From Planctomyces sp. SH-PL62 (GTDB taxonomy: Bacteria > Planctomycetota > Planctomycetia > Planctomycetales > Planctomycetaceae), in assembly GCA_945893045.1 (NCBI GenBank), contig CAMDEA010000009.1, positions 1-64,000 on the forward strand: a DNA stretch of 64,000 bases, written 5' to 3'. Below the pieces are notes generated by a model. The model was not told the DNA's origin and made no database searches. It saw only the letters and a list, made by a program, of their open reading frames with translations. Below are positions 1 to 64,000 of this stretch, in pieces (position 1 is the first letter of the stretch; each line of letters starts with the position of its first letter). The position numbers were made by a program, and so were the translations under genes.

Positions 1-444
1 CCCTGGAGCGACTATCACCCCTACGGTGACATCAGCCGGCAGAATTACGACTCGTTCAACCTGCATCCTCAGACGATCGCGCTGAACTGCCTCAAGCACA
101 CCGAACACGAGCCGATGACTCGGCTGTATGTCATCGAGGAAGCTTGGGCCAAGAAATACAACCTGCCCGAGTCTGTCTGGCAACAGCGATACGCCGAACC
201 GAAGGAACCGTTCTCGTACTTCCGGCTGCGGACGGTGATGACTCCGGAAGGCCGAGTGACCCGCAGCGCGGTGCCGTGGCTGTCGTATCAAACCAACCTG
301 ACGATTACGGACAACCCACGTCTGATGGCCGAGTCTCAGCGCGGCCCGATGTTCATGGTCCGCCCGATGTCCCAGCGGGACTACGAACCGCAGGATGCCG
401 CCCCTGAATCAGAAGGCTCTTCAAGAGCACCGCTGGGGAATTGA
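1..444 (+). CDS. Hypothetical protein, 5'-truncated by window edge
   Basis: The frame is open from base 1 to a TGA at 442-444, so this is the C-terminal ~147 residues of a longer protein. The visible part is rich in Trp, Tyr, Arg and Pro and has no obvious membrane segment. The last ~20 residues are acidic and Ser-rich and look disordered. I do not recognise the family. It is followed after 33 bp by a convergent transposase gene. The coding call rests on the uninterrupted frame with normal codon use; the function is unknown. Confidence 0.6.
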   Translation, partial: PWSDYHPYGDISRQNYDSFNLHPQTIALNCLKHTEHEPMTRLYVIEEAWAKKYNLPESVWQQRYAEPKEPFSYFRLRTVMTPEGRVTRSAVPWLSYQTNLTITDNPRLMAESQRGPMFMVRPMSQRDYEPQDAAPESEGSSRAPLGN

Positions 445-477
445 GGCGGCGTTGATGACCACCAGCCACAGCTCCTC

Positions 478-924
478 TCAGTCCAACATCCATTCTTCGT
501 ATTCAAGTTCGTGCTTTTTGAGGAACGCTTTCAGTTCGTCCTTGAACGATTTCTTGCGGTGATGTTCGGCTTGGTTCTCGATGTACTTGATCGTGTCATC
601 GACGCCCGACACGCCGATGCTGAACGCTCCGTAGCCCTCTTGCCATTCAAACGTTTTGAGCTTCGGAAACGTCTCGTGCATCCATTTCGAAGAATTGCCC
701 TTCAATAATTGCACGGCTTTGGCAATCGCGAGCGTTGAAGGAAGCGACAGCAAAATGTGGACGTGATCTTCCACGCCACCCACTTTCAGAGCCTTCATTT
801 TGTTCTCGCGAGCAATCCCGCCCAGATACGGCCACAGCCGATCTCGGATGTCCGACGTGATCCACGGTCGCCGCTCCTTCGTGGAGAAAACGACGTGCAT
901 CAGGCAGCTCACGAACGAGTGCAT
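478..924 (-). CDS. REP-associated / IS200-type Y1 transposase (TnpA-like)
   Basis: A 148-residue single-strand DNA transposase of the HUH/Y1 family, close to the usual IS200 TnpA length. The metal-binding HxH is visible as DHVHILL (His54, His56) and the catalytic tyrosine as KYIENQ (Tyr114). The frame stays open upstream to 1071, but the ATG at 922-924 matches the normal TnpA start, and the extra N-terminal residues would be translated from a flanking hairpin repeat. No partner TnpB lies next to it. Neighbouring DNA is full of short paired palindromes with GTAG/GTGG heads, the substrates expected of RAYT-type members of this family. It could alternatively be a plain IS200-like element; the ends of such an element are not clear to me. 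Confidence 0.85.
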   Translation of the reverse strand: MHSFVSCLMHVVFSTKERRPWITSDIRDRLWPYLGGIARENKMKALKVGGVEDHVHILLSLPSTLAIAKAVQLLKGNSSKWMHETFPKLKTFEWQEGYGAFSIGVSGVDDTIKYIENQAEHHRKKSFKDELKAFLKKHELEYEEWMLD

Positions 925-1018
925 GGTAGAGCCTCGCGTTGGAGAAAGGTTTTGTTGGAGTCGGACCAATAGAACGCGCGTGGCGAGAAACGCGAATCCC
1001 AAGTGCCCCTGTCCCGTC

Positions 1019-2255
1019 AGGGACATCCGACAATAGCCCACCGTTTCAACGGTGGGAAACGAATCGGTCAAGGATCGACGAAGCCCCGGTAGGGGCGAAA
1101 GAGTCGGCCTTCAACGCCCGATCCACGAATCCGGATTCGTTGGCATCCAAACTCCGAATGGTCTTTCGTCCCTAGCGGGACTTCACGAATCGCTGTGTCC
1201 CGTAACCCAGCGATAAATCGCTGGGCTATTGTCGGACGTCCCTAGCGGGACAAAGACAAGGCAACGGGACCAAACCGTTCATCGCGCGTAAAGACTTTCA
1301 TGCATTGTCCCGCCAGGGACATCTCGAAAATAGCCCACCGTTTCAACGGTGGGTGGTGAGATCACCCGGCGAGGGTCAGGCCCCGGCAGGGGCGAAAGAG
1401 GCCGGTGATCGCCGCTCCGCCGTTCGCGAACATCCGCTCGACCGGAGGCACCGGAATTCGAGTCCGCGAGATTCAAGGCCACCACGCGGTTGCACATGGC
1501 AGACATTGGCGTGAATCGACATTCGTGCGGGACACACAACACGAGCATCCAAGACGGATCGGTCTTTCGTCCCTGACGGGACTTCATGAATCGTCGCGCC
1601 GCATAACCCAGCAATAAATTGCTGGGCTATTATCGAACGTCCCTAGCGGGACAAAGACAAGACAGCGGCACCAAACCGTTCATCGCGGGTAACGACTTTC
1701 ATGCTTTGTCCCGCCAGGGACATCGCGAAAATAGCCCACCGTTTCAACGGTGGGTGACGAGATCACCCGACGAGGGCCAAGCCCCGGCAGGGGCGAAAGA
1801 GGTCGGTGCTCGCCGCTCCGCCGTTCGAGAACATCCGCACGATCGGAGGCACCGGAGCCGAGGTCGCGAGATTCAAGGCCGCCACGCCGTTGAGTGTGGC
1901 AGACATGGACGTAAATCGGCATGCGTGTGGGATACGCAACGCAAGCATCCGAGACGGATCGGTCTTCCGTCCCTGACGGGACTTTGCGATTCGTTGCGAT
2001 CCGTAACCCAGCGATGAATCGCTGGGCTATTGTCGGGTGTCCCTGACGGGACAAAGACAAGACAACGGCACCAAACCGTTCATCGCACGTAACGACCTTC
2101 ACGCTTTGTCCCGCCAGGGACATCTCGAAAATAGCCCACCGTTTCAACGGTGGGTGGCGAGATCACCCGACGAGGGCCAAGCCCCGGCAGGGGCGAAAGA
2201 GGTCGGTGATCGCCGCTCCGCCGTTCGCGAACATCCACACGACCGGAGACCGATC
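1019..2255. repeat. Three tandem ~400-bp hairpin-rich repeat units
   Basis: The same block recurs with a period of 400-401 bp (for example the GTCTTTCGT or GTCTTCCGT word at 1161, 1562 and 1962). Each unit carries short stem-loops in the same order: GTCCCTAGCGGGAC-type, CCCAGCGATAAATCGCTGGG-type, GTCCCGCCAGGGAC-type and CCCACCGTTTCAACGGTGGG-type palindromes, then a GC-rich stretch. Copies differ by scattered substitutions. The array starts next to the Y1 transposase gene. Open frames across it are short and not conserved in phase, so I treat it as non-coding. A related but shorter block lies at 37398-37596. Confidence 0.85.
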
Positions 2256-2270
2256 CCTATTGGGAATGAA

Positions 2271-2681
2271 TCAAGAATCGAGCTTCTCGAAGAATGAGTC
2301 CAAACTCTGCTCATTCAACGACGGTGCGGAATTGGCTTTTCGATGAGCTTGTTTTTTCTTTGCCAACATCCTGCAACCGACACCCAAACCAAAAAAAACA
2401 GCACTGACTGGGAGCATCTCAAAAAAAGTCTGGCGCGCCGAAAGAAGTTGATTTTCAGCGTCCGCGATTCGTTGATCCATGTATCGATCAAATTGATCTC
2501 TCAGGAAAACGATCTCATTTGGATCGCGCCTTGCCTCTTCCTGGCGTTGGGTCTTGTCGGAATGGTGGCTATGAGCCAAATAGAACGCACCTCCAAAGTA
2601 CAATGCAACGAGCAATGACAGCACGATAAAAATCACTGACAGTTTCGGTAGCCACGATTCAAAGCGGTCTGAACTTTTCAT
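2271..2681 (-). CDS. Small predicted membrane protein, unknown function
   Basis: A 136-residue protein with an N-terminal membrane segment (about residues 14-36), a charged central stretch likely to form a coiled coil (about 45-80), a second hydrophobic segment (about 88-105) and a basic then acidic C-terminal tail. The ATG at 2679-2681 is preceded by an AAAGGGG ribosome binding site about 8 bases upstream. It borders the tandem repeat array on one side and the aminotransferase gene on the other. I do not recognise a family; the good start signal and membrane topology support a real gene. Confidence 0.6.
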   Translation of the reverse strand: MKSSDRFESWLPKLSVIFIVLSLLVALYFGGAFYLAHSHHSDKTQRQEEARRDPNEIVFLRDQFDRYMDQRIADAENQLLSARQTFFEMLPVSAVFFGLGVGCRMLAKKKQAHRKANSAPSLNEQSLDSFFEKLDS

Positions 2682-2744
2682 TGGCGTTCCCCTTTGAACT
2701 TCATCGCAAATAGATCGTCAATCGAGACTTTAGCGGGGCAGTAA

Positions 2745-4010
2745 TTAACCCACCGCATACGGCGTCGTCAGACGGAACTGCGGATGCGTTTCGAGGTACG
2801 CGGCGATGCGGTCGATGCGGGACAGCGCGACGGGGATGAAGTCCACCGCTTTTTGCAGGCGGTCGTTGGGTTCGGCGCAACTGAAGCGGAGGAAGCCGCC
2901 GCCGGCTTCGCCGAAACATTCGCCGCCGAGGCAGGCGACGCCGAAGTTGTCGTCGGCTCCTTCCAGCAGGTACAGCGCGAGGCCGTGGCTCTTGATCCCC
3001 AGCCGGTTGCAGATCGGGGCGACGTTCGGGAAGACGTAGAACGTCGCGGTCGGGTCGAGCGTTTTGAAGCCGTCGATCTGGTTCAGGCCGTTCGTCAATA
3101 GGACCACCTTCTCGCGGAACTTGGCCATGACGGCGTCACGCTCGGCGGAGTCTCGTTCGAGGGCGGCCTTGCCGGCGAGTTGCACGATGGGAGGCGTGCA
3201 GCTCAGCGTGGTGTTGATCATCTTGCTGATTGAGTCCACGATCTCGGCCGACGAGACCGCGAAGCCCAGGCGCCAGCCGCTCATGCTGTAGCTTTTGCTG
3301 AACGTGTACGCGGCCACGCACTGCTCCATCATGCCGGGCTGAGCCAGCAGTGAATGATGTTTGCCCTTCCAAACCATGTGGCAATACGGCTCGTCGCTGA
3401 GCACCGCGATGTTCTTGCCGCGGATCAGGTCGGCGATCTCCACTAAATCTTGCTCGGTCTGCACGCCGCCGGTCGGGTTGTGCGGCGAGTTCAAAAAGAT
3501 CGCCTTCGGTTTTGGATCGTCGCGCAGAAATGCTTCGATGTCCGCGATCGCCGGGCGAAAACCGTTCGACTGCTTGAGCGGCTTAAAGACTGCGCGAGCG
3601 CCACGCCGAAGGATGTTCGGCGTGTAGGTCGGGAAGTACGGGCTGAAGACAAGCACTCCGTCGTTCGGATCGAGAAACGCTTCGCAGAAGAATTGCTCAA
3701 AAACCTTTGCCCCCGGCCCGACGACGACGTTCTTGGCCTCGGCCGGAATGCCGAACTCCTCTCGCACGAACTTCGCCGCCGCGTCGCGGAACTCCGGCAA
3801 ACCGGGTGACGGGCAGTAATGTGACTGATTGTTGGCGATGGCTTGCGTGCCGCTCGACTTGGCCGACGCGGTGCTGTCGAAAGGGCTGTCGCCGATTTCG
3901 AGTTCGACGACGTCTTTGCCTTTAGCCTTCAAAGCTTTTGCCACAGCGAGCACGGTGAAGGCGGTTTCGACGGTGAGTGACTTCGTGAATTGGCTAAGTT
4001 GAAGAGACAC
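2745..4010 (-). CDS. Class I/II PLP-dependent aminotransferase
   Basis: A 421-residue cytosolic fold-type I aminotransferase of the aspartate/aromatic aminotransferase group. Key positions are visible: the NPTG cofactor loop (Asn178), the SDEPY motif (Asp206, Tyr209) and the Schiff-base lysine in SKSYSMSGWRLGF (Lys239). The frame extends upstream to 4100, but GTG at 4008-4010 has an AAGGAGC ribosome binding site 7-8 bases before it and begins exactly where the fold should, so I use it. The amino-acid substrate cannot be decided from sequence; planctomycete relatives are usually labelled aspartate aminotransferase. It stands alone rather than in an amino-acid biosynthesis operon. Confidence 0.9.
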   Translation of the reverse strand: MSLQLSQFTKSLTVETAFTVLAVAKALKAKGKDVVELEIGDSPFDSTASAKSSGTQAIANNQSHYCPSPGLPEFRDAAAKFVREEFGIPAEAKNVVVGPGAKVFEQFFCEAFLDPNDGVLVFSPYFPTYTPNILRRGARAVFKPLKQSNGFRPAIADIEAFLRDDPKPKAIFLNSPHNPTGGVQTEQDLVEIADLIRGKNIAVLSDEPYCHMVWKGKHHSLLAQPGMMEQCVAAYTFSKSYSMSGWRLGFAVSSAEIVDSISKMINTTLSCTPPIVQLAGKAALERDSAERDAVMAKFREKVVLLTNGLNQIDGFKTLDPTATFYVFPNVAPICNRLGIKSHGLALYLLEGADDNFGVACLGGECFGEAGGGFLRFSCAEPNDRLQKAVDFIPVALSRIDRIAAYLETHPQFRLTTPYAVG

Positions 4011-4103
4011 GGGATCGCTCCTTGGAGGTTTGTTTGGATGAGATGCGGGCCACAAGATAGCCGAGGTTGCGAAGAGGTGACACGGATCGGCGACGCGCAA
4101 AAA

Positions 4104-4198
4104 GAAGCCCGGCTTCTGTGGAGAAGCCGGGCTTCAGAAATCGTCGTGGAGCACGTTTTCAACGTGCTCGTCACGGGCAAGTTGGAAACGTGCCCCAC
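4104..4198. repeat. Intergenic hairpin plus REPIN-like palindrome pair (GTGG/CCAC heads)
   Basis: A perfect 14-bp-arm hairpin (4104-4117 with 4122-4135) is followed by a pair of hairpins bounded by GTGG at 4146 and CCAC at 4195-4198. It lies between two minus-strand genes and has no T-run, so it is more likely a mobile REPIN-like element than a classical terminator. Confidence 0.7.
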
Positions 4199-4206
4199 GG
4201 CATTCG

Positions 4207-5940
4207 CTACTTCTTTTTCGTGCCGAAGCTGACGAACAAGACGCCCTTCTTTTCGGGGACTGCGTATCCGCCGTTGGGGGTCAGGTACTTCTTGACGGAG
4301 TCGAAGCTCGGCAGTTTCTCAAAGTCGATCATCGGCAGGAGCAGGCCGGCCTGGCCTCCCTTGGCCATTTCCCACAGTGCTTCCATTTGGGAATCGCTGC
4401 GTGAGAAGCTGGCGATGGAGGACTTCGCCGGAATGTGTTCGGCGATGGCCTTGTACTCAGCCGAATCGACCAGCGCGTCGCCATCGGTGTCGCCGCGGAG
4501 CATCGACTCGACCGCAGTCACGTCATTGCTGATCATCAACTGATCTTTGCCAATCGCGAGACCCGCCATCTTCGGTTCCAGGCTGCCGCTGAGGTCAGGC
4601 ACCTCGAACTCGATGATCGTTGAGCCTTTGAATTCGCGCGTCTTGCCGGGGAAGCCGGGAGTGTTCGTGATTTTGGTGAGCGTCGATTGAAATTTCTTCG
4701 CATCCTTCAAGCCAATCGCGACGACCACGCGATCTTGGCCCTTTTCGTCCCCTTTCTTCTTCGCCGGTTCCACGACGACTTGAATGCGTCCCGACAGCGA
4801 TTCAAGGATGTCCTTTTTCAAATGCACTCGCGGCTCTTGCTGAGCCAAGTTTTCGACGATGTCGTCCAAGCCACCTGGCGGGGCGTTGGGAATCATTGCG
4901 AACAAGCTGCTGGCCGCTTGATACGCTTCGCTGACGTCCCAGTTCACCGAGAACCACGCACTCGCGTTCGATGAAACCCATTTGGGGGGCTTCTGCTCGA
5001 CGGCCGGGAATTGGAAGAGGTTCATGACTCCCTTCGTCGGCTGCTCGATGACGAGGAACGTCTTCGAGACGCTGTCGAACTGTTCGGTCCCCATGTCCGC
5101 CGAACCGCCGACCGCCTTGAGGCTGAACAATCCGAGCGGTTCCAGGAACACACCGGCCAGCGCGAGTTGTGGATTCTGAGCGGCCGCCTGCGCGAGCCCG
5201 GCTTGCAGCAAACCGATGGGATTGATGTACCACACGATGAGACCGTCTTCGTCGTCGGTTTGGCACTTCTCCAGAATCAGATTGTAGTTGTCATTGTCCG
5301 CGAACGTGTCGGAGTGCTTGCCATCCCAGCGGTTCAGGACTCCCTTGGCGGTGGCCAGATCGGAGCTGATGACGATCATCGTGTCCTTGATGAAATAGAC
5401 CAGTTTGTTCGGCTGCTGGGGGCTGCCGCCCTTGAAGGTCCAGGTGGTGACCTTGGTGCCGTCGATCTCTTCGTCGTCGCTCTCCGCGCCGTTGTCTTCG
5501 AGGGCCTTCTCGGCTTTCTCCAGCAGAGCGTCGACGGTCTTCTCGTTGTCGCCGAAGTCCAGAAACATCACGGCCGACAACTTCTTGCCGGGGGGCGTCA
5601 GCACGGCGAATGCGAACTCACCGCTGGGGATTTGCAGCAGAGCCTTCAGTGAGACGCCGAGTTCCTCTTCCACTTTTCCGGAAACGCCTTCGAGGGCTTT
5701 CATGATCTCTTGCTTGAACGGCTCGAAGGTCGAGTCTTCTGCAAGGTTGCCCATCGCCGTCTTGGCCCAGCGAGCTTTCAGCTCGTCCACATCCGGCACC
5801 GACACGTACACGGCCACTTCCGGTGGCAGGAGTCGATCTGTGCCGACTGGCTCATCATCCGCCGCAAACACCGGCAGGCGAGGCAACAACACTGCCGCCA
5901 ACGCCAACCACAACGTTCCGACTCGCAACCAACGATTCAT
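4207..5940 (-). CDS. Secreted protein of unknown function (DUF3352-like)
   Basis: A 577-residue exported protein. The N-terminus (MNRWLRV, hydrophobic core, then AADDEP) is a Sec signal peptide cleaved near residue 27. The rest is soluble, acidic and Lys-rich, with repeating alpha/beta segments such as VPDVDELKARW and SADMGTEQFDSV reminiscent of the DUF3352 type found in planctomycetes; that assignment is by resemblance only. A TTG six codons upstream would also open the frame, but the ATG at 5938-5940 gives the normal signal peptide. The stop codon TAG is the middle of a GTAG word at 4207-4210. No enzymatic motif is visible. Confidence 0.75.
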   Translation of the reverse strand: MNRWLRVGTLWLALAAVLLPRLPVFAADDEPVGTDRLLPPEVAVYVSVPDVDELKARWAKTAMGNLAEDSTFEPFKQEIMKALEGVSGKVEEELGVSLKALLQIPSGEFAFAVLTPPGKKLSAVMFLDFGDNEKTVDALLEKAEKALEDNGAESDDEEIDGTKVTTWTFKGGSPQQPNKLVYFIKDTMIVISSDLATAKGVLNRWDGKHSDTFADNDNYNLILEKCQTDDEDGLIVWYINPIGLLQAGLAQAAAQNPQLALAGVFLEPLGLFSLKAVGGSADMGTEQFDSVSKTFLVIEQPTKGVMNLFQFPAVEQKPPKWVSSNASAWFSVNWDVSEAYQAASSLFAMIPNAPPGGLDDIVENLAQQEPRVHLKKDILESLSGRIQVVVEPAKKKGDEKGQDRVVVAIGLKDAKKFQSTLTKITNTPGFPGKTREFKGSTIIEFEVPDLSGSLEPKMAGLAIGKDQLMISNDVTAVESMLRGDTDGDALVDSAEYKAIAEHIPAKSSIASFSRSDSQMEALWEMAKGGQAGLLLPMIDFEKLPSFDSVKKYLTPNGGYAVPEKKGVLFVSFGTKKK

Positions 5941-6051
5941 GTTCGATCCGATCTGCAAAAAGAGACGCCGTCACGGACGGCTGTTTGGTTTTCACGCACA
6001 AGGTCCGTCGTACCACGGACCGGGCCAAACGGTTTCGTTCCGTTTGTCGTG

Positions 6052-6118
6052 GTGCTCGTAGTGACCCGATTCATCGGGTCATGGTCAGAGACCGCATCAA
6101 TGCGGTCGCTACGAGCAC
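6052..6118. repeat. REPIN-like element, GTAG/CTAC heads
   Basis: Outer 10-bp inverted repeats (GTGCTCGTAG at 6052 and its complement at 6109-6118) enclose two independent hairpins, one around TGACCCGATTCATCGGGTCA and one around GACCGCATCAATGCGGTC. The element lies in the 350-bp gap between divergent genes; the rest of the gap (5941-6051, 6119-6291) shows only further short palindromes. Confidence 0.75.
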
Positions 6119-6291
6119 CGCCAAGCGGCCCGCCGCGGCGGGTTGTAGGAGCGACGAAATAGGCACGCAAGGCAGGCTCCGCTCAGGCTCTTGCCGATCG
6201 CGACTGCATTGCGGCGTCCAACATTCGAGCGGTAGTCTGAGCGCGAACTGCCCGTCGAATTGGTTCGTCTTTACTGCAAGGGAGCCTGCTG

Positions 6292-7590
6292 ATGTTACGC
6301 GAGAGAATCGTGCGTCGTGCTTGGATATTTGCGGTGCTGTGCTGCCTGAGTCTCGGAACGGTTTCGGGCGCTGAGTTCCCGGCGTTCGAGCAACTTCCGG
6401 TTCGCCCGGAGCCGCCCGATCCGCTCGTAATGCTCGACGGCACGCCGGTCCGCACGCGCGATGATTGGTTCAACAAGCGACGTCCCGAATTGAAGGCGCT
6501 GTTCGAGCACTACATGTATGGCAAGGCTCCGCCGCCACCGGACAATCTCACCGCGACCATCGTCCGCACCGACGAGAAGTGTCTCGATGGCAAGGCCACG
6601 CTCCGCGAAGTCACGATCAAGTTCGGACCGAAGACCGCGCCGCCCATCAACCTGCTGTTGATCGTGCCCAACGGACGCAAAGGGCCAGCACCGGTCTTTG
6701 TCGGATTGAACTTCTGCGGCAATCACACGGTGCTGGCTGATCCGCAAATCGCGCTGCCATCGCAGTGGATTTACAAGAGCTGCGCCGGCGTCGAGAACGA
6801 TCGCGCCACCGACAAAGGACGCGGGACACAAAAGGATGTCTGGTGTCCCGACTTACTGGTGGAGCGCGGTTATGCGTTGGCAACGCTCTACAACGCGGAC
6901 CTCGATCCCGATACGCCCGAACTGACCGACGGCATTCATCCGCATTACTTGCCGGCGGGACAAGACAAGCTCGGCCCACACGATTGGGGCACGATCCGCG
7001 CGTGGGCTTGGGGTGTGTCCCGCGTCGTCGATTACCTCGTGACCCGGCCGGACATCGACAAGTCGCGCATCTGCGCCGTCGGTCATTCGCGTCTCGGCAA
7101 GACCGCGTTGTTTGCGGCGGCTTTCGACGAACGCATCGCGCTGTCGGTGCCGCATCAATCGGGCACTGGCGGGATGGCGCTGAATCGTGGCAACGATCAA
7201 GAAACCATCGAGCGAATCAATCGAGTCTTCCCGCACTGGTTCAGCGACTCGTTCGTCCCATTCGGCGGCAATGAAACAAAGCTGCCGATCGACCAGCACC
7301 TGCTCGTCGCGTTGGTCGCTCCGCGCCCGCTGTTCGATGGCGAGGGGGATCAAGACAAGTGGGCCAACTTCGACAACGCGATGCTGTCGCTGAAAGGAGC
7401 CGACAAGGTCTACAAGTTCCTCGGCGGTCGCGGTCTCGCCGGCAGCGGCCTCGTCAGCGGCGACGAAGCCTTCACCGACGCCAACTGCGGCGACCTCGTG
7501 CAGTACCGCCGCGACGAAAAGCACGTCCTCAACCGAGCCTACTGGCAACGCATCCTCGACTTCGCCGACCGCAAGCTGCCGCCAAAGTAG
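6292..7590 (+). CDS. Secreted CE15-like esterase (glucuronoyl esterase-type alpha/beta hydrolase)
   Basis: A 432-residue exported alpha/beta hydrolase. A signal peptide ends near residue 26 (VSGAEF). The nucleophile elbow is GHSRLGK with Ser266, matching the Cys/His-Ser-Arg-x-Gly-Lys signature of CE15 glucuronoyl esterases, and His411 in DEKHVLN is placed as the catalytic histidine. These enzymes cut the ester between 4-O-methyl-glucuronate of xylan and lignin alcohols, so a role in plant polymer breakdown is likely but inferred. The ATG has an AAGGGAG ribosome binding site. Its TAG stop is supplied by the GTAG head of the following palindromic element. Some family members are annotated acetylxylan esterase. 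Confidence 0.85.
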   Translation: MLRERIVRRAWIFAVLCCLSLGTVSGAEFPAFEQLPVRPEPPDPLVMLDGTPVRTRDDWFNKRRPELKALFEHYMYGKAPPPPDNLTATIVRTDEKCLDGKATLREVTIKFGPKTAPPINLLLIVPNGRKGPAPVFVGLNFCGNHTVLADPQIALPSQWIYKSCAGVENDRATDKGRGTQKDVWCPDLLVERGYALATLYNADLDPDTPELTDGIHPHYLPAGQDKLGPHDWGTIRAWAWGVSRVVDYLVTRPDIDKSRICAVGHSRLGKTALFAAAFDERIALSVPHQSGTGGMALNRGNDQETIERINRVFPHWFSDSFVPFGGNETKLPIDQHLLVALVAPRPLFDGEGDQDKWANFDNAMLSLKGADKVYKFLGGRGLAGSGLVSGDEAFTDANCGDLVQYRRDEKHVLNRAYWQRILDFADRKLPPK

Positions 7591-7638
7591 ACGAGTCACT
7601 CCGTGACTCGAATTCCGGTCACGGAGTGACCGGTCTAC
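7587..7638. repeat. REPIN-like element overlapping a stop codon
   Basis: GTAG at 7587-7590 and CTAC at 7635-7638 bound two hairpins (GAGTCACTCCGTGACTC and CGGTCACGGAGTGACCG). The first head contains the TAG stop codon of the upstream esterase gene. The element separates two convergent genes and could also act as a bidirectional terminator. Confidence 0.8.
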
Positions 7639-7654
7639 TTTGATCCGGGTCGGC

Positions 7655-8845
7655 CTATCCGTTCATCCGCGCCAATTCGCGCAGGAAGTCGAGAGCCTCA
7701 TCGACCTCCATGACCTGCATCCCGCGCACTCGGCCGCCGCGGTCGCACTTTTGGAGCAGCATCAACTCATCGTAGTCCGGTGACTCGCGCAACCGCTGCC
7801 GCGCGCGAAAGCCGATCGTGCCGTCGGCGACGAGATGCGCCTCCATGTGATGCTCGATGAACCACGCGGTGCGCGGCGTGATGAACTCACCCAGCGCTTC
7901 GAGCGCGGCGGCGACGTGGTCGTCCGGATCGAGTCCCTTGCCGATGTCGTGCAGCAGCGCGGCCAGCAGGAATTCCTCATCGTAGGGGAGTTCGTCGCGA
8001 GCCAACTCGAAGACTTGCAGGCTGTGATAGAGCACGTCTCCTTCCGGATGATGCTTCTTGGATTGGCCGACTCCCTCCAACGGCAGCAACAGCGAACGAA
8101 AAACTTGGAAGCGATCGACCTTGCTCTCGGCATCGAGCACTTCGTCGTCGAGTTCGATGTCGGGATACTCGTGGTGGAGCAGTTGCTCAAACTCGGCGAG
8201 CGACGCGCGTTCGATCGCTTTGCCGGTGATCGAACTCTTAAAGACGTAGGCCAGCTTCTCAACCGAGTAGAGCGTCAGCTCGATCGGAAACCGGTCCTGA
8301 ATGTGGATGTGAGTGAAGACACGCTCTTCACCGTGCTTACGGACGTGCTTGCTCTCGATGTCAAACGTCATGCCTTCCTGGTCCAAGACCATCGCGACCG
8401 ATTCGGCGCTCGACGTGAAGACGTGCAGATCAATGTCCGAGCCGTGCCGCACATGGCCAGTCAGCGTGCTGCCGATCAACTTCGGCTTGAAAGCCGCCAG
8501 TAGCCGCATCACCCGCAATGCTTCGATGCGCATCTCGCGAAGATGATCGTGTCGCGAGTCCCCTTCAAAGAGGAACGCCATCCGCTGAATCTCATCGCGG
8601 ATTTCGGAATTGCTGGGCAAGTCGGACGGCTTCACCCAACCTTGGCAGATGGCCCGTGCGGCTTTGAGCTTCGCGCGGTAGTACTCTTTCTCTTCGCGGC
8701 GGTACATCAGCCGAGCGGCCTCGAAGACAATCTGCCGCCGCAGCTTTTCGTTTCCGCGTTTGCGAGCGAAACGGTCGCGCTCTATCGGAATCGGATCGGG
8801 GCCGGACGTGTCATTCACGTCCTCCAGCGGTTTGTCGTGCGACAT
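7655..8845 (-). CDS. Nucleotidyltransferase-HD domain protein
   Basis: A ~396-residue cytosolic protein with a nucleotidyltransferase core (GS at 125-126 then GSDIDLHVF with Asp137 and Asp139 as metal ligands) followed by an HD phosphohydrolase domain (LLHDIGKGLDPDDH near residue 300). This order recalls bacterial tRNA CCA-adding enzymes and GlnD-like proteins, but the protein is not long enough for GlnD, so the substrate is unknown. The frame is open upstream to 9001; I chose ATG 8843-8845 (MSHDKPLE) because the residues before it are low-complexity read-through. An alternative ATG is at 8870-8872. No clear ribosome binding site precedes either. Confidence 0.75.
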   Translation of the reverse strand: MSHDKPLEDVNDTSGPDPIPIERDRFARKRGNEKLRRQIVFEAARLMYRREEKEYYRAKLKAARAICQGWVKPSDLPSNSEIRDEIQRMAFLFEGDSRHDHLREMRIEALRVMRLLAAFKPKLIGSTLTGHVRHGSDIDLHVFTSSAESVAMVLDQEGMTFDIESKHVRKHGEERVFTHIHIQDRFPIELTLYSVEKLAYVFKSSITGKAIERASLAEFEQLLHHEYPDIELDDEVLDAESKVDRFQVFRSLLLPLEGVGQSKKHHPEGDVLYHSLQVFELARDELPYDEEFLLAALLHDIGKGLDPDDHVAAALEALGEFITPRTAWFIEHHMEAHLVADGTIGFRARQRLRESPDYDELMLLQKCDRGGRVRGMQVMEVDEALDFLRELARMNG

Positions 8846-9034
8846 AAAGCAATGTGCCGAGATCAAGCCCATCAAAGCGGCACCGGGCTGGGCGACATGA
8901 TACGCCGCAGAGAAACATCGGCAAGTCGGCGATGAAAATGAAATCTCAAAGAGCAAGACCTCACGCCGCGACGAACGAGGACGCCGATGAAATGCTTGCA
9001 ACGGATTGCCGATCCGATAAGTTTCCGACGTACT

Positions 9035-9092
9035 GTGGGGCAGGTTTTCAACCTGCCCGTCCCACTGCTGGCAGGTTGAAAACCTGCCCCAC
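9035..9092. repeat. REPIN-like element (GTGG/CCAC heads) just upstream of frr
   Basis: GTGGGGCAGGTTTTCAACC at 9035 and its complement ending at 9092 form long inverted arms, each arm itself a hairpin. The element ends only 6 bases before the frr ribosome binding site, so it sits in the frr leader if transcription starts further upstream. Confidence 0.8.
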
Positions 9093-9108
9093 GAACCAAG
9101 GATCGATC

Positions 9109-9669
9109 ATGGACCAGGACGACATTCTGCTGGACTGCGAAGAGCGCATGGAAAAGGCCGCCGCCAATTTTCGCTGTCAGATCAAGGGCCTCCGCACCGG
9201 CCGAGCCACACCGGGACTTGTGGATAACATCCGCGTCGAAGTCTACGGCTCGGAAACGCCGCTCAAGCAGATTGCTCAGGTCAGTGTTCCGGAGCCGCAG
9301 CAGATCATGATTCGGCCTTATGACCAGGCCAACGTGGCCGCGATCGGCAAAGCGATCCAATCCAGCGACGTGGGACTCGCCCCGAAGATCGACGGCCGAG
9401 TCATCCGCTTAAACATCCCGCCGCTCTCTACCGACCGCCGCAAGCAACTCGTTGCGCGCGTCAAAGAATTCGCCGAAGAAGCCCGCGTCGCCATCCGCAA
9501 TGTTCGCCGCGACGCCAACAAGCACGCCGACACCTCGCAGAAGGACAAGATCCTGACCGAAGATCTCTGCGACGCGACCAAAGAGGAAATCCAAAGCCTC
9601 ACGAAGAAGTTCGAAGGCTCGGTCAACGACGAAGCCGCTGCCAAAGAGAAACAGGTGATGGAGGAGTAG
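9109..9669 (+). CDS. frr: Ribosome recycling factor
   Basis: A 186-residue protein, the standard RRF length. The core reads GLRTGRATPGLVDNIRVEVYG and later LTEDLCDATKEEIQSLTKK, both diagnostic of RRF. With EF-G it splits post-termination ribosomes. The frame is open from 8854, but the ATG at 9109 has an AAGGA ribosome binding site with 6-base spacing and gives the usual N-terminus. Unlike in many bacteria it is not next to tsf/pyrH/rpsB here; upstream is a divergent NTase-HD gene and a palindromic element. Confidence 0.97.
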   Translation: MDQDDILLDCEERMEKAAANFRCQIKGLRTGRATPGLVDNIRVEVYGSETPLKQIAQVSVPEPQQIMIRPYDQANVAAIGKAIQSSDVGLAPKIDGRVIRLNIPPLSTDRRKQLVARVKEFAEEARVAIRNVRRDANKHADTSQKDKILTEDLCDATKEEIQSLTKKFEGSVNDEAAAKEKQVMEE

Positions 9670-9781
9670 CTCCAGTCGCCAAAGTCGCCAGATATCGAAT
9701 CTGACGGTTCGAGTCTTCGAGGCTGAATCGTCGGAGTGGCAATGTTGCTCGGAGTGGCAATGTTGCTCAGTGACACAGCCA

Positions 9782-9825
9782 CAAAAAGAAAGCACCCCGG
9801 TCCCTCCTGATTGGACCGGGGTGCT
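9782..9825 (-). terminator. Rho-independent terminator for nrdJ
   Basis: On the minus strand a 13-bp perfect stem (9791-9803 with 9813-9825) with a 9-base loop is followed directly by a T-rich tract TTCTTTTTG. It lies 147 bp beyond the nrdJ stop codon; read from the other side it may also stop frr transcription. Confidence 0.8.
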
Positions 9826-9870
9826 CGATGCCAGGACGAGCCGCTCCGTCAGCAGCATCCCGTGCGTTTT

Positions 9871-9975
9871 GTAGGTCAGGCTTTCCAGCCTGACTGGAAG
9901 GGCTATCGACGGTCGTTCTCTGACCGACGCTTGTGGTCGTTCGGGTCAGGCTGGAAAGCCTGACCAACGTTCTAC
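9871..9975. repeat. REPIN-like element at the nrdJ stop codon
   Basis: GTAGGTCAGGCTTTCCAGCC at 9871 and the complementary arm with CTAC at 9972-9975 each fold into a hairpin. The terminal CTAC, read on the minus strand as GTAG, contains the nrdJ TAG stop. A half-copy with nearly the same hairpin sequence lies at about 41060-41083. Confidence 0.8.
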
Positions 9976-12900
9976 GAACAGCCCATGCTGGCTCCGCAGT
10001 TGTGGCAGAGGTAGCAGTTGCCGTTGCGGACGGTGATCGCTCCGCAACTGTCGCAGGCCGGCGCGTCGCTTTGGAAACGAGCGAATTGCAGGTTGCGAAC
10101 AGCGGGGCTGTCGCCCGATTCTGGGAGACCACCGAAGGCCGAACTGGCGTTGGCAAACGGTGTACTCGTGGAAGTCGAGCCGGCTCCATTGACGTGCGTC
10201 TCGATCAACGCAGCCAGCTCTTTGGTGACGGTGTCAGCGGTCGGCGCGGTTTGAGGCATGTGGCCATTTCCGTTATTGCCGTTGAACCGCGGGCTGTTCG
10301 CTTCGCGGTAGCCGGGGACGAACTCCATACCCAGCCAGCGATAGATGTAATCGACCACCGACTTGGCGTGGGGGATGTCTTGGTTCTTCGTCCAACCGCT
10401 CGGCTCGAACCGGCTGTGCGAGAACTTCTCGACAAAGACTTGCACCGGCACTCCGTATTGCAGGCCCATCGAAGTGAGCGTGCCGATGACGTCCATCAAG
10501 CCGCCGATCGTGCTCCCTTCTTTGGCCATCGTGATGAAGAGTTCGCCCGGCGTGTTGTCCTCAAACAGGCCCACCGTGATGTAGCCGTCGTGATTGCCGA
10601 CGCTGAACTTGTGAGTGATCGAGTTCCGCGTTGCGGGCAGGCGGCGGCGAATCGGTTGTCCGAGTGCCGTCTCGACGGTGCCGTCTGCCTTCTTCTTGTC
10701 GCCCTCTTTCGACGTATTCAGCGGCTGCGATTGCTTCGAGCCGTCGCGGTAGATCGCCAGCGCCTTGAGGCCCAGCTTCCAACCGTCGATATAGGCACTC
10801 TCGATGTCCTCGACGGTCGAATCGGCCGGCATGTTGACGGTCTTCGAGATCGCACCGCTCAAGAATGGTTGAGCGGCGGCCATCATCTTGACGTGTCCTC
10901 GCCAATGAATCGTCCGCAATCCTTTGGGGGCTTTGAACGCACAGTCGAAGACCGGCAAGTCTTCGTTCCGCAGGTTCGGAGCGCCTTCGATCGTGTCGTT
11001 CTTTTCGAGGTAATCAAGGATGCCCTCAATTTGCGGCTGATCGTAGCCGAGCGACTTGAGCCCGACCGGCACCGTGCGGTTGATGATCTTCAACATGCCG
11101 CCGCCGGCAAGCTGCTTGTACTTGATGAGCGCGATGTCCGGCTCGATGCCGGTCGTGTCGCAATCCATCATGAAGGCAATCGTGCCAGTCGGCGCGAGCA
11201 CCGTCGCCTGAGCATTCCGATAGCCGTGCTTGCGGCCCGATTCGAGACACTCGTCCCAGACTTGCTGAGCCGCCTGTCGCAAATAATCGGGACAACACGG
11301 GTCGATGCGGTACGCGGCTTCGCGGTGCATCGACATTACGCGGAGCATCGGTTGCTCGTTCTCCAAATATCCGGCGAACGTCCCGATGCTGCTGGCGATG
11401 CGGCTCGACGTGAGGTACGCCTGCCCGTTGAGCAACGCGGTGATCGAACCGCACACACCGCGGCCAGCGTCGCTGTCGTAGGGGATGCCCCACGACATCA
11501 ACAAGCTGCCGAGGTTCGCGTAGCCAAGCCCCAGTGGCCGGAACAGATGGCTGTTCTCGGCGATGGCCGGAGTCGGATAGCTTGCGTGATCGACGAGGAT
11601 TTCCTGAGCGGTGATGAAGATCGCGCACGCTCGGCGAAAGCTGTCGATGTCGAACTTGTTCCCCTCGCGGGAGAACTTTCGCAAGTTGATGCTCGCGAGG
11701 TTGCACGCCGTGTCGTCGAGGAACATGTACTCGGAGCACGGATTGCTGGCGTTGATGCGGCCTGTGTTCGAACACGTGTGCCAGCGGTTAATCGTCGTGT
11801 CGTATTGCACGCCGGGATCACCGCAGTACCAAGTGCCGGCGGCCATCTCACGCATCATGGACTTCGCGTCGTATTCAGGACCGGACTTATTTGGGTCCGT
11901 GACCCAATGCGTCCGCCACTTCTTGCCTTCGAGGGCCGACTGCATGAACTCGTCGCTGAGGCGCACCGACAGGTTCGCGTTCTGGAACATGATCGAGCTA
12001 TACGCTTCGCCGTTGAAGTTCGATTCGTACTCACCCGAGTCGATCAGCAGCCGAGCCTTCTTCTCTTCCTTCGTCTTGCACTGGATGAATTCCATGATGT
12101 CCGGATGCCAGTCCTTGAGACTCTGCATCTTGGCCGCTCGGCGAGTCTTCCCGCCTGACTTCACGACTGCCGCGATCTGGTCATAGACACGCATGAATGA
12201 CAGCGGTCCCGATGGGACTCCGCCACCGGAGAGTTTCTCTTTGGAAGAGCGGATTGTGGACAAGTCGGTGCCGGTTCCCGAACCGAACTTGAACAACATC
12301 GCCTCGCTGCGAGCGAGACGCATGATGTCCTCCATGTTGTCTTCGACCGACTGAATGAAGCAGGCCGAACCTTGCGGGAATTCGTAGGGCGTGTCGGGCC
12401 GGCGGATCGACTGCGTCTCGACATCCCAGCGATAGTTTCCCTGCGAACCTTTGACGCCGTACTGGTGATACAACCCGACGTTGAACCACACGGGCGAGTT
12501 GAAGCAGCCGTGCTGGTGCAGCAACAGCCAAGTCAGTTCGCGGTAGAACGTCTCACCGTCGGCCGGCGTCGCGAAGTAGCCGTCTTTGATGCCCCAATCG
12601 GCCATCGTGCGCGAGACGCGATGAATGACTTGCCGCACGCTCGTCTCGCGTTCGGGAGTCCCCGGCTCGCCGTAAAAATACTTGCTGACCACAACGTTCG
12701 TCGCGAGCGGCGACCAGTCCTTTGGGACTTCGCAGTTGGTTTGCTCGAACAGCACCTTGCCGTTCTCGTCCTTGATCGCGGCCGTGCGGTAATCCCATTC
12801 CGTTGTCGAGAACGGATCGACGTTGGCGGGACAAAAATGCGGAGCGATCTTCATGGGAGTTGTTTGGGGCGTGAAATGCGATCCGGGCTGGGCGGTGCCG

Positions 12901-13013
12901 CGAGTCGTCTCGCGAGATTGCCCATTGCCATTTGGGCCGCCAGCGTTGTGCGAACGAGTGGCCGAAGCGGAGAGATAATCAGCATCCAAAAGAGCGTTGG
13001 CGTCGTGCATCAT
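9972..13013 (-). CDS. nrdJ: Adenosylcobalamin-dependent (class II) ribonucleotide reductase
   Basis: A 1013-residue cytosolic enzyme reducing ribonucleotides to deoxyribonucleotides with a B12-generated thiyl radical. Visible: NPCSEYMFLDDTACNLASIN with the active-site cysteine, the substrate-binding SGTGTDLSTIRSS segment, and a C-terminal zinc-ribbon-like tail of CxxC pairs (CDSCG, CHNCG) typical of NrdJ. The start is ATG 13011-13013, preceded by AAAGGAG at ideal spacing; an adjacent ATG follows. A promoter and two NrdR-like boxes lie 140-225 bp upstream. No cobalamin riboswitch is evident in the leader. Being oxygen-insensitive, it suits changing oxygen supply. Confidence 0.96.
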   Translation of the reverse strand: MMHDANALLDADYLSASATRSHNAGGPNGNGQSRETTRGTAQPGSHFTPQTTPMKIAPHFCPANVDPFSTTEWDYRTAAIKDENGKVLFEQTNCEVPKDWSPLATNVVVSKYFYGEPGTPERETSVRQVIHRVSRTMADWGIKDGYFATPADGETFYRELTWLLLHQHGCFNSPVWFNVGLYHQYGVKGSQGNYRWDVETQSIRRPDTPYEFPQGSACFIQSVEDNMEDIMRLARSEAMLFKFGSGTGTDLSTIRSSKEKLSGGGVPSGPLSFMRVYDQIAAVVKSGGKTRRAAKMQSLKDWHPDIMEFIQCKTKEEKKARLLIDSGEYESNFNGEAYSSIMFQNANLSVRLSDEFMQSALEGKKWRTHWVTDPNKSGPEYDAKSMMREMAAGTWYCGDPGVQYDTTINRWHTCSNTGRINASNPCSEYMFLDDTACNLASINLRKFSREGNKFDIDSFRRACAIFITAQEILVDHASYPTPAIAENSHLFRPLGLGYANLGSLLMSWGIPYDSDAGRGVCGSITALLNGQAYLTSSRIASSIGTFAGYLENEQPMLRVMSMHREAAYRIDPCCPDYLRQAAQQVWDECLESGRKHGYRNAQATVLAPTGTIAFMMDCDTTGIEPDIALIKYKQLAGGGMLKIINRTVPVGLKSLGYDQPQIEGILDYLEKNDTIEGAPNLRNEDLPVFDCAFKAPKGLRTIHWRGHVKMMAAAQPFLSGAISKTVNMPADSTVEDIESAYIDGWKLGLKALAIYRDGSKQSQPLNTSKEGDKKKADGTVETALGQPIRRRLPATRNSITHKFSVGNHDGYITVGLFEDNTPGELFITMAKEGSTIGGLMDVIGTLTSMGLQYGVPVQVFVEKFSHSRFEPSGWTKNQDIPHAKSVVDYIYRWLGMEFVPGYREANSPRFNGNNGNGHMPQTAPTADTVTKELAALIETHVNGAGSTSTSTPFANASSAFGGLPESGDSPAVRNLQFARFQSDAPACDSCGAITVRNGNCYLCHNCGASMGCS

Positions 13014-13149
13014 GCACTCCTTTTGCCAGAAGAAAAAAGGAAAAACCACGGGGCGTCATGACCCGCTCTGACTGGCCTCATGCCACAGAGTTGCCGGTAA
13101 AACAGCGACTTTGGTCGGCGAAATCGGAAGCGGTAAGGGACGAACTGAG

Positions 13150-13197
13150 CCACAATTAGTTGTGGGAGTTGGATGGGTCAGGCCCCACATCTAGTGA
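13150..13197 (-). promoter_or_regulatory. Pair of NrdR-like boxes in the nrdJ leader/promoter
   Basis: CCACAATTAGTTGTGG at 13150-13165 is a palindrome matching the NrdR box consensus at about 11 of 16 positions; a weaker match (GCCCCACATCTAGTGA, about 10 of 16) is at 13182-13197. The gap of 16 bp (32 bp centre to centre) is the spacing known for NrdR box pairs. They lie just downstream of the predicted -10 element, where a bound repressor would block RNA polymerase. Confidence 0.65.
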
Positions 13198-13211
13198 TCG
13201 GACGGGTCGGA

Positions 13212-13239
13212 AATATAAATCGGCAAGTCGGATTGTCAA
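13212..13239 (-). promoter_or_regulatory. Predicted sigma70-type promoter of nrdJ
   Basis: On the minus strand TTGACA (13234-13239) is separated by 16 bases from TATATT (13212-13217). Transcription would begin near 13205, giving a leader of about 190 bases. The rest of the 13014-13502 gap shows no convincing gene. Confidence 0.65.
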
Positions 13240-13502
13240 GCTGATGATTTCTGTGCGAACTGTGCGAAATGCTGGTCGTCCCGACGTAACCTGCTCCGAT
13301 TTCCGGGACTTAATGAGATCAGCAAAATTGAAAAAATCGTTAAGACCGTCAGACCACTGAGAGGCTTGGCCAAGCCCTTCAAAGATCACGGCGAAGATCG
13401 CAATGTGAAGCCGCAGGGCGTTGCGGTCCCCAGGAACGCCGACTAAAAGCCGAACGCTCTCGAAAACGTCTTCAACTTTTGATTCTCGCAGCCGGCAAAT
13501 CC

Positions 13503-14135
13503 ATGACTCGCAAGAATTTTCGCACAGCTTCCGAACCCGAATCCTCGAAGTTGTTGCCGTACCCACCGCCCGGAGCGTGGTCCCGTTCGGCCTCTCCAAA
13601 GGAGACCGATTGGGAAGCCGGCATCTTCGGCGATTTAACCGACAAGCAGACGGAATTGTTTCAGCAGTTGATGGAGGTGCCCCGCAACAGCCGTGGGACG
13701 ATCTTCTTCGACAGCGGCGGCGGCAGCATCTATTGCGGCTTGGCATTGGCAACCCTGATCAAGCTGCGCGGGTTGCGAGCGATTGGAGTGGTCGCGGGAG
13801 AATGTTCTTCGGCGTCGATCCTCCCCTTTGCGGCGTGCGAGCGGCGATTCGTCACGCCGCATTCGACGTTGCTATTTCATCCGATTCGCTGGCAAAGCGA
13901 GGAAGAGGTTCGTCTGGAAGAGGCCGCTGAGTGGACCCGGCACTTCAAGCTCTTGGAGACGGACATCGACAGCCTGTTGGTCCGCATGCTGGGCATCGAT
14001 CCGGAGAAGCTGCAAACGTGGACTCGGCCAGGGAGATTCGTATCCGGTCCCGAGTTCGTCGCTGAAGGTCTCGCCGAAATGATCGACCTCTTCGCGGGAG
14101 ATGTGTGGACACAGATTCGCAAGTGTGGCCGCTGA
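13503..14135 (+). CDS. ClpP/crotonase-fold serine protease-like protein
   Basis: A 210-residue protein resembling ClpP and its TepA-like relatives. The segment [20 protein letters not shown] (residues 66-85) aligns with the ClpP oxyanion-hole region; GECSSAS carries the predicted nucleophile Ser103 and LLFHPIRW the predicted His126. It lacks the ClpP N-terminal axial loop sequence and no clpX is nearby, so it is not the housekeeping ClpP. It may be a specialised protease or an orphan subunit. ATG 13503 is chosen over an upstream in-frame TTG at 13479. It is transcribed divergently from nrdJ and convergent to the LOG-family gene. Confidence 0.75.
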
Positions 14136-14153
14136 CCCCGAAGGGGAAGCCCC

Positions 14154-15302
14154 TCATGCTTCGTTGTTGATCACGTCCACCATCTGCCGCAAGCGGCCAA
14201 CTTTTTTGCGGTCGAATTGCATCGTGAGTCGCGGCAGTCCGATCGCTTCGGGTTCATCGGATTCCAGTCGATGTGCGGTCGCTCGCTCAATGCGGCCACC
14301 TTCCAGCAGGTCGGAAAATTCGTCGTTCAATCGAGTCAGTAAGTCGTCCGAGACCGGGAGGTTCAGACGCAGCACCAACCGACCGCGAACGAATCTCATA
14401 CCGTGGTATGCTCGGAAGAAGTGCAGGATTTCTTCGACGGCGGCATCGACGCTGTTGGTGACTTTGAACAGCGACAAGTCCTCCGGCGAGATCCAGCCCT
14501 CCGAAAGCAATTCGTCTTGCAGATACCGACGCCACTTGCCCCAGTAGTCGTTGTTCGGTTCATCGACACAGACAATCGGCATCAACTCGTGCTTGCCGGT
14601 TTGGATCAGAGTCAGCGTTTCAAAGCATTCGTCTTGAGTGCCGAAGCCGCCGGGAAACAACACGATCGCGCCGACCTCTTTCACGAACAGCAGCTTGCGA
14701 GTGAAGAAGTATTTGAGATTGATGAGCTTGTGATCCTTGGCAATGATCGGATTCGCAGCTTGCTCGAAGGGGAGCATGATGTTGACCCCCATCGCCATGT
14801 CGCGACCGGCTCCGACGTGAGCCCCCTCCATGATGCCGCCACCCGCTCCAGTGACGACCATCCACCCGAGAGCCGCCATGCGGCGACCGAATTCGACCGA
14901 CTGCTGATAGCTGGGATGATCGGGGCGAGTCCGCGCCGAACCAAACACCGTCACTTTGCGAACATGCCGATACGGCGTGAAGATCTTGAAGGCGTAACGC
15001 AACTCTTTCAGCGCACGCGCTAGAATCTTGACGTCCCCTAACGCCGCGTTGTCACGACTGAGCTTGTCAGCGTTCAGCTTGATCTCCGCGATCAGAGACT
15101 CCAGCGTGACAGGCGCACGCTGTTGGCGAGTGAGTTCGATCGGATCAGGATCGAAGAGGTCATCGGGAATCTCGTCGGACATGCGTCCGGCCAAGTCCTG
15201 CGGCGCGGATGCTCGCAGGAGTTCTTCGAGCGGAGTCGACAGGATCTCTTGATAGGACTGCGAAGGGTCGAATTCGTGGGGAGTGGGCGGTCGATCCGTC
15301 AT
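14154..15302 (-). CDS. LOG-family (TIGR00730-like) Rossmann-fold nucleotide-binding protein
   Basis: A 382-residue cytosolic protein. The core has the nucleotide-binding GAGGGIMEG (152-160) and the signature PGGFGTQDE (217-225) shared by LOG cytokinin-activating phosphoribohydrolases and the bacterial proteins once mislabelled lysine decarboxylase. The ~110-residue N-terminal extension and a C-terminal extension with a basic end are outside the LOG core. Likely reaction: hydrolysis of a nucleoside monophosphate to base and ribose 5-phosphate; the substrate is unproven. The start MTDRPP is preceded by a weak GGAA; MEATEAH seven codons upstream is an alternative. It follows the STAS gene by 58 bp and may be in the same transcript. 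Confidence 0.85.
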
Positions 15303-15360
15303 GTGTGCTTCCGTTGCTTCCATGTCGCCGGGGCGGCGATGCCGGTCCGAACTCGTCTCG

Positions 15361-15744
15361 TCACGCCGCCAATGCCGACAGTGCTTCCTCGCGCGAATCG
15401 TAGATCGCCCAGAGCGTGTCGAGCGACGTGACCCGCAGAAGCTCGCGAGCCATCTCGCTGGGGCCGCACAAGACCAACTCGCCACCGCGGCTCTTAACCA
15501 GCTTGTGGCAACGCAGCAGCAGGGCCAGAAAGACCGAGCCGAAGTAGCTCACTTGGCTCAAATCAAAAATCACCATCGGCACGTTTTGAGACTTCAACGG
15601 CCCGAAGATGATCGCGGCGGCCGGTTCGATGAGATCCCAACGCATGGTCTCAACATTCGCCGCCGGGATCACGACGACACAACTGTCCTGCCATTTAATT
15701 TGGAAGCTTTCCGCAGGGTCGATGTCGTCTTTTAAGTCAAACAT
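15361..15744 (-). CDS. STAS-domain protein (anti-sigma-factor antagonist type)
   Basis: A 127-residue single-domain protein. The segment [18 protein letters not shown] matches the SpoIIAA/RsbV core strand and helix, with Ser70 at the regulatory phosphoserine position, although the usual preceding aspartate is Gly. Such proteins release a sigma factor or other partner when dephosphorylated. No cognate kinase or sigma gene is adjacent. The start has an AAAGGCGAG ribosome binding site. It is upstream of the LOG-family gene on the same strand. Confidence 0.8.
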
Positions 15745-15882
15745 AAGCTCGCCTTTCGATCGACCAAAAGCAGGCTACCGCGATCCGGCTTGGCGGGCGG
15801 ATGTTATGACTGCTGGAAGTCGGCCTGCAAGCAGACCGCGTCGTTGAGGCGCGATTCGCCACAATCATTACAACCGTCAAAA

Positions 15883-15910
15883 TTGACACAATCCGTAAAG
15901 TCTGTATTCT
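15883..15910 (+). promoter_or_regulatory. Predicted sigma70-type promoter of the TPR gene
   Basis: TTGACA at 15883-15888, a 16-base spacer and TATTCT at 15905-15910. Transcription would start about 60 bases before the GTG start codon at 15979. Confidence 0.6.
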
Positions 15911-15978
15911 GCCGCCGATCTCGTAACGCCACGCACGCTCGCTCTCAACTTCCTTCCTCGTAGCGGAGCGTTACGCCA

Positions 15979-16800
15979 GTGATCCACAAAATTGAACTTC
16001 CGGTCGAGCAGGTTTCGAACCAGTCGAGCACTTCAGCGCAGGTTGAAACCCTGCCGCACGTCTCTGGCTGGGTTAAGCTCCTTGCCACGAGGAATCATCT
16101 CGCAGAGCAAGTTGAAGCGGCGTGTTGCTTGCTGACTCGTGGAGACTTCGATCTCGCCGAGGATCAATTCCGCAGACTGCTTCAAGTCGCGCTGACAGAC
16201 CACGATGTGGTCCTGGCTGAGGTCTCATGCCATAACCTCGCGGCTGCCTTGCGACAATCGGGGCATTGGCTCGCCGCCGAAGTTTGGCAGCAACAGTCAC
16301 TGGCTTGGGGATCGCGAAAGGAAGTGAACTCCTCTTGGCAAACGGATGACGAATTGGCTCGCCTGGCGAGTGATCTGACCGGCCGCGGTTGCGATGCGTT
16401 CTTGAAGCGTGAGTGGGACATCGCCGAATCGCTTTGGCGGCGTGCGCTGGCGATCGAGGAATGGCGCGGCTCGTGGGAAGGCTGTGCGACCGATTCCGGA
16501 AACTTGGGCTTGCTGGCGGCGACTCGTGGCGACTTGGAATCGGGGACGCTGTGGCTGCGCAAGTCGCTGCGTTTGCATCGACTCATGTTGGATGACCTCG
16601 GCGTCGGGACCGACTTGCTGAATCTCGCGGAACTTTATCGGCTGCAAGGCAAGTATCCGCGCATGACCAGGACGCTCCAGCAAGCCGCGAAACGTTTTGA
16701 GCGAGCGGATGCTCAGGGACTACTCGATCAAGTGCGGCAGCGGCTGAAAGAAGCGGCGCGCATTGAAGCCATTTTGCGATTCGACGCGCGATTAAACTGA
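15979..16800 (+). CDS. TPR-like repeat protein, unknown function
   Basis: A 273-residue, mainly helical protein with degenerate tetratricopeptide units, for example GDFDLAEDQFRRLLQVAL (about 55-72), REWDIAESLWRRALAIEE (about 142-159) and GDLESGTLWLRKSLRLHR. No signal peptide. It begins with GTG, and a predicted promoter lies about 60 bases upstream. TPR arrays bind other proteins; no partner is evident. The gene faces the phosphodiesterase gene convergently, with a small hairpin (CGGCAG/CTGCCG, 16803-16822) between them. Confidence 0.7.
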   Translation: MIHKIELPVEQVSNQSSTSAQVETLPHVSGWVKLLATRNHLAEQVEAACCLLTRGDFDLAEDQFRRLLQVALTDHDVVLAEVSCHNLAAALRQSGHWLAAEVWQQQSLAWGSRKEVNSSWQTDDELARLASDLTGRGCDAFLKREWDIAESLWRRALAIEEWRGSWEGCATDSGNLGLLAATRGDLESGTLWLRKSLRLHRLMLDDLGVGTDLLNLAELYRLQGKYPRMTRTLQQAAKRFERADAQGLLDQVRQRLKEAARIEAILRFDARLN

Positions 16801-16866
16801 GCGGCAGTTCGAGAAGCTGCCGTCGCGATAGGCGCGACCACAGTTCCCGAATGGCGGTTGAGTGGC

Positions 16867-17640
16867 TCAGGCGAATTCCAACGTCGTGCCGGGTTGCGCA
16901 ATGGTCAGGTTGGGGAGTTTCAGCGCTTTGATCTCTTCGTGGATTTTCGCCTCAAAGGCGACCTTCACGTGGATGACCTGCACAGGGACCGGTCGCTTGA
17001 GCTTGGCCAGTTCGCTGCGGAACAACTCCGGAGTGAGATGCGCGGCTTTCTCCGCCAGCCAAGTCATATTGTTCGGAAAACTGGCTTCCAAAAAGAGACA
17101 CTTCAATCCGGGAGTTTGATTGGCGATTTCCCAGACTCGATCCGATGGGCCAGTGTCAGAAACGAACAGCACCGACACGCCCGTCGCCTGTTCCTCGACC
17201 AAATGACCATACACCGGGACGACGTGCTTCAATTCGATGGGGGTGATTCGCAAGCCTTCGACTTCGACAGTCTGCTCCGCCGCCAAGGGGTGCAGATGCA
17301 AGAAGGGAGATTCTTCGCCACCGAGGCGGATCATGTCGGGCCACACGCGGTCGTTGAAGATGTCGCGTTGCAGAGTTTCCAGAGCGTGAGGATGTCCCCA
17401 GACGGACGGGCACTCCGGGCCATGCACGTAGACGTTGTCGACAAACAACGGCAGCGTCGCCAAATGATCGAGATGCGAGTGCGACAGAAAAACGTGCTTC
17501 ACGCGACGTTGAGCATCCAGCGGCGAAAGCATGCCCAGCACACCCGCGTCGATGGCCACCGTGTCATTGACGATGCACGTTGCCAGAATCTGATTGCGAT
17601 TCGAGCCACCGACAGATGAGGGGACGATGTAGACTTTCAT
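16867..17640 (-). CDS. Class II 3',5'-cyclic-nucleotide phosphodiesterase (metallo-beta-lactamase fold)
   Basis: A 257-residue MBL-fold enzyme. The metal-binding motif HSHLDH (54-59) with the wording SHSHLDHLATLPLFVDN, and later SDTGPSD and LEASFPN, match the PDE class II family (yeast PDE1, bacterial CpdP) rather than generic MBL hydrolases. Predicted reaction: cAMP or cGMP to the 5'-monophosphate. It starts 29 bp after the stop of an adenylate cyclase gene on the same strand, so synthesis and breakdown of the messenger appear to be encoded together. A longer open frame to 17703 exists; MKVYIV gives the normal N-terminus. Confidence 0.85.
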   Translation of the reverse strand: MKVYIVPSSVGGSNRNQILATCIVNDTVAIDAGVLGMLSPLDAQRRVKHVFLSHSHLDHLATLPLFVDNVYVHGPECPSVWGHPHALETLQRDIFNDRVWPDMIRLGGEESPFLHLHPLAAEQTVEVEGLRITPIELKHVVPVYGHLVEEQATGVSVLFVSDTGPSDRVWEIANQTPGLKCLFLEASFPNNMTWLAEKAAHLTPELFRSELAKLKRPVPVQVIHVKVAFEAKIHEEIKALKLPNLTIAQPGTTLEFA

Positions 17641-17669
17641 AGTGACGAACTCACGGACGCCGCGAAGCG

Positions 17670-19436
17670 TCATTTCGATTGCATGACGATCACGCCATTC
17701 CAATTGGGTGGCGGCTCAACATGATTTTGGGTGATGTACTCCGACAGGAAATCCTTCCCCTGGTCTTGTTCGGGCAAGCGGTTGAGTTGGTTCAGCGCGG
17801 CTCTCCATTTTCCCGCCTCAAACAACCCCGAAGCAGTCTGGTAGAGGGCAATCGCTTCATCTGTGACGGTGGCATCCAATTCGGTAGAGGGCAACAACTG
17901 GGTGAGCGTCAAATCTTGGTTCAACCCGGCGGGACGGAAACGGCCCATTCGACGCAATCGTCCCTCCGAGAGAGGTAAAGCCTCTCGCACGTATTCGGCG
18001 GTCGCCTCGTCCATCAAGATCGACGCATTCAGCGTTTTTGTCAGACTTTCCAGCCGCGCGCCGAGGTTGACGGTCGGACCGAACGCGCCCACTTTGATTT
18101 GTTCGGTCGTGCCGATCTTGCCGGCGATCGCTCGGCCGTGAGCAATCCCGATCCCCACCTGAAATCCCGACAGTGTGTGTCCCGGCGTACTCCGCGCTTT
18201 TTGGAATTCCTGTTGGATTTGCAACGCGGCCCGGCACGCCGACAGCCGATCGTCTTCGCGCGGAGCCGGCCAGCCCCAGAAGCCGAGCGCCGCATCTCCC
18301 TGAAAGTCCGCGATCACACCGTCATATTTGATGATCCCACAGGTCATGACTCCCAACGCATCGCTGACCCGGTTCAGCAACTCGCGCAGGTTTTCTTGCG
18401 ACTGCTCGGCCTTCTTCGCGAAGCCACGCACGTCGCAAAACAACACGGTGATATCAGTCTCTCTGGGCTCCAGTTGCTGTTCCGCGTCGATATTCCGCAA
18501 CGTCTCCAGCACCTGCGGCGGGAAGAACCTACCGAGACTGGCTTGTTGTTTTGAGAGGTTGCGGACTTGTCGGATAGACCCGATGAACTCGCTGAGAAGT
18601 TCCGCGAATCGCAAGTCCCCCTTGAGTTGTTCCTCACCGATCGAACTGCCGGGCAAGCCATCTTTTTGCCCAGACACATACAAGCACCAGCCGTGACACG
18701 CATCGCCCCGGAACGGCATACAGAACGCCCAGTCCAGCGAACCGCTGACCGTGAATGCGGGGTTCGATTCGTCGCGGTCGGCCCAGATGTGCAACAGCCC
18801 TTGCCCCAGTTGCAGCGCTTTGAGCATCAGGCGGCGACTCGGAGTGAATCGCCCCAGCGAATCTCCACGATTGTCCCAACGGATCATTTTGGGGTTCGCA
18901 TTCGCGGAGAAGTCATCGAACACGACAACCGAGGCCGCTTCGGCCGTGGGAATTGCTTCCAGAACGAGACTGACCACTTCGCTGGCCAAGTCCTCGTCGG
19001 ACGTCGTTTTCATGATCGCCTTCGGTAACTTGGCGAGCACTTCCAAACGTTGGTCCGCATTTTGGAAAGCGACTTTGCGCAATTCATCGGGATGGAATGA
19101 ACGCTCGGCGGATGGCGACGGCGCGTCCTCTTCCATTTCCGCCGCAACCAACTGAAAGACTGTGCGACCGATGCGGAATTGCTCCCCCGCCTTCACCAGA
19201 AAATCCGAATTGTCCGCATCCTGGTAGTAGATCGGGTTGCGCGCGGTTTCGAGTCGGCGAACTCGCAGTTGCGAATTCACCAATTGCACCTCGGCATGTT
19301 CGCGAGAAATCAGAGCGTCCCACGGCACGGCCCAACCGCTGCGAGGCGCTCGCCCCACACGAATGACCTCGCCGAGTGGGATCGGACGACGCCACCGTTG
19401 CATCGGTTCAGGACCGCAAACGACGAGTTCCGCCAT
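17670..19436 (-). CDS. FHA-GAF-class III adenylate/guanylate cyclase
   Basis: A 588-residue cytosolic signalling protein. Domains in order: FHA (about 20-95; Arg29, Ser44 and His47 in the phosphothreonine-binding pattern GRAPRSG...SREHAEV), a GAF-like region (about 130-290), and a class III cyclase domain (about 325-510) with metal-binding Asp335 (FCDVRGF) and Asp381 (FQGDAALGF) and the NxxxR transition-state motif in VNLGARLE. It makes a cyclic nucleotide; ATP versus GTP preference is not decided. The FHA domain suggests regulation by a Ser/Thr kinase. Likely co-transcribed with the downstream phosphodiesterase. Confidence 0.9.
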   Translation of the reverse strand: MAELVVCGPEPMQRWRRPIPLGEVIRVGRAPRSGWAVPWDALISREHAEVQLVNSQLRVRRLETARNPIYYQDADNSDFLVKAGEQFRIGRTVFQLVAAEMEEDAPSPSAERSFHPDELRKVAFQNADQRLEVLAKLPKAIMKTTSDEDLASEVVSLVLEAIPTAEAASVVVFDDFSANANPKMIRWDNRGDSLGRFTPSRRLMLKALQLGQGLLHIWADRDESNPAFTVSGSLDWAFCMPFRGDACHGWCLYVSGQKDGLPGSSIGEEQLKGDLRFAELLSEFIGSIRQVRNLSKQQASLGRFFPPQVLETLRNIDAEQQLEPRETDITVLFCDVRGFAKKAEQSQENLRELLNRVSDALGVMTCGIIKYDGVIADFQGDAALGFWGWPAPREDDRLSACRAALQIQQEFQKARSTPGHTLSGFQVGIGIAHGRAIAGKIGTTEQIKVGAFGPTVNLGARLESLTKTLNASILMDEATAEYVREALPLSEGRLRRMGRFRPAGLNQDLTLTQLLPSTELDATVTDEAIALYQTASGLFEAGKWRAALNQLNRLPEQDQGKDFLSEYITQNHVEPPPNWNGVIVMQSK

Positions 19437-19881
19437 CCGACTTTCCTCTCTCTCGGGCTACGAGGGACACAAAATATCCCACGCAGAAAGCCACCGACAA
19501 GCGCCTGGACTGCACGAAACCCGTTTTCGCTCTGAGTTTTAGCGGCCCTGCCGGTGGTGATCGTTAGACCTTCGCCTGTCGACAGCCCTTCGCCGGCAGG
19601 CATTCTTGCTCAAGACACCGCAGTCGCCAAGAGCCGGTACCGGCAGCATTTGCCGCCATGTGAACGGGAATCCTTTTCAAACGTGGGATCAGCCTGCGAA
19701 ACCCCTGACTCAGATTGCCGGACCGTTGCGATCCTGACATTCTGCGAATCGTCATTCTTCAGCACAGCCACATTCTCCATCACATGCAACCGCGACCCAG
19801 ACTGCGGCCGATCGAAACGGGAAGAACACCGATCGGTGGAATGATTGCGTTGAGTGACGGAAAAGCTCCAAGGAATTGCTG
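19437..19881. other. 445-bp intergenic gap, no gene seen
   Basis: Short open frames on both strands lack ribosome binding sites and normal composition. I see no tRNA-like or strong hairpin structure. It presumably holds the divergent promoters of the cyclase gene and the following secreted protein. Confidence 0.5.
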
Positions 19882-21216
19882 ATGTCTCTGGCTCGAACGC
19901 TCATCTTCTTCTCACTCATCGCCAGCGGCTTGTGGATTCCCGTCCCTGTCGAGGCATGGCAATCATCCCCCGCGAACTTGACCGGAGACATCGTCCGCGA
20001 GTCGGAGTCCCCCGAACGTGGGGAATTCGCGTTTCAAGACAAAGCTCCACCGAAACCAACCACCCCTTCAAACCCACCGACTCGACTGCCGACACCCCCG
20101 GCATCACCACCGCGTCCGGCTCCTCGTCCCGATCCGCCGCCGCAGTTCAACCCGTTCGCGAATGCTCAGCCCAACCAACCTTTTTTGGCGCGGCTATCCC
20201 GAGCCCCCGATATGTTTGGCGATTCCTTCATACCGCTGACCGCCACGATTTCCGCTTTCACAACTGACACGACGAATGGCAACTCACGAGAGGCGGTGCT
20301 CGACTTGCCGTTGGCCGGAGGCAGCCGACGATTCAAGAACGAACACTCGCGCGCGATGCCCACCGATCGAGTCTTCGGCACTTATCACCATTTCCAAAAT
20401 GCCCTCGAAGCCACGAGCCTGACTCCTGGCTTCCGCTCGACGGACGCCAACGTTGATCGCTTCACGCTGGGCGTTGAAAAAACGTTTGCCGATGGCAACG
20501 CCTCGATCGAGTTCCGTTTGCCGTTGAGCGTCCCCGTTTCTCTTTCGACACAAGACGCCATGTACCGCACGAACACCGTCGGCGACTTGGTGGTCACGCT
20601 GAAGGGTCTGTTGTATTCCAACGAGTCTCAAGCCGTCGCATTCGGCTTGGCGGTCAACACGCCAACGGGCAACGACTTGCGGGTCTCACTCCCGAACTCC
20701 GGTGACGGCGGTGCCGAGTTGACTGTCAGCAACAACGCCGTCCATCTGATTCCCTTCCTCGCGTATCAAGCCGCTCCGAACGATGACTTCTTCTTCAACA
20801 GCTTTCTGCAAGTCGACACACCGACCAACGACAATTCGGTCCAAGTCCGCAACCTGATTCCAAACACGGTTGACCATCGCAAACTGACCGATCAAACGCT
20901 GCTGTACCTCGACACGTCGTTCGGCTATTGGATGTTCCGCGACCCCGAAGCAGAATTTCTGACCGGACTCGCCGGTCTCATCGAGCTGCATTACACGACC
21001 GCGCTCAACAGTGCCGACGTCGTCACCGACCGCAACCAGATCGTGACGTTCGGCGCGAACTCGGGTCGCCTCGACGCCGTCAACATGACCTTCGCACTCC
21101 ACACCGAAATCGCCCGCTCAACCATCATCCGCGCCGGCTATGTCGCGCCGCTCCGCGACGGCAACCACCGTTTCTTCGACCACGAATTCACCCTGGCGGT
21201 CATCTTTCGACGATGA
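19882..21216 (+). CDS. Secreted protein, probable outer-membrane beta-barrel
   Basis: A 444-residue exported protein: signal peptide (MSLARTLIFFSLIASGLW, cut near residue 26), a Pro-rich linker (about 53-95), then a domain of alternating polar and hydrophobic strands ending in FTLAVIFRR, a terminal aromatic/hydrophobic strand like those of outer-membrane barrels. Family unknown to me; a channel or transporter-like barrel is an inference. ATG 19882 follows AGGAA; a TTG two codons earlier is less likely. It sits just upstream of tRNA-Val. Confidence 0.7.
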   Translation: MSLARTLIFFSLIASGLWIPVPVEAWQSSPANLTGDIVRESESPERGEFAFQDKAPPKPTTPSNPPTRLPTPPASPPRPAPRPDPPPQFNPFANAQPNQPFLARLSRAPDMFGDSFIPLTATISAFTTDTTNGNSREAVLDLPLAGGSRRFKNEHSRAMPTDRVFGTYHHFQNALEATSLTPGFRSTDANVDRFTLGVEKTFADGNASIEFRLPLSVPVSLSTQDAMYRTNTVGDLVVTLKGLLYSNESQAVAFGLAVNTPTGNDLRVSLPNSGDGGAELTVSNNAVHLIPFLAYQAAPNDDFFFNSFLQVDTPTNDNSVQVRNLIPNTVDHRKLTDQTLLYLDTSFGYWMFRDPEAEFLTGLAGLIELHYTTALNSADVVTDRNQIVTFGANSGRLDAVNMTFALHTEIARSTIIRAGYVAPLRDGNHRFFDHEFTLAVIFRR

Positions 21217-21272
21217 CCATTTCAATCGCACGGCAGCCAAGAACGACCGCCTGAAACACGCTCAGAGGCCGC

Positions 21273-21301
21273 TTGACGAAGCGCCGAGCGACTTTTACTC
21301 T
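21273..21301 (+). promoter_or_regulatory. Predicted promoter of tRNA-Val
   Basis: TTGACG (21273-21278), 17-base spacer, TACTCT (21296-21301). The -10 is weak, but the position, 17 bases before the tRNA, is right. Confidence 0.45.
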
Positions 21302-21317
21302 TCGCCCCCCTCGTCCA

Positions 21318-21391
21318 GGACGATTAGCTCAGTTGGTTAGAGCGCCACGTTGACATCGTGGAGGTCACAAGTTCGAGTCTTGTATCGTCCA
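21318..21391 (+). tRNA. tRNA-Val (anticodon GAC)
   Basis: A full cloverleaf can be drawn: 7-bp acceptor stem (GGACGAT with ATCGTCC), D arm GCTC/GAGC, anticodon stem CCACG/CGTGG with loop TTGACAT (anticodon GAC), variable AGGTC, T arm ACAAG/CTTGT with loop TTCGAGT, discriminator A. CCA is not encoded. Its last 42 bases plus 3 following bases are duplicated exactly at 34430-34474, marking it as an integration site. Confidence 0.97.
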
Positions 21392-21602
21392 CTTCGCAAG
21401 TCGCATTGAAATAAGCAGTTGTAGAATTAAGGTCGTCCGACCATCTTTTCATACTGTGTTTGCGATCTTTTGCTTTTCGTCCGTTCTCTGCAACCTTGAT
21501 GCAACGAGTTCAACTCGAATCGTCCTTCGACTGGGGATTTCGCCGGCTGAGAGTCTCCTGATCTCCACTTCGATTCCGTGGAGGTCGCTTTTGCAGCACA
21601 AG

Positions 21603-22163
21603 TCAATTCGGGCAAACATCCGGGAGTGCTTCGTTCGTGTTGCTTTGAATAATGGCTTGTCGCCGATTGCAGCCGCATGATGAGCAGTCCGATTCAAAGT
21701 GTGCTTCCAGGAGCCACAGTTGCTTGTCGAGATCGCTTGAGACGCCGGTGAAAAGGTCCGCGGTGTTGGCGTCAGCGAGGTTGTCAGCACGGTCGACGGC
21801 AGAACGCATGGAGCGGCCGACTGTGGCGAGGGATGTCGAGAGGGCTTGGAGATAGTCGTGCCCTGAGACGCTTTCGAGGGAACAGGCTGCGAGCGTTGTC
21901 CGCTTCGTGACAGCGGACAGCGTGCCTTCGGCGATCCCGCCCAAAGCGGCGATGCGCTCGGCGACGGCGTCGATATGTTCGTCGAGAACGGCAGCGAGAT
22001 CGTCGAACCGTTTGTGCAGCGAGAGAAAATTCGAGCCTCGTACGTTCCAGTGTGCTTGCTTGGCTCGTCGGTGCAAGTCGATGAGGTCCGCCAATCGCTC
22101 GTTGAGCAGGCAGATCACTTGTTCGCGAGTTTCGGCCGGGATGTCGATCTTGGTTGCGTGCAT
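21603..22163 (-). CDS. dps: Dps-family ferritin-like DNA-protection protein
   Basis: A 186-residue ferritin-like protein. The inter-subunit ferroxidase ligands are all present with Dps spacing: His38 (AKQAHWNVRG), His50, Asp65 and Glu69. It oxidises Fe(II) with hydrogen peroxide, stores iron and often binds DNA under stress. Unusual is a C-terminal extension with three close cysteines (CSSCGC), which could bind metal or form disulfides. ATG 22161-22163 has GGAG upstream; a TTG four codons earlier would also be possible. Encoded inside the putative island, directly after the tRNA. Confidence 0.92.
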   Translation of the reverse strand: MHATKIDIPAETREQVICLLNERLADLIDLHRRAKQAHWNVRGSNFLSLHKRFDDLAAVLDEHIDAVAERIAALGGIAEGTLSAVTKRTTLAACSLESVSGHDYLQALSTSLATVGRSMRSAVDRADNLADANTADLFTGVSSDLDKQLWLLEAHFESDCSSCGCNRRQAIIQSNTNEALPDVCPN

Positions 22164-22229
22164 GGTGGTCTCCAAAGTGTGTTGGGTTGTTGAAAGTTAC
22201 TACGCGGCATGGAAAGAACTGTTTAACCG

Positions 22230-22287
22230 CAACGCCAACGCATCGGCGTGCGCGCCCACGCCGATGGCGTTGGGGTTAGATATGCGG
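22230..22287. repeat. Palindromic element, GTTTAACC family
   Basis: GTTTAACCGCAACGCCAACG pairs imperfectly with CGCCGATGGCGTTGGGGTTA further right; the arms contain their own hairpins. A closely related sequence is nested in the element at 41101-41301. It lies between mscS and dps on the minus strand. Confidence 0.6.
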
Positions 22288-22317
22288 ACGTTGGATTCAG
22301 GTCAGTGTGACGAATCG

Positions 22318-23130
22318 TCACAGTGTCACGGCGGTTGGAGCGGTGACGGGTTGCGCGCCGAGTTCCTGCAACACGGCGAGGCCACGGATCGTCAGGTCGG
22401 TCATGAACAGGAATTGGTCGCGGGCGTCTTTCGGATGCGCCTTGATCTTGTAACACATGCCGAACGGAAGCTGTGCCGCGACAACCACGACTCGGCGATC
22501 GGCGCGATGGTAGGGGCTGGTGATCGCGACGTCGTACAGAGCTTTGCGAACGGTGGTGCCGTCGTGATCGGGGTGCAGATAGAAGTACGTTTCGCAAAGT
22601 AGATCGTGTTGGCCGCAAGTGGCGTTCGAGAGTGGGTTCGTCCAGAGCGTCGCGTGAGGAATCAGGACTTGATTGTCATCCGGCGTGCGGATCGAAACGG
22701 TGCGCAGGTCGATCTGTGTGATCTCGCCGTAGGTCTCGCCGATCTTCACCCAATCGCCGACTCGGTACGGTCGCTCGATCAGCGTGACGATGCCGGCCAG
22801 CAGGCTGCTCACGAAATCTTTGAAGCCGAAGCCGATCGTCAACGCGATCGTTCCGGCCAATGCCAGCAAGTTCTGCGGAGTGGGCTTGATCAACAGCGGC
22901 GTGATGCCGATCGCGGCCACGACGATGACGAACAACCTGAGCAATGGCACCCACGGCAAGTGAAAAAACCGCGAGTGGGGCCGCAACGTGCGAACCAACG
23001 CCGGCACGAAGCGCCGAATGCCAAAGTTCGCCAGCCAGGCGGCCAGCACGATCAACGCGATTTGCACCAAATGGATTTGGTCCCAATTGGCCAGCATCTG
23101 CGACAGAGTGAGTTCGGTGTTGTCAGTCAT
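22318..23130 (-). CDS. MscS-family mechanosensitive ion channel
   Basis: A 270-residue inner-membrane protein with three hydrophobic segments (about 20-38, 60-80 and 88-108). The third is followed by the diagnostic MscS pore and beta-domain sequence IGFGFKDFVSSLLAGIVTLIERPYRVGDWVKIGETYGEI-type pattern (Gly/Ala-rich helix, then RPYRVGDWV). The C-terminal alpha/beta domain is complete. It opens on membrane tension to release solutes in hypo-osmotic shock. The length is near the minimal E. coli MscS (286). Same strand as dps. Confidence 0.92.
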   Translation of the reverse strand: MTDNTELTLSQMLANWDQIHLVQIALIVLAAWLANFGIRRFVPALVRTLRPHSRFFHLPWVPLLRLFVIVVAAIGITPLLIKPTPQNLLALAGTIALTIGFGFKDFVSSLLAGIVTLIERPYRVGDWVKIGETYGEITQIDLRTVSIRTPDDNQVLIPHATLWTNPLSNATCGQHDLLCETYFYLHPDHDGTTVRKALYDVAITSPYHRADRRVVVVAAQLPFGMCYKIKAHPKDARDQFLFMTDLTIRGLAVLQELGAQPVTAPTAVTL

Positions 23131-23164
23131 GGGAAGAATTCCAATTCGAGTTGTTGAAGAATTT

Positions 23165-23415
23165 ATTTCCGCGTCATGGCCCTGAAGGGGCCAAATAAAC
23201 CAGCCCAGGGCAACGCCCTGGGTTGGTGCGTGATGTGAATTTCGGAAGCCCTGAAGGGGCGAAATAACAGTGACGAAGGACGTCAGTTTCGCCCTTTCAG
23301 GGCTTTCGACTACTTTGAATCGCCAACCCAGGGCGGCGCTGCGCGGCCGTCGCCGCTTCGCTCTGCCCTGGGCTGGCTTATTGCTGCCCCGTTGGGGCGG
23401 AACCGCATTGGTATC
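23165..23415. repeat. Cluster of intergenic hairpins (GCCCTGAAGGGGC / CCCAGGGC family)
   Basis: The 302-bp gap holds alternating short palindromes: GGCCCTGAAGGGGCC, CCCAGGGCAACGCCCTGGG (23204-23222), GCCCTGAAGGGGC, GCCCTTTCAGGGC, and a longer one whose arms CCCAGGGC and GCCCTGGG enclose about 30 bases. The arrangement resembles the transposase-linked array at 1019-2255 but with different stem sequences. No gene is seen. Confidence 0.75.
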
Positions 23416-23432
23416 ACTTCAACGAAGCTCGT

Positions 23433-26400
23433 TCACACCAGCAGCCACCGGCTGTCGATGGCGAAGGCTTCGTTGATCTCGCCGGGGGTCGCGTCGAGGA
23501 ACACGTCGTTGCCGTCATGGCCTGCGAGCGTGTCTCGGCCTTCGTTCCCTTCGATGGTGTCATCACCGGCGTTGCCGAGCACGATGTCGTTGCCCGCTCC
23601 GCCGGTCAGGCTGTCGTGGCCGGTGCCGCCGAGGATCGTGTCGTGACCACCTTGGCCGTTGATGCGATCGTCGTCGTCGCCGCCGTCGAGCAGATCGTTG
23701 CCCGATCCGCCCAACAAAGTGTCATGGCCGGAGCCACCACGCAGCGTGTCGATCTCCGAGTTGCCGTTGAGCAGATCGTCGCCGTCACCGCCGAAAATTT
23801 TGTCGCGACCGCAATCGCCGAGGATCGTGTCGTTGCCGGCTTCGCCTTCGAGGCTGTCATCGCCGGAACCGCCATCAACCCAGTCGTGACCGTTGCCGCC
23901 TCGAATCGTGTCGTTGCCGAACGGCAGGTTGTTGTCCCCCTCACCCAGCAATGTGTCGTCGCCGTCACCGCCGTTGATCACGTCGGTCCCGGCCTGGCCT
24001 TTGATTTTGTCGTTACCGCCGTTGCCGCCGAGCGTGTCGTTGCCCGCTCCGCCGTAGAGCGACTCATCGCCGTTGCCGCCAGCAATCGAATCATTGCCGG
24101 CCATGCCGTTGAGGATGCCGCCTCCCTGACTGCCGCGAATCACGTCGTTGCCGCCGTTGCCCATCAGCGTCACGGTGCCGAAGTAGCCGCTGGCATCGAG
24201 CGTGTCCGCTCCCGAACCCGACAAGACCGACGCGCTCTCGATGCTGCTGATCGCATCGCTCACGCCGTTGACGCGAACCGAACCACTGACCGCGTCGCCG
24301 TTGATGAGGACGGTCATTGCCGCAGTCGCTGCCGGGCGATCGACGAACGTGAAGTCGTTGTCCTCGCCACCATCGAGCAAATCGCCGCCGCTGCTCGAAC
24401 CGACGAGCGTGTCGTTGCCCGCGAGTCCCAGCAGCGTGACCGGGCCGCGAGTGAACGCGGACGTATCCAGCCGGTCATCTCCAGAGCTTCCGCTAATCAC
24501 GAACCGTTCCATGTTCGAGTGCGGCTGCTGCCCCGCATCGGTCAGCGACGTGTTGCTGAGCAGCACGTTGCCGCTGACGGTTTCCTCCACCGTGTCGATG
24601 CCCCCGCCGCCGTTGTACGAATCGTTGCCCGATCCGCCGAGCATCCGATCGTTGCCGTTGTTGCCCATCAGCACGTCGTTGTCCGCGCCACCGTCCAGCA
24701 GGTCCGCGGAGTTGCTGCCGATCAGACGATCGGCCCCGGCGTTACCGTACATCGTCACGCCGCTGGGCGAGTTGCTCGCGTCGAGCGTGTCGTTGCCGTC
24801 CTCGCCATGCGTTGTGCCGTTAAGCCGCGCGTCGATGTCCACGAAGTCGTTGCCGCTGCCACCGAAGAGATCGAACGTGCTCTCGCCGATCACATGAAAC
24901 GAATCCGCCGCCGAGCCTCCTTGCAGCGTCGCGAATCCAGCCAGCCCCATCGTGTGCGAGCCAGTCGAGTACGTCGAATCCGCCGCATTGAGCGACCAGG
25001 CACTCACCGAGTCCTGCCCCGTCAGCGTGCCGATGCCGCTGCCGACAAGCGCTTCGATGTTACGGAACTCAGTCGTCACGCTGGACGCTCGATGAGTGGC
25101 CGAACCATCGAAGCCAGTCGCGTCGGAGAACGTCAGCCTCGCGTCGTCAATCAATGCTCCGAACAGCGTGTCGTTGCCGGCTCCCAGATCAACGATCAGG
25201 TTGCTGACGAATTCCGAATCCACACTGGCCAGCTCGAACGAGTCGTTTCCGGCACCGCTGTTGATCGTCAACGTGCCGGTCGGGCTGAGGAATGTCGTCG
25301 TGGCAATCAACGGATCGTTGCTCCGCAACTGCGAGATGCCGTCACCGTTCTCGCCCACATCCTCCAGCACCATCGAGTTCGTCTCGCTCGGCAGATTGAT
25401 CGCCAAGTCGCCGATCGAACTGTCCGCGAGGTCCACGTTTCCGGTTCCGTCGAACGTGATCGTCGATGTATTCGCACCGTCGCTGAGCACGAGACTGCCG
25501 GAGCTTTCCGGGCCGGTGCTCGTGAACGTCTCCGTCACCGACGAGTACGACCCAATCACATTCAGCTCGCCCCCGGCGCTGTGCCAGACGATGTCCGCGT
25601 TGAGCGACCCCAGCGATTCGTCGATCGTCAGCGTGTCGGTCGGATTGACCGCATCAACCGTGATCGTCTGACCGAGCACGCTCGCCAGCGGACGAGAATC
25701 GACGACGACGCCATCCTCGACAAACTCAACGCTGTCGCCGTTCACGCGAATCACGAGCGAACCACCACCGATGCCATCCGAGGTGAACGTCACCGGGCCG
25801 GCTTCCGTCAGCGTGACGTCGTTGCTTCCTGCTCCGCCACGATACGACAGGAAGAACTCCACGCCGTTGATCGTGACGATGTCCCCTTCCGCCAGCCCGT
25901 TGAACGTGCCGACGACAGCCTCCGTGCCGTCGTTGGCAATCAACACAATCTGCTGACCGGGACTCGACGTGATGGTTCCGGTCACGTCGAGCGTCGCGCT
26001 TCCCAAGTTCACCGAGCCGTTGACCACAATCTGATCGTGTTGCGAGTTGGCCGTCGCGCCGTTGATCTCCATCCAGAGCGTCGTCCCCGAAGTCAGCGTC
26101 AGACTTCCCGTCGCGAGATCCGCCGTCGCCGAACTCGCTGAACCGGGCGACAAGGTGGCTGTGCTGCCGCTCGACAACGTCACGGACCCGCCGATCGACC
26201 CGCTGCCGCTCAGCACCGCACTGCCGCTGACCGTCACCGAGGAATTCGCGACGGAGCCGTCCACTGACAACTCTCCGTCATTCACCATCGTCGCGCCGGT
26301 GTAAGTGTTCGCTCCCGTCAGAGTCAGAGTGCCCGTGTCGATCTTCGTCAGTCCGACGGTTCCGCTGCCGTCTTCAATCACGCCGTCGAACGTCGCGCTG

Positions 26401-27971
26401 CCGTCGTTCGCTCCGACGGTCAACGTCACCGCGCCAAGTCCGCTGTTCGTGACCGTACCGCTGCCAGCCAGTTCGTCGATCGACTCACTGAAGCCACCCA
26501 GATCCAGCACGGCCGGCGAGTTGATCGTCACATCGGTGACATTGTGGATGACCTCGCTGCCTCCGAGCGTGAATGTGCCGCTGCTCAACGTGATCGTTCC
26601 CAAGCACGCATCCAGGCCGAGAACCGTCACGCTGTCCGCTTCGCTGAGATACTGATCCGCGTTCGCATCGCAGGTGTTCGTGATGAGCGTCGCCACCGAC
26701 ATCGTCAGCGGATTGTCACTGCTTCCAATCCCCGCCACTCCAGCCGCGACAATCAGCGACTCCGCCGTGACATCAATCGCCGCTGTCCCCGACACAATTC
26801 CGTTGTCGCCGCCCGACAACGTGACGGCCGCACCGCTCGCGCTGATCGACGCGGAACCGAACGAGATTCCGTCCGCGATCACATCAAACGCGCCGCCGCT
26901 GGCGATGTTCACGTCGCCCAGTTCAATCGCGTTGGCATCGACCACCATCGCGTTGAGCGCGGAGATGATCTCGACCGTCGTGAAATCGTTGGCGAGATCG
27001 TCGAGCAGGATGCTGCCGTTCGGGCCAGCATCCAACCGGGTTGCGCCGGCGACTTGAACGGGCTGCGTCTGAAGAATCGTGCCCGCTGAGAGACTCAGGT
27101 CGCCGGCAAAGTTCAACCCGGCATCGTTCAGATGAACCGAGTCGCCGCTGTCACCATCGACCGCGAAGCCATTCGGGAAACTCGCAAACGGAATCTCGAC
27201 GGTGTGCTCATTGATCCGTGTCACCCCCGTGAGAGCCAGCAGCACGTTACCGGGATCGGTGATTCGCACGCTGCTCCCGTTCGTCGTCACCGTCAGGTCC
27301 GAGTCCGCATTCATTCCCGAAGTGACATGCAGCGTCCCGTCGATGACCTCCGCCTGAATCGTCGGCAACACAGTCACCGCCGCGCTGACTGGAGCACTCA
27401 CGCCCCCCATGCCGTCGTCGATGACGAACTGAATCGTGCGCGTCCCCGCCGTCGGCGAGACTCCGTCCGAGTTCTGGTACTGGATGTTCTGCACCAAGTC
27501 CTGAACTGCGAGCAGCGACACCGCATTGAACGTGATGACCAAATCCTCGCCGTTGCTCCCGCCGGTGAACGTGCCAAGCGGCAGTCCGCTGTAAGTCACA
27601 TCCGATCCCGACACACCAATCTGTTGCAGCCCCGTCCCTTCATTGAGAATCGACAACACATCTTCGCTCGCATCGCCGCCAGCCGTCACGCTGACCGTCA
27701 ACGTCCCGCCCGCCGAGATCGCCCCCGACACCGTCGCCGGCTCCGCCTGATCAACGATCTGCGTCGCCGTCCCACCGTACTGCGCGCTGTCCCCCTCCAA
27801 ATTCCCAATCACCGCCGCAAGCAACCGACGATCCTCCAACGCTTCCGCCTTCGTCGGCATCGCACACACTGCACACGACACCGCCGACTCGCGCCGAGAC
27901 ATCCCGCGCCCCATCATCCGACGAGCAACACCACGCGCACCCAAACGATTCAACCAACCCGTGAAAAGCAT
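23433..27971 (-). CDS. Giant secreted RTX / autotransporter-repeat adhesin-like protein
   Basis: A 1512-residue protein. The N-terminus carries the planctomycete extracellular motif ALEDRRLLAA (about 45-54), normally found just before the mature part of exported giant proteins. The middle contains a beta-helical passenger-associated repeat (GTGTLTLTGANTYTGATMV, about 548-566). The last ~550 residues are hemolysin-type calcium-binding nonapeptides (GGxGNDxLxG-like units such as GGDGDDTLLGEG). Calcium would drive folding outside the cell; a role in adhesion or matrix is inferred. No RTX type I secretion genes are adjacent. The true start may be one of the internal Met codons among the first 25 residues. 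Confidence 0.88.
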   Translation of the reverse strand: MLFTGWLNRLGARGVARRMMGRGMSRRESAVSCAVCAMPTKAEALEDRRLLAAVIGNLEGDSAQYGGTATQIVDQAEPATVSGAISAGGTLTVSVTAGGDASEDVLSILNEGTGLQQIGVSGSDVTYSGLPLGTFTGGSNGEDLVITFNAVSLLAVQDLVQNIQYQNSDGVSPTAGTRTIQFVIDDGMGGVSAPVSAAVTVLPTIQAEVIDGTLHVTSGMNADSDLTVTTNGSSVRITDPGNVLLALTGVTRINEHTVEIPFASFPNGFAVDGDSGDSVHLNDAGLNFAGDLSLSAGTILQTQPVQVAGATRLDAGPNGSILLDDLANDFTTVEIISALNAMVVDANAIELGDVNIASGGAFDVIADGISFGSASISASGAAVTLSGGDNGIVSGTAAIDVTAESLIVAAGVAGIGSSDNPLTMSVATLITNTCDANADQYLSEADSVTVLGLDACLGTITLSSGTFTLGGSEVIHNVTDVTINSPAVLDLGGFSESIDELAGSGTVTNSGLGAVTLTVGANDGSATFDGVIEDGSGTVGLTKIDTGTLTLTGANTYTGATMVNDGELSVDGSVANSSVTVSGSAVLSGSGSIGGSVTLSSGSTATLSPGSASSATADLATGSLTLTSGTTLWMEINGATANSQHDQIVVNGSVNLGSATLDVTGTITSSPGQQIVLIANDGTEAVVGTFNGLAEGDIVTINGVEFFLSYRGGAGSNDVTLTEAGPVTFTSDGIGGGSLVIRVNGDSVEFVEDGVVVDSRPLASVLGQTITVDAVNPTDTLTIDESLGSLNADIVWHSAGGELNVIGSYSSVTETFTSTGPESSGSLVLSDGANTSTITFDGTGNVDLADSSIGDLAINLPSETNSMVLEDVGENGDGISQLRSNDPLIATTTFLSPTGTLTINSGAGNDSFELASVDSEFVSNLIVDLGAGNDTLFGALIDDARLTFSDATGFDGSATHRASSVTTEFRNIEALVGSGIGTLTGQDSVSAWSLNAADSTYSTGSHTMGLAGFATLQGGSAADSFHVIGESTFDLFGGSGNDFVDIDARLNGTTHGEDGNDTLDASNSPSGVTMYGNAGADRLIGSNSADLLDGGADNDVLMGNNGNDRMLGGSGNDSYNGGGGIDTVEETVSGNVLLSNTSLTDAGQQPHSNMERFVISGSSGDDRLDTSAFTRGPVTLLGLAGNDTLVGSSSGGDLLDGGEDNDFTFVDRPAATAAMTVLINGDAVSGSVRVNGVSDAISSIESASVLSGSGADTLDASGYFGTVTLMGNGGNDVIRGSQGGGILNGMAGNDSIAGGNGDESLYGGAGNDTLGGNGGNDKIKGQAGTDVINGGDGDDTLLGEGDNNLPFGNDTIRGGNGHDWVDGGSGDDSLEGEAGNDTILGDCGRDKIFGGDGDDLLNGNSEIDTLRGGSGHDTLLGGSGNDLLDGGDDDDRINGQGGHDTILGGTGHDSLTGGAGNDIVLGNAGDDTIEGNEGRDTLAGHDGNDVFLDATPGEINEAFAIDSRWLLV

Positions 27972-28261
27972 GATTCAATTCCCCTGAAAGAAAGTGAGAG
28001 ACACAGATCATTCACACACAGGGGAAATAGGCCGCGCCCATCGGCCCGCAAATCTCGGCCGAAAAACACCCAAAAGCGCGCCCGCCGCGACACACTCGAA
28101 GCAGCGAGTGAGACAAATTGACTCACCTCATTTGTGGTCGCATTGGCAGCAACCGAGCGGCACAACGAACCGCAATGGACTTTCCAGCAACAGCCCTGAT
28201 GTCTCCAGCAATCTCAACGCGAGCCGTGCGAACTCCACGACAGAGCGCTAGAATCCGCCAC

Positions 28262-29092
28262 ATGGCGAAAAAGCAGACACCGACGAATGCCCTCAACAAC
28301 GATCAGGATGAGCGGTACTTCCAATTGATCCAGCGAGCGTTGGCTGTTTGTAAGAATTATCGGCCGAAGTTTGGCCAAGGACGCAAGGCCGGGCTGACGT
28401 TGGACGAGTTCCGAACGCTGTATCAAAGCGATCCGTTCTATACATGGTTTGGCCTCGATTCGCCGTTGCTCTACGCGGCCCACAAAGCGGCCGGAGGCAT
28501 GACCTCGGTTTATCGGCAGATCGGCACTGGCTGCGAACGACTCTTCCGACAACTGCTGCAAGACTCGCTGGGACTGAATGCCGAACAAGTCCTTTGGTCG
28601 TACTTGGTCCCCGGTCCAGGCGGTAAGCCACGCAAGCTGTCTCTCGATGGTCGGATTCCATTATCAGCGATCTCGGATACGGCGGCGGCGGATCGAGTGC
28701 GGTTGTGGTTGCGTGATGCGGCGAACGTGTTGAAGGTCTCCAAGAAAGTCGCCGCGACATTGGAGGGCCCGGTCTTTGAGGTTCGGCAAGGCTACAAGAG
28801 CAAAGACTCGAAGCGTCAAAACGCCGATGTCGGGAACGCCGCGAATGCCTACGCGAACTCCTGCTTGCCGGTTGTCGTTTTGCTTTCCTCGCAAATCGAC
28901 GACGACATCGCGGAACGCTACCTTCGTGCCCAGTGGCTGATCTTGCGCGGTTCAGTGTCAGGCTCTCCATTGGAATCCACGTACTCGTTCACTCGCGAAG
29001 TATTGGGCTACGACTTGGCGGGCTTCTTCAACCGAAACTCCGCTCGCATTCGCACGGAAGTCGAATCCGTAATTGAGGCACTGCTGTCATGA
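28262..29092 (+). CDS. Probable type II restriction endonuclease (CfrBI-like)
   Basis: A 276-residue protein immediately upstream of, and overlapping by 4 bp (ATGA), a DNA methyltransferase gene. Candidate catalytic residues are Asp129 (LDGRI) and, 44 residues later, FEVRQGYKSKDSKRQ (Glu173, Lys179, Lys181), a PD-(D/E)xK-like arrangement. The block around GYKSKDSKRQNAD recalls the CfrBI restriction family from memory, a family whose partner is an N4-cytosine methyltransferase; I could not check this. The frame is open to 28118 but ATG 28262 precedes the first conserved-looking residues. The methyltransferase coupling is the main support. Confidence 0.7.
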   Translation: MAKKQTPTNALNNDQDERYFQLIQRALAVCKNYRPKFGQGRKAGLTLDEFRTLYQSDPFYTWFGLDSPLLYAAHKAAGGMTSVYRQIGTGCERLFRQLLQDSLGLNAEQVLWSYLVPGPGGKPRKLSLDGRIPLSAISDTAAADRVRLWLRDAANVLKVSKKVAATLEGPVFEVRQGYKSKDSKRQNADVGNAANAYANSCLPVVVLLSSQIDDDIAERYLRAQWLILRGSVSGSPLESTYSFTREVLGYDLAGFFNRNSARIRTEVESVIEALLS

Positions 29093-30375
29093 AGACGGAT
29101 CTGGCTAACAAGTACCTGTCGAACCTCGCCGCGGGCGACAACCGGCGGCAGAAGGCGCATCTGACGTTTCGTGGCAACACGAAACGGGGACGTCACGGTT
29201 GGTTGCGTCTGACTCCGGCCTATTCGCTGCATGTGGTCAATGAGATTCTGGCAAACACGGGACCGGACGAATTGATCCTCGATCCGTTCTCCGGCACGGC
29301 CACGACGACGTTGGCGAGCGTCACTCGCGGAATCAACGCTCATTCGGTAGACGTCAATCCGTTTCTCGTGTGGCTGGGTAACCTGAAGCTGCGAAGTTTC
29401 CCCAAGACGACTGCGGACGAATTGCTCGTTGAAGCTCGTCGCTTGAGGAAAATCGCTTCCGGCACGGGACCGTCTTGGACGCCGAATCTACACCAGATCG
29501 AAAAGTGGTGGGACGAGAAAACGCTGGCTTCGCTCGCGGACTTGTTTGCCGGGATTTCCAACACTAAGCCGTCGGAGCCGGTGGTTGATCTGCTCAAGAT
29601 TGCGTTTTGCAAAGTGATGATCGCGACGTCGAACGCGAGCTTCGGGCATCAGTCGATGTCGTTCAAGAAGGCCAAGGCCGTTCGTCAGCCTCAGCCCACA
29701 TTGTTCGCGGACTTCGATGACTCGGACGAACCGATCGACCTCGGCCGAATGTTCACCGAAGCGGTAGACGAGGTCGCCGAGGGGCTGACCTCGGAGACGC
29801 CCACCGCGCGCGGTGAAGTTTTCTTGGGTGACTCTCGGCATCTCGACAAGGTGCTGAAGAAGTCGGCGTACTCCACGGTGATCACCTCGCCGCCGTACCC
29901 GAACCGCATGAGCTACATCCGCGAACTCCGTCCCTACATGTACTGGCTGGGCTTTTTGGAGAGCGGCCGACAAGCCGGCGAGCTAGATTGGCAAGCGATC
30001 GGCGGCACTTGGGGCTGCGCGACAAGCAATCTCTCAGATTGGGAATCAACCAACGGCGACGTGGCTTACCCGCATTTCAACGACATCGTGTCGGCGATTT
30101 CGGAGCAGCATCCATTGCTCGGCAAGTATGTGCATCGCTACTTCGACGACATCAAGCTGCATCTCCAGAGCCTGCGACAAGTCGTGACACCCAAAGCTCG
30201 GTGCTTCTACATCGTGGGCAACTCAAAGTTCTACGACACGATGTTGCCCGTCGAAGAAATCTACGCCGCGCTGTTTGAGGACGCCGGCTTCCGCAACGTC
30301 GGCTGGAAAGCGATCCGCAAGCGGAACTCGAAGAAAGAACTGTTCGAGTTCGTCGTTCATGCCGTCGCGCCGTGA
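29089..30375 (+). CDS. DNA methyltransferase (probably N4-cytosine type) of a restriction-modification pair
   Basis: A 428-residue S-adenosylmethionine-dependent DNA methyltransferase. Motif I is DPFSGTATTT (Asp65-), and the catalytic motif IV is TSPPYPN (266-272); SPPY is typical of N4-cytosine enzymes, while N6-adenine enzymes more often have DPPY. The two motifs are about 200 residues apart with motif I first, leaving a large middle region that could recognise the target. It would protect host DNA from the endonuclease encoded just upstream with a 4-bp overlap. Located inside the tRNA-bounded island, as is common for restriction systems. Confidence 0.88.
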   Translation: MKTDLANKYLSNLAAGDNRRQKAHLTFRGNTKRGRHGWLRLTPAYSLHVVNEILANTGPDELILDPFSGTATTTLASVTRGINAHSVDVNPFLVWLGNLKLRSFPKTTADELLVEARRLRKIASGTGPSWTPNLHQIEKWWDEKTLASLADLFAGISNTKPSEPVVDLLKIAFCKVMIATSNASFGHQSMSFKKAKAVRQPQPTLFADFDDSDEPIDLGRMFTEAVDEVAEGLTSETPTARGEVFLGDSRHLDKVLKKSAYSTVITSPPYPNRMSYIRELRPYMYWLGFLESGRQAGELDWQAIGGTWGCATSNLSDWESTNGDVAYPHFNDIVSAISEQHPLLGKYVHRYFDDIKLHLQSLRQVVTPKARCFYIVGNSKFYDTMLPVEEIYAALFEDAGFRNVGWKAIRKRNSKKELFEFVVHAVAP

Positions 30376-30730
30376 AGCGAAGATGGCTCAACGATGCTGG
30401 TAACCGACTTCGCCAGACATTCGCAATGCGGGTTGCACCAATGATGCCAGTTGCACGGGACAATTTGCTGCTACTTCAATTGTTCGAGCGCAGGGAAACC
30501 CCGCTTCGGATCAGTTGCCCGTAGGGATTGCCCGCAAACTTCAGGTTCTTCCTGACGCCTGCCGACGTGTCGCGAATCGTGGCGAATACTTGGCAAACCA
30601 CGTGTGGGACAGACTGAGCCTTCGGCCTGGATCGAGGTTGCGAGGCGTTCATCACCATTCGGCGTTGCCGGTTTGCGGTGCTGGATGGTGTGGACGGCGT
30701 TTTCCTGGCACCGATTCCGAAGGGACTACC
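30376..30730. other. 355-bp intergenic gap, no gene seen
   Basis: The frame of the following regulator remains open into this stretch (to 30515), but its translation is Arg- and Cys-rich and unlike a receiver domain. I see no strong terminator or sigma54-type promoter. Confidence 0.4.
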
Positions 30731-32134
30731 TTGGCTTTCGTGGCAACGAGCGGATCAACGACGCGGTCGGTGTTGGTCATTGATGACGAAAGGAAGATCG
30801 GCGAGTTGGTCGCTCACTTCTTGCGCGAAGATGGCGTGAAGGTTTTGATCGCGCTGGATGGACAGGAAGGGCTGGACATTCTGCGGCGCGAAGCTGTCGA
30901 TGTGCTGTTCACCGATCTTTGCATGCCCGGTGAGAACGGCGTCGATGTGTTGCAGAAGGCGCTCAGGCTGCGGCCGCAGCTCACGACGGTGATGATGACC
31001 GGGCATGGGTCGCTCGAATCGTCGGTGGATGTGTTTCGGCTGGGGGCGTGCGACTATCTGACGAAGCCGCTGACGCGACAGAAGTTTGATGCGGCTTGGT
31101 CGCGAGTCTTGTTGGCTCGGCGTGCTCAGGCACAGCTTCATTCGCGGCCGGGACGCGCAGCGCTGCCGCAGGGCAAATCGCTCGACAGCGAGATCGTCGC
31201 TCAGAGCGCGGCGATGCGGGACGTGCTGAAGATCGTGTCGCGAGTCGCTGCGACGCCAGCTTCCGTGCTGATTCATGGCGAGACCGGCGTCGGCAAGGGG
31301 CTGATCGCGACGGCCATTCATCGGCAGAGTACACGCGCGGCGGAGCCGTTCGTGCAGGTTCGATGTGGCGAGGTCTCGGCGACTCGGCCGGAAGTGCAAT
31401 TGTTTGGGAGCGAGCGCGGTGCATTCGCCGAATCGCACGAGCGGCGGCGGGGTTGCTTGGAACTGGCTGACGGCGGGACGTTGTTTCTGGATGACGTGGG
31501 AGAGTTGCCGGCGCGGGCGCAGGCGTTGTTGGTGAAGGTTCTGCAAGACGGCCGTATGTCGCGCGGCGAGACCGCTGAATTCGTGCCGGTGGATGTGCGC
31601 GTGATCGCCGCTTTGCGGAGTGATCTGAAAGTGGAAGTGGCTGACGGGCGGTTTCGGCGCGATCTGTTTGATTTGCTCAACGTGGTCGGCGTCGCCGTGC
31701 CACCGTTGCGGTCGAGGGTCGAGGATTTGTCGTCGCTCGTGCGCGAGTTCTTGGTGCGGGTCGGCCCGATGCGAGCTGAGTCGGCGTTTCAGATGGCTCC
31801 GCTGCGGTTTGATGACGAGGCGCTGAAGTGTCTCGCGCGGTACGACTGGCCGGGCAATGTGCGCGAGTTGTCGAATGTCGTCGAGCACGCGGCGTTGCTC
31901 AGCCAGGACGAGGTCATCGGCATCGAGAGTCTGCCTGAAAGTTTGCGGACGTTTCAAAAGGCCGAGCCGATCGACACCCTGCCGGTGCAACTGGAGGGGA
32001 ACCTCAAGCAGATTCAGCGGCATGTGCTGTTGGAGGTGTTGCGGCGTTGCAATGGGAACAAGGCAGCGGCGGCTCGCACGCTGGGGCTGCATCGTCGCAC
32101 GCTGTATCGGCTGTTGGACAAGAAAGAGAGTTGA
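30731..32134 (+). CDS. NtrC-type response regulator with degenerate GAFTGA motif
   Basis: A 467-residue regulator: receiver domain with phospho-acceptor Asp62 (FTDLCMPGENG), AAA+ domain with Walker A GETGVGKG (183-190) and Walker B LFLDDVGELP, then a Fis-type helix-turn-helix (NKAAAARTLGLHRRTLYRLL). The sigma54-contacting GAFTGA loop reads GAFAES (230-235), losing the key Thr and Gly, so classical sigma54 activation is doubtful. TTG at 30731 is favoured by the AGGGA upstream; a GTG at 30740 is an alternative. Two bases separate its stop from the sensor kinase start, so the two form an operon. Confidence 0.85.
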   Translation: MAFVATSGSTTRSVLVIDDERKIGELVAHFLREDGVKVLIALDGQEGLDILRREAVDVLFTDLCMPGENGVDVLQKALRLRPQLTTVMMTGHGSLESSVDVFRLGACDYLTKPLTRQKFDAAWSRVLLARRAQAQLHSRPGRAALPQGKSLDSEIVAQSAAMRDVLKIVSRVAATPASVLIHGETGVGKGLIATAIHRQSTRAAEPFVQVRCGEVSATRPEVQLFGSERGAFAESHERRRGCLELADGGTLFLDDVGELPARAQALLVKVLQDGRMSRGETAEFVPVDVRVIAALRSDLKVEVADGRFRRDLFDLLNVVGVAVPPLRSRVEDLSSLVREFLVRVGPMRAESAFQMAPLRFDDEALKCLARYDWPGNVRELSNVVEHAALLSQDEVIGIESLPESLRTFQKAEPIDTLPVQLEGNLKQIQRHVLLEVLRRCNGNKAAAARTLGLHRRTLYRLLDKKES

Positions 32135-32136
32135 TC

Positions 32137-34302
32137 GTGGACACGCTCGCTCAAGAGTTACCTCATTCGACAGAACAAGCTCTGCGCGAACGGATTCGTT
32201 TCACGACGATCAGTGCGGAAGTCGGCCTCGCACTGACCGAGAGTCTCGCACTGCCTTCCGTGCTGGAACACTGTGCCGAGTCGATACGGCGTAACTTGGA
32301 TGCGGGGTTAGTTCGCATTTGGACGTTGTCGGAAGCGGAGCCAATTCTCGAACTGCAAGCCAGCGCTGGGCCGCGCAACGCGATCAGCAAGGCTCCGTGC
32401 CGAGTCGCCGTCGGACAGTACCGCATCGGGAAAGTGGCCGAGGAATGTCTGCCGTTCTTCACGAATGACTTGGCCTCGGATGCTTACATCTGCGACGCGG
32501 CCTGGGCGAAGAGCGCGGGGATGATTGCCTGGGCGGCGTATCCGTTGCTGATGGAGAATCGGCTCGTCGGCGTGATGACGATGCACACTCCGCAGTCGTT
32601 GAATCAAGCGACGCGCGAAGCGTTCGCGTCGGTTGCCAGTCAGATCGCATTGGGCATCGACCGCCGTCGGTCCGATGAGGCGCTGCGAGCGGCTCAGCAG
32701 CGATTGCAGCACGTCGTCTCGACCAGTCCGACGGTGCTCTTCACGATGGCCGTGGAGGGCGAGGCGGTGCGGTCCTCATGGCTCAGCGAAAACGTGCGTG
32801 ACCTGACTGGCTACTCGACCGAAGAGATTGCCAGTCCTGATTGGTGGCGCGGACAAATTCACTCGGACGACGTGGCGAGCAGCGACGAGAAGTTTCCGCA
32901 CGAACTGTTCGCTCGCGGCCGGACAACGATCAAGTATCGCTTCCGGTGCCAGGATGGCGCGTACCGCTGGTTCCGTAGCGAAATGCGATTGCTTCGCGAC
33001 GAAGCCGGCCAACCGTGCGAGATCGTTGGTTCGACGTCGGACATCACGGAGCACAAGCTGCTCGAAGAGCAGTTTCGCCAGGCTCAGAAAATGGACGCAA
33101 TCGGCCGGCTCGCTGGCGGAGTCGCTCACGACTTCAACAATCTGCTGACGATCATCTGCGGCTACGGTGACCTCGTCCATGAACAGCTTGGCGATGAGCA
33201 CCCGATGAGCGAACTCGTCACAGAGATCACTCGCGCGGGACACCGAGCTTCCGGGCTGACGCGGCAACTCCTCACGTTCAGCCGCAAGCAAGTGGTGGCT
33301 CCGGTGGTGCTCAATCTCAACACGCTGCTGGGGGACATGGAAAAGATGCTGCGGCGGCTGATCGGCGAAGATGTCGAACTGCTCGTCAAAGCGAAACGCG
33401 GACTGAAGATGATCACCGCCGACCCCGGCCAAATGGAGCAAGTGGTCATGAACCTGGCGATCAATGCTCGCGACGCCATGCCCAGCGGCGGCAAACTGAC
33501 GATCGACACCGCGAACATCGAACTCGACGACGATCACGTCCGCCAACACGCCGCCGCGCGTCCCGGCCCACACATCGTCTTGACGATCCGTGACACCGGC
33601 TGCGGCATGGATCAAGCCACTCAAGCCCGCATCTTCGAGCCATTCTTCACGACGAAAGGCCCCGACCAAGGGACCGGTTTGGGGCTGGCAACCGTGTACG
33701 GCATCGTCACTCAAAGCGGCGGGCACATCGACGTGACGAGTGCACCGAACCACGGCACGACATTCACAATCTACATCCCCGCACATCACAGCAAGCGTTC
33801 CACCGAACGTGCGAAATCCCAACGAGCCAAGCTGCCTCGCGGGACAGAAACAATCCTGCTGGTCGAGGACGAAGACGGTCTGCGCCGCTTCGCACGATTG
33901 GCTCTCGAAAAGCACGGCTACATGGTGCTCGAAGCCGCGCGCGTCAGCGATGCACTGCGCCTCTGCGAGCAGCACCCCGACTCCATTCACTTGCTACTGA
34001 CCGACGTCGTCATGCCCGCGATGAATGGCCGGCAACTCGCCGAACGTCTGAAGCAACAACGCCCCGACCTCAAGGTGCTGTACATGTCCGGCTACACCGA
34101 CGACGAGATCGTGCGTCAGGGCATCCTGTATTTCGACACGCCCTTCCTCCAAAAGCCGTTCTCCGCTGCCAGCCTAAGTCAAAAAGTACGCGATGCCTTG
34201 AAGGTCTCGAACAAGCGTCGAGCCAATCGCGAGCGACGTCCATCGGCAGAAACTCCAGTATCTGACGCGTCGCGACTGACTCGAATGAGATTGCAGAGTT
34301 AA
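32137..34302 (+). CDS. Hybrid histidine kinase (GAF-PAS-HisKA-HATPase-REC)
   Basis: A 721-residue cytosolic sensor without membrane segments. Order: GAF (about 25-185), PAS/PAC (about 195-315, ending IVGSTSDITEHK), dimerisation domain with phospho-acceptor His331 (GGVAHDFNNLL), ATPase domain (NLAINARDAMPSGG, DTGCGMD, GTGLGLATVYGI), and a C-terminal receiver with Asp623 (LTDVVMPAMNG). Signal unknown; GAF and PAS suggest a soluble ligand, redox or oxygen cue. GTG 32137 lies 2 bp after the regulator stop and has AAAGAGAG upstream. Ends 128 bp before the right attachment repeat. Confidence 0.92.
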   Translation: MDTLAQELPHSTEQALRERIRFTTISAEVGLALTESLALPSVLEHCAESIRRNLDAGLVRIWTLSEAEPILELQASAGPRNAISKAPCRVAVGQYRIGKVAEECLPFFTNDLASDAYICDAAWAKSAGMIAWAAYPLLMENRLVGVMTMHTPQSLNQATREAFASVASQIALGIDRRRSDEALRAAQQRLQHVVSTSPTVLFTMAVEGEAVRSSWLSENVRDLTGYSTEEIASPDWWRGQIHSDDVASSDEKFPHELFARGRTTIKYRFRCQDGAYRWFRSEMRLLRDEAGQPCEIVGSTSDITEHKLLEEQFRQAQKMDAIGRLAGGVAHDFNNLLTIICGYGDLVHEQLGDEHPMSELVTEITRAGHRASGLTRQLLTFSRKQVVAPVVLNLNTLLGDMEKMLRRLIGEDVELLVKAKRGLKMITADPGQMEQVVMNLAINARDAMPSGGKLTIDTANIELDDDHVRQHAAARPGPHIVLTIRDTGCGMDQATQARIFEPFFTTKGPDQGTGLGLATVYGIVTQSGGHIDVTSAPNHGTTFTIYIPAHHSKRSTERAKSQRAKLPRGTETILLVEDEDGLRRFARLALEKHGYMVLEAARVSDALRLCEQHPDSIHLLLTDVVMPAMNGRQLAERLKQQRPDLKVLYMSGYTDDEIVRQGILYFDTPFLQKPFSAASLSQKVRDALKVSNKRRANRERRPSAETPVSDASRLTRMRLQS

Positions 34303-34429
34303 TTGCAGAGAAAACCACAAAATGGTATGAAAACCGTGCGTTTTTCGGCACTTTGTGTAAAGTGTCGATTCTTCAAAATGGGTTGAGAGTTCAGCACTTA
34401 CGGCAATTGGCTCAGAACGAATCGTCTGT

Positions 34430-34474
34430 TTGACATCGTGGAGGTCACAAGTTCGAGTCTTGTATCGTCCACTT
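34430..34474 (+). repeat. Partial tRNA-Val copy, putative attR
   Basis: 45 bases identical to 21350-21394. It contains the second half of the anticodon arm, T arm and acceptor 3' strand but no 5' half, so it cannot be a functional tRNA. The upstream 34303-34429 stretch holds nothing recognisable. Confidence 0.85.
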
Positions 34475-34505
34475 TTGAACTATAAATCCGAGTAAGATCC
34501 TTGCG

Positions 34506-34530
34506 AACCCCGTGAAATACGGGGTTTCTT
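34506..34530 (+). terminator. Rho-independent terminator, probably the original tRNA-Val terminator
   Basis: An 8-bp perfect stem (AACCCCGT, 34506-34513, with 34519-34526), loop GAAAT, then TTTCTTCGTT. It lies 31 bases beyond the partial tRNA copy, where the terminator of an undisturbed tRNA gene would be. Confidence 0.7.
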
Positions 34531-34580
34531 CGTTGTGTGATATCGGAGTCTGTTCCACATTTGGCTTGGCTTCGAGGATT

Positions 34581-37355
34581 TCAACGATTCGTCGTTTCGT
34601 AGGTGGCTTGGAAGATGGACCGCGCGACGATCCAAACATTATCGGGATAGGGCACGTCTTGATCGGCGGCGTTTTTGACGAGGTAGTCACCGGACTTCCC
34701 ACGAAGTTCTCCCCAGGTGGCATGAACGGTGAAGTCGTGATTGATCTGGGCCGCTTTCACACTGGCACCGTCGGGGCGTGGAGTGAACTGTTGCCAGCCG
34801 TCGGCTTCGATGAGGCCGGTCGGTTCGTATTTCGATTCGAGATTCTTCACGGATTGAGGCCACAATTCACCAGCGGGGCCGCGGCAGAGGTAGTCGCCGG
34901 CGTTGGCTTCGAGGAGTCCTTCCAGCGTGCTCACCGACTGAGCGGCGGATAATCGTTTGGCCCAGACCGGATGAGTCTTCTGAGCCTGGAACCAGGTGCC
35001 GGCACGGTTGACTTCGTTCAGCAGTGCGCGATTCGGAAAACGCTCGCTGCAAAAGTTGAAGGGGCCGATGTCCAGGTTCTGACGCACGATCGCGACGGAC
35101 AGGAAGACGTCCACGATCGGCGCGAGTCCCTGGCCGAGGAAGTATCCCACTCGGCAAACCTGTCGCCACGAACTCTGAGCGTGCTGGATCGTTTGCGGAG
35201 TCAGTTCGGTGAACGCCGCCAGGTATCGGCTGGCGGCGAGGCCAAAGTCGCCGCGAATCAACGCCACTTCCGCTTCGGTGGCGAAGACCCAGTAGCAATC
35301 CGCGTGGGAGGTATCCGCTTTTTGGCAGTGTTGCTTCACGGACTGGATTAATTGCTCGACGACGGCGGTGTCTTGGCGCGACAGCAGTGCCATCGTCGCC
35401 GCGTTGATGCCGGGGAAGTAATGCTGATGGATCTCATACGCTTCCCGATAGGCCTTGTAAGCCGCCTCGTAGAGCTGCCGCAGCACTTCGTGATCGGGAG
35501 TGGTTTTGTTGGCAATCCACTCCTGCCAATTTCGGCCGGCCCTTTCCTTCAGGCAGCGGCCGATGCGTGTGAGCGTTTCATGGTCTCCGAAGTCGGGGCA
35601 GAGCGACCGAAAGGGGGCGACGGCCTCCAGCGCCCGTTTCACGTCACCGGTCGCGGCAAGATTCAAGGCGGTCTCGGCCTTGAGCGGCACGCAGCGCGAG
35701 AATTGCTGTTCGGCCGCAGCGAGAATCGCCAGTGCGGAGGCATGGTCGTTACGGCCCCAAGCCTGGTGAGCCAGGTACAGCGGGATGCGATAGCTGGCCG
35801 CCATCGCGGATGTCGGATTGGCCGCGATGGCGGACGGCTCATGCGACATCTTCGCGGCCGTGAGTTCGGCACAGGCCACGCCCGCCGACACCAGCGCCGA
35901 TTCCGTTTCAGCCGCTTGATACGAGTTCCATTTCGCGGTCGTCAGGCCATACACGGCGAGTGCGAAGTTGTATTCGTCGCGCCAGCCGCCGAACGCTCCC
36001 GGGTGTCGCGAACCCAGCACCAGCGCGGCCTCCTGGCGAATTCGCAGCAGCAGCGTGAGCAACCGGCTCAGCGCTGCCTGGCCGGGAATCAGGTCGCGGC
36101 GACTGGGAGGCTCACGGCTCTCCGCCTGATCGACGCTGTCGATCTGATGCGATTCCTGAGCCAGCAGCCGTTCGATTTCAGACAGCCAGGCCAACCGCTG
36201 AGCACGTTGCGATCGCTTCAGTTCCGCCTGAGGTCTATCGGGCGATTCCACGCGCCGGGCACGCCGAGACCGTGCCAAGAATGCTGCGTGTGTTTCGTGG
36301 TCGTTGTCCAGAATCCACGGCAGCAACCGCGACTTCAATTCCATTTCGAGTTTGACGAAATCCCACGCCACGACGTTGTCCCGAGCCATCTCGCCATAGT
36401 CGTACAAGATCGGTGAGCGGGCTTCGTGACGAGAGACTCCGACCAGAATGTTCTGACCATGCAAGTCTCCATGCGTCGGTCCAACGAGCGTCGATAGGAC
36501 GAACGGAATATCGCGCGCGGCCACGTCGCGAGCCGCATGTTGCAACGCCCAGGCGATGTAATCGACCGGATCAAGATACTTCGGCGCTTCCGGTGATTGC
36601 GGAGCATCTCGGCCAGAGAGGAGCCAGAGCGCATCAGCTCGCAACACCGCGCGGTCACAGCGCGGGTCGCTGTTGGGGAGCGCCGGATCAGCCCTCCAGC
36701 GGTCGGCCACTTTTTGAAACTTGGACGTGTAGAACTCGACCGCTCGCTGCGGATCGTGCTTCGCCGACTTGTAGAACCACTCGTGCAGGTCGCCGAACAA
36801 GTCGACGACGACCCGTTCGACCGACGCCATGTCCGCGAAATCGTGAGAATTCGGATCGTCCGTTTTGATCCCCTTTTCCGCCGCCGATTGCCACGTCACG
36901 GGGACTTGATGCTCCGAGTCGAAGCCAAAAAACAGATAAGCGTTCTCGTAGAGAACCGCCCACCGAGGAATCGGCGGCAGCCCCGGCCGCTCGCTCGTTC
37001 GGTCAGGCAGCGAGCGTTTCGTCACCGGCACGAACAACCGGCTGCGCACATGGCGTTGAGCCACGCATTCTTGCCATCCATCGAAATCGCGCCCGACCTC
37101 CGACTCGTCCCCCAACTTGATGATGTGCGATTGAAACACACCGCCGCGAAACGTCTCGACCCCCAAGATGACTTTCGTCAACGGCTCGTTCTTGAACCCG
37201 ATAAACACATCATGCACCGTCACCCGCTCGATGCCATCCGACGCAAACACCGCGACCAACTCAGCCGAGAGCCGCTGCCGAGTCTCCTCCTGCGGGATCT
37301 TGCCCTGCGCTCGGCTTTCCCAAAGAACCGTGTCGATGGTCAACGGCGTGGTCAT
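34581..37355 (-). CDS. APH/kinase-fold domain with TRAF-binding-type TPR and duplicated C-terminal module
   Basis: A 924-residue cytosolic protein. Residues about 40-340 look like an aminoglycoside-phosphotransferase-like kinase: possible N-lobe lysine Lys80, catalytic loop THGDLHGQNIL (Asp297) and metal-binding YDYGEM (Asp319). A helical region (about 540-790) has the pattern of TRAFs-binding/DUF4071 TPR domains (HYFPGINAATMALL, CYWVFATEAEVALIRGD). The C-terminus holds two copies of a short module beginning GDYL (GDYLCRGPAGELWP and GDYLVKNAADQ), a type I associate with bacterial NTP-dependent conflict systems. Co-directional with the TIR/NB-ARC genes upstream, 339 bp away. Substrate of the kinase-like domain unknown. 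Confidence 0.75.
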   Translation of the reverse strand: MTTPLTIDTVLWESRAQGKIPQEETRQRLSAELVAVFASDGIERVTVHDVFIGFKNEPLTKVILGVETFRGGVFQSHIIKLGDESEVGRDFDGWQECVAQRHVRSRLFVPVTKRSLPDRTSERPGLPPIPRWAVLYENAYLFFGFDSEHQVPVTWQSAAEKGIKTDDPNSHDFADMASVERVVVDLFGDLHEWFYKSAKHDPQRAVEFYTSKFQKVADRWRADPALPNSDPRCDRAVLRADALWLLSGRDAPQSPEAPKYLDPVDYIAWALQHAARDVAARDIPFVLSTLVGPTHGDLHGQNILVGVSRHEARSPILYDYGEMARDNVVAWDFVKLEMELKSRLLPWILDNDHETHAAFLARSRRARRVESPDRPQAELKRSQRAQRLAWLSEIERLLAQESHQIDSVDQAESREPPSRRDLIPGQAALSRLLTLLLRIRQEAALVLGSRHPGAFGGWRDEYNFALAVYGLTTAKWNSYQAAETESALVSAGVACAELTAAKMSHEPSAIAANPTSAMAASYRIPLYLAHQAWGRNDHASALAILAAAEQQFSRCVPLKAETALNLAATGDVKRALEAVAPFRSLCPDFGDHETLTRIGRCLKERAGRNWQEWIANKTTPDHEVLRQLYEAAYKAYREAYEIHQHYFPGINAATMALLSRQDTAVVEQLIQSVKQHCQKADTSHADCYWVFATEAEVALIRGDFGLAASRYLAAFTELTPQTIQHAQSSWRQVCRVGYFLGQGLAPIVDVFLSVAIVRQNLDIGPFNFCSERFPNRALLNEVNRAGTWFQAQKTHPVWAKRLSAAQSVSTLEGLLEANAGDYLCRGPAGELWPQSVKNLESKYEPTGLIEADGWQQFTPRPDGASVKAAQINHDFTVHATWGELRGKSGDYLVKNAADQDVPYPDNVWIVARSIFQATYETTNR

Positions 37356-37397
37356 GGTTGAATCCCTGATGACTTCGAGTCGCTGAAACTGAGTGGT

Positions 37398-37596
37398 CTT
37401 TGAGTCCCGCTAGGGACGAATCGAAAATAGCCCAGCACGTCAGTGCTGGGTTTCGTTGCGAAACTCCTCACAAAGTCCCGCTAGGGACGACAGAATGCGA
37501 TCCTGTTCTGTCGTCCCTGACGGGACTCAAGAGGCACGCGGACCGGTCATCCCAGCACTGAAGTGCTGGGCTGTTTTCGAGTGTCCTTGACGGGAC
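37398..37596. repeat. Hairpin array related to the left-edge repeats
   Basis: The 339-bp gap carries GTCCCGCTAGGGAC (twice), CCCAGCACGTCAGTGCTGGG, CGTCCCTGACGGGAC and CCCAGCACTGAAGTGCTGGG, ending in GTCCTTGACGGGAC. The order and the GTCCC/GGGAC boxes match the units at 1019-2255, showing that this repeat family is dispersed. Confidence 0.8.
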
Positions 37597-37694
37597 AAAA
37601 ACAAAACCACTTCGCTTGTGTGAGTGACTTCGTTGATCGCTCATACCATAACTCCGAACCGATGTTGCTCACCGTCGGCGCTCAAGTCCTCCGG

Positions 37695-40600
37695 TCAACC
37701 GAGGGACATCCCGTATTCCCCAAGCAGCTCGTTCAGCCGCTCGTGGACTTCAGCGTCGGGAATACCCAGCGCCTGCAACAACCTCGCGTAGTTTCCAACC
37801 ATCACCTGAAGGTGGGGATGCTGATGCCCGGTGGCTTGTGTGAACTTCAACAAGATTCCCACCGTCCGGCGCATCAGCGGCTCGGCTTCCACCAGTCGGT
37901 TCATGGCCTGGAGCAACTGCGCCAGGTTGTTGAGGTTGACGGCGACGTTTGGATGCTCGGCCCCGTAGGACTGCTCGAAGATGGCCAGCGCGCGGCGCAT
38001 CAGCGGCTCGGCCTCCGCCAGACGGTTCGTGGCCTGGAGCAACAGCGCCAGGTTGTTGAGGTCGCGGGCGACGTTGGGGTGCTCGGCTTTGTAGGACTGC
38101 TCGTCGATGGCCAGCGCGCGGCGGATCAGCGGCTCCGCCTCCGCCAGACGGTTCGTGGCCTGGAGCAACTGCGCCAGGTTGTTGAGGTCGATGGCGACGT
38201 CGGAGTGCTCGGCTCCGTAGGACTGCTCGTCGATGGCCAGCGCGCGGCGCATCAGCGGTTCGGCCTCCGCCAGACGGTTCGTGGCCTGGAGCAACTGCGC
38301 CAGGTTGTTGAGGTTGACGGCGACGCTGCGGTGCTCGGCTCCGTCGGACTGCTCGCCGATGGCCAGCGCGCGGCGCATCAGCGGCTCGGCCTCCGCCAGA
38401 CGGTTCGTGGCCTGGAGCAACCCCGCCAGGTTGTTGAGGTGGCGCGCGGCGTTGGGGTGCTCGGCACCGTACGACTGCTCGTCGATGGCCAGCGCGCGGC
38501 GCATCAGCGGCTCGGCCTCCGCCAGGCGGTTTGTGGCCTGGAGCAACTGCGCCAGGTTATTGAGGCAGATGGCGACTCTGGAGTGCTCGGCTCCGTAGGA
38601 CAGCTCGTCGATGGCCAGCGCGCGGCGCATTAGTGGCTCAGCTAGCGCCCAATCGGCGAGGTTCTTCCACCGATGGCCAGCTTGGTTGAGCAGCCACGAC
38701 GCTCGCTGATGACCGGTCTCGGCCCACAGATCGGCGAGGGCGTCCAGAGGTTCGAGTTCCCAGCGTGCGTCCTGCCAGCGCGTCGTTTGTTCCAGCACTC
38801 GGTCCCGTTCTTCGATCAACGCCTGCAGGGACTGCTGCCGCTCCGCAACGGTGGACTCGTCCAGGTTGCGGCGGACCAGGTCTTGAACCAGGCGGTGGAC
38901 TCGCACCAGCCGTTGGTCCGTCGTCTCTTCTTCGACACGCAGGAACAACGCCAAGCGCACCAGGCGGCGACAGAGATCCAACCACGGATCAGACAAACGC
39001 GAGCGCTGGCTCAAATCCGGGAAATCCTGCGTCACCAACGTCTGCAACCAAGGGAGCGGAACCAGATCGGGAGGGAGACAGGCCGCGTATTCCAGCGCGC
39101 GACGTTCCGCGGGTTGCAACTCGTCCAGCACGGGACCAAGCACCGCCGACAAACGACGCTGATGATTGTGCCGCCGCAGTTCCACATCGTCCGAGTCGGC
39201 GATCGTCTCCAAGTCCTCCAAACCGAGACCCTCCGCGAACTGTGCGTAGTTGGTTTCGGGATGCGAGGCCAACCAAGCCGCGACCAACTCGACCGCCAGC
39301 GCGAAACCGCCGAGGCGTTTCACGATGCGGAGTGCGGCGGTGCGGTCAGTGTCAGAAGAAGACGCAGGCGGGCCGCCTACGCTACGTTCGAACGGGCGAT
39401 GCTTCTCCAGCAGGTCGAGCGCGTCGGCATCCGGCAGTTCGCCCAACGTCAGCCATGCGCCGCCGGATGGCGGGAGCAGCCGCGTCGTTGCCAACAGATG
39501 CAGCTTCGGTCCCAGTGACGTGAGCAGGTCGGTCTGTTGCGGCGAGACGACTTGCAGGTCCGAGACGTTGTCCAACACCAGCAGGATGTGATCGATCTTG
39601 TCAAGCCGCTCGCGCAGGCAGGACTTGATCGCCGCGAAGTACGTTTCGGCTGTCTTCCGTTCTTCATCGCTGATCTGGTCGCGGAACAAGTCACCCAGAT
39701 GGAGTGCCGCGTCGCGCAGGCTCGACTTGCCCTCGCAGGGAACCAGGAACCGGCCTCCCGGATACCCGCTGGCGAAGGCGTGAGCGTAAGTGAATGCCAA
39801 CTCGGTCTTGCCGATGCCTCCCAAGCCATGCACGCCGCAGATGACTCCGGCGCGGTCGTCCTTCAGCCGCTGTCGCAGGTCGAGCAGTTCGTTCAAGCGG
39901 CCGGAGAACTGCTTGTTGTACGGCGGCACGGTGCTGAGACTGTCCGCCGCCAGTCGCACACGCTTGGTTCGCTCGTCAAGATCGCGAGCCAAACGCTCCA
40001 ACACGCGCCGCAAATCGTCGCGCAGCAAGGCATCGACCCCTTGCTGCTGAAGCGGTTGCACAAACTCTCGCGTGATCTGCCGACGATCGCGCATCTGCTG
40101 CATCATCGGTGCCGACGCCATGATGAAGTTCTCGTGCGGTTCTGGAAGTCGGCAAAGTTCGGCGACCTGACGCGCGACTTCATGCTCGTCCAACATCGCT
40201 TGCTCACGCAGGCCGGGCAAGTTGCCGACTAACCCCGGCACCTCGACGAAATAGACCAGTGCGCCACCGCTCGACAAAACGTGCTTGGCAATCTCGATGT
40301 CGATCCACGCCTTCCACTCCGTCCGGCACCACTCTCTGGTAAAGTAGCTCGGCGAGATGAACGCCAGAAACAGCCGCGACTTCGCCAGACCGTGATGCAG
40401 CCGATGTTGCCAGTCGTCGAAGCTGCGAATGTCGTCGCTGTCGAAGAAGTAGGTCAGCTCGCGCCCGCCGCTGAACTTGCGGTGCTCGACCAGCAGCTCT
40501 TCGACGAACCGAGTGATCCAGCCGTCAAAGTTGTCCGCGCGGGCATACGAGACGAAGAAGTCAAACTCATCCAGTGGACGACGCATCAATGGCTGCTGCC

Positions 40601-41045
40601 TGAGGGACAGCGTCTGGATCTCACGCCACGCCCGCTCGACCTGCTCGGCGATGGGCTGTCCGTCCGTTGTGGCTCGGCGTTCGATCTCGCCATCGGTTAC
40701 CCAGAGAACTCCGGGTTGCGACTCAATTCGATCCTGTGCGTCCGTCGTCAACGTCATTGAGAAGACTTCGTGCCGATACCGAGTCTGCTCCTGCACGGAT
40801 TCCGAAAACGCCTCGTAGTCGAGTTTCGCCAATGCTGGCTCGCTGACTTGGAAGTCTTGGCCGTGAGTCAACCCAAGTTCCTCCTCGACCTCGCGCCGCA
40901 CACACTCACGAAACGATTCGTCCGCTTCGAGATGCCCTCCGACCAACGCGAACCGCTGCCATCTCTCGTTCCACAGCACGAGCCACTGCGACTCATCGCC
41001 GACACGCCGCTCGATCCAAGCCAAACCGGCAAACGATTCACGCAT
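37695..41045 (-). CDS. Nudix-TIR-NB-ARC-TPR fusion (STAND-type conflict protein)
   Basis: An 1116-residue protein. Residues 1-150: Nudix hydrolase domain with a complete Nudix box, GHLEADESFRECVRREVEEE and following LGL (37-59), matching GX5EX7REUXEEXGU. About 158-320: TIR domain (FDFFVSYARADN) keeping the predicted NADase glutamate, WCRTE with Glu243. About 380-780: NB-ARC ATPase with P-loop GLGGIGKTE and Walker B ILLVLDNV. About 800-1080: six TPR units of 42 residues encoded by near-identical 126-bp DNA repeats. A plausible cycle is TPR sensing, NB-ARC assembly, TIR cleavage of NAD and Nudix processing of products. ATG 41043-41045 is chosen because codons upstream derive from a palindromic element. 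Confidence 0.85.
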   Translation of the reverse strand: MRESFAGLAWIERRVGDESQWLVLWNERWQRFALVGGHLEADESFRECVRREVEEELGLTHGQDFQVSEPALAKLDYEAFSESVQEQTRYRHEVFSMTLTTDAQDRIESQPGVLWVTDGEIERRATTDGQPIAEQVERAWREIQTLSLRQQPLMRRPLDEFDFFVSYARADNFDGWITRFVEELLVEHRKFSGGRELTYFFDSDDIRSFDDWQHRLHHGLAKSRLFLAFISPSYFTREWCRTEWKAWIDIEIAKHVLSSGGALVYFVEVPGLVGNLPGLREQAMLDEHEVARQVAELCRLPEPHENFIMASAPMMQQMRDRRQITREFVQPLQQQGVDALLRDDLRRVLERLARDLDERTKRVRLAADSLSTVPPYNKQFSGRLNELLDLRQRLKDDRAGVICGVHGLGGIGKTELAFTYAHAFASGYPGGRFLVPCEGKSSLRDAALHLGDLFRDQISDEERKTAETYFAAIKSCLRERLDKIDHILLVLDNVSDLQVVSPQQTDLLTSLGPKLHLLATTRLLPPSGGAWLTLGELPDADALDLLEKHRPFERSVGGPPASSSDTDRTAALRIVKRLGGFALAVELVAAWLASHPETNYAQFAEGLGLEDLETIADSDDVELRRHNHQRRLSAVLGPVLDELQPAERRALEYAACLPPDLVPLPWLQTLVTQDFPDLSQRSRLSDPWLDLCRRLVRLALFLRVEEETTDQRLVRVHRLVQDLVRRNLDESTVAERQQSLQALIEERDRVLEQTTRWQDARWELEPLDALADLWAETGHQRASWLLNQAGHRWKNLADWALAEPLMRRALAIDELSYGAEHSRVAICLNNLAQLLQATNRLAEAEPLMRRALAIDEQSYGAEHPNAARHLNNLAGLLQATNRLAEAEPLMRRALAIGEQSDGAEHRSVAVNLNNLAQLLQATNRLAEAEPLMRRALAIDEQSYGAEHSDVAIDLNNLAQLLQATNRLAEAEPLIRRALAIDEQSYKAEHPNVARDLNNLALLLQATNRLAEAEPLMRRALAIFEQSYGAEHPNVAVNLNNLAQLLQAMNRLVEAEPLMRRTVGILLKFTQATGHQHPHLQVMVGNYARLLQALGIPDAEVHERLNELLGEYGMSLG

Positions 41046-41100
41046 GATGGCTTCTTCGTAGGTCAGACTATCCAGGCTGACCCGCATGGAATTCAACGCG

Positions 41101-41301
41101 GGTAGCCACGCTCGCCAAGAGCGTGGGTTTTCGCCGAATCTCCCCACGCTCTTGGCGAGCGTGTTGAATTTCCTGTTTAACCCCAACGCCAACGGCGTGG
41201 GCGGGACGAGGAATAACGACTTACGTTCGCACGCACGCCGATGGCGTGGCGGTTAAACAACTTTTTCAACACGCTCTTGGCGAGCGTGGCGACAGACCTA
41301 C
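41101..41301. repeat. Nested composite palindromic element, GTAG/CTAC heads
   Basis: GTAG at 41101-41104 and CTAC at 41298-41301 bound hairpins built from CACGCTCGCCAAGAGCGTGG and its inverse. Inside is a second inverted element opening GTTTAACCCCAACGCCAACG and closing in CGGTTAAAC, a relative of the one at 22230. This looks like one element inserted into another. The terminal CTAC contains the TAG stop of the Nudix-like gene. Confidence 0.8.
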
Positions 41302-41762
41302 GGAAACGACTGACCGCCTAGATTCGATTCTCCTTCGGCTTGTTTGAGGAGATTCACCGCCGTCGGCGAAATCGGCGCTCGGCGTGGGTCGAGCCATTCC
41401 TCAATCGTCAGCCATTCGGTGATGAGACCGGCGATTGGCTCAATGCCATCGGGCAGGTCAAATCGAAATGCCTGGTAGTCGTACTCTTTGATCGCACCAT
41501 CTCGATCGCTTTGCTGAAAGCCCAGCAGGCTCACGAGCGGCTTCAACCCCACGACGGTCTTGCCAATGTTCTCGGCGATGGCTCGCGAGGCGGCGTGTTC
41601 CCAAGATTCGTCCCGATGCACGGTTTCGATCTTCTTGTCCTGCATCACGCGACGCTTCGTCATGGGCAATGTGAACGCTCCCCAAGCCGCGTTGTAAACC
41701 GCCAAGATGCGACCGCCACGCACGATCGCCACCGCAGAAACCTCGACCTTTGGAAACGGCAT
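41298..41762 (-). CDS. Nudix-fold protein with degenerate catalytic box
   Basis: A 154-residue protein with the Nudix strand pattern (VSAVAIVRGGRILAVYN, WGAFTLPMTKRR) and a helix in the right place, WEHAASRAIAENIGK, but without the REUXEE metal-binding residues. It is probably catalytically dead and may bind a nucleotide-diphosphate ligand. ATG 41760-41762 follows AAAGGGA. It lies between the phosphofructokinase gene (66 bp) and the Nudix-TIR-NB-ARC gene (252 bp, with the palindromic element) on one strand. Family assignment is by fold pattern and less certain than for its neighbour. Confidence 0.65.
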   Translation of the reverse strand: MPFPKVEVSAVAIVRGGRILAVYNAAWGAFTLPMTKRRVMQDKKIETVHRDESWEHAASRAIAENIGKTVVGLKPLVSLLGFQQSDRDGAIKEYDYQAFRFDLPDGIEPIAGLITEWLTIEEWLDPRRAPISPTAVNLLKQAEGESNLGGQSFP

Positions 41763-41828
41763 GTGAATGTCCCTTTTGAGATTTGAGATTTGGAATTTGC
41801 AGCAGCCTATCGTCGTTCGCCCATGAGT

Positions 41829-43100
41829 TCATGCCAACGCGATGTCTTGAGGAGACGCCGTCGAGCGATCCGGCTTCGGCCAACGGCTGAGCGACTTCTG
41901 TAACTCGTACAACAAACCCTGCGTGGCCGAGTCGGCGACGACCTGCATGCCGAACGGTTGCCAGCCGACTCGCCCCAGGCGCAACCCGATCAAACCACTA
42001 CGAGCAACGGACGGAGTGATCGCGTCCCAAGCCGCCTCGGCAAATCGAGCGGCCAGCACGCGGTCCTCACCGGTGGGAGCACCGCCGCGCTGCAAGTGTC
42101 CGAGAATGCTGGCGCGGACTTCGGTCTGCGGAACCCAGCTCTCCTGGCGGCGAAAATAGCGCTGCAATCGAGCGGCCAGCGCCGGCGCGGGACTGCCGCC
42201 GGGAACCTCGTCGTGAGCGACTCCTTCCGAGATCAGCACGATGGCGTGCGAGCGTCCGCCGCGTAGCGATTCTTCGATCCGCTCGCCGATGCCCACCGCT
42301 TTCTCTTCGGTGAGCGGCCCACGTTCGGGAGTCACGAGAATCTCCGCCCCCGACCCCAATGCCGCCAGCCGAGCGAGTTCACCGCTGTCACGTCCCATCG
42401 TTTCCAGCACCATCACGCGGCCATGCGAACCAGCCGTGTCGTGAAATCGCTCAATCGCCCAGATCAACGTATTGACCGCCGTGTCCACCCCCAACGACCG
42501 CTCGGTACATGCCACGTCGTTGTCGATCGAGCCGGGGATGCCGATCACCAACCGATTTCCTTCCGCGTCCAGCCGCTCGGCCCCGGTCAACGAGCCGTCA
42601 CCGCCGCACACCGCCAACGCTTCGATCTGCATTGCCGCGAGCCACCGCAGCACCTGCTGCCGCGTCGCTTCGTCATAAAACTCCGAGCAGCGACCCGCTC
42701 CCAACACAATCCCACCGCGTCCCGACAAACCGCTGACCGATTCATGATCGAGGCTGACCACATCCCGCGACCGATCACGCAACCCAGCCAACCCGCGCCG
42801 CGATTCGATCTGAGCCACGGTGTCATCCGCCGAATAACCGTAGCCGAAGTTGTGAGACTTCGGGGAGACCGTCGCGTCATCCGAATTCTCACGAATTCGG
42901 CTACGAGAACTCACCAACCGCCGCGCGGCTCGGACCAATCCCTGATATCCGTCTCGCACGCCCCAGACCTCAGCCTCATACCGATTCAACCCCAACCGCA
43001 CGAACGCTCGCAGGAACGGATTCATCCCCGGAGCATCCCCACCCGAAAACAACACCGCGACCCGACGCTTGAACGAGAAAGTGGCCGACACGTTCGACAT
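41829..43100 (-). CDS. 6-phosphofructokinase-family protein with in-frame palindromic insertion
   Basis: A 423-residue PFK-family enzyme. Nucleotide-binding GGDAPGMN (20-27), GGDGS (166-170; the Gly after Asp indicates the ATP-type rather than pyrophosphate-type), and catalytic PGSIDND (189-195) are present. Between residues about 66 and 88 the sequence RIRENSDDATVSPKSHNFGYG is translated from a 67-bp REPIN-like palindrome; bacterial PFKs are much shorter here. It may be the normal glycolytic PFK or a member recruited to the surrounding conflict locus; position alone cannot decide. ATG 43098-43100 follows GGGAG; an upstream in-frame start at 43115 is less likely. Confidence 0.85.
   Translation of the reverse strand: MSNVSATFSFKRRVAVLFSGGDAPGMNPFLRAFVRLGLNRYEAEVWGVRDGYQGLVRAARRLVSSRSRIRENSDDATVSPKSHNFGYGYSADDTVAQIESRRGLAGLRDRSRDVVSLDHESVSGLSGRGGIVLGAGRCSEFYDEATRQQVLRWLAAMQIEALAVCGGDGSLTGAERLDAEGNRLVIGIPGSIDNDVACTERSLGVDTAVNTLIWAIERFHDTAGSHGRVMVLETMGRDSGELARLAALGSGAEILVTPERGPLTEEKAVGIGERIEESLRGGRSHAIVLISEGVAHDEVPGGSPAPALAARLQRYFRRQESWVPQTEVRASILGHLQRGGAPTGEDRVLAARFAEAAWDAITPSVARSGLIGLRLGRVGWQPFGMQVVADSATQGLLYELQKSLSRWPKPDRSTASPQDIALA
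42839..42905. repeat. REPIN-like element inside the phosphofructokinase gene
   Basis: Outer 10-bp inverted repeats CGTAGCCGAA (42839-42848) and TTCGGCTACG (42896-42905) enclose hairpins CCGAAGTTGTGAGACTTCGG and CCGAATTCTCACGAATTCGG. The GTAG/CTAC heads are the same as in intergenic elements. The reading frame stays open through it. Confidence 0.85.
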
Positions 43101-43281
43101 GGCTGCGACTCCCAAAAGATGTGAGAGGAGAAGGGTTCACGAACCGCTGCCCGGTTCGCACACCACTTCTACGTCCTCTTCTCGACCACGGCGAGAACCA
43201 TCTCGCGAGTCATGCCGTCCCGCCGAGAAATCGCATTTCGGTTATGAAGAGATCACTCTCGAAGGAGATAGCCGATTGTCT

Positions 43282-46143
43282 TCATCCCTGGCGGCGATCA
43301 GGAAGGCTCCGTCTGAACGTCCTCGCTTCCTCATCAAACAGATCGTCGTCCCAACGGGCGAAGATCTCACTGAAGAACTGTGTGTGTGGGTGTGAGTCGC
43401 CCAATGCAGATCGGAATCCTGCGACCGCTCGCTGCATCATGTCTTTGGCCTCTCTTTGCTCTCCGTTCGAAAAAAACAAATTGGCCAGATTTCCCAGTGC
43501 CATCAGCGTGTTGGGATGCTCGGTCCCCAGCACCCGCTCGTTGGCCTCCAACGCGCGGCGAAGGAACGGCTCGGCCTGTTCATAGTCGCCGGTTGTGTAA
43601 AGCAACGCGGCCAGATTGTTGAGCGCCGCTAGCGTGTCTGGATGCTCGGCCCCTTGCACCCGCTCGCGGGCCTCCAGCACACGGCGCTGCAGCGGCTCGG
43701 CCTGTTCAAAGTCGCCGGTTTTGTAAAGCAACACTGCTAGGTTGTTGATCGCCAGCAGCGTGTTGGGATGCTCGTCCCCCAGCACCCGCTCGCAGGCTTC
43801 CAACGCGCGGCGCAGCAGCGGCTCGGCCTGCTCGTAGTCGCCGGTTTCGTAATGCAACATCGCCAAGTTGTTGAGCGACAACAGCGTGTCGGGATGCTCG
43901 TCCCCCAGGACTCGCTCGCAGGCCTCCAGCGTGCGGCGCAGTAACGGCTCAGCCTGTTCGTAGTCGCCGGTTGTGAAAAACAACGTCGCCAAGTTGTTGA
44001 GCGACGTCAGCGTGTCGGGATGCTCGTCCCCCAGCACCCGCTCGTGGACCACCAGCGCGCGGTGCAGCAGCGGCTCGGCCTGTTCGTAGTCGCCGGTTTG
44101 GTAATGCAAGATCGCCAAGTTGTTGAGCGAAATTAGTGTGGTGGGGTGCTCCGCCCCCAGCACTCGCTCGCAGGCATCCAGCGCGCGGCGACAAAATGGT
44201 TCGGCATGTTCGAAGTCGCCTGCACTGGAAAGCACATTCGCCAAGCTACAAAGTGACGATAGCGTGTCAGAATGCTCGGCCCCAAGTAATCGCTCACTCT
44301 GCTCCACCACTCGCCGCAGGAGCGGTTCGGCAGCGGCATCGTTGCCTTGACGTAGATAGCAGTCCGCCAAATTGTGTGCGGTCGATAGCAAATCTAGATC
44401 GTTGGGGCCAAGTTGCTCTTCTGCCTCTTTCCATTGAAGAATCGCATAACCCGTCGCTTCAGAAAATCGCCCCTGGCTCACGAGATAGCCACTGATGAGA
44501 AACAGCAGACTTATGTTTGGACGCTGGTGGACCAACTTTGAAACGTGCGAATGAAGTGATTCTCCGTGTGGCAGCAGTACCCGCCAAGCCGGCCAGTGCG
44601 CGAAGTCTTCCGGTGGTCTTGGCGCGTGATGGTTGAATGTTTTCACGGCGCGCTGCCACCACTCACCTCGCTCGTCCTCGGTAAGAGAGAGTCGCTCCAC
44701 CGTCTGCACCAAGCCGTGAAGCTGCGTCGTACGACCATCGAACTGCGCCATCGAGTAACGCTTGAGTGCGGTCAATGCTTGGCGTACGAAGAATTCGTCG
44801 TTCGCCGTGGTGGCGTCGGGCACCGTGGACACTCCGAGGGACTCGGTCCACGTCCGAACGTTTTTCGCCGAGTCCACGAACATCTGGATCGGCAACGGCG
44901 TGGCTGCAACGAAAGCCGCCAAACGGAGAATCACGCGGGAGGCGGCTGGGAGTTTCGTCACCGTCGTCTTCCAGGTGGTGATGACCGGGTCGGGATACTC
45001 GGTGGAGCCGAGGGCTTGGAGCGCGAGAAGTTCGGCCGTGGATTGCTCATACAGTTTCAAGTAGTCCGAGAATCCGAACCCCGATCCTTGTTCGCCGATG
45101 TACGCCGCGGCCTGTTCCAGCGCGAGCGGCAAGTAGCCGAGCTTCTCGGCCAGTGTTTCGCAAGCGGCCAGTTCGTCCGCTGTGACCGTGCTCGATTCCC
45201 AGCCGGACCGGCGGAGCAGCAGGGTTCGCGAGGGGTCTTTCTCCAGCACATACAAATGGATGGTCTGGATCGCCGCCGACCAGCCGGCGAATCGCGAGGT
45301 CAAGAGCGTGTGGCAACCGCCGGTCTTTGGAATCCACGCCTGTGCGGTCGCTTCGTCTTCTGCGTTGTCGAGGATCAGCAGGCGGCGGTCGCGGCTGTTC
45401 AACTCTTCGAGCGTGCGACGGGCCTTGAGGTCATCCGTGAGTCCTGCGTTCGCCAAGTCGGGAAACAGCAGATCGAAAATGTGTGCGAATTCTGACTCGT
45501 AGCCCAATCGTGTATCCACCCAAAAAATCTGCGGATACAGCCGCCAGAACTTCTCCGCATACTGGCGTGCGAGCGTCGTCTTCCCCACGCCGCCGAGCGC
45601 CGCGATGGCGCGGACGCGTCCCTGTGTCAGCACGGCCGTCGGATTCTCGTGGAGTTGCTCATGAATCCGCAGCAGGTCTTCCTCGCGTCCCACAAAGTAT
45701 GGGTTCGCTCGGTAGCGCAAGTGCGTGAGACGGCGTGTGCGGTCTGGCGGCGGCTCGGCGAGCAGCGTTCGCAGTGCCGCAAACATGCGCGGCCAGTCCG
45801 CACTCGCTCCGCCCCTGAAGTCCATCGTCTGTGACTGAAAGCTGGTGAGCGGCGAAGTGCTGACGTCTTCAAACTGGCCCTCGCATAAGATCGGAATCAC
45901 TGCCTCGGCACCATAGGTTTCAAACTTGGTCCACTCCGATAAACGCCAGCGCGGCGTCAGCACCGGAAGCTTGATGCGGGAGTCCTCGGCCCCTTGTTCG
46001 ATATCGCGATGCCAGTCACAGCCAGGCTGCAACCGGACCTTGTCGAACCAAACCGTGAAGCCCGCAGCCACCAAACGCCGATGCAACTCTTCGGCGAACG
46101 CGAGGTCCGCAGATGCGTAGCTGATGAAACAGTCATAGGACAT
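43282..46143 (-). CDS. TIR-NB-ARC-TPR protein (STAND-type conflict protein)
   Basis: A 953-residue protein. TIR at 1-110 (YDCFISYASADLAFAEEL) with predicted catalytic Glu75 four residues after Trp71. NB-ARC ATPase about 150-480: P-loop ALGGVGKTT (182-190), Walker B RRLLILDNAE, sensor HTLLTSR and the GYLPLALEQAAAY element typical of NB-ARC/Apaf-like ATPases. About 580-915: eight or so TPR units of 42 residues; their DNA repeats every 126 bp from about 43490 to 44330 with high identity. Probably a prokaryotic NLR-like sensor whose TIR consumes NAD on activation. Divergent from the LysR gene; same strand as the phosphofructokinase gene, 181 bp away. Confidence 0.88.
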   Translation of the reverse strand: MSYDCFISYASADLAFAEELHRRLVAAGFTVWFDKVRLQPGCDWHRDIEQGAEDSRIKLPVLTPRWRLSEWTKFETYGAEAVIPILCEGQFEDVSTSPLTSFQSQTMDFRGGASADWPRMFAALRTLLAEPPPDRTRRLTHLRYRANPYFVGREEDLLRIHEQLHENPTAVLTQGRVRAIAALGGVGKTTLARQYAEKFWRLYPQIFWVDTRLGYESEFAHIFDLLFPDLANAGLTDDLKARRTLEELNSRDRRLLILDNAEDEATAQAWIPKTGGCHTLLTSRFAGWSAAIQTIHLYVLEKDPSRTLLLRRSGWESSTVTADELAACETLAEKLGYLPLALEQAAAYIGEQGSGFGFSDYLKLYEQSTAELLALQALGSTEYPDPVITTWKTTVTKLPAASRVILRLAAFVAATPLPIQMFVDSAKNVRTWTESLGVSTVPDATTANDEFFVRQALTALKRYSMAQFDGRTTQLHGLVQTVERLSLTEDERGEWWQRAVKTFNHHAPRPPEDFAHWPAWRVLLPHGESLHSHVSKLVHQRPNISLLFLISGYLVSQGRFSEATGYAILQWKEAEEQLGPNDLDLLSTAHNLADCYLRQGNDAAAEPLLRRVVEQSERLLGAEHSDTLSSLCSLANVLSSAGDFEHAEPFCRRALDACERVLGAEHPTTLISLNNLAILHYQTGDYEQAEPLLHRALVVHERVLGDEHPDTLTSLNNLATLFFTTGDYEQAEPLLRRTLEACERVLGDEHPDTLLSLNNLAMLHYETGDYEQAEPLLRRALEACERVLGDEHPNTLLAINNLAVLLYKTGDFEQAEPLQRRVLEARERVQGAEHPDTLAALNNLAALLYTTGDYEQAEPFLRRALEANERVLGTEHPNTLMALGNLANLFFSNGEQREAKDMMQRAVAGFRSALGDSHPHTQFFSEIFARWDDDLFDEEARTFRRSLPDRRQG

Positions 46144-46341
46144 GGCGTTTCCCAGTTTCCTGACACGGACTTCGCCCGCGCAAGATCGTCGTCCGAGAAC
46201 GAAGTCGAATGCCGAACGCCGTGTTGTTGATTACTCTAATCCAGTCTCGCCGAGGAAATCAGGAATCGGCGATTTGGCAATGACCGCAATGCAGAAAAAA
46301 GCTTTTGAGACATCGGCGAGCATCACACCGAGAGGAATCGC

Positions 46342-47346
46342 ATGGGGCGGCCGACTGAGATTTCGCTGAAGATGCTGCACGCCTTCCTGACGTGGGCTGA
46401 GTCTGCCTCCGAGGATGAGGCCGCTCACAAGCTGGGGATCACACAACCGGCCGTGCATCGCAAGCTGGAGAAATTCCAGACGCAGATCGGCTCTGGCCCG
46501 CGATTGATGCAGCGCGGTCGAGCCGGTTGGGAACTGACCGATGAGGGCCACCTGATCCTGCCGGTGATTCGCGATCTGGTCCGCCGCTTCGAGCAACTCG
46601 AAGCTCACCTGTCCGACCGCGACGAACCGCCGCGAGTGCTGCGCATTGCCACCGGCCAGTTCGCCGCTCAATACATCCTGCCGCGAGCCATCGCCGCGTT
46701 GCGCGAGAAACTCCCCGACTGCCGACTCGAAACCCATTTGGCCCGCGGCCTCGACCGCATCCTCGGAGTTGCCAATGCTCAATACGACTTGGCGATCGTC
46801 ACGCACACTCCCGACCAGGTTCACGCCCTCGTCCGCAAACATTTTCAATCGCGCGAACGCCTGCTGACCTGCGAGCCACTCGCCCGGTATCCCTTCGTCG
46901 TCGTGGCTCATCGGGACACTCCCGAAGGTCGAGTCCTCTCGCAACTCTCACCGCAAGCCGCCATCGCTCCGCACCAACTGAGCGGCCTGCGCCTCGTCGG
47001 CCTCGACCCTCAATCGGGCCTGCGGCAACGCCTCGAAAAGCTGACCGAGGGAACGCCGCTCACCTTCGCGCCCGACACTCACACCGGCGGCTGGCCCGCC
47101 GCCCTCGCCTGCGCCGAACAACGCCTCGGAGCCGCCCTCGTCCCCCACACCGTGCTCCCGCCCAGCCGAGAGCAATCCTTCGTCGCCCGCCCCTTCGACG
47201 AGTCCTTCACGCTCGACGAATACCTCATCACCCGCCCCGATTTCAGCGACTCAACGTCAGCAGTCGTCAACGCGGTCCTCCGAGAAGCGGCACTGTCATC
47301 TCGTGGTCCCCTCGCCCGGCTTTGCGGGGAGAGTGTTAGGGTGTGA
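46342..47346 (+). CDS. LysR-family transcriptional regulator
   Basis: A 334-residue regulator. N-terminal winged helix-turn-helix (about 8-66: AHKLGITQPAVHRKLEKFQ) and a periplasmic-binding-like effector domain (about 98-300). The start has GAGAGGA 7 bases upstream. It is divergent from the TIR-NB-ARC-TPR gene with a 198-bp shared gap, the classical arrangement for a LysR protein controlling its neighbour and itself; whether it controls the conflict genes is inference. The inducer is unknown. Its GTG/TGA end abuts the TIR gene downstream. Confidence 0.9.
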   Translation: MGRPTEISLKMLHAFLTWAESASEDEAAHKLGITQPAVHRKLEKFQTQIGSGPRLMQRGRAGWELTDEGHLILPVIRDLVRRFEQLEAHLSDRDEPPRVLRIATGQFAAQYILPRAIAALREKLPDCRLETHLARGLDRILGVANAQYDLAIVTHTPDQVHALVRKHFQSRERLLTCEPLARYPFVVVAHRDTPEGRVLSQLSPQAAIAPHQLSGLRLVGLDPQSGLRQRLEKLTEGTPLTFAPDTHTGGWPAALACAEQRLGAALVPHTVLPPSREQSFVARPFDESFTLDEYLITRPDFSDSTSAVVNAVLREAALSSRGPLARLCGESVRV

Positions 47347-47375
47347 TTTGCAGACCCATCGAGCAGCGGTTGATA

Positions 47376-48578
47376 ATGAAGAAAGCTAATTCTCGATCAT
47401 TGGGCCACAGCATGACGACGAAATCTGAGAGCCATTGTTTCCGAGCGTTCCTGTCTTACTCGCACGACGACTTTGAAATCGCCGAATGGGTCGCGGCCGT
47501 GCTGTGCGAGTGCAACGTGATCCCCGTGTGGGATCAACACCTGCGGCCGGGCGAGCGTTTTTCTGACGCGATCAAGGACATGATTGGATCGGCGCATCTC
47601 TTCATTCCATTGCTGACGCCCAAATCCTTGCAGGGTGCCTGGGTTCTTCAAGAGACGGGATATGCAACCGCCCTCAACATCCCGGTGCTGCCGCTGGCTC
47701 AAGGTGTGATCGACAAAGACACGATCGTCAGGGAACTTCAAGCGGTCGTCTTCAAAGACATCGATGAACTGCGAGAGAAGCTCAAGCAGACCAACTTCGG
47801 TCGACTCGTCCGGCCTGAGCTGAGCCTTCCGAAGCAGATCTGCCACGAAGCTTACTGGCCCGAGGAACGCACGGACCTCATCGCCAAGTACACGAATCTC
47901 GTCCTCAACATACGGGGTTCCGCGGCCCCGGCATGCAAGGACCGGCCACAGGTGAGGTCATCCGGCAAGCTGCTCCAGGCTGGGGCTCTCAGTTCGTTCT
48001 GCCTGCCGGATGAAGATCTCGGTTCGCCTGTGTGGACGCGTCGCGATGGCGATCAAGTTCGCAGCGACTATTACCACCATTTGCAGCGTGAGGAACGTCG
48101 AGCCTTGGAGCGTTACGCGCGGCTCGAAGGCTGTCGTCTGGTGCTTTATTTGGGACAAACTTATTCTGGACGCGGTGACGAGATCCAAGCCCGAACGGTT
48201 CGCTATTCTCGACTCAAGACGTTGGTCGAATCACTCCAGTCGATGCGGGACGGCGGATGCAACTTGGAAGTCGTGGTCTCAGATGTCCCTCACGATGGCA
48301 ACCTGACGATCGTCGGCGACTGGTTTCTTGCGGAGTCGCTCTTACCGGGTGTCGGTGGCTACCGACAGACGCTGTTTAAGTGGCATGCACCGACCGTGTT
48401 TCAACGCATTGAGCAATTCAATCAACGCTTTGAGGAATTGCGTGATCGAAAGCCCCGCAAGACGTTGGCTCAAATCATTCGCAATATTGAAACGATCCTG
48501 AAGTCGCTGAAAAGTGCTGGACTAACTCCCGAAGACGGTAAGTCCCCCAAGCCGAAACTTTCGGCGAGGAAAAGATAG
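47376..48578 (+). CDS. TIR-domain protein with unknown C-terminal domain
   Basis: A 400-residue protein. TIR domain at about 20-160 (FRAFLSYSHDDFEIAEW) with predicted catalytic Glu93 four residues after Trp89 (AWVLQE). After a linker, residues about 200-365 form a separate alpha/beta domain (CRLVLYLGQTYSGRGDE, LEVVVSDVPHDGNLTIVGDW) that I do not recognise. No ATPase. It could be an NADase effector activated by its C-terminal sensor. The frame opens at 47343; ATGs at 47376 and 47412 are both possible starts. It begins 29 bp after the LysR gene on the same strand and ends 6 bp before the convergent cyclase gene. Confidence 0.8.
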   Translation: MKKANSRSLGHSMTTKSESHCFRAFLSYSHDDFEIAEWVAAVLCECNVIPVWDQHLRPGERFSDAIKDMIGSAHLFIPLLTPKSLQGAWVLQETGYATALNIPVLPLAQGVIDKDTIVRELQAVVFKDIDELREKLKQTNFGRLVRPELSLPKQICHEAYWPEERTDLIAKYTNLVLNIRGSAAPACKDRPQVRSSGKLLQAGALSSFCLPDEDLGSPVWTRRDGDQVRSDYYHHLQREERRALERYARLEGCRLVLYLGQTYSGRGDEIQARTVRYSRLKTLVESLQSMRDGGCNLEVVVSDVPHDGNLTIVGDWFLAESLLPGVGGYRQTLFKWHAPTVFQRIEQFNQRFEELRDRKPRKTLAQIIRNIETILKSLKSAGLTPEDGKSPKPKLSARKR

Positions 48579-48584
48579 TCCACG

Positions 48585-50846
48585 TCAGCGCTGCGACTGG
48601 TTTTCGGCGACGTTGGACGAGCTGGTCGGTGTTTGCGTTGCAGGCTGCGAGGCCGGGCACCGTCGCACGACGTAGGTGGGATAGGTGCCGTGGTGCTTGG
48701 CCCATTCCAGCAGCTTGACGTACTCGCACATGAAATCCGTGACTTTCAGTTGAGCGGTTAGCGCGGCGAAGGCGTCGCTGGCGTAGACCTCACCGGGAGG
48801 AGTCTTGGGTTCCAGGCGAGCGGCGCGGCTGACATGCGAGCCAATGCACTTGGGGAGGCCGGTCACGGGGTCTTGTCCGAGTTGCACCGGTCCGGCGTGC
48901 AAGGCGATGCGGATCTCGATCTCGCGTGACAGGCCGACGTCTTCTTTCCAACGGGTCTGTCGGATCGAGTCACACAGATCGAGCGCGAAGCGTCCCGCGC
49001 AGACGACGTCGCGAAACGCGAAATACAGACCGTCGCCCCAAGTTTCGCGGATGGGCACGCTCGTCTGGCTCCAGTCGTGATTCGCGTTTGCCACCGCGGC
49101 CGAGTGCTTGGCCACGACATCGGCCACCAATTGCAAATAGCGCGGAATAAAGAGACGCACCTCCCGGTCGGACAGTCCACTGAAGCCCACGGCATCGGCA
49201 AACAACATCGACATGACCGCCTCGCGGGGATCGCTGTCGTTGTCACGGGGAGGAGTTCGACTGGGAAGGGGACACTCCGGGCCTTCGCATCGAACGGGCA
49301 ACGCTTGCAAAGCGTTCGCGTCTAATTGAGGTGACGAGATGTCGATCGTGTAGACGGTGAGGTCTTGGTCTCTCCAATGCGCCACCGTGTCCGCCGTGCC
49401 GCCGGCACCATCGCCGGGTTGACCATTCCAAACCGCCAAACCCAGGAGGTTCGTTTGAAACTCCTGCTGACAGAGCATGGCTTGTCCCAGCAGGACTCGG
49501 TTGGCGTAAAGGAACGGTGCTCCGGCCGAGCCAATGCGGTCGTGAGACGCGATGGTCACTTGCGCCGCCTTCTTCAAAACGCGGTGATACAGCTCTTCCC
49601 AAAACGGCTCGCCGGTTCGAGCCACGCTGTCGGGGATGAATTGTTCTTCGGCATACGGCAGCACGACGCGCGTGATGCTGCCCGGCAGCGCCTGCAAAGC
49701 CTCCAGAAACAGCAGGTCCGCTCCGCAGGCGGCCGAGCAGAATCCAATGCGGACATTGTGCTCCCGGAGCCACTGCGAAATCGCCGCTCGCACCGGTTCG
49801 ACCAGAGCCCACGGAAACCGCGGCGGCTGACGTCCGGGCTCGTCGATGCGATGACCGGTGAATACGGCGATCTTGGGAATGGGCAGCCAATCGTCGACCA
49901 GACGGATGTCTTCCCCCAGCGTCTCCAGCATGACTTTCAACTGTCGCCGGGACGAGTTCAGATGCCCGGCGCGCCCCTCCGAGACCGAGGCCGCCTCGCG
50001 ATACCAATGCTCGGCTTGTTTGAAGTCGCACTGATCGAGATACGCTTCGCCCAGAGTGGCCCACAGCCAATACGGATCGTCGGGTTTGGTAGTCTCGTCA
50101 GCAGACTCTTTCTGCCTCTTCCGCTTCGCTTCCGCCTCAAGGCACTCCTGCGTGATCTGGCGGGCGACGTCCAAGGCTTGTGCGCGTTCGCCCATCAGCA
50201 AATGCAACGTCGCCACATTGATGCCGGTCCAAAATGAGCCGTCGTCCGCAGTCCACGCTTGGAAGTACAGGTTGCGTGATCGCCGAAAGTGGATTGCGGC
50301 CTCCTCCGGTTGCTGTCGCGCGAGCGCCGCCAGGCCGAGATCTTTTTCGATCCGCGCTTCCAGGCCGCTCAGTTCTTCATTGCGTTTGATGTGAGCCAGC
50401 GCGGGATCTTGCAGCACGCGCAAGGCTTCGTCGACGGCACCGGATCGTGCCAGCGCCAGGCCCTTGAGGTGCAACAGTTCCGAGTCCTGTTTGTCTTTGT
50501 CCAAAGCCAACCCGGCCGAGGCGACTTCACGAGCCGCGAATGGCGAACCCTCGGCAATCAGTCGTTGAGCCAGCATTCGATACGGGACTGGCGATTGCCA
50601 CTCCACGAGCTTCACATCGTGAGTCCGCCAAATGCTCATGACCTCCGCGGCCGGCAGGTTGGCTCGCTGCAAGCTCTCCACGAGTGCTTCCGTCGCGGGT
50701 ACGTGTTGTGAAACTCCTGGATTTAGGGAGACGCCGTGTCCTTCGAGTGCTTGCAGCACCAGCGAGATGTTTTCGGGCGAGACCTGATTCGTCAGTTGCG
50801 CGGCGAGCAACTGCTGGAGGTTCTCGGTCTGGCTGACAACAGGCAT
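48585..50846 (-). CDS. TPR-SLOG-class III nucleotide cyclase
   Basis: A 753-residue cytosolic protein. About 60-320: TRAFs-binding-type TPR region (FWTGINVATLHLLMG, YWLWATLGEAYLDQCD). About 323-490: SLOG-like Rossmann domain starting KIAVFTGHRIDEPG with CSAACGADLLFLEAL, a superfamily that binds nucleotide-derived ligands. About 540-720: class III cyclase with metal-binding Asp residues in LFADAVGFSGL and WGDGLYFAF; the usual transition-state Asn is Ser in HVSRAARLE while the Arg is kept, so activity may be altered. Predicted output is a cyclic nucleotide; sensing of a nucleotide ligand by SLOG is inference. Convergent with the TIR gene. Confidence 0.85.
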   Translation of the reverse strand: MPVVSQTENLQQLLAAQLTNQVSPENISLVLQALEGHGVSLNPGVSQHVPATEALVESLQRANLPAAEVMSIWRTHDVKLVEWQSPVPYRMLAQRLIAEGSPFAAREVASAGLALDKDKQDSELLHLKGLALARSGAVDEALRVLQDPALAHIKRNEELSGLEARIEKDLGLAALARQQPEEAAIHFRRSRNLYFQAWTADDGSFWTGINVATLHLLMGERAQALDVARQITQECLEAEAKRKRQKESADETTKPDDPYWLWATLGEAYLDQCDFKQAEHWYREAASVSEGRAGHLNSSRRQLKVMLETLGEDIRLVDDWLPIPKIAVFTGHRIDEPGRQPPRFPWALVEPVRAAISQWLREHNVRIGFCSAACGADLLFLEALQALPGSITRVVLPYAEEQFIPDSVARTGEPFWEELYHRVLKKAAQVTIASHDRIGSAGAPFLYANRVLLGQAMLCQQEFQTNLLGLAVWNGQPGDGAGGTADTVAHWRDQDLTVYTIDISSPQLDANALQALPVRCEGPECPLPSRTPPRDNDSDPREAVMSMLFADAVGFSGLSDREVRLFIPRYLQLVADVVAKHSAAVANANHDWSQTSVPIRETWGDGLYFAFRDVVCAGRFALDLCDSIRQTRWKEDVGLSREIEIRIALHAGPVQLGQDPVTGLPKCIGSHVSRAARLEPKTPPGEVYASDAFAALTAQLKVTDFMCEYVKLLEWAKHHGTYPTYVVRRCPASQPATQTPTSSSNVAENQSQR

Positions 50847-51040
50847 GAGAGTGTCTCCCTGAGGCTCACGTTCGTGAATCGACGGAATGGACTCGGTCCG
50901 CTGCGAATGACAGGCGGCGGCGTTTGGGGGCGCACCAAGTGTGACTCAAAGAGCGTAGGAAATTCCTCGTCGCTGCGACATGCTCCCCGGATGAAACGGG
51001 TACGACAAGCTTTTTTGGCAACTCAATCAGCCGCAGGGCG

Positions 51041-51178
51041 CTAGCCGCGATTATTCATGGCCCAATGTAACCCGAAGCGTAAGCGAGGGAGTCATCACAC
51101 ACTCCCTCGCTTACGCTTCGGGTTACATCGCAGCACGCTGCTCTCCTCAATGCGTACTCCATGAATAATCTCGGCTAG
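51041..51178. repeat. Nested inverted repeats with 27-bp perfect inner arms
   Basis: Outer arms of 20 bp (51041-51060 and 51159-51178, one mismatch) enclose an inner palindrome with 27-bp perfect arms (51066-51092 and 51101-51127) and an 8-base loop. The remainder of the 414-bp gap (50847-51040) has no visible gene. Confidence 0.85.
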
Positions 51179-51260
51179 TCCCGGTTCGTAACGGCTCGAA
51201 CCGGACGCTCGCGCGTTCCGGCTGATCCGCACGTCAACAATTCCTGTTTGGAGAACTGAG

Positions 51261-52508
51261 ATGAAAATCGTTTTGCTTTCTCTGTTGCTACTCGTTTCGC
51301 TCCCGCTGCGTGCGGACGACACGGCGTGGGCTCCGGCCAAGGATGCGTCCAAAGACGCCGTCATCAACGGTCGGGCGATGGAGACATTCGAGGCGGGTGC
51401 CAAGCCGGAATGGGGCTATGCGGCACCGCAGCAAGATACCTTCGTCGTCATTCATCCGAAGGAGGATCGCCAACATGCTCCGCTGTATGTGGTGCTACAT
51501 TCGGCCGGTCACGATGTGATGTCGTGTGTGAACTGCACGCGCACCGTCGGCAATCACGACATCTATCGTGCTCCCGACGACCACTACGCGCTGTATGTCG
51601 ATTGCCGCAAGAACCAGGCTCGCGATTGGTGGTGGGGCGGGATGCACGGCAAAGATCAGGGATTGATCAAACGGAATTCCGGTGGTGACACCATGCCTGT
51701 GGAAAAGCGTGTGATCGACACCGTGAAGTGGGTCATCCAGAAATATGAGATCGATCCGAACCGCGTTTACCTCAGCGGCAATTCGATGGGCGGCAGCGGA
51801 ACGCTCGGCATCGGCATGCGTCATGGCGATGTGTTCGCAGCCATCAAGGCGAATGTTCCGGCGGGGATCGAGCACGTTTCCAATCGGATGTCTTTTCCGC
51901 CGCATGCGATTCCCGAAAACGTCAAGTTGCCCGAACCGCCGGTCTGTCTCGACTACTCCGCGCCGAACGACGGCTGGGCCGAGGGGCATGATCGTTTTGT
52001 GAAAGCGATGAACGATCGCAAATACTCGCTCATCCTTTATTGGGGTCCGTTCGGACACGCCAACAATTCGGCGCAGATCATGAAGGTGAATGATCTCATT
52101 GATTCGTTCGACTGGCTGAGCCTCAAGAAGAACGAGGCGTATGCGGTCTTCACGAACGCCACCAGCAATTCCCAGCTCCCGTGGCCCGATGATTTGAAAA
52201 GTACGGCCGCCGGTCAGTTCAACGCGTTCTTCCGCTGGAAAAATCTCAGCGACACGGCGGAGAAGGTTGAGATGTCGCTCTCCCTGGTGAATGCGGTGGA
52301 ACTGAAGACGCAGTTCGAGATCCCGAAGGAAGCAAGTGCCGACGTCACGCTGCGCCGCCTCCAAAGTTTTCGGCTCCAGTCCGGCGAGAAGTTCTATTGG
52401 ACGTTCGGCACCGCCAAGGGCGAAGGTCAAGCCGACGCACAGGGGCTGGTCACTCTTCCGGCTTTGAAAATCAGGTCTGAGCCGGCAACATTGAGCGTGA
52501 CCAAATAA
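51261..52508 (+). CDS. Secreted alpha/beta hydrolase (esterase-like)
   Basis: A 415-residue exported protein with a signal peptide (MKIVLLSLLLLVSLPLRA). The nucleophile elbow is SGNSMGGSGTLG and a likely catalytic histidine is in YWGPFGHANN. The ~100-residue C-terminal part is beta-rich and may be a separate domain. Substrate unknown; polysaccharide or ester degradation is plausible from the planctomycete context. ATG 51261 follows TTGGAGAAC. It is followed after 73 bp by a PQQ-like propeller gene on the same strand. Confidence 0.75.
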   Translation: MKIVLLSLLLLVSLPLRADDTAWAPAKDASKDAVINGRAMETFEAGAKPEWGYAAPQQDTFVVIHPKEDRQHAPLYVVLHSAGHDVMSCVNCTRTVGNHDIYRAPDDHYALYVDCRKNQARDWWWGGMHGKDQGLIKRNSGGDTMPVEKRVIDTVKWVIQKYEIDPNRVYLSGNSMGGSGTLGIGMRHGDVFAAIKANVPAGIEHVSNRMSFPPHAIPENVKLPEPPVCLDYSAPNDGWAEGHDRFVKAMNDRKYSLILYWGPFGHANNSAQIMKVNDLIDSFDWLSLKKNEAYAVFTNATSNSQLPWPDDLKSTAAGQFNAFFRWKNLSDTAEKVEMSLSLVNAVELKTQFEIPKEASADVTLRRLQSFRLQSGEKFYWTFGTAKGEGQADAQGLVTLPALKIRSEPATLSVTK

Positions 52509-52581
52509 ACGACAGCCGCGGAAGACTGTCTTCTGACGCCCCTGCACCGCCTCACACGCCTTTCAAAGGATTTCGATAACG

Positions 52582-53874
52582 ATGCCAAACAAAACTCTGG
52601 TAGCGATGGTTGGGTTGGTTTTCTTCGCGGCACGATTGGGATTTGCTGCGGATGCCGCGGACTGGCGCTCGTGGCGCGGACCGCTGGGGAATGGGAGCGT
52701 CGAACAGGGGAGCTATCCCGTCTCCTTCGGCGCGGACAAGTACCTGTGGCGGACTCAGTTGCCGGGCAAGGGTTGCTCAACGCCGATCTTGCTCAAGGAG
52801 ATGATCTACCTGACGTCGCCAGCCGATGGGAATGACGCACTGCTGAGCTATGACTCCAACGGCACCGAGAAATGGCGGGCGGTCTTCGGACAGGAGAACG
52901 CGGGCAAGCATCGCAACGGTTCGGGAAGTAATGCGTCGCCGGTCACCGATGGAAAGGGGATCTTCGTCTTCTTCAAGAGCGGCACGTTCGCGGCGGTGGA
53001 ACTCGATGGCAAGGTCCGTTGGAAGACCGACCTCGTGGAGCGATTCGGGAAGGACACGTTGTTCTGGGATCATGGCACTTCGCCGGTGCTGACCGAGAAG
53101 CACGTCATCATGGCGCGCATGCACCAGGGGGAGTCGTGGCTGGCCGCGTTCGACAAGGTCAGTGGCGAGATGGTTTGGAAGGTCGCTCGCAATTTCAAAA
53201 CTCCGATGGAATGCGATCACGGCTACTCCACCCCCTTGGTTATTCAACATCAGGGGAAGGAGTCGATTCTGGTGTGGGGTGCCGAACATCTCACGATTCA
53301 CAACGCGAACGATGGGCAGGTTTCCTGGTCGTGCGGCAACTTCAATCCCGACGCCAACAAGTTGTGGCCGGCGATCGCGACGCCGGTGATCGTCGGGGAC
53401 ATGGTCGTGATCGCGTACGGTCGCAACGATCGAGGCATCCCGCGACTGCACGGAGTTCGGCTGACGGGCAGTGGCGACGTCACGCAGACCAATCATGTCT
53501 GGAAGCGAGACGACGTCGGCACATTCGTCCCGACTCCGGTCGCTTACAAAGGCCGAGTGATCCTGGTCGGCGACAAAGGTGAAATCGAAAGTATCGACCC
53601 CGTGACCGGCAAGACGATTTGGAAAGGCGTATTCCCCAAGAGCCGGTCGAACTTCTACGCCTCGCCGCTCATCGCCGGAGACAAGCTGTTTGCGCCGCGC
53701 GAGGACGGAACCGTGTTTGTCGCGAGCATCGCCCACGACAAACTGGAATTGTTGTCCGAGAACGACATGGCCGAGTCCGTCATCGGCTCACCCGTCCCGG
53801 CCTCGAACCGCATCCTGATCCGCGGCGAAAAGCATCTGTTCTGCATCGCCGCCGAATCATCGTCGCAGCGATAA
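52582..53874 (+). CDS. Secreted PQQ-like beta-propeller protein
   Basis: A 430-residue exported protein with a signal peptide ending near residue 23 (GFAADAADW). The rest shows repeated blades with PQQ-like/outer-membrane-propeller phrases: WRGPLGNGSVEQG, LLSYDSNGTEKWRAVFG, LAAFDKVSGEMVWKV, IESIDPVTGKTIWKG. These proteins are abundant in planctomycetes; a quinoprotein dehydrogenase activity should not be assumed since cofactor ligands are not evident. AAAGGA precedes the ATG. Probably co-transcribed with the hydrolase upstream. Confidence 0.85.
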   Translation: MPNKTLVAMVGLVFFAARLGFAADAADWRSWRGPLGNGSVEQGSYPVSFGADKYLWRTQLPGKGCSTPILLKEMIYLTSPADGNDALLSYDSNGTEKWRAVFGQENAGKHRNGSGSNASPVTDGKGIFVFFKSGTFAAVELDGKVRWKTDLVERFGKDTLFWDHGTSPVLTEKHVIMARMHQGESWLAAFDKVSGEMVWKVARNFKTPMECDHGYSTPLVIQHQGKESILVWGAEHLTIHNANDGQVSWSCGNFNPDANKLWPAIATPVIVGDMVVIAYGRNDRGIPRLHGVRLTGSGDVTQTNHVWKRDDVGTFVPTPVAYKGRVILVGDKGEIESIDPVTGKTIWKGVFPKSRSNFYASPLIAGDKLFAPREDGTVFVASIAHDKLELLSENDMAESVIGSPVPASNRILIRGEKHLFCIAAESSSQR

Positions 53875-53913
53875 CGGTCCTTGCAACGGGCGTATCAAGC
53901 CGCGTCCCGACTG

Positions 53914-55941
53914 TTAACGGGCGGGCGAACTCGCCTCCGCCGCAGGTGCGGCAGTCATGCTTCCAAGTGTCATGTGGATTTGTTGCTCGACCATCGTCCG
54001 ATACTTGCCCCCTTCGGCCATGAGTTGGGCGTGAGTACCGGTCTGGCTGATGCGGCCGTGCTCGACGACGACGATCAAGTCGGCGTTGGCGATGGTACTC
54101 AGCCGATGCGCGATTACGAAACTGGTGCGGCCGCGCATCAGCTTGGCCAGGCTTTGTTGAATGAGCCGTTCGCTGTCGGTGTCGAGGTTGCTGGTCGCTT
54201 CATCCAAGATCAGCACCTTCGGATCGGCCAGGATGGCTCGCGCGATCGCCAATCGCTGACGCTGGCCGCCGCTGAGCCGCACGCCGCGCTCGCCGATGAG
54301 CGTTTGCAGACCGTCGGTCATGCGATCGATGAACTCGGTCGCATTTGCCGCTTCGGCGGCGGCGCGGATCTCGGCGGCGGTGGCGTCACGCCGCGCGTAA
54401 CTGATGTTCTGGGCGATCGTCCCGTCGAACAAGAACACGTCCTGCTCGACGACCCCCAGCAGCGAGCGGAACGACTCGACGTCGTAGTCGCGCAGGTCGC
54501 GGCCATCCAACGTCACGCGCCCGGAGGTCGGGTCATAGAAGCGAGCCACCAAGTTGCTGAGCGTCGTCTTGCCCGCACCGCTCGGCCCGACCAGCGCCAC
54601 GGTCTGACCGGCCACTACATTCAGGCTCACGTCGCTGAGTGCCGGAGTGCTTGTGCCTGGATACGTGAAGGAGACCTGCTCGAATGCAATGTCGCCGACA
54701 ACCGAGTGACGATCGACGTACAACGATGTTGGCGTCGAGAGCATCTCTCGCGGTTCCTCCAAGAGATCGAGGACTCGATCCAAACCGCTGAGACTGTTCT
54801 GAAACTGAGTGGCGCTTTGAGCGAGAGTCGCCAGCGGCTCCAGCAGCATCAGCAGGTAAACCAGAAACATCATCAGATCGCCGACAGTCATGTGTCCGTC
54901 GAGCACGCGCCAGCCGCCGTAGAACAACAGCCCGGACGTCGCGATCGGGATCAACGCTTCCCAGACCATCTCGACCACGCGCATCCAACACCACGCATAA
55001 AGTTCCTGCCGAGCCATCAAGTTGTTCTCGGTCGTAAACCGAGCCGCCTCGCGCTTCTGCCGGCTGAAGGCACGGACGATCCGCATCCCCGCGAACGCTT
55101 CGGTGGCAGAGGCGTCGATCAGTTCGCGCTGTTTGCGGATGACTCGAAACTGTGGCCGGATGCCGTTTATCCAGGCGCGATGCGTGAAGAACACCGTCGG
55201 CAAGAGTAACAGTCCGCCGATCAACAACTGCCAATCGACCCAGGCCAGAATCGCCAGACTGCCGAGCAACTGAATGACGGCTCGCCAGGGATTGAACAAC
55301 ATGCCGAAGACCAGTTCGCCGACACTTCCGCCGTCTTCGCGAAGGATCGAGGCCACTCCGCCGGACCGCAGCGCCTGCACTCGATGCAGCGGCAGACGGA
55401 CGGCGTGCTCGAAGACGCGCCGCCGCAGATCCAACTGAATTTGCTTCGTGATCTTGGTGGCGTACCAGCGTCCCCAAACATGCACGACGATCTTCAACAG
55501 CGAGAGAATCGAAACCGCAATCACCGTGAAGAGCAAAAGCTGCTTCGGATCGGCGAGCGATGGCAAACGATCCAACCACTCCGACGGCACCGGCCGTCCG
55601 CTCAGTCCATAGTCGATGATGAACTTGGTCCCGGCCGGCGGCAGCAGGCCGATCAATGTCGATGCCGTGACCGACACGAGGATCCAAATGACTTGCCGCC
55701 GAAACGGAATCAGCAATCGCAAGAACTGCCCGATGAGTTGCTTCGACGAACGGACGCGGTCCTTCGCACTGCGCGACTCGCCGGTCCCATGAAAGCTCCC
55801 CTTGGGGATTTCATTGCGCTTGAGCTTTTGCCGATACCGCTCAAACCTCAAACGGCTGGCCCGCGATTCTGGGCCGTCCGGTGGCGAAGTGGTTGCTGCG
55901 TTCGATCTGCCGGCGTGCGATTCGGGAGTGTGTGAGTGCAT
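53914..55941 (-). CDS. MsbA-type ABC exporter (fused permease and ATPase)
   Basis: A ~675-residue half-transporter. After a ~70-residue basic cytoplasmic extension come six membrane segments (about 85-350) and an ATPase domain with Walker A GPSGAGKTT, signature LSGGQRQR, Walker B VLILDEAT and the H-loop IAHRLST. The family flips lipids, lipid A or drugs outward as a homodimer; the substrate is unknown. ATG 55939-55941 is chosen; a TTG six codons upstream is possible. No accessory gene is adjacent; convergent with the propeller gene. Confidence 0.92.
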   Translation of the reverse strand: MHSHTPESHAGRSNAATTSPPDGPESRASRLRFERYRQKLKRNEIPKGSFHGTGESRSAKDRVRSSKQLIGQFLRLLIPFRRQVIWILVSVTASTLIGLLPPAGTKFIIDYGLSGRPVPSEWLDRLPSLADPKQLLLFTVIAVSILSLLKIVVHVWGRWYATKITKQIQLDLRRRVFEHAVRLPLHRVQALRSGGVASILREDGGSVGELVFGMLFNPWRAVIQLLGSLAILAWVDWQLLIGGLLLLPTVFFTHRAWINGIRPQFRVIRKQRELIDASATEAFAGMRIVRAFSRQKREAARFTTENNLMARQELYAWCWMRVVEMVWEALIPIATSGLLFYGGWRVLDGHMTVGDLMMFLVYLLMLLEPLATLAQSATQFQNSLSGLDRVLDLLEEPREMLSTPTSLYVDRHSVVGDIAFEQVSFTYPGTSTPALSDVSLNVVAGQTVALVGPSGAGKTTLSNLVARFYDPTSGRVTLDGRDLRDYDVESFRSLLGVVEQDVFLFDGTIAQNISYARRDATAAEIRAAAEAANATEFIDRMTDGLQTLIGERGVRLSGGQRQRLAIARAILADPKVLILDEATSNLDTDSERLIQQSLAKLMRGRTSFVIAHRLSTIANADLIVVVEHGRISQTGTHAQLMAEGGKYRTMVEQQIHMTLGSMTAAPAAEASSPAR

Positions 55942-56069
55942 TGCCCGATTGTAGGACAAGGAGTGATCTCACGCGCGGATTCCCCGCAGTCTTCCGCTGT
56001 ACTGCAAACGTTTGACTTCATCTCACAGCGAGAAGATTTCGCAGTCATCCCTCGCTTCGGGGTGCAGAG

Positions 56070-56163
56070 AATAAGGATTGCCGAATAAGGATTGCAGAAG
56101 TGAGAAGGAGCACAATCAGTCTGACCCTCTGCCTTCTTCAATCCTTATTCGGCAATCCTTATT
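56070..56163. repeat. Intergenic inverted repeat with 25-bp arms
   Basis: AATAAGGATTGCCGAATAAG (56070 onward; 25-bp arm) is exactly complementary to 56139-56163. Each arm contains the word AATAAGGATTG twice. It lies between the ABC exporter gene and the DUF1501 gene. Confidence 0.85.
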
Positions 56164-56198
56164 TTCGATCGCACCTACCCCGAATCCTCGCTTGCACG

Positions 56199-57578
56199 TC
56201 ACGCCAAGATCGCATGCGCCACTTCGCCATGCACGTCGGTCAGACGGAAATCGCGGCCGGAGTAGCGGTAAGTCAGCTTCGTGTGATCGATCCCCAGCAG
56301 ATGCAGCATCGTCGCGTGCAGGTCATGCACGCTCATGCGATTCTCGACCGCTTTGACTCCGAGTTCATCGGTCGCCCCGTAAGCCATGCCCCCCTTCACT
56401 CCACCGCCGGCCAGCCACATGCTGAAGCCGGTGGCGTGATGATTGCGGCCGGTCGCGCCTTGTGCGGTTGGAGTCCGTCCGAACTCGCCACCCCACAGGA
56501 TGAGCGTTTCGTCGAAGAGACCCCGCGACTTCAGATCGCGGATCAGCGCGGCAATTGCCTGGTCGCTGTTCTTCGCATCGCGGACATGTTCCTTGATATC
56601 GCCGTGAGCATCCCAAGGCTGGCCGCTGCCATAGAAGAGTTGCACGGTCCGCACACCGCGCTCCACCAACCGGCGAGCGATCAAGCAGCCGTCCGCAAAC
56701 TGGCCGGGACCGTAGAGCTTGCGAGTCTCTTCGGTTTCGCGAGTGATGTCGAACGCATCCTGAGCTTCAAACTGCATGCGGTACGCCATCTCCAGTGAAC
56801 CGATTCGCGCTTCGAGTTGATTGTCCGCGCCGCGGGTGGCGAGATGCTCCTTGTTCATCTTCTGCATCAGGTCGAGCAATCGACGCTGCTCGGTCGGCGG
56901 CAGGTGTTGGTTGTTGATGTGGCTGATGATCTTTTTTGGATCGAGCTGTCCGTTGTTGATGTGCGTCCCTTGATAGATGCCCGGCAGAAAACTGTTCGAC
57001 CACAGCGCCGGCCCGACGACCGGTTTGCCCGGACACAGCACGACGAAGCCCGGCAGGTTTTGATTCTCGGTCCCCAACCCATAGTTCAGCCACGAGCCCA
57101 TGCAGGGCCGAGTCGGCTGCTGCGTGCCGGAGTTCATCATGAAGAGACCCGGCTCATGATTCGGCGTGCTCGTAAACATCGACCGGATGACGCAGAGGTC
57201 GTCCATGTGCTCGCCGAGATACGGATAGATCTCGCTGATCGGCAGACCGCATTCGCCGCGCTGCTGAAACTTAAACGGCGAGGGCATGTAGTTCCCGCCC
57301 GGTCCTGGCTTCCCCGCTTGTTTCACGAGCTCCGGTTTTGGATCAAACGTGTCGACGTGCGAAGGCCCTCCGTTCATAAACAGAAAAACCAGATGCTTGG
57401 CCTTCGCCGCAAAGTGCGGAGCCTTCGGAGCCAGCGGATCGCTGCTCAGCGTCGATTCTGCGGCGGCTTTGCGTTCGTCAGAAAGCACTGACGCCAGCCC
57501 CAGCATTCCGAAGCCAGCCGCCGAACGAGTCAGCAGATCGCGGCGCGAAATCGGTGAGACGTCGATTGAGTGAGTCAT
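56199..57578 (-). CDS. DUF1501 protein (Tat-exported, sulfatase-like fold)
   Basis: A 459-residue protein with a twin-arginine signal (ISRRDLLTRSAAGFGMLGLA). The body matches DUF1501: HLVFLFMNGGPSHVDTFDPKP, WGGEFGRTPTAQG, GRNHHATGF and a terminal HDLHATMLHLLGIDH. The fold resembles alkaline phosphatase/sulfatase, but function is not established. ATG 57576-57578 follows GGAG. It lies 92 bp downstream of the PSD1 gene on the same strand; this pair recurs in planctomycete genomes and is probably co-expressed. Confidence 0.93.
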   Translation of the reverse strand: MTHSIDVSPISRRDLLTRSAAGFGMLGLASVLSDERKAAAESTLSSDPLAPKAPHFAAKAKHLVFLFMNGGPSHVDTFDPKPELVKQAGKPGPGGNYMPSPFKFQQRGECGLPISEIYPYLGEHMDDLCVIRSMFTSTPNHEPGLFMMNSGTQQPTRPCMGSWLNYGLGTENQNLPGFVVLCPGKPVVGPALWSNSFLPGIYQGTHINNGQLDPKKIISHINNQHLPPTEQRRLLDLMQKMNKEHLATRGADNQLEARIGSLEMAYRMQFEAQDAFDITRETEETRKLYGPGQFADGCLIARRLVERGVRTVQLFYGSGQPWDAHGDIKEHVRDAKNSDQAIAALIRDLKSRGLFDETLILWGGEFGRTPTAQGATGRNHHATGFSMWLAGGGVKGGMAYGATDELGVKAVENRMSVHDLHATMLHLLGIDHTKLTYRYSGRDFRLTDVHGEVAHAILA

Positions 57579-57670
57579 CTTCAAAGCTCCAAATCTCAAA
57601 TCAAAACCTGAACCGCTAATCGTCGCTAATGGATTGTCTGAATTAGCGTCAGTTAGCGGTCAAGGTATTC

Positions 57671-60600
57671 CTAATCCACAAAAGCGAACTCATTGGAGCC
57701 GAGCAACGCCAATGCGTATTGCTCCAAAACGGCCAGCTTCGTGGAATCGGACTTGGGGGTAGCCAGGAACTCGAGGCCCAATTGCAGTTCATTGGGACTC
57801 GGCGAACGATTGAAGAGCAGGGCGTAGGCTCGGTGAATGCGCAGGTCATCGGTGCTGGCTTCACGAGTCAGTCGCGAGGCCAAGGCGCGGGATTGTGCGA
57901 CCATGAACTCGCTGTTGAGCACGAAGAGCTGTTGCAGCGGGACCGTCGTGACGGTGCGTTGACCGGCGGTGATGTTCGGATCGGGGAAGTCGAACAGACG
58001 CAACAGGTCATCAAGCTGATGCCGACTCACGAATCCATACAGCGTGCGGCGCTGGTTGTTGCCGTTGCTGAGATTGCTCGACGGCCCGCCCAGCGTGCGG
58101 TCGAGATTCCCGACGACCGCCAGCACGGAATCGCGCCACGGTTCAACTTCCAGACGGCGGCGATTCATCCGCCACAGCAAGTGATTGTCAGCATCGGTCG
58201 CTTGGGGATTTGAACTGTCAGATTTCAAATTTGAGATTTGAGATTTGAGATTTGAGATTTCCGAAGGCGAACTGCTGAGTCGATACGTTGCCGAGAGCAT
58301 GATCTCGCGATGCAGCGACTTCATCGACCAGCCGGATTCGATGAACCGTGCCGCCAGCCAATCGAGCAGCTCTGGATGCGTCGGTCGTTCGCCAAGCGTG
58401 CCGAAATTGCTCGGCGTGCGCACGAGGCCGGCTCCGAAGTGACCGGCCCAGATGCGGTTCACGAAGACGCGCGCGGTCAGCGGGTTGTCGGGGGACGCGA
58501 TCGCTCGCGCGAGTTCGAGCCGGCCGCTGCCCGTCGGCTGGAAAGAAGTCGAGTCGCCGTTGCGGAGGATGGCCGGGAAGGAGCGCGGGGCGAGCGGTCC
58601 TTTCTTGCGCGGATCGCCGGCCAGATAGACGGGCATGTCCGCTCCCGGCCCGTCTGCCACCGCGTGAGCCATCAAAACCTTGACCGCATCGGCTGCCTGC
58701 TTGCGTTCATCGCGCGTCTTGTTCAGCGACGCGAGTTGTGTGGCTGGCTCGCCGGTGAGGTAGTTGGCGATGTCTTTAGAGGGGATCGCGAGCACTCCCT
58801 TGTCGGAGAACAGTTCCGAATACAGCAGCGCGTCTCGTAGCACCGGCGGCTCGCCGGTGACTGGTACGGTCACAGCAACGGACTCAGGCGAGCCGCCTGA
58901 GCGACGGGTTGGCTCGTATTCCAACCGCGCACCGGAGAAGACGGCGTGATCGCTGCTGATCGTATTCTCTTCGCCAGCCTTGCCCGCGCCGGTCGCGACA
59001 AGCGTCAGATACCGCGCGTCGAGCGGCAGTTTGATTTCGATCTCCGCGAACTTGCCGTCGCCGCGCAACGGCGGCGGCAGTTCACCAGCGAAGTAATAAG
59101 CATCGTCACCCTTTTCGACCTTCGCCGGATGACCATTCACGAACGCGGCGAGCACGGCATCCAACTCGCTCTTCTCTGGAGTTGGCTTGCTGACGATGAC
59201 GGCCAAATGGACGCTGCCGCTGCCGAAGGCGTCGTCGTTCAAGCCGGCTCGATCGACTCGGAAGGTCAGCGGGCGATCGGTGGGAATCAGGCCCGCGCGG
59301 CGGATTTCTTCCAGATCAAAAGTGATCAAGGCATTGGCGTGCATGCCGATCCCTTGCTCGGTGCGCGGCAGGTTCGCCGACGCTCGCTTGCCGGTTGTGC
59401 TGATGCCGCCGCTGATGTCCCAGCCGTCGTTGACCACGTCGCCATGCTTGGCGTCATCGCTGCCGAGCGATCGGAAATTGAACGAGATTCCGGCGGCGAT
59501 CGAAGTCTGATGCCCCCATCCCTGAGCGACTCGCGCAACCCCCAGGCTGCCCTCCTTCGCCGTTGCCTTGAAGACGTCCGAGGCCAACGCCGTCGAAAGC
59601 TGCGAGCCGGACGCATCATCAAACAAGTTGCCCAGCGGAATGACTCCCGGCACGACGGTCGCTCGATCGGACTCCGCGATGAAGGCGACGTCTTCGCCGA
59701 ACTGTTGCAGCAACGTGGCCCGGTGCGGCAGCAGCGACTCCGCCTGCTGGCGTAACGTTTCGCCGATCGCAGTCACCGCCGCGAGCGCGGCTTTGTCGTC
59801 GGAGAGATCGGCATTCGCGTCTTGGTGGTTCCTGAGTTCGCGCCAGCCGTCGAGATACGGTCGTGCGGATTTCACGGCTCCCGATTCCGGCTTCTCTTCG
59901 AGGTACGCGACCCAGCGCCGCAACAAGTCTTCGTTGAGCTTCAGTTGCTTCGCGACGTCGGTGACAACCTTTTTCTCGTTGGCCTTTTTCTTGAGCGGAT
60001 TCATCACTCGCCAAGCACCGACGACGTACTGCGGGATCTCTGGGATCAGCTTCTCACGCACGCTGCGAGCTTGCGTCGCGAGGAACCGATCGACTTCAAG
60101 CTGCTGTTCTTTCAATGTCGCATCGGCTTGCTGCCTGGCGAGGACTACTTCTTGCGGGACGGCGGGACGTTCTTGGTACTGCGTGCTGGCGAAGATGCCG
60201 AGCAGCCCGTAGTAGTCGGCCATCGTCAGCGGATCGAACTTGTGATCGTGGCAGCGAGCACACGAGATCGTCAGCGCCTGCGTGCCTCGAATGAGTGTAT
60301 CAACGCGGTCGTCCCATTCGTCGGCGAGGGCTTTGTCCTTTTCGCCGTTGTCCTGGTAATAGACCGGGCCGAGCGCGAACAGTCCCAGCGCGGGAATGCG
60401 CTCGTGAAGCGGTCGTTCGTGGTTCACGAGATCGCCGGCAATCTGCTCGATCAAGAATTGGTCGTAAGGCAGATCGTCGTTGAACGCCTTCACGACCCAG
60501 TCGCGATAGAGATACCCCTGCGGGTAATTGCGAGCCTTGAACGTATGCGCCTGATCCTCGCCATACCGCGCGATGTCGAGCCAATACCGCCCCCAGCGTT

Positions 60601-61345
60601 CTCCGTAATGCGGAGAACGCAGCAGTTCATCAACGACTTTCGCAAACGCATCGCTGTCTGACGCCGAATCATTGACGAACGCGGCGACTTGCTCCGGTAC
60701 CGGCGGCAGACCGATCAGATCAAACGACGCGCGACGAATGAGTGTGCGACGATCCGCGGCAGCGACCGGTTGCAAACCCGCCGCTTCCAGTTTCGCCAGC
60801 ACGAACCGATCAATGTCGCTGTGCGGCCACTGAGCGTTCTTGACGCTCGGCGGCGGAGTTCTCGTCAGCTTTTGAAAGGCCCAATGGGCGGAAGGTTGAG
60901 TGTTGAGCGTCGCGGGTTGAGCCCTGGAAGGCTTCGTCGTGGAAGCAGCGACTCGCGGGTCGGGGGCACCCAGCTTCACCCACTGCTCGAAGTCCGCGAT
61001 GACGTTCGCCGGCAGCTTTCCCTTGGGAGGCATCTCCATCTCTTCGTACCTCAGCGCTGCGAGCAGCGAACTCTTCTTGAGATCGCCCGCGACGATGACC
61101 GGTCCCGAATCGCCACCTTTCAGCACTGCCTCGCGATCATCGAGTCGCAACCCGCCGCGCGGTGCGGCCAGCTTCGTCGAATGGCACTCGTAGCAGTGCT
61201 TCACCAGCACCGGGCGAATCTTCGCCTCGAAGAACTCAAGCTGCTCGGCGGTCGGCGCGAGGCTCGGTTCCGCGGCATTAAGACCAGCATTCGTCAGGGC
61301 GCAGAAGAGGACGAACGCCGTACAGCGAAAAGCAGGTCGCATCAT
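57671..61345 (-). CDS. Planctomycete cytochrome-type PSD1 protein (PSCyt1-DUF1549-DUF1553)
   Basis: A 1224-residue exported protein. Signal peptide to about residue 25; heme-binding site CYECHS (Cys51, Cys54, His55) in a PSCyt1 domain; DUF1549 (about 180-390, FDLIGLPPVPEQV, YGERWGRYWLDIARYGEDQ); a middle NPCBM-like beta domain (about 660-830); DUF1553 (about 920-1190, ARVFVNRIWAGHFGAGLVRTPSNFG). Redox or carbohydrate-binding roles have been proposed for the family but not proven. An in-frame ATTTGAG heptamer array at 58229-58260 lies in the coding sequence. The frame is open upstream to 61696; the MM pair at 61340-61345 precedes a clean signal peptide. Confidence 0.92.
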   Translation of the reverse strand: MMRPAFRCTAFVLFCALTNAGLNAAEPSLAPTAEQLEFFEAKIRPVLVKHCYECHSTKLAAPRGGLRLDDREAVLKGGDSGPVIVAGDLKKSSLLAALRYEEMEMPPKGKLPANVIADFEQWVKLGAPDPRVAASTTKPSRAQPATLNTQPSAHWAFQKLTRTPPPSVKNAQWPHSDIDRFVLAKLEAAGLQPVAAADRRTLIRRASFDLIGLPPVPEQVAAFVNDSASDSDAFAKVVDELLRSPHYGERWGRYWLDIARYGEDQAHTFKARNYPQGYLYRDWVVKAFNDDLPYDQFLIEQIAGDLVNHERPLHERIPALGLFALGPVYYQDNGEKDKALADEWDDRVDTLIRGTQALTISCARCHDHKFDPLTMADYYGLLGIFASTQYQERPAVPQEVVLARQQADATLKEQQLEVDRFLATQARSVREKLIPEIPQYVVGAWRVMNPLKKKANEKKVVTDVAKQLKLNEDLLRRWVAYLEEKPESGAVKSARPYLDGWRELRNHQDANADLSDDKAALAAVTAIGETLRQQAESLLPHRATLLQQFGEDVAFIAESDRATVVPGVIPLGNLFDDASGSQLSTALASDVFKATAKEGSLGVARVAQGWGHQTSIAAGISFNFRSLGSDDAKHGDVVNDGWDISGGISTTGKRASANLPRTEQGIGMHANALITFDLEEIRRAGLIPTDRPLTFRVDRAGLNDDAFGSGSVHLAVIVSKPTPEKSELDAVLAAFVNGHPAKVEKGDDAYYFAGELPPPLRGDGKFAEIEIKLPLDARYLTLVATGAGKAGEENTISSDHAVFSGARLEYEPTRRSGGSPESVAVTVPVTGEPPVLRDALLYSELFSDKGVLAIPSKDIANYLTGEPATQLASLNKTRDERKQAADAVKVLMAHAVADGPGADMPVYLAGDPRKKGPLAPRSFPAILRNGDSTSFQPTGSGRLELARAIASPDNPLTARVFVNRIWAGHFGAGLVRTPSNFGTLGERPTHPELLDWLAARFIESGWSMKSLHREIMLSATYRLSSSPSEISNLKSQISNLKSDSSNPQATDADNHLLWRMNRRRLEVEPWRDSVLAVVGNLDRTLGGPSSNLSNGNNQRRTLYGFVSRHQLDDLLRLFDFPDPNITAGQRTVTTVPLQQLFVLNSEFMVAQSRALASRLTREASTDDLRIHRAYALLFNRSPSPNELQLGLEFLATPKSDSTKLAVLEQYALALLGSNEFAFVD
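58229..58260. repeat. Heptanucleotide repeat (ATTTGAG)4 inside the PSD1 gene
   Basis: Four perfect copies of ATTTGAG (58229-58256) plus ATTT, preceded by a diverged copy. It encodes the ISNLKSQ-type stretch of the protein. Related words occur in the gaps at about 41778-41795 and 57585-57602. Gain or loss of one 7-bp unit would shift the frame. Confidence 0.85.
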
Positions 61346-61491
61346 GACGAACTCAGGCGGGAGGAAAGGCGGCGGGAAAATGGACGGAGGCAGGCTTCCT
61401 CTCGTCGGACCAGTACGCCGGTCGCGAGTTGAAGCGACGACAGTATGCCCTGCCAACCTCCTTCCGAGCAACTTAGCCGCATTCCGATCAA

Positions 61492-62250
61492 TTAGCCCGG
61501 AAGCATGACTCGGCCGCCGCTGACGACGAGCGATTGGCCAGTCATGAAGCTCGACTCGTCGCTGAGCAGAAAGCGGATCGCGGCGGCGATTTCTTCGGGA
61601 GTCCCCAGTCGCCTCATCGGCGTGTTGGCGATGACGTACTGCGTCGCCTCTGGAGACATCAACTTGCCCATGTCGGTCGCGATCAGTCCGGGACAAATCG
61701 TGTTGATGCGGATGTTGTGCTCGGCCCAGGCTTCCGCCAGGCAGCGAGCCATGGCGATGACTCCCGCCTTAGCCGCCGAGTAATGGACTTGGTTCTTTCG
61801 CTCGCGCAACGCGGCAATGGACGACAGCAGTACGATCCGTCCGAACTTGCGAGCGATCATCTCGTCCTGCAGCGCGTGGATGACATGAAACGTGCCGTCG
61901 AGATTCACGCTCATCACCTGCCGCCACGTTTCCCAAGTGACCTTCTCCGGCGGTTCGAGAATGCTCAGCCCGGCGGAATGCACCAGCATGTCGATCGGCC
62001 CGAACGCGGCGCGCGTCTCCTGCACCATGCGTTGCACTTGTTCCGGCGAGGTCACGTCCCCTTGCACGGCGACGGCCGCGCCGCCCGCCGCCGCGATCTC
62101 GCGCACGACGTCGTCGGCCTTGTCTCGGCGAGTCACGTAATTGACTCCGACACGAGCACCCTCGCTGGCCAATCGCAACGCGGCGGCTCGGCCGATTCCT
62201 CGCGATCCACCGGTGACCAAAATCGTCTTGCCCGCAAATTCGTTCGCCAT
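61492..62250 (-). CDS. SDR-family oxidoreductase (FabG-like)
   Basis: A 252-residue short-chain dehydrogenase. NAD(P) motif TGGSRGIG (about 11-18), the NSAG-equivalent HSAG, catalytic Ser in LLSSIAAL and YxxxK as YSAAK, all in normal positions. The strongest resemblance is to 3-oxoacyl-ACP reductases (FabG), but no fatty-acid genes are adjacent, so the substrate is open. ATG 62248-62250 follows AAGGACG. Confidence 0.93.
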   Translation of the reverse strand: MANEFAGKTILVTGGSRGIGRAAALRLASEGARVGVNYVTRRDKADDVVREIAAAGGAAVAVQGDVTSPEQVQRMVQETRAAFGPIDMLVHSAGLSILEPPEKVTWETWRQVMSVNLDGTFHVIHALQDEMIARKFGRIVLLSSIAALRERKNQVHYSAAKAGVIAMARCLAEAWAEHNIRINTICPGLIATDMGKLMSPEATQYVIANTPMRRLGTPEEIAAAIRFLLSDESSFMTGQSLVVSGGRVMLPG

Positions 62251-62355
62251 CTGGGATCGTCCTTTTGAGAAGAAACATCGCACAGTGATTCGTGAGACCG
62301 ATTGCCGAGCGGGACGCCGTCAGCCCGATGGCACCTGTTTTAGCCAGTCCTGTCC

Positions 62356-62432
62356 TCCGTGCTCCGGCCCTGCCATCCGTGCGACACTCCAAATTCATTG
62401 AAATCGCACGGATGGCAGGGCCGGAGCACGGA
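62356..62432. repeat. Inverted repeat with 29-bp perfect arms
   Basis: Arm 62356-62384 is exactly complementary to 62404-62432 with a 19-base loop. It occupies the 333-bp gap (62251-62583) between divergent genes; the rest of the gap shows no gene. Confidence 0.88.
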
Positions 62433-62583
62433 TAAGTTCCATCTAAAGTGAGTGCCATTGAGCTGACACCGCCCCGTTCGCCTGATTCATTCGTGGCCGT
62501 GCGCAGCATCAATAACGTACCGGAAACGTGACGGTCACGGTACGGCCCCGCGACGCTTGGGCTGGTAGGTCATCGCAACTACG

Positions 62584-64000: not shown

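What the first reader, a model, noticed from the sequence alone, without database searches (positions are those of the whole stretch)
37695..41045. Nudix domain fused in front of a TIR-NB-ARC-TPR protein
The Nudix box at residues 37-59 matches the full consensus and is in one frame with TIR, NB-ARC and TPR parts. Joining a potential ADP-ribose hydrolase to a potential NADase in the same chain suggests built-in limitation or conversion of the TIR product. TIR-NB-ARC-TPR alone is common; the Nudix addition is unusual to me.
Basis: partly seen in the sequence, partly recalled or inferred. Interest (0 to 1): 0.75.

Follow-up and report, generated by a model that had tools for sequence, protein, structure and literature searches.

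The report
Nudix-headed TIR protein in defence island
A planctomycete bacterium carries a protein in which a nucleotide-cleaving Nudix enzyme is joined to a TIR/NB-ARC immune-receptor-like protein, and relatives show that this Nudix domain belongs to a recurring, seemingly undescribed multi-gene signalling system onto which different defence effectors have been attached more than once.

Summary
Window 37695-41045(-) is one 1116-aa frame: Nudix (full catalytic box), TIR (catalytic Glu243 kept), NB-ARC, TPR. It is not an assembly error: a second species of the genus carries the same Nudix-TIR junction, truncated by a deletion. Among 398 Planctomycetia species, 4 have an intact Nudix-TIR-NB-ARC protein, and trees of both halves point to at least two separate fusions. 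The same Nudix ("NudB") recurs at 17 loci, mostly without a fused TIR: alone, or fused to DUF4062-NB-ARC-TPR, a SLOG-like domain, TCAD9 or other Nudix domains. Its usual partners are a catalytically dead Nudix paralog ("NudA", window 41298-41762), a kinase-like TCAD9/TPR-S protein (34581-37355) and a divergent LysR regulator (46342-47346); some loci add TPR-S-cyclase or RyR genes. I read it as a two-Nudix, NAD/nucleotide-centred conflict-system core that takes plug-in effectors; the window shows the TIR-STAND version. The substrate is unknown; the downstream motif resembles ApnA hydrolases more than ADP-ribose hydrolases. No description was found, but a key subscription paper could not be read.

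The parts
40602..41045 (-). NudB: active-type Nudix domain, residues 1-148
   Evidence: PF00293 E 9.8e-10; full box residues 37-59; pLDDT about 97; 17 homologous loci
40869..40937 (-). Nudix box GHLEADESFRECVRREVEEELGL (residues 37-59)
   Evidence: full consensus match
40146..40571 (-). TIR domain (about residues 159-300)
   Evidence: PF13676 E 2.1e-12; profile hits to solved TIRs; Foldseek AbTir 7uxu
40317..40319 (-). TIR catalytic glutamate, Glu243
   Evidence: motif conserved in 8 of 8 TIRs checked
39222..39875 (-). NB-ARC/STAND ATPase region (about residues 391-608), P-loop GLGGIGKT
   Evidence: NB-ARC 19.7 bits, NACHT 24.6 bits, both just below cut-off; FxSxx_TPR NF040586 alignment 373-809, below its cut-off
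37854..38576 (-). TPR array (about residues 824-1064), encoded by six near-identical 126-bp units
   Evidence: TPR_12 E 1.5e-68; tandem repeat 37867-38639, 89% matches
37695..41045 (-). whole fused gene NudB-TIR-NB-ARC-TPR, 1116 aa
   Evidence: single open frame
41298..41762 (-). NudA: degenerate Nudix paralog, 154 aa, catalytic glutamates lost
   Evidence: no Pfam hit; profile-profile match to NudB E 1.2e-11; Foldseek top hits Nudix, weak E; 0 of 10 homologs keep REUxEE
34581..37355 (-). TCAD9 (kinase/APH-like, HGDLHxxN...D) + TPR-S + C-terminal PGDYG-like domain
   Evidence: PF19974 E 1e-13, PF20308 E 6e-10; motif conserved in 7 of 7; C-terminal domain stands alone in 6 other genomes
46342..47346 (+). 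LysR-type regulator, divergent from the operon
   Evidence: PF00126/PF03466; homologs next to the NudA/NudB genes at 6 other loci plus a remnant in G401
43282..46143 (-). second TIR-NB-ARC-TPR protein, 953 aa
   Evidence: TIR_2 E 8e-18, NB-ARC E 1.7e-7
48585..50846 (-). TPR-S + SLOG-like middle part + class III nucleotide cyclase
   Evidence: PF20308 E 2e-11; PF00211 20.7 bits, just below its cut-off; full-length homologs only at NudA/NudB loci
47343..48578 (+). TIR protein overlapping the LysR gene by 4 nt; possible component
   Evidence: TIR_2 E 6e-15; no homolog at the other loci
41829..43097 (-). phosphofructokinase paralog between the TIR-STAND and NudA genes; probably a bystander
   Evidence: PF00365 E 5e-79; not found at any other NudA/NudB locus; one of three in the genome

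Best explanation
The gene is the effector component of a modular, nucleotide-centred conflict (defence) system whose core is two Nudix proteins (NudA dead, NudB active), a kinase-like TCAD9/TPR-S protein and a divergent LysR regulator. NudB serves as the N-terminal docking and messenger-turnover module. In this lineage a TIR-NB-ARC-TPR effector was joined to its C-terminus, so the effector is tethered to the NudA/TCAD9/TPR-S sensor complex. Proposed working: at rest NudB hydrolyses a nucleoside-diphosphate-linked messenger (perhaps with NudA binding it non-catalytically) and so sets a threshold; on an invasion signal the messenger rises or the complex rearranges, the NB-ARC/TPR part oligomerises, and the TIR cleaves NAD+ and arrests the cell. 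Shown: architecture, intact catalytic residues, recurrent gene partners, more than one fusion event, purifying selection on the core. Inferred: complex formation, messenger, threshold role, NADase outcome, defence function.
For: 17 loci in 15 genomes carry NudB; 16 of 17 keep E...REUxEE. NudA lies beside or fused to NudB at 11 of 17 and never has the catalytic box. TCAD9 is adjacent or fused at 8 of 17, including direct NudB-TCAD9 fusions in G550 and G702. The LysR homolog occurs, divergent, only at these loci (8 including the window and the G401 remnant). Homologs of the TPR-S-cyclase protein likewise (G636, G702, G432, G550; G450 matches weakly through TPR-S only). G622 has the window's order: NudA, NudB-DUF4062-NB-ARC-TPR, TCAD9-TPR-S. 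The window TIR-NB-ARC groups with Nudix-less G455 (66-71% identity, support 96/94), apart from the other Nudix-fused clade (95/95): at least two label changes. On the Nudix tree, TIR-fused NudBs form one clade in 0 of 200 bootstrap trees. G401 lost the TIR-NB-ARC-TPR part but keeps NudA, NudB and TCAD9 with dN/dS 0.17-0.31.
Against: No activity, interaction or defence phenotype has been measured. NudB also occurs with no recognisable partner (G632, G726:C63, G498), so the core is not obligatory. dN/dS from one species pair is weak evidence that truncated NudB is functional now. The docking role is inferred only from domain position and fusion partners. Some loci lie at contig ends.
Confidence: 0.5

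Rival explanations
1. One reading: the Nudix domain hydrolyses the ADP-ribose or cyclic ADP-ribose made by the TIR of the same chain, limiting or converting the signal.
For: Both active sites intact in one chain; Nudix-TIR fusions arose more than once; in G636 and G517 a TIR gene lies directly after NudB; Nudix enzymes acting on ADP-ribose are known in NAD-based conflicts (PMC9503650).
Against: NudB is kept catalytically intact without any TIR in the chain and in G401 after TIR loss; the downstream motif is not that of ADP-ribose diphosphatases; the SLOG-, DUF4062- and TCAD9-fused versions need another explanation.
Confidence: 0.25
2. The Nudix is itself an effector or an integrated decoy: it depletes or decaps nucleotides or RNA (ApnA, NTP, NAD caps), or mimics a host target of phage proteins, and the TIR-STAND part only adds sensing and killing.
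For: ApnA-type aromatic residue and Ap4A hydrolase as top Foldseek hit; NudB sits N-terminally, the usual effector position in STAND proteins.
Against: The TIR already occupies the effector slot; NudB also exists next to non-STAND sensors; no toxicity data.
Confidence: 0.13
3. Neutral read-through fusion of two neighbouring genes, without functional meaning.
For: Rare (4 of 398); one descendant lineage (G401) has already lost the TIR part.
Against: At least two fusions to TIR-NB-ARC and others to DUF4062-NB-ARC, SLOG-like and TCAD9 domains with the same NudB; frames are intact across large divergence (37-38% identity).
Confidence: 0.08

Closest known systems
Bacterial TIR-NB-ARC (AP-ATPase)-TPR STAND proteins, incl. 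those of FxSxx-COOH/VMAP systems (PMC7159879; NCBIfam NF040586/NF040588)
   Same: TIR, NB-ARC and TPR order; closest relative G455 has this without Nudix
   Different: N-terminal Nudix; scores 201 bits against a cut-off of 300 for FxSxx_TPR and 51 against 130 for FxsC
TCAD9/TPR-S conflict systems (Pfam PF19974, PF20308)
   Same: the adjacent gene 34581-37355 carries both domains above cut-off
   Different: here tied to a Nudix pair and a LysR regulator; I found no paper in the library describing that set
Thoeris (TIR ThsB with SLOG/Macro effector ThsA)
   Same: TIR enzyme; NAD-derived signalling theme; SLOG-like domain fused to NudB in G517
   Different: no ThsA among the seven window proteins scanned; ThsB models hit only weakly, in the neighbouring TIR proteins
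Non-catalytic sensor Nudix domains (NrtR, AraR, TRPM2 NUDT9-H, DBC1)
   Same: NudA is a conserved Nudix fold without catalytic residues; structural hits include NrtR and AraR for NudB and AraR and TRPM2 for NudA
   Different: ligand binding by NudA not tested; no DNA-binding or channel domain attached
Nudix Ap4A/ApnA hydrolases
   Same: top Foldseek hit 1kt9; aromatic residue 16-19 after the box
   Different: part of a multi-domain effector; activity unknown

Membership tests
Nudix hydrolase | Nudix fold and GX5EX7REUXEEXGU box | tested here: met
   PF00293 above cut-off, full box, Foldseek
Nudix hydrolase | pyrophosphohydrolase activity on an NDP-X substrate | not testable with these tools
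   needs enzyme assay
ADP-ribose diphosphatase subfamily | proline about 15-16 residues after the box | tested here: not met
   absent in the window protein; present in 2 of 15 homologs (motif described in PMC5389931; the exact spacing is from my own knowledge)
ApnA hydrolase-type Nudix | tyrosine in the corresponding downstream position | tested here: inconclusive
   Tyr or Phe 16-19 residues after the box in 15 of 15, Tyr77 in the window (whose count starts one residue early); a correlate only
TIR NADase | TIR fold with catalytic Glu in C-x2-E motif | tested here: met
   TIR_2 E 2e-12; Glu243; AbTir structural hit
TIR NADase | NAD+ cleavage | not testable with these tools
   needs assay
STAND/NB-ARC switch ATPase | P-loop NTPase between effector and TPR sensor | tested here: met
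   P-loop GLGGIGKT; NACHT and NB-ARC hits just below cut-off, but long alignment to FxSxx_TPR
FxSxx-COOH system TPR protein | curated NCBIfam cut-off | tested here: not met
   201.1 bits, cut-off 300
vWA-MoxR ternary systems (VMAP, iSTAND) | vWA and MoxR genes beside the effector | tested here: not met
   no vWA or MoxR among the nine proteins scanned between 34.6 and 50.8 kb
Thoeris | ThsA partner with SIR2-SLOG or Macro | tested here: not met
   no ThsA model hit in seven window proteins scanned

The most novel reading that the evidence does not exclude
An undescribed class of bacterial nucleotide-signalling immune system, built on a heteromer of one active and one dead Nudix protein with a kinase-like TCAD9/TPR-S partner, in which the active Nudix is a general plug for exchangeable effectors (TIR-NB-ARC-TPR, DUF4062-NB-ARC-TPR, SLOG-like domains).
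Probability: 0.35. Interest if true: 0.8.

Novelty: new variant of a known kind. Interest (0 to 1): 0.62.

Why it matters
If right, it puts a messenger-degrading or messenger-binding enzyme physically inside a TIR immune receptor and shows that the same Nudix module has been joined to different effectors. That makes a general question testable: do bacterial NAD/nucleotide immune pathways have built-in off-switches or thresholds? It also supplies a two-Nudix gene signature (NudA/NudB) and a LysR marker by which to find such systems in other genomes.

Tried and rejected
Assembly or frameshift joining two genes: rejected (same junction in G401, intact homologous fusions elsewhere). 'Standalone Nudix in L001 shows that the fusion is young': rejected on seeing the TPR-repeat remnant at the junction. 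PFK as a system component: no homolog at other loci, and two further PFKs in the genome; rejected as core, though it lies in the operon-like run. Plasmids: no match for the Nudix-TIR region, NudA, NudB or TCAD9 protein. Viral contigs: no relative of NudA or NudB. PADLOC: only weak hits to two candidate families, PDC-S66 over the TIR region and PDC-S07 over the Nudix box. Other TCAD9 loci of the phylum search (L055-L069): none carries NudA or NudB at E <= 1. My first TIR query script used a wrong frame and was redone. The Nudix substrate could not be fixed from motif or fold.

Full report
Observation. Window 37695-41045(-) is a single 1116-codon frame. Pfam finds NUDIX (E 9.8e-10), TIR_2 (E 2.1e-12), weak NB-ARC/NACHT and strong TPRs in that order. 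The Nudix box and the TIR glutamate are intact. AlphaFold on 22 related sequences gives the Nudix domain pLDDT near 97; Foldseek matches it to solved Nudix hydrolases (C. elegans Ap4A hydrolase first, then others including NrtR and AraR) and the TIR part to the AbTir NADase.

Not an artefact. The one relative found in the genome collection, L001 (the same contig as G401, a second species of the genus), has a 90% identical Nudix. Its frame continues into DEFDFFVSYA, the first TIR residues, then at a shared GCC switches to GCCATCGACGAGCAGTCCTACGG, which is TPR-repeat DNA of the same gene, and stops. So the fusion existed in the common ancestor and G401 carries a deletion. The deletion ended in the 126-bp tandem TPR units. 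Remnants in L001 of the LysR start, of the spacer before the PFK and of the PFK 3' end indicate that much of the window's array was also present and then lost there. NudA, NudB and the TCAD9 protein were kept with dN/dS 0.29, 0.19 and 0.31 (0.17 for the C-terminal part of the last).

How rare. In 392 genomes drawn across the phylum, only the window genome has the fusion, but G145, of another family, has the unfused Nudix (43% identity) in a three-gene set. In 398 Planctomycetia genomes, four have an intact Nudix-TIR-NB-ARC protein (window; G726:C63, 1103 aa; G681:C73, cut by the contig end; G498:C32, 1335 aa) and G401 a remnant. NudB-type Nudix domains were found at 17 loci in 15 genomes.

What travels with the Nudix. 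(a) NudA: a 150-aa protein directly upstream, or fused, at 11 of 17 loci. It has no Pfam hit, but its 10-row profile matches the NudB profile over 127 columns (E 1.2e-11) and its AlphaFold model (pLDDT 67) finds mostly Nudix structures at weak E-values. None of 10 NudAs keeps the catalytic glutamates, whereas 16 of 17 NudBs do. (b) A TCAD9 protein, mostly with TPR-S, adjacent at 6 loci and fused to NudB at two more (G550, G702). TCAD9 here carries an HGDLHxxN...D motif in 7 of 7 sequences and one member hits the APH phosphotransferase model, so it looks like a kinase-type domain. (c) A LysR-type regulator, divergent, at seven loci including the window plus the G401 remnant, and nowhere else in 827 kb of fetched loci. 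(d) TPR-S-cyclase proteins homologous to window 48585-50846 at G636, G702, G432 and G550, and RyR-domain genes or fusions at G622, G636, G702 and G474. G622 repeats the window's order with DUF4062 in place of TIR: NudA, NudB-DUF4062-NB-ARC-TPR, TCAD9-TPR-S.

Independent fusions. The window's TIR-NB-ARC region groups with the Nudix-less G455 protein (support 96/94) inside a four-member clade (100/100) whose other members lack Nudix, while the other three fused proteins form a separate clade (95/95): at least two changes. The Nudix halves agree: TIR-fused NudBs are never one clade in 200 bootstrap trees. Sampling is small and one gain with several losses is not strictly excluded. Further NudB fusions exist to a SLOG-like domain (G517, motif-level only: no Pfam SLOG hit), to TCAD9, and to NudA-type domains (G726:C53, G639).

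Mechanism. The recurring unit is NudA-NudB-TCAD9/TPR-S with LysR; the TIR-STAND part is one of several attachments. I therefore favour a model in which NudB is a docking and messenger-turnover module and the fused TIR-NB-ARC-TPR is its effector. The in-chain product-limiting model remains open (0.25). Against its simplest form: NudB lacks the ADP-ribose diphosphatase proline and has an aromatic residue at the ApnA position (motifs described in PMC5389931). That is a correlate, not proof. TPR-S is, from my memory of Burroughs and Aravind 2020, a scaffold predicted to recognise NAD+-derived signals; the paper is not held, so this is a lead only, but it would fit the TIR, SLOG-like and Nudix company.

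Relation to known systems. The protein is a Nudix-headed variant of TIR-NB-ARC-TPR STAND proteins. It fails the FxSxx curated cut-offs, has no ThsA partner among proteins scanned and no vWA/MoxR neighbours among proteins scanned. PMC7159879 lists Nudix only once, as a possible ADPr/NAD-acting effector domain in vWA systems. Library searches found no account of a Nudix pair with TCAD9/TPR-S. Novelty is therefore probable but not secured; I rate it a new variant of a known kind.

Noticed in passing
41829-43097: Phosphofructokinase paralog inside the operon-like run; its match to the PFK model is split by an insert (model positions 1-47 and 34-277 match separately). One of three PFKs in the genome; absent from all other NudA/NudB loci; its 3' end survives in G401.
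   Followed up: partly
34581-35045 (C-terminal about 150 aa of the TCAD9 protein): PGDYG-like domain fused here but a free-standing 160-aa gene in six other family members, in G424, G524 and G427 next to genes with SLATT-like 2TM domains or a TGHR (SLOG-like) motif.
   Followed up: partly
L109:6537-7865, L111:7619-8941: Single proteins with three Nudix-type parts in a row: two degenerate ones and an active one.
   Followed up: partly
37867-38639 and 43504-44283: Both TIR-NB-ARC-TPR genes carry six 126-bp near-identical tandem TPR units; in G401 the deletion ended in such a unit.
   Followed up: yes
41107-41292: Repeated palindromic elements (CACGCTCTTGGCGAGCGTG and similar) in the spacer between NudA and the fused gene.
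   Followed up: no
L081:7749-11093: In G450 a TCAD9-TPR-S gene is followed by a SLOG-like plus TIR protein and a TrkA-type channel-like gene, with no Nudix.
   Followed up: no
L115:7373-7943: NudB of G432 is split between two frames beside an intact TPR-S-cyclase gene; a frameshift or decay.
   Followed up: no
48585-50846: The cyclase keeps both metal-binding aspartates (FAD, WGDG), but the usual catalytic Asn is Ser (GSHVSRAARL).
   Followed up: no
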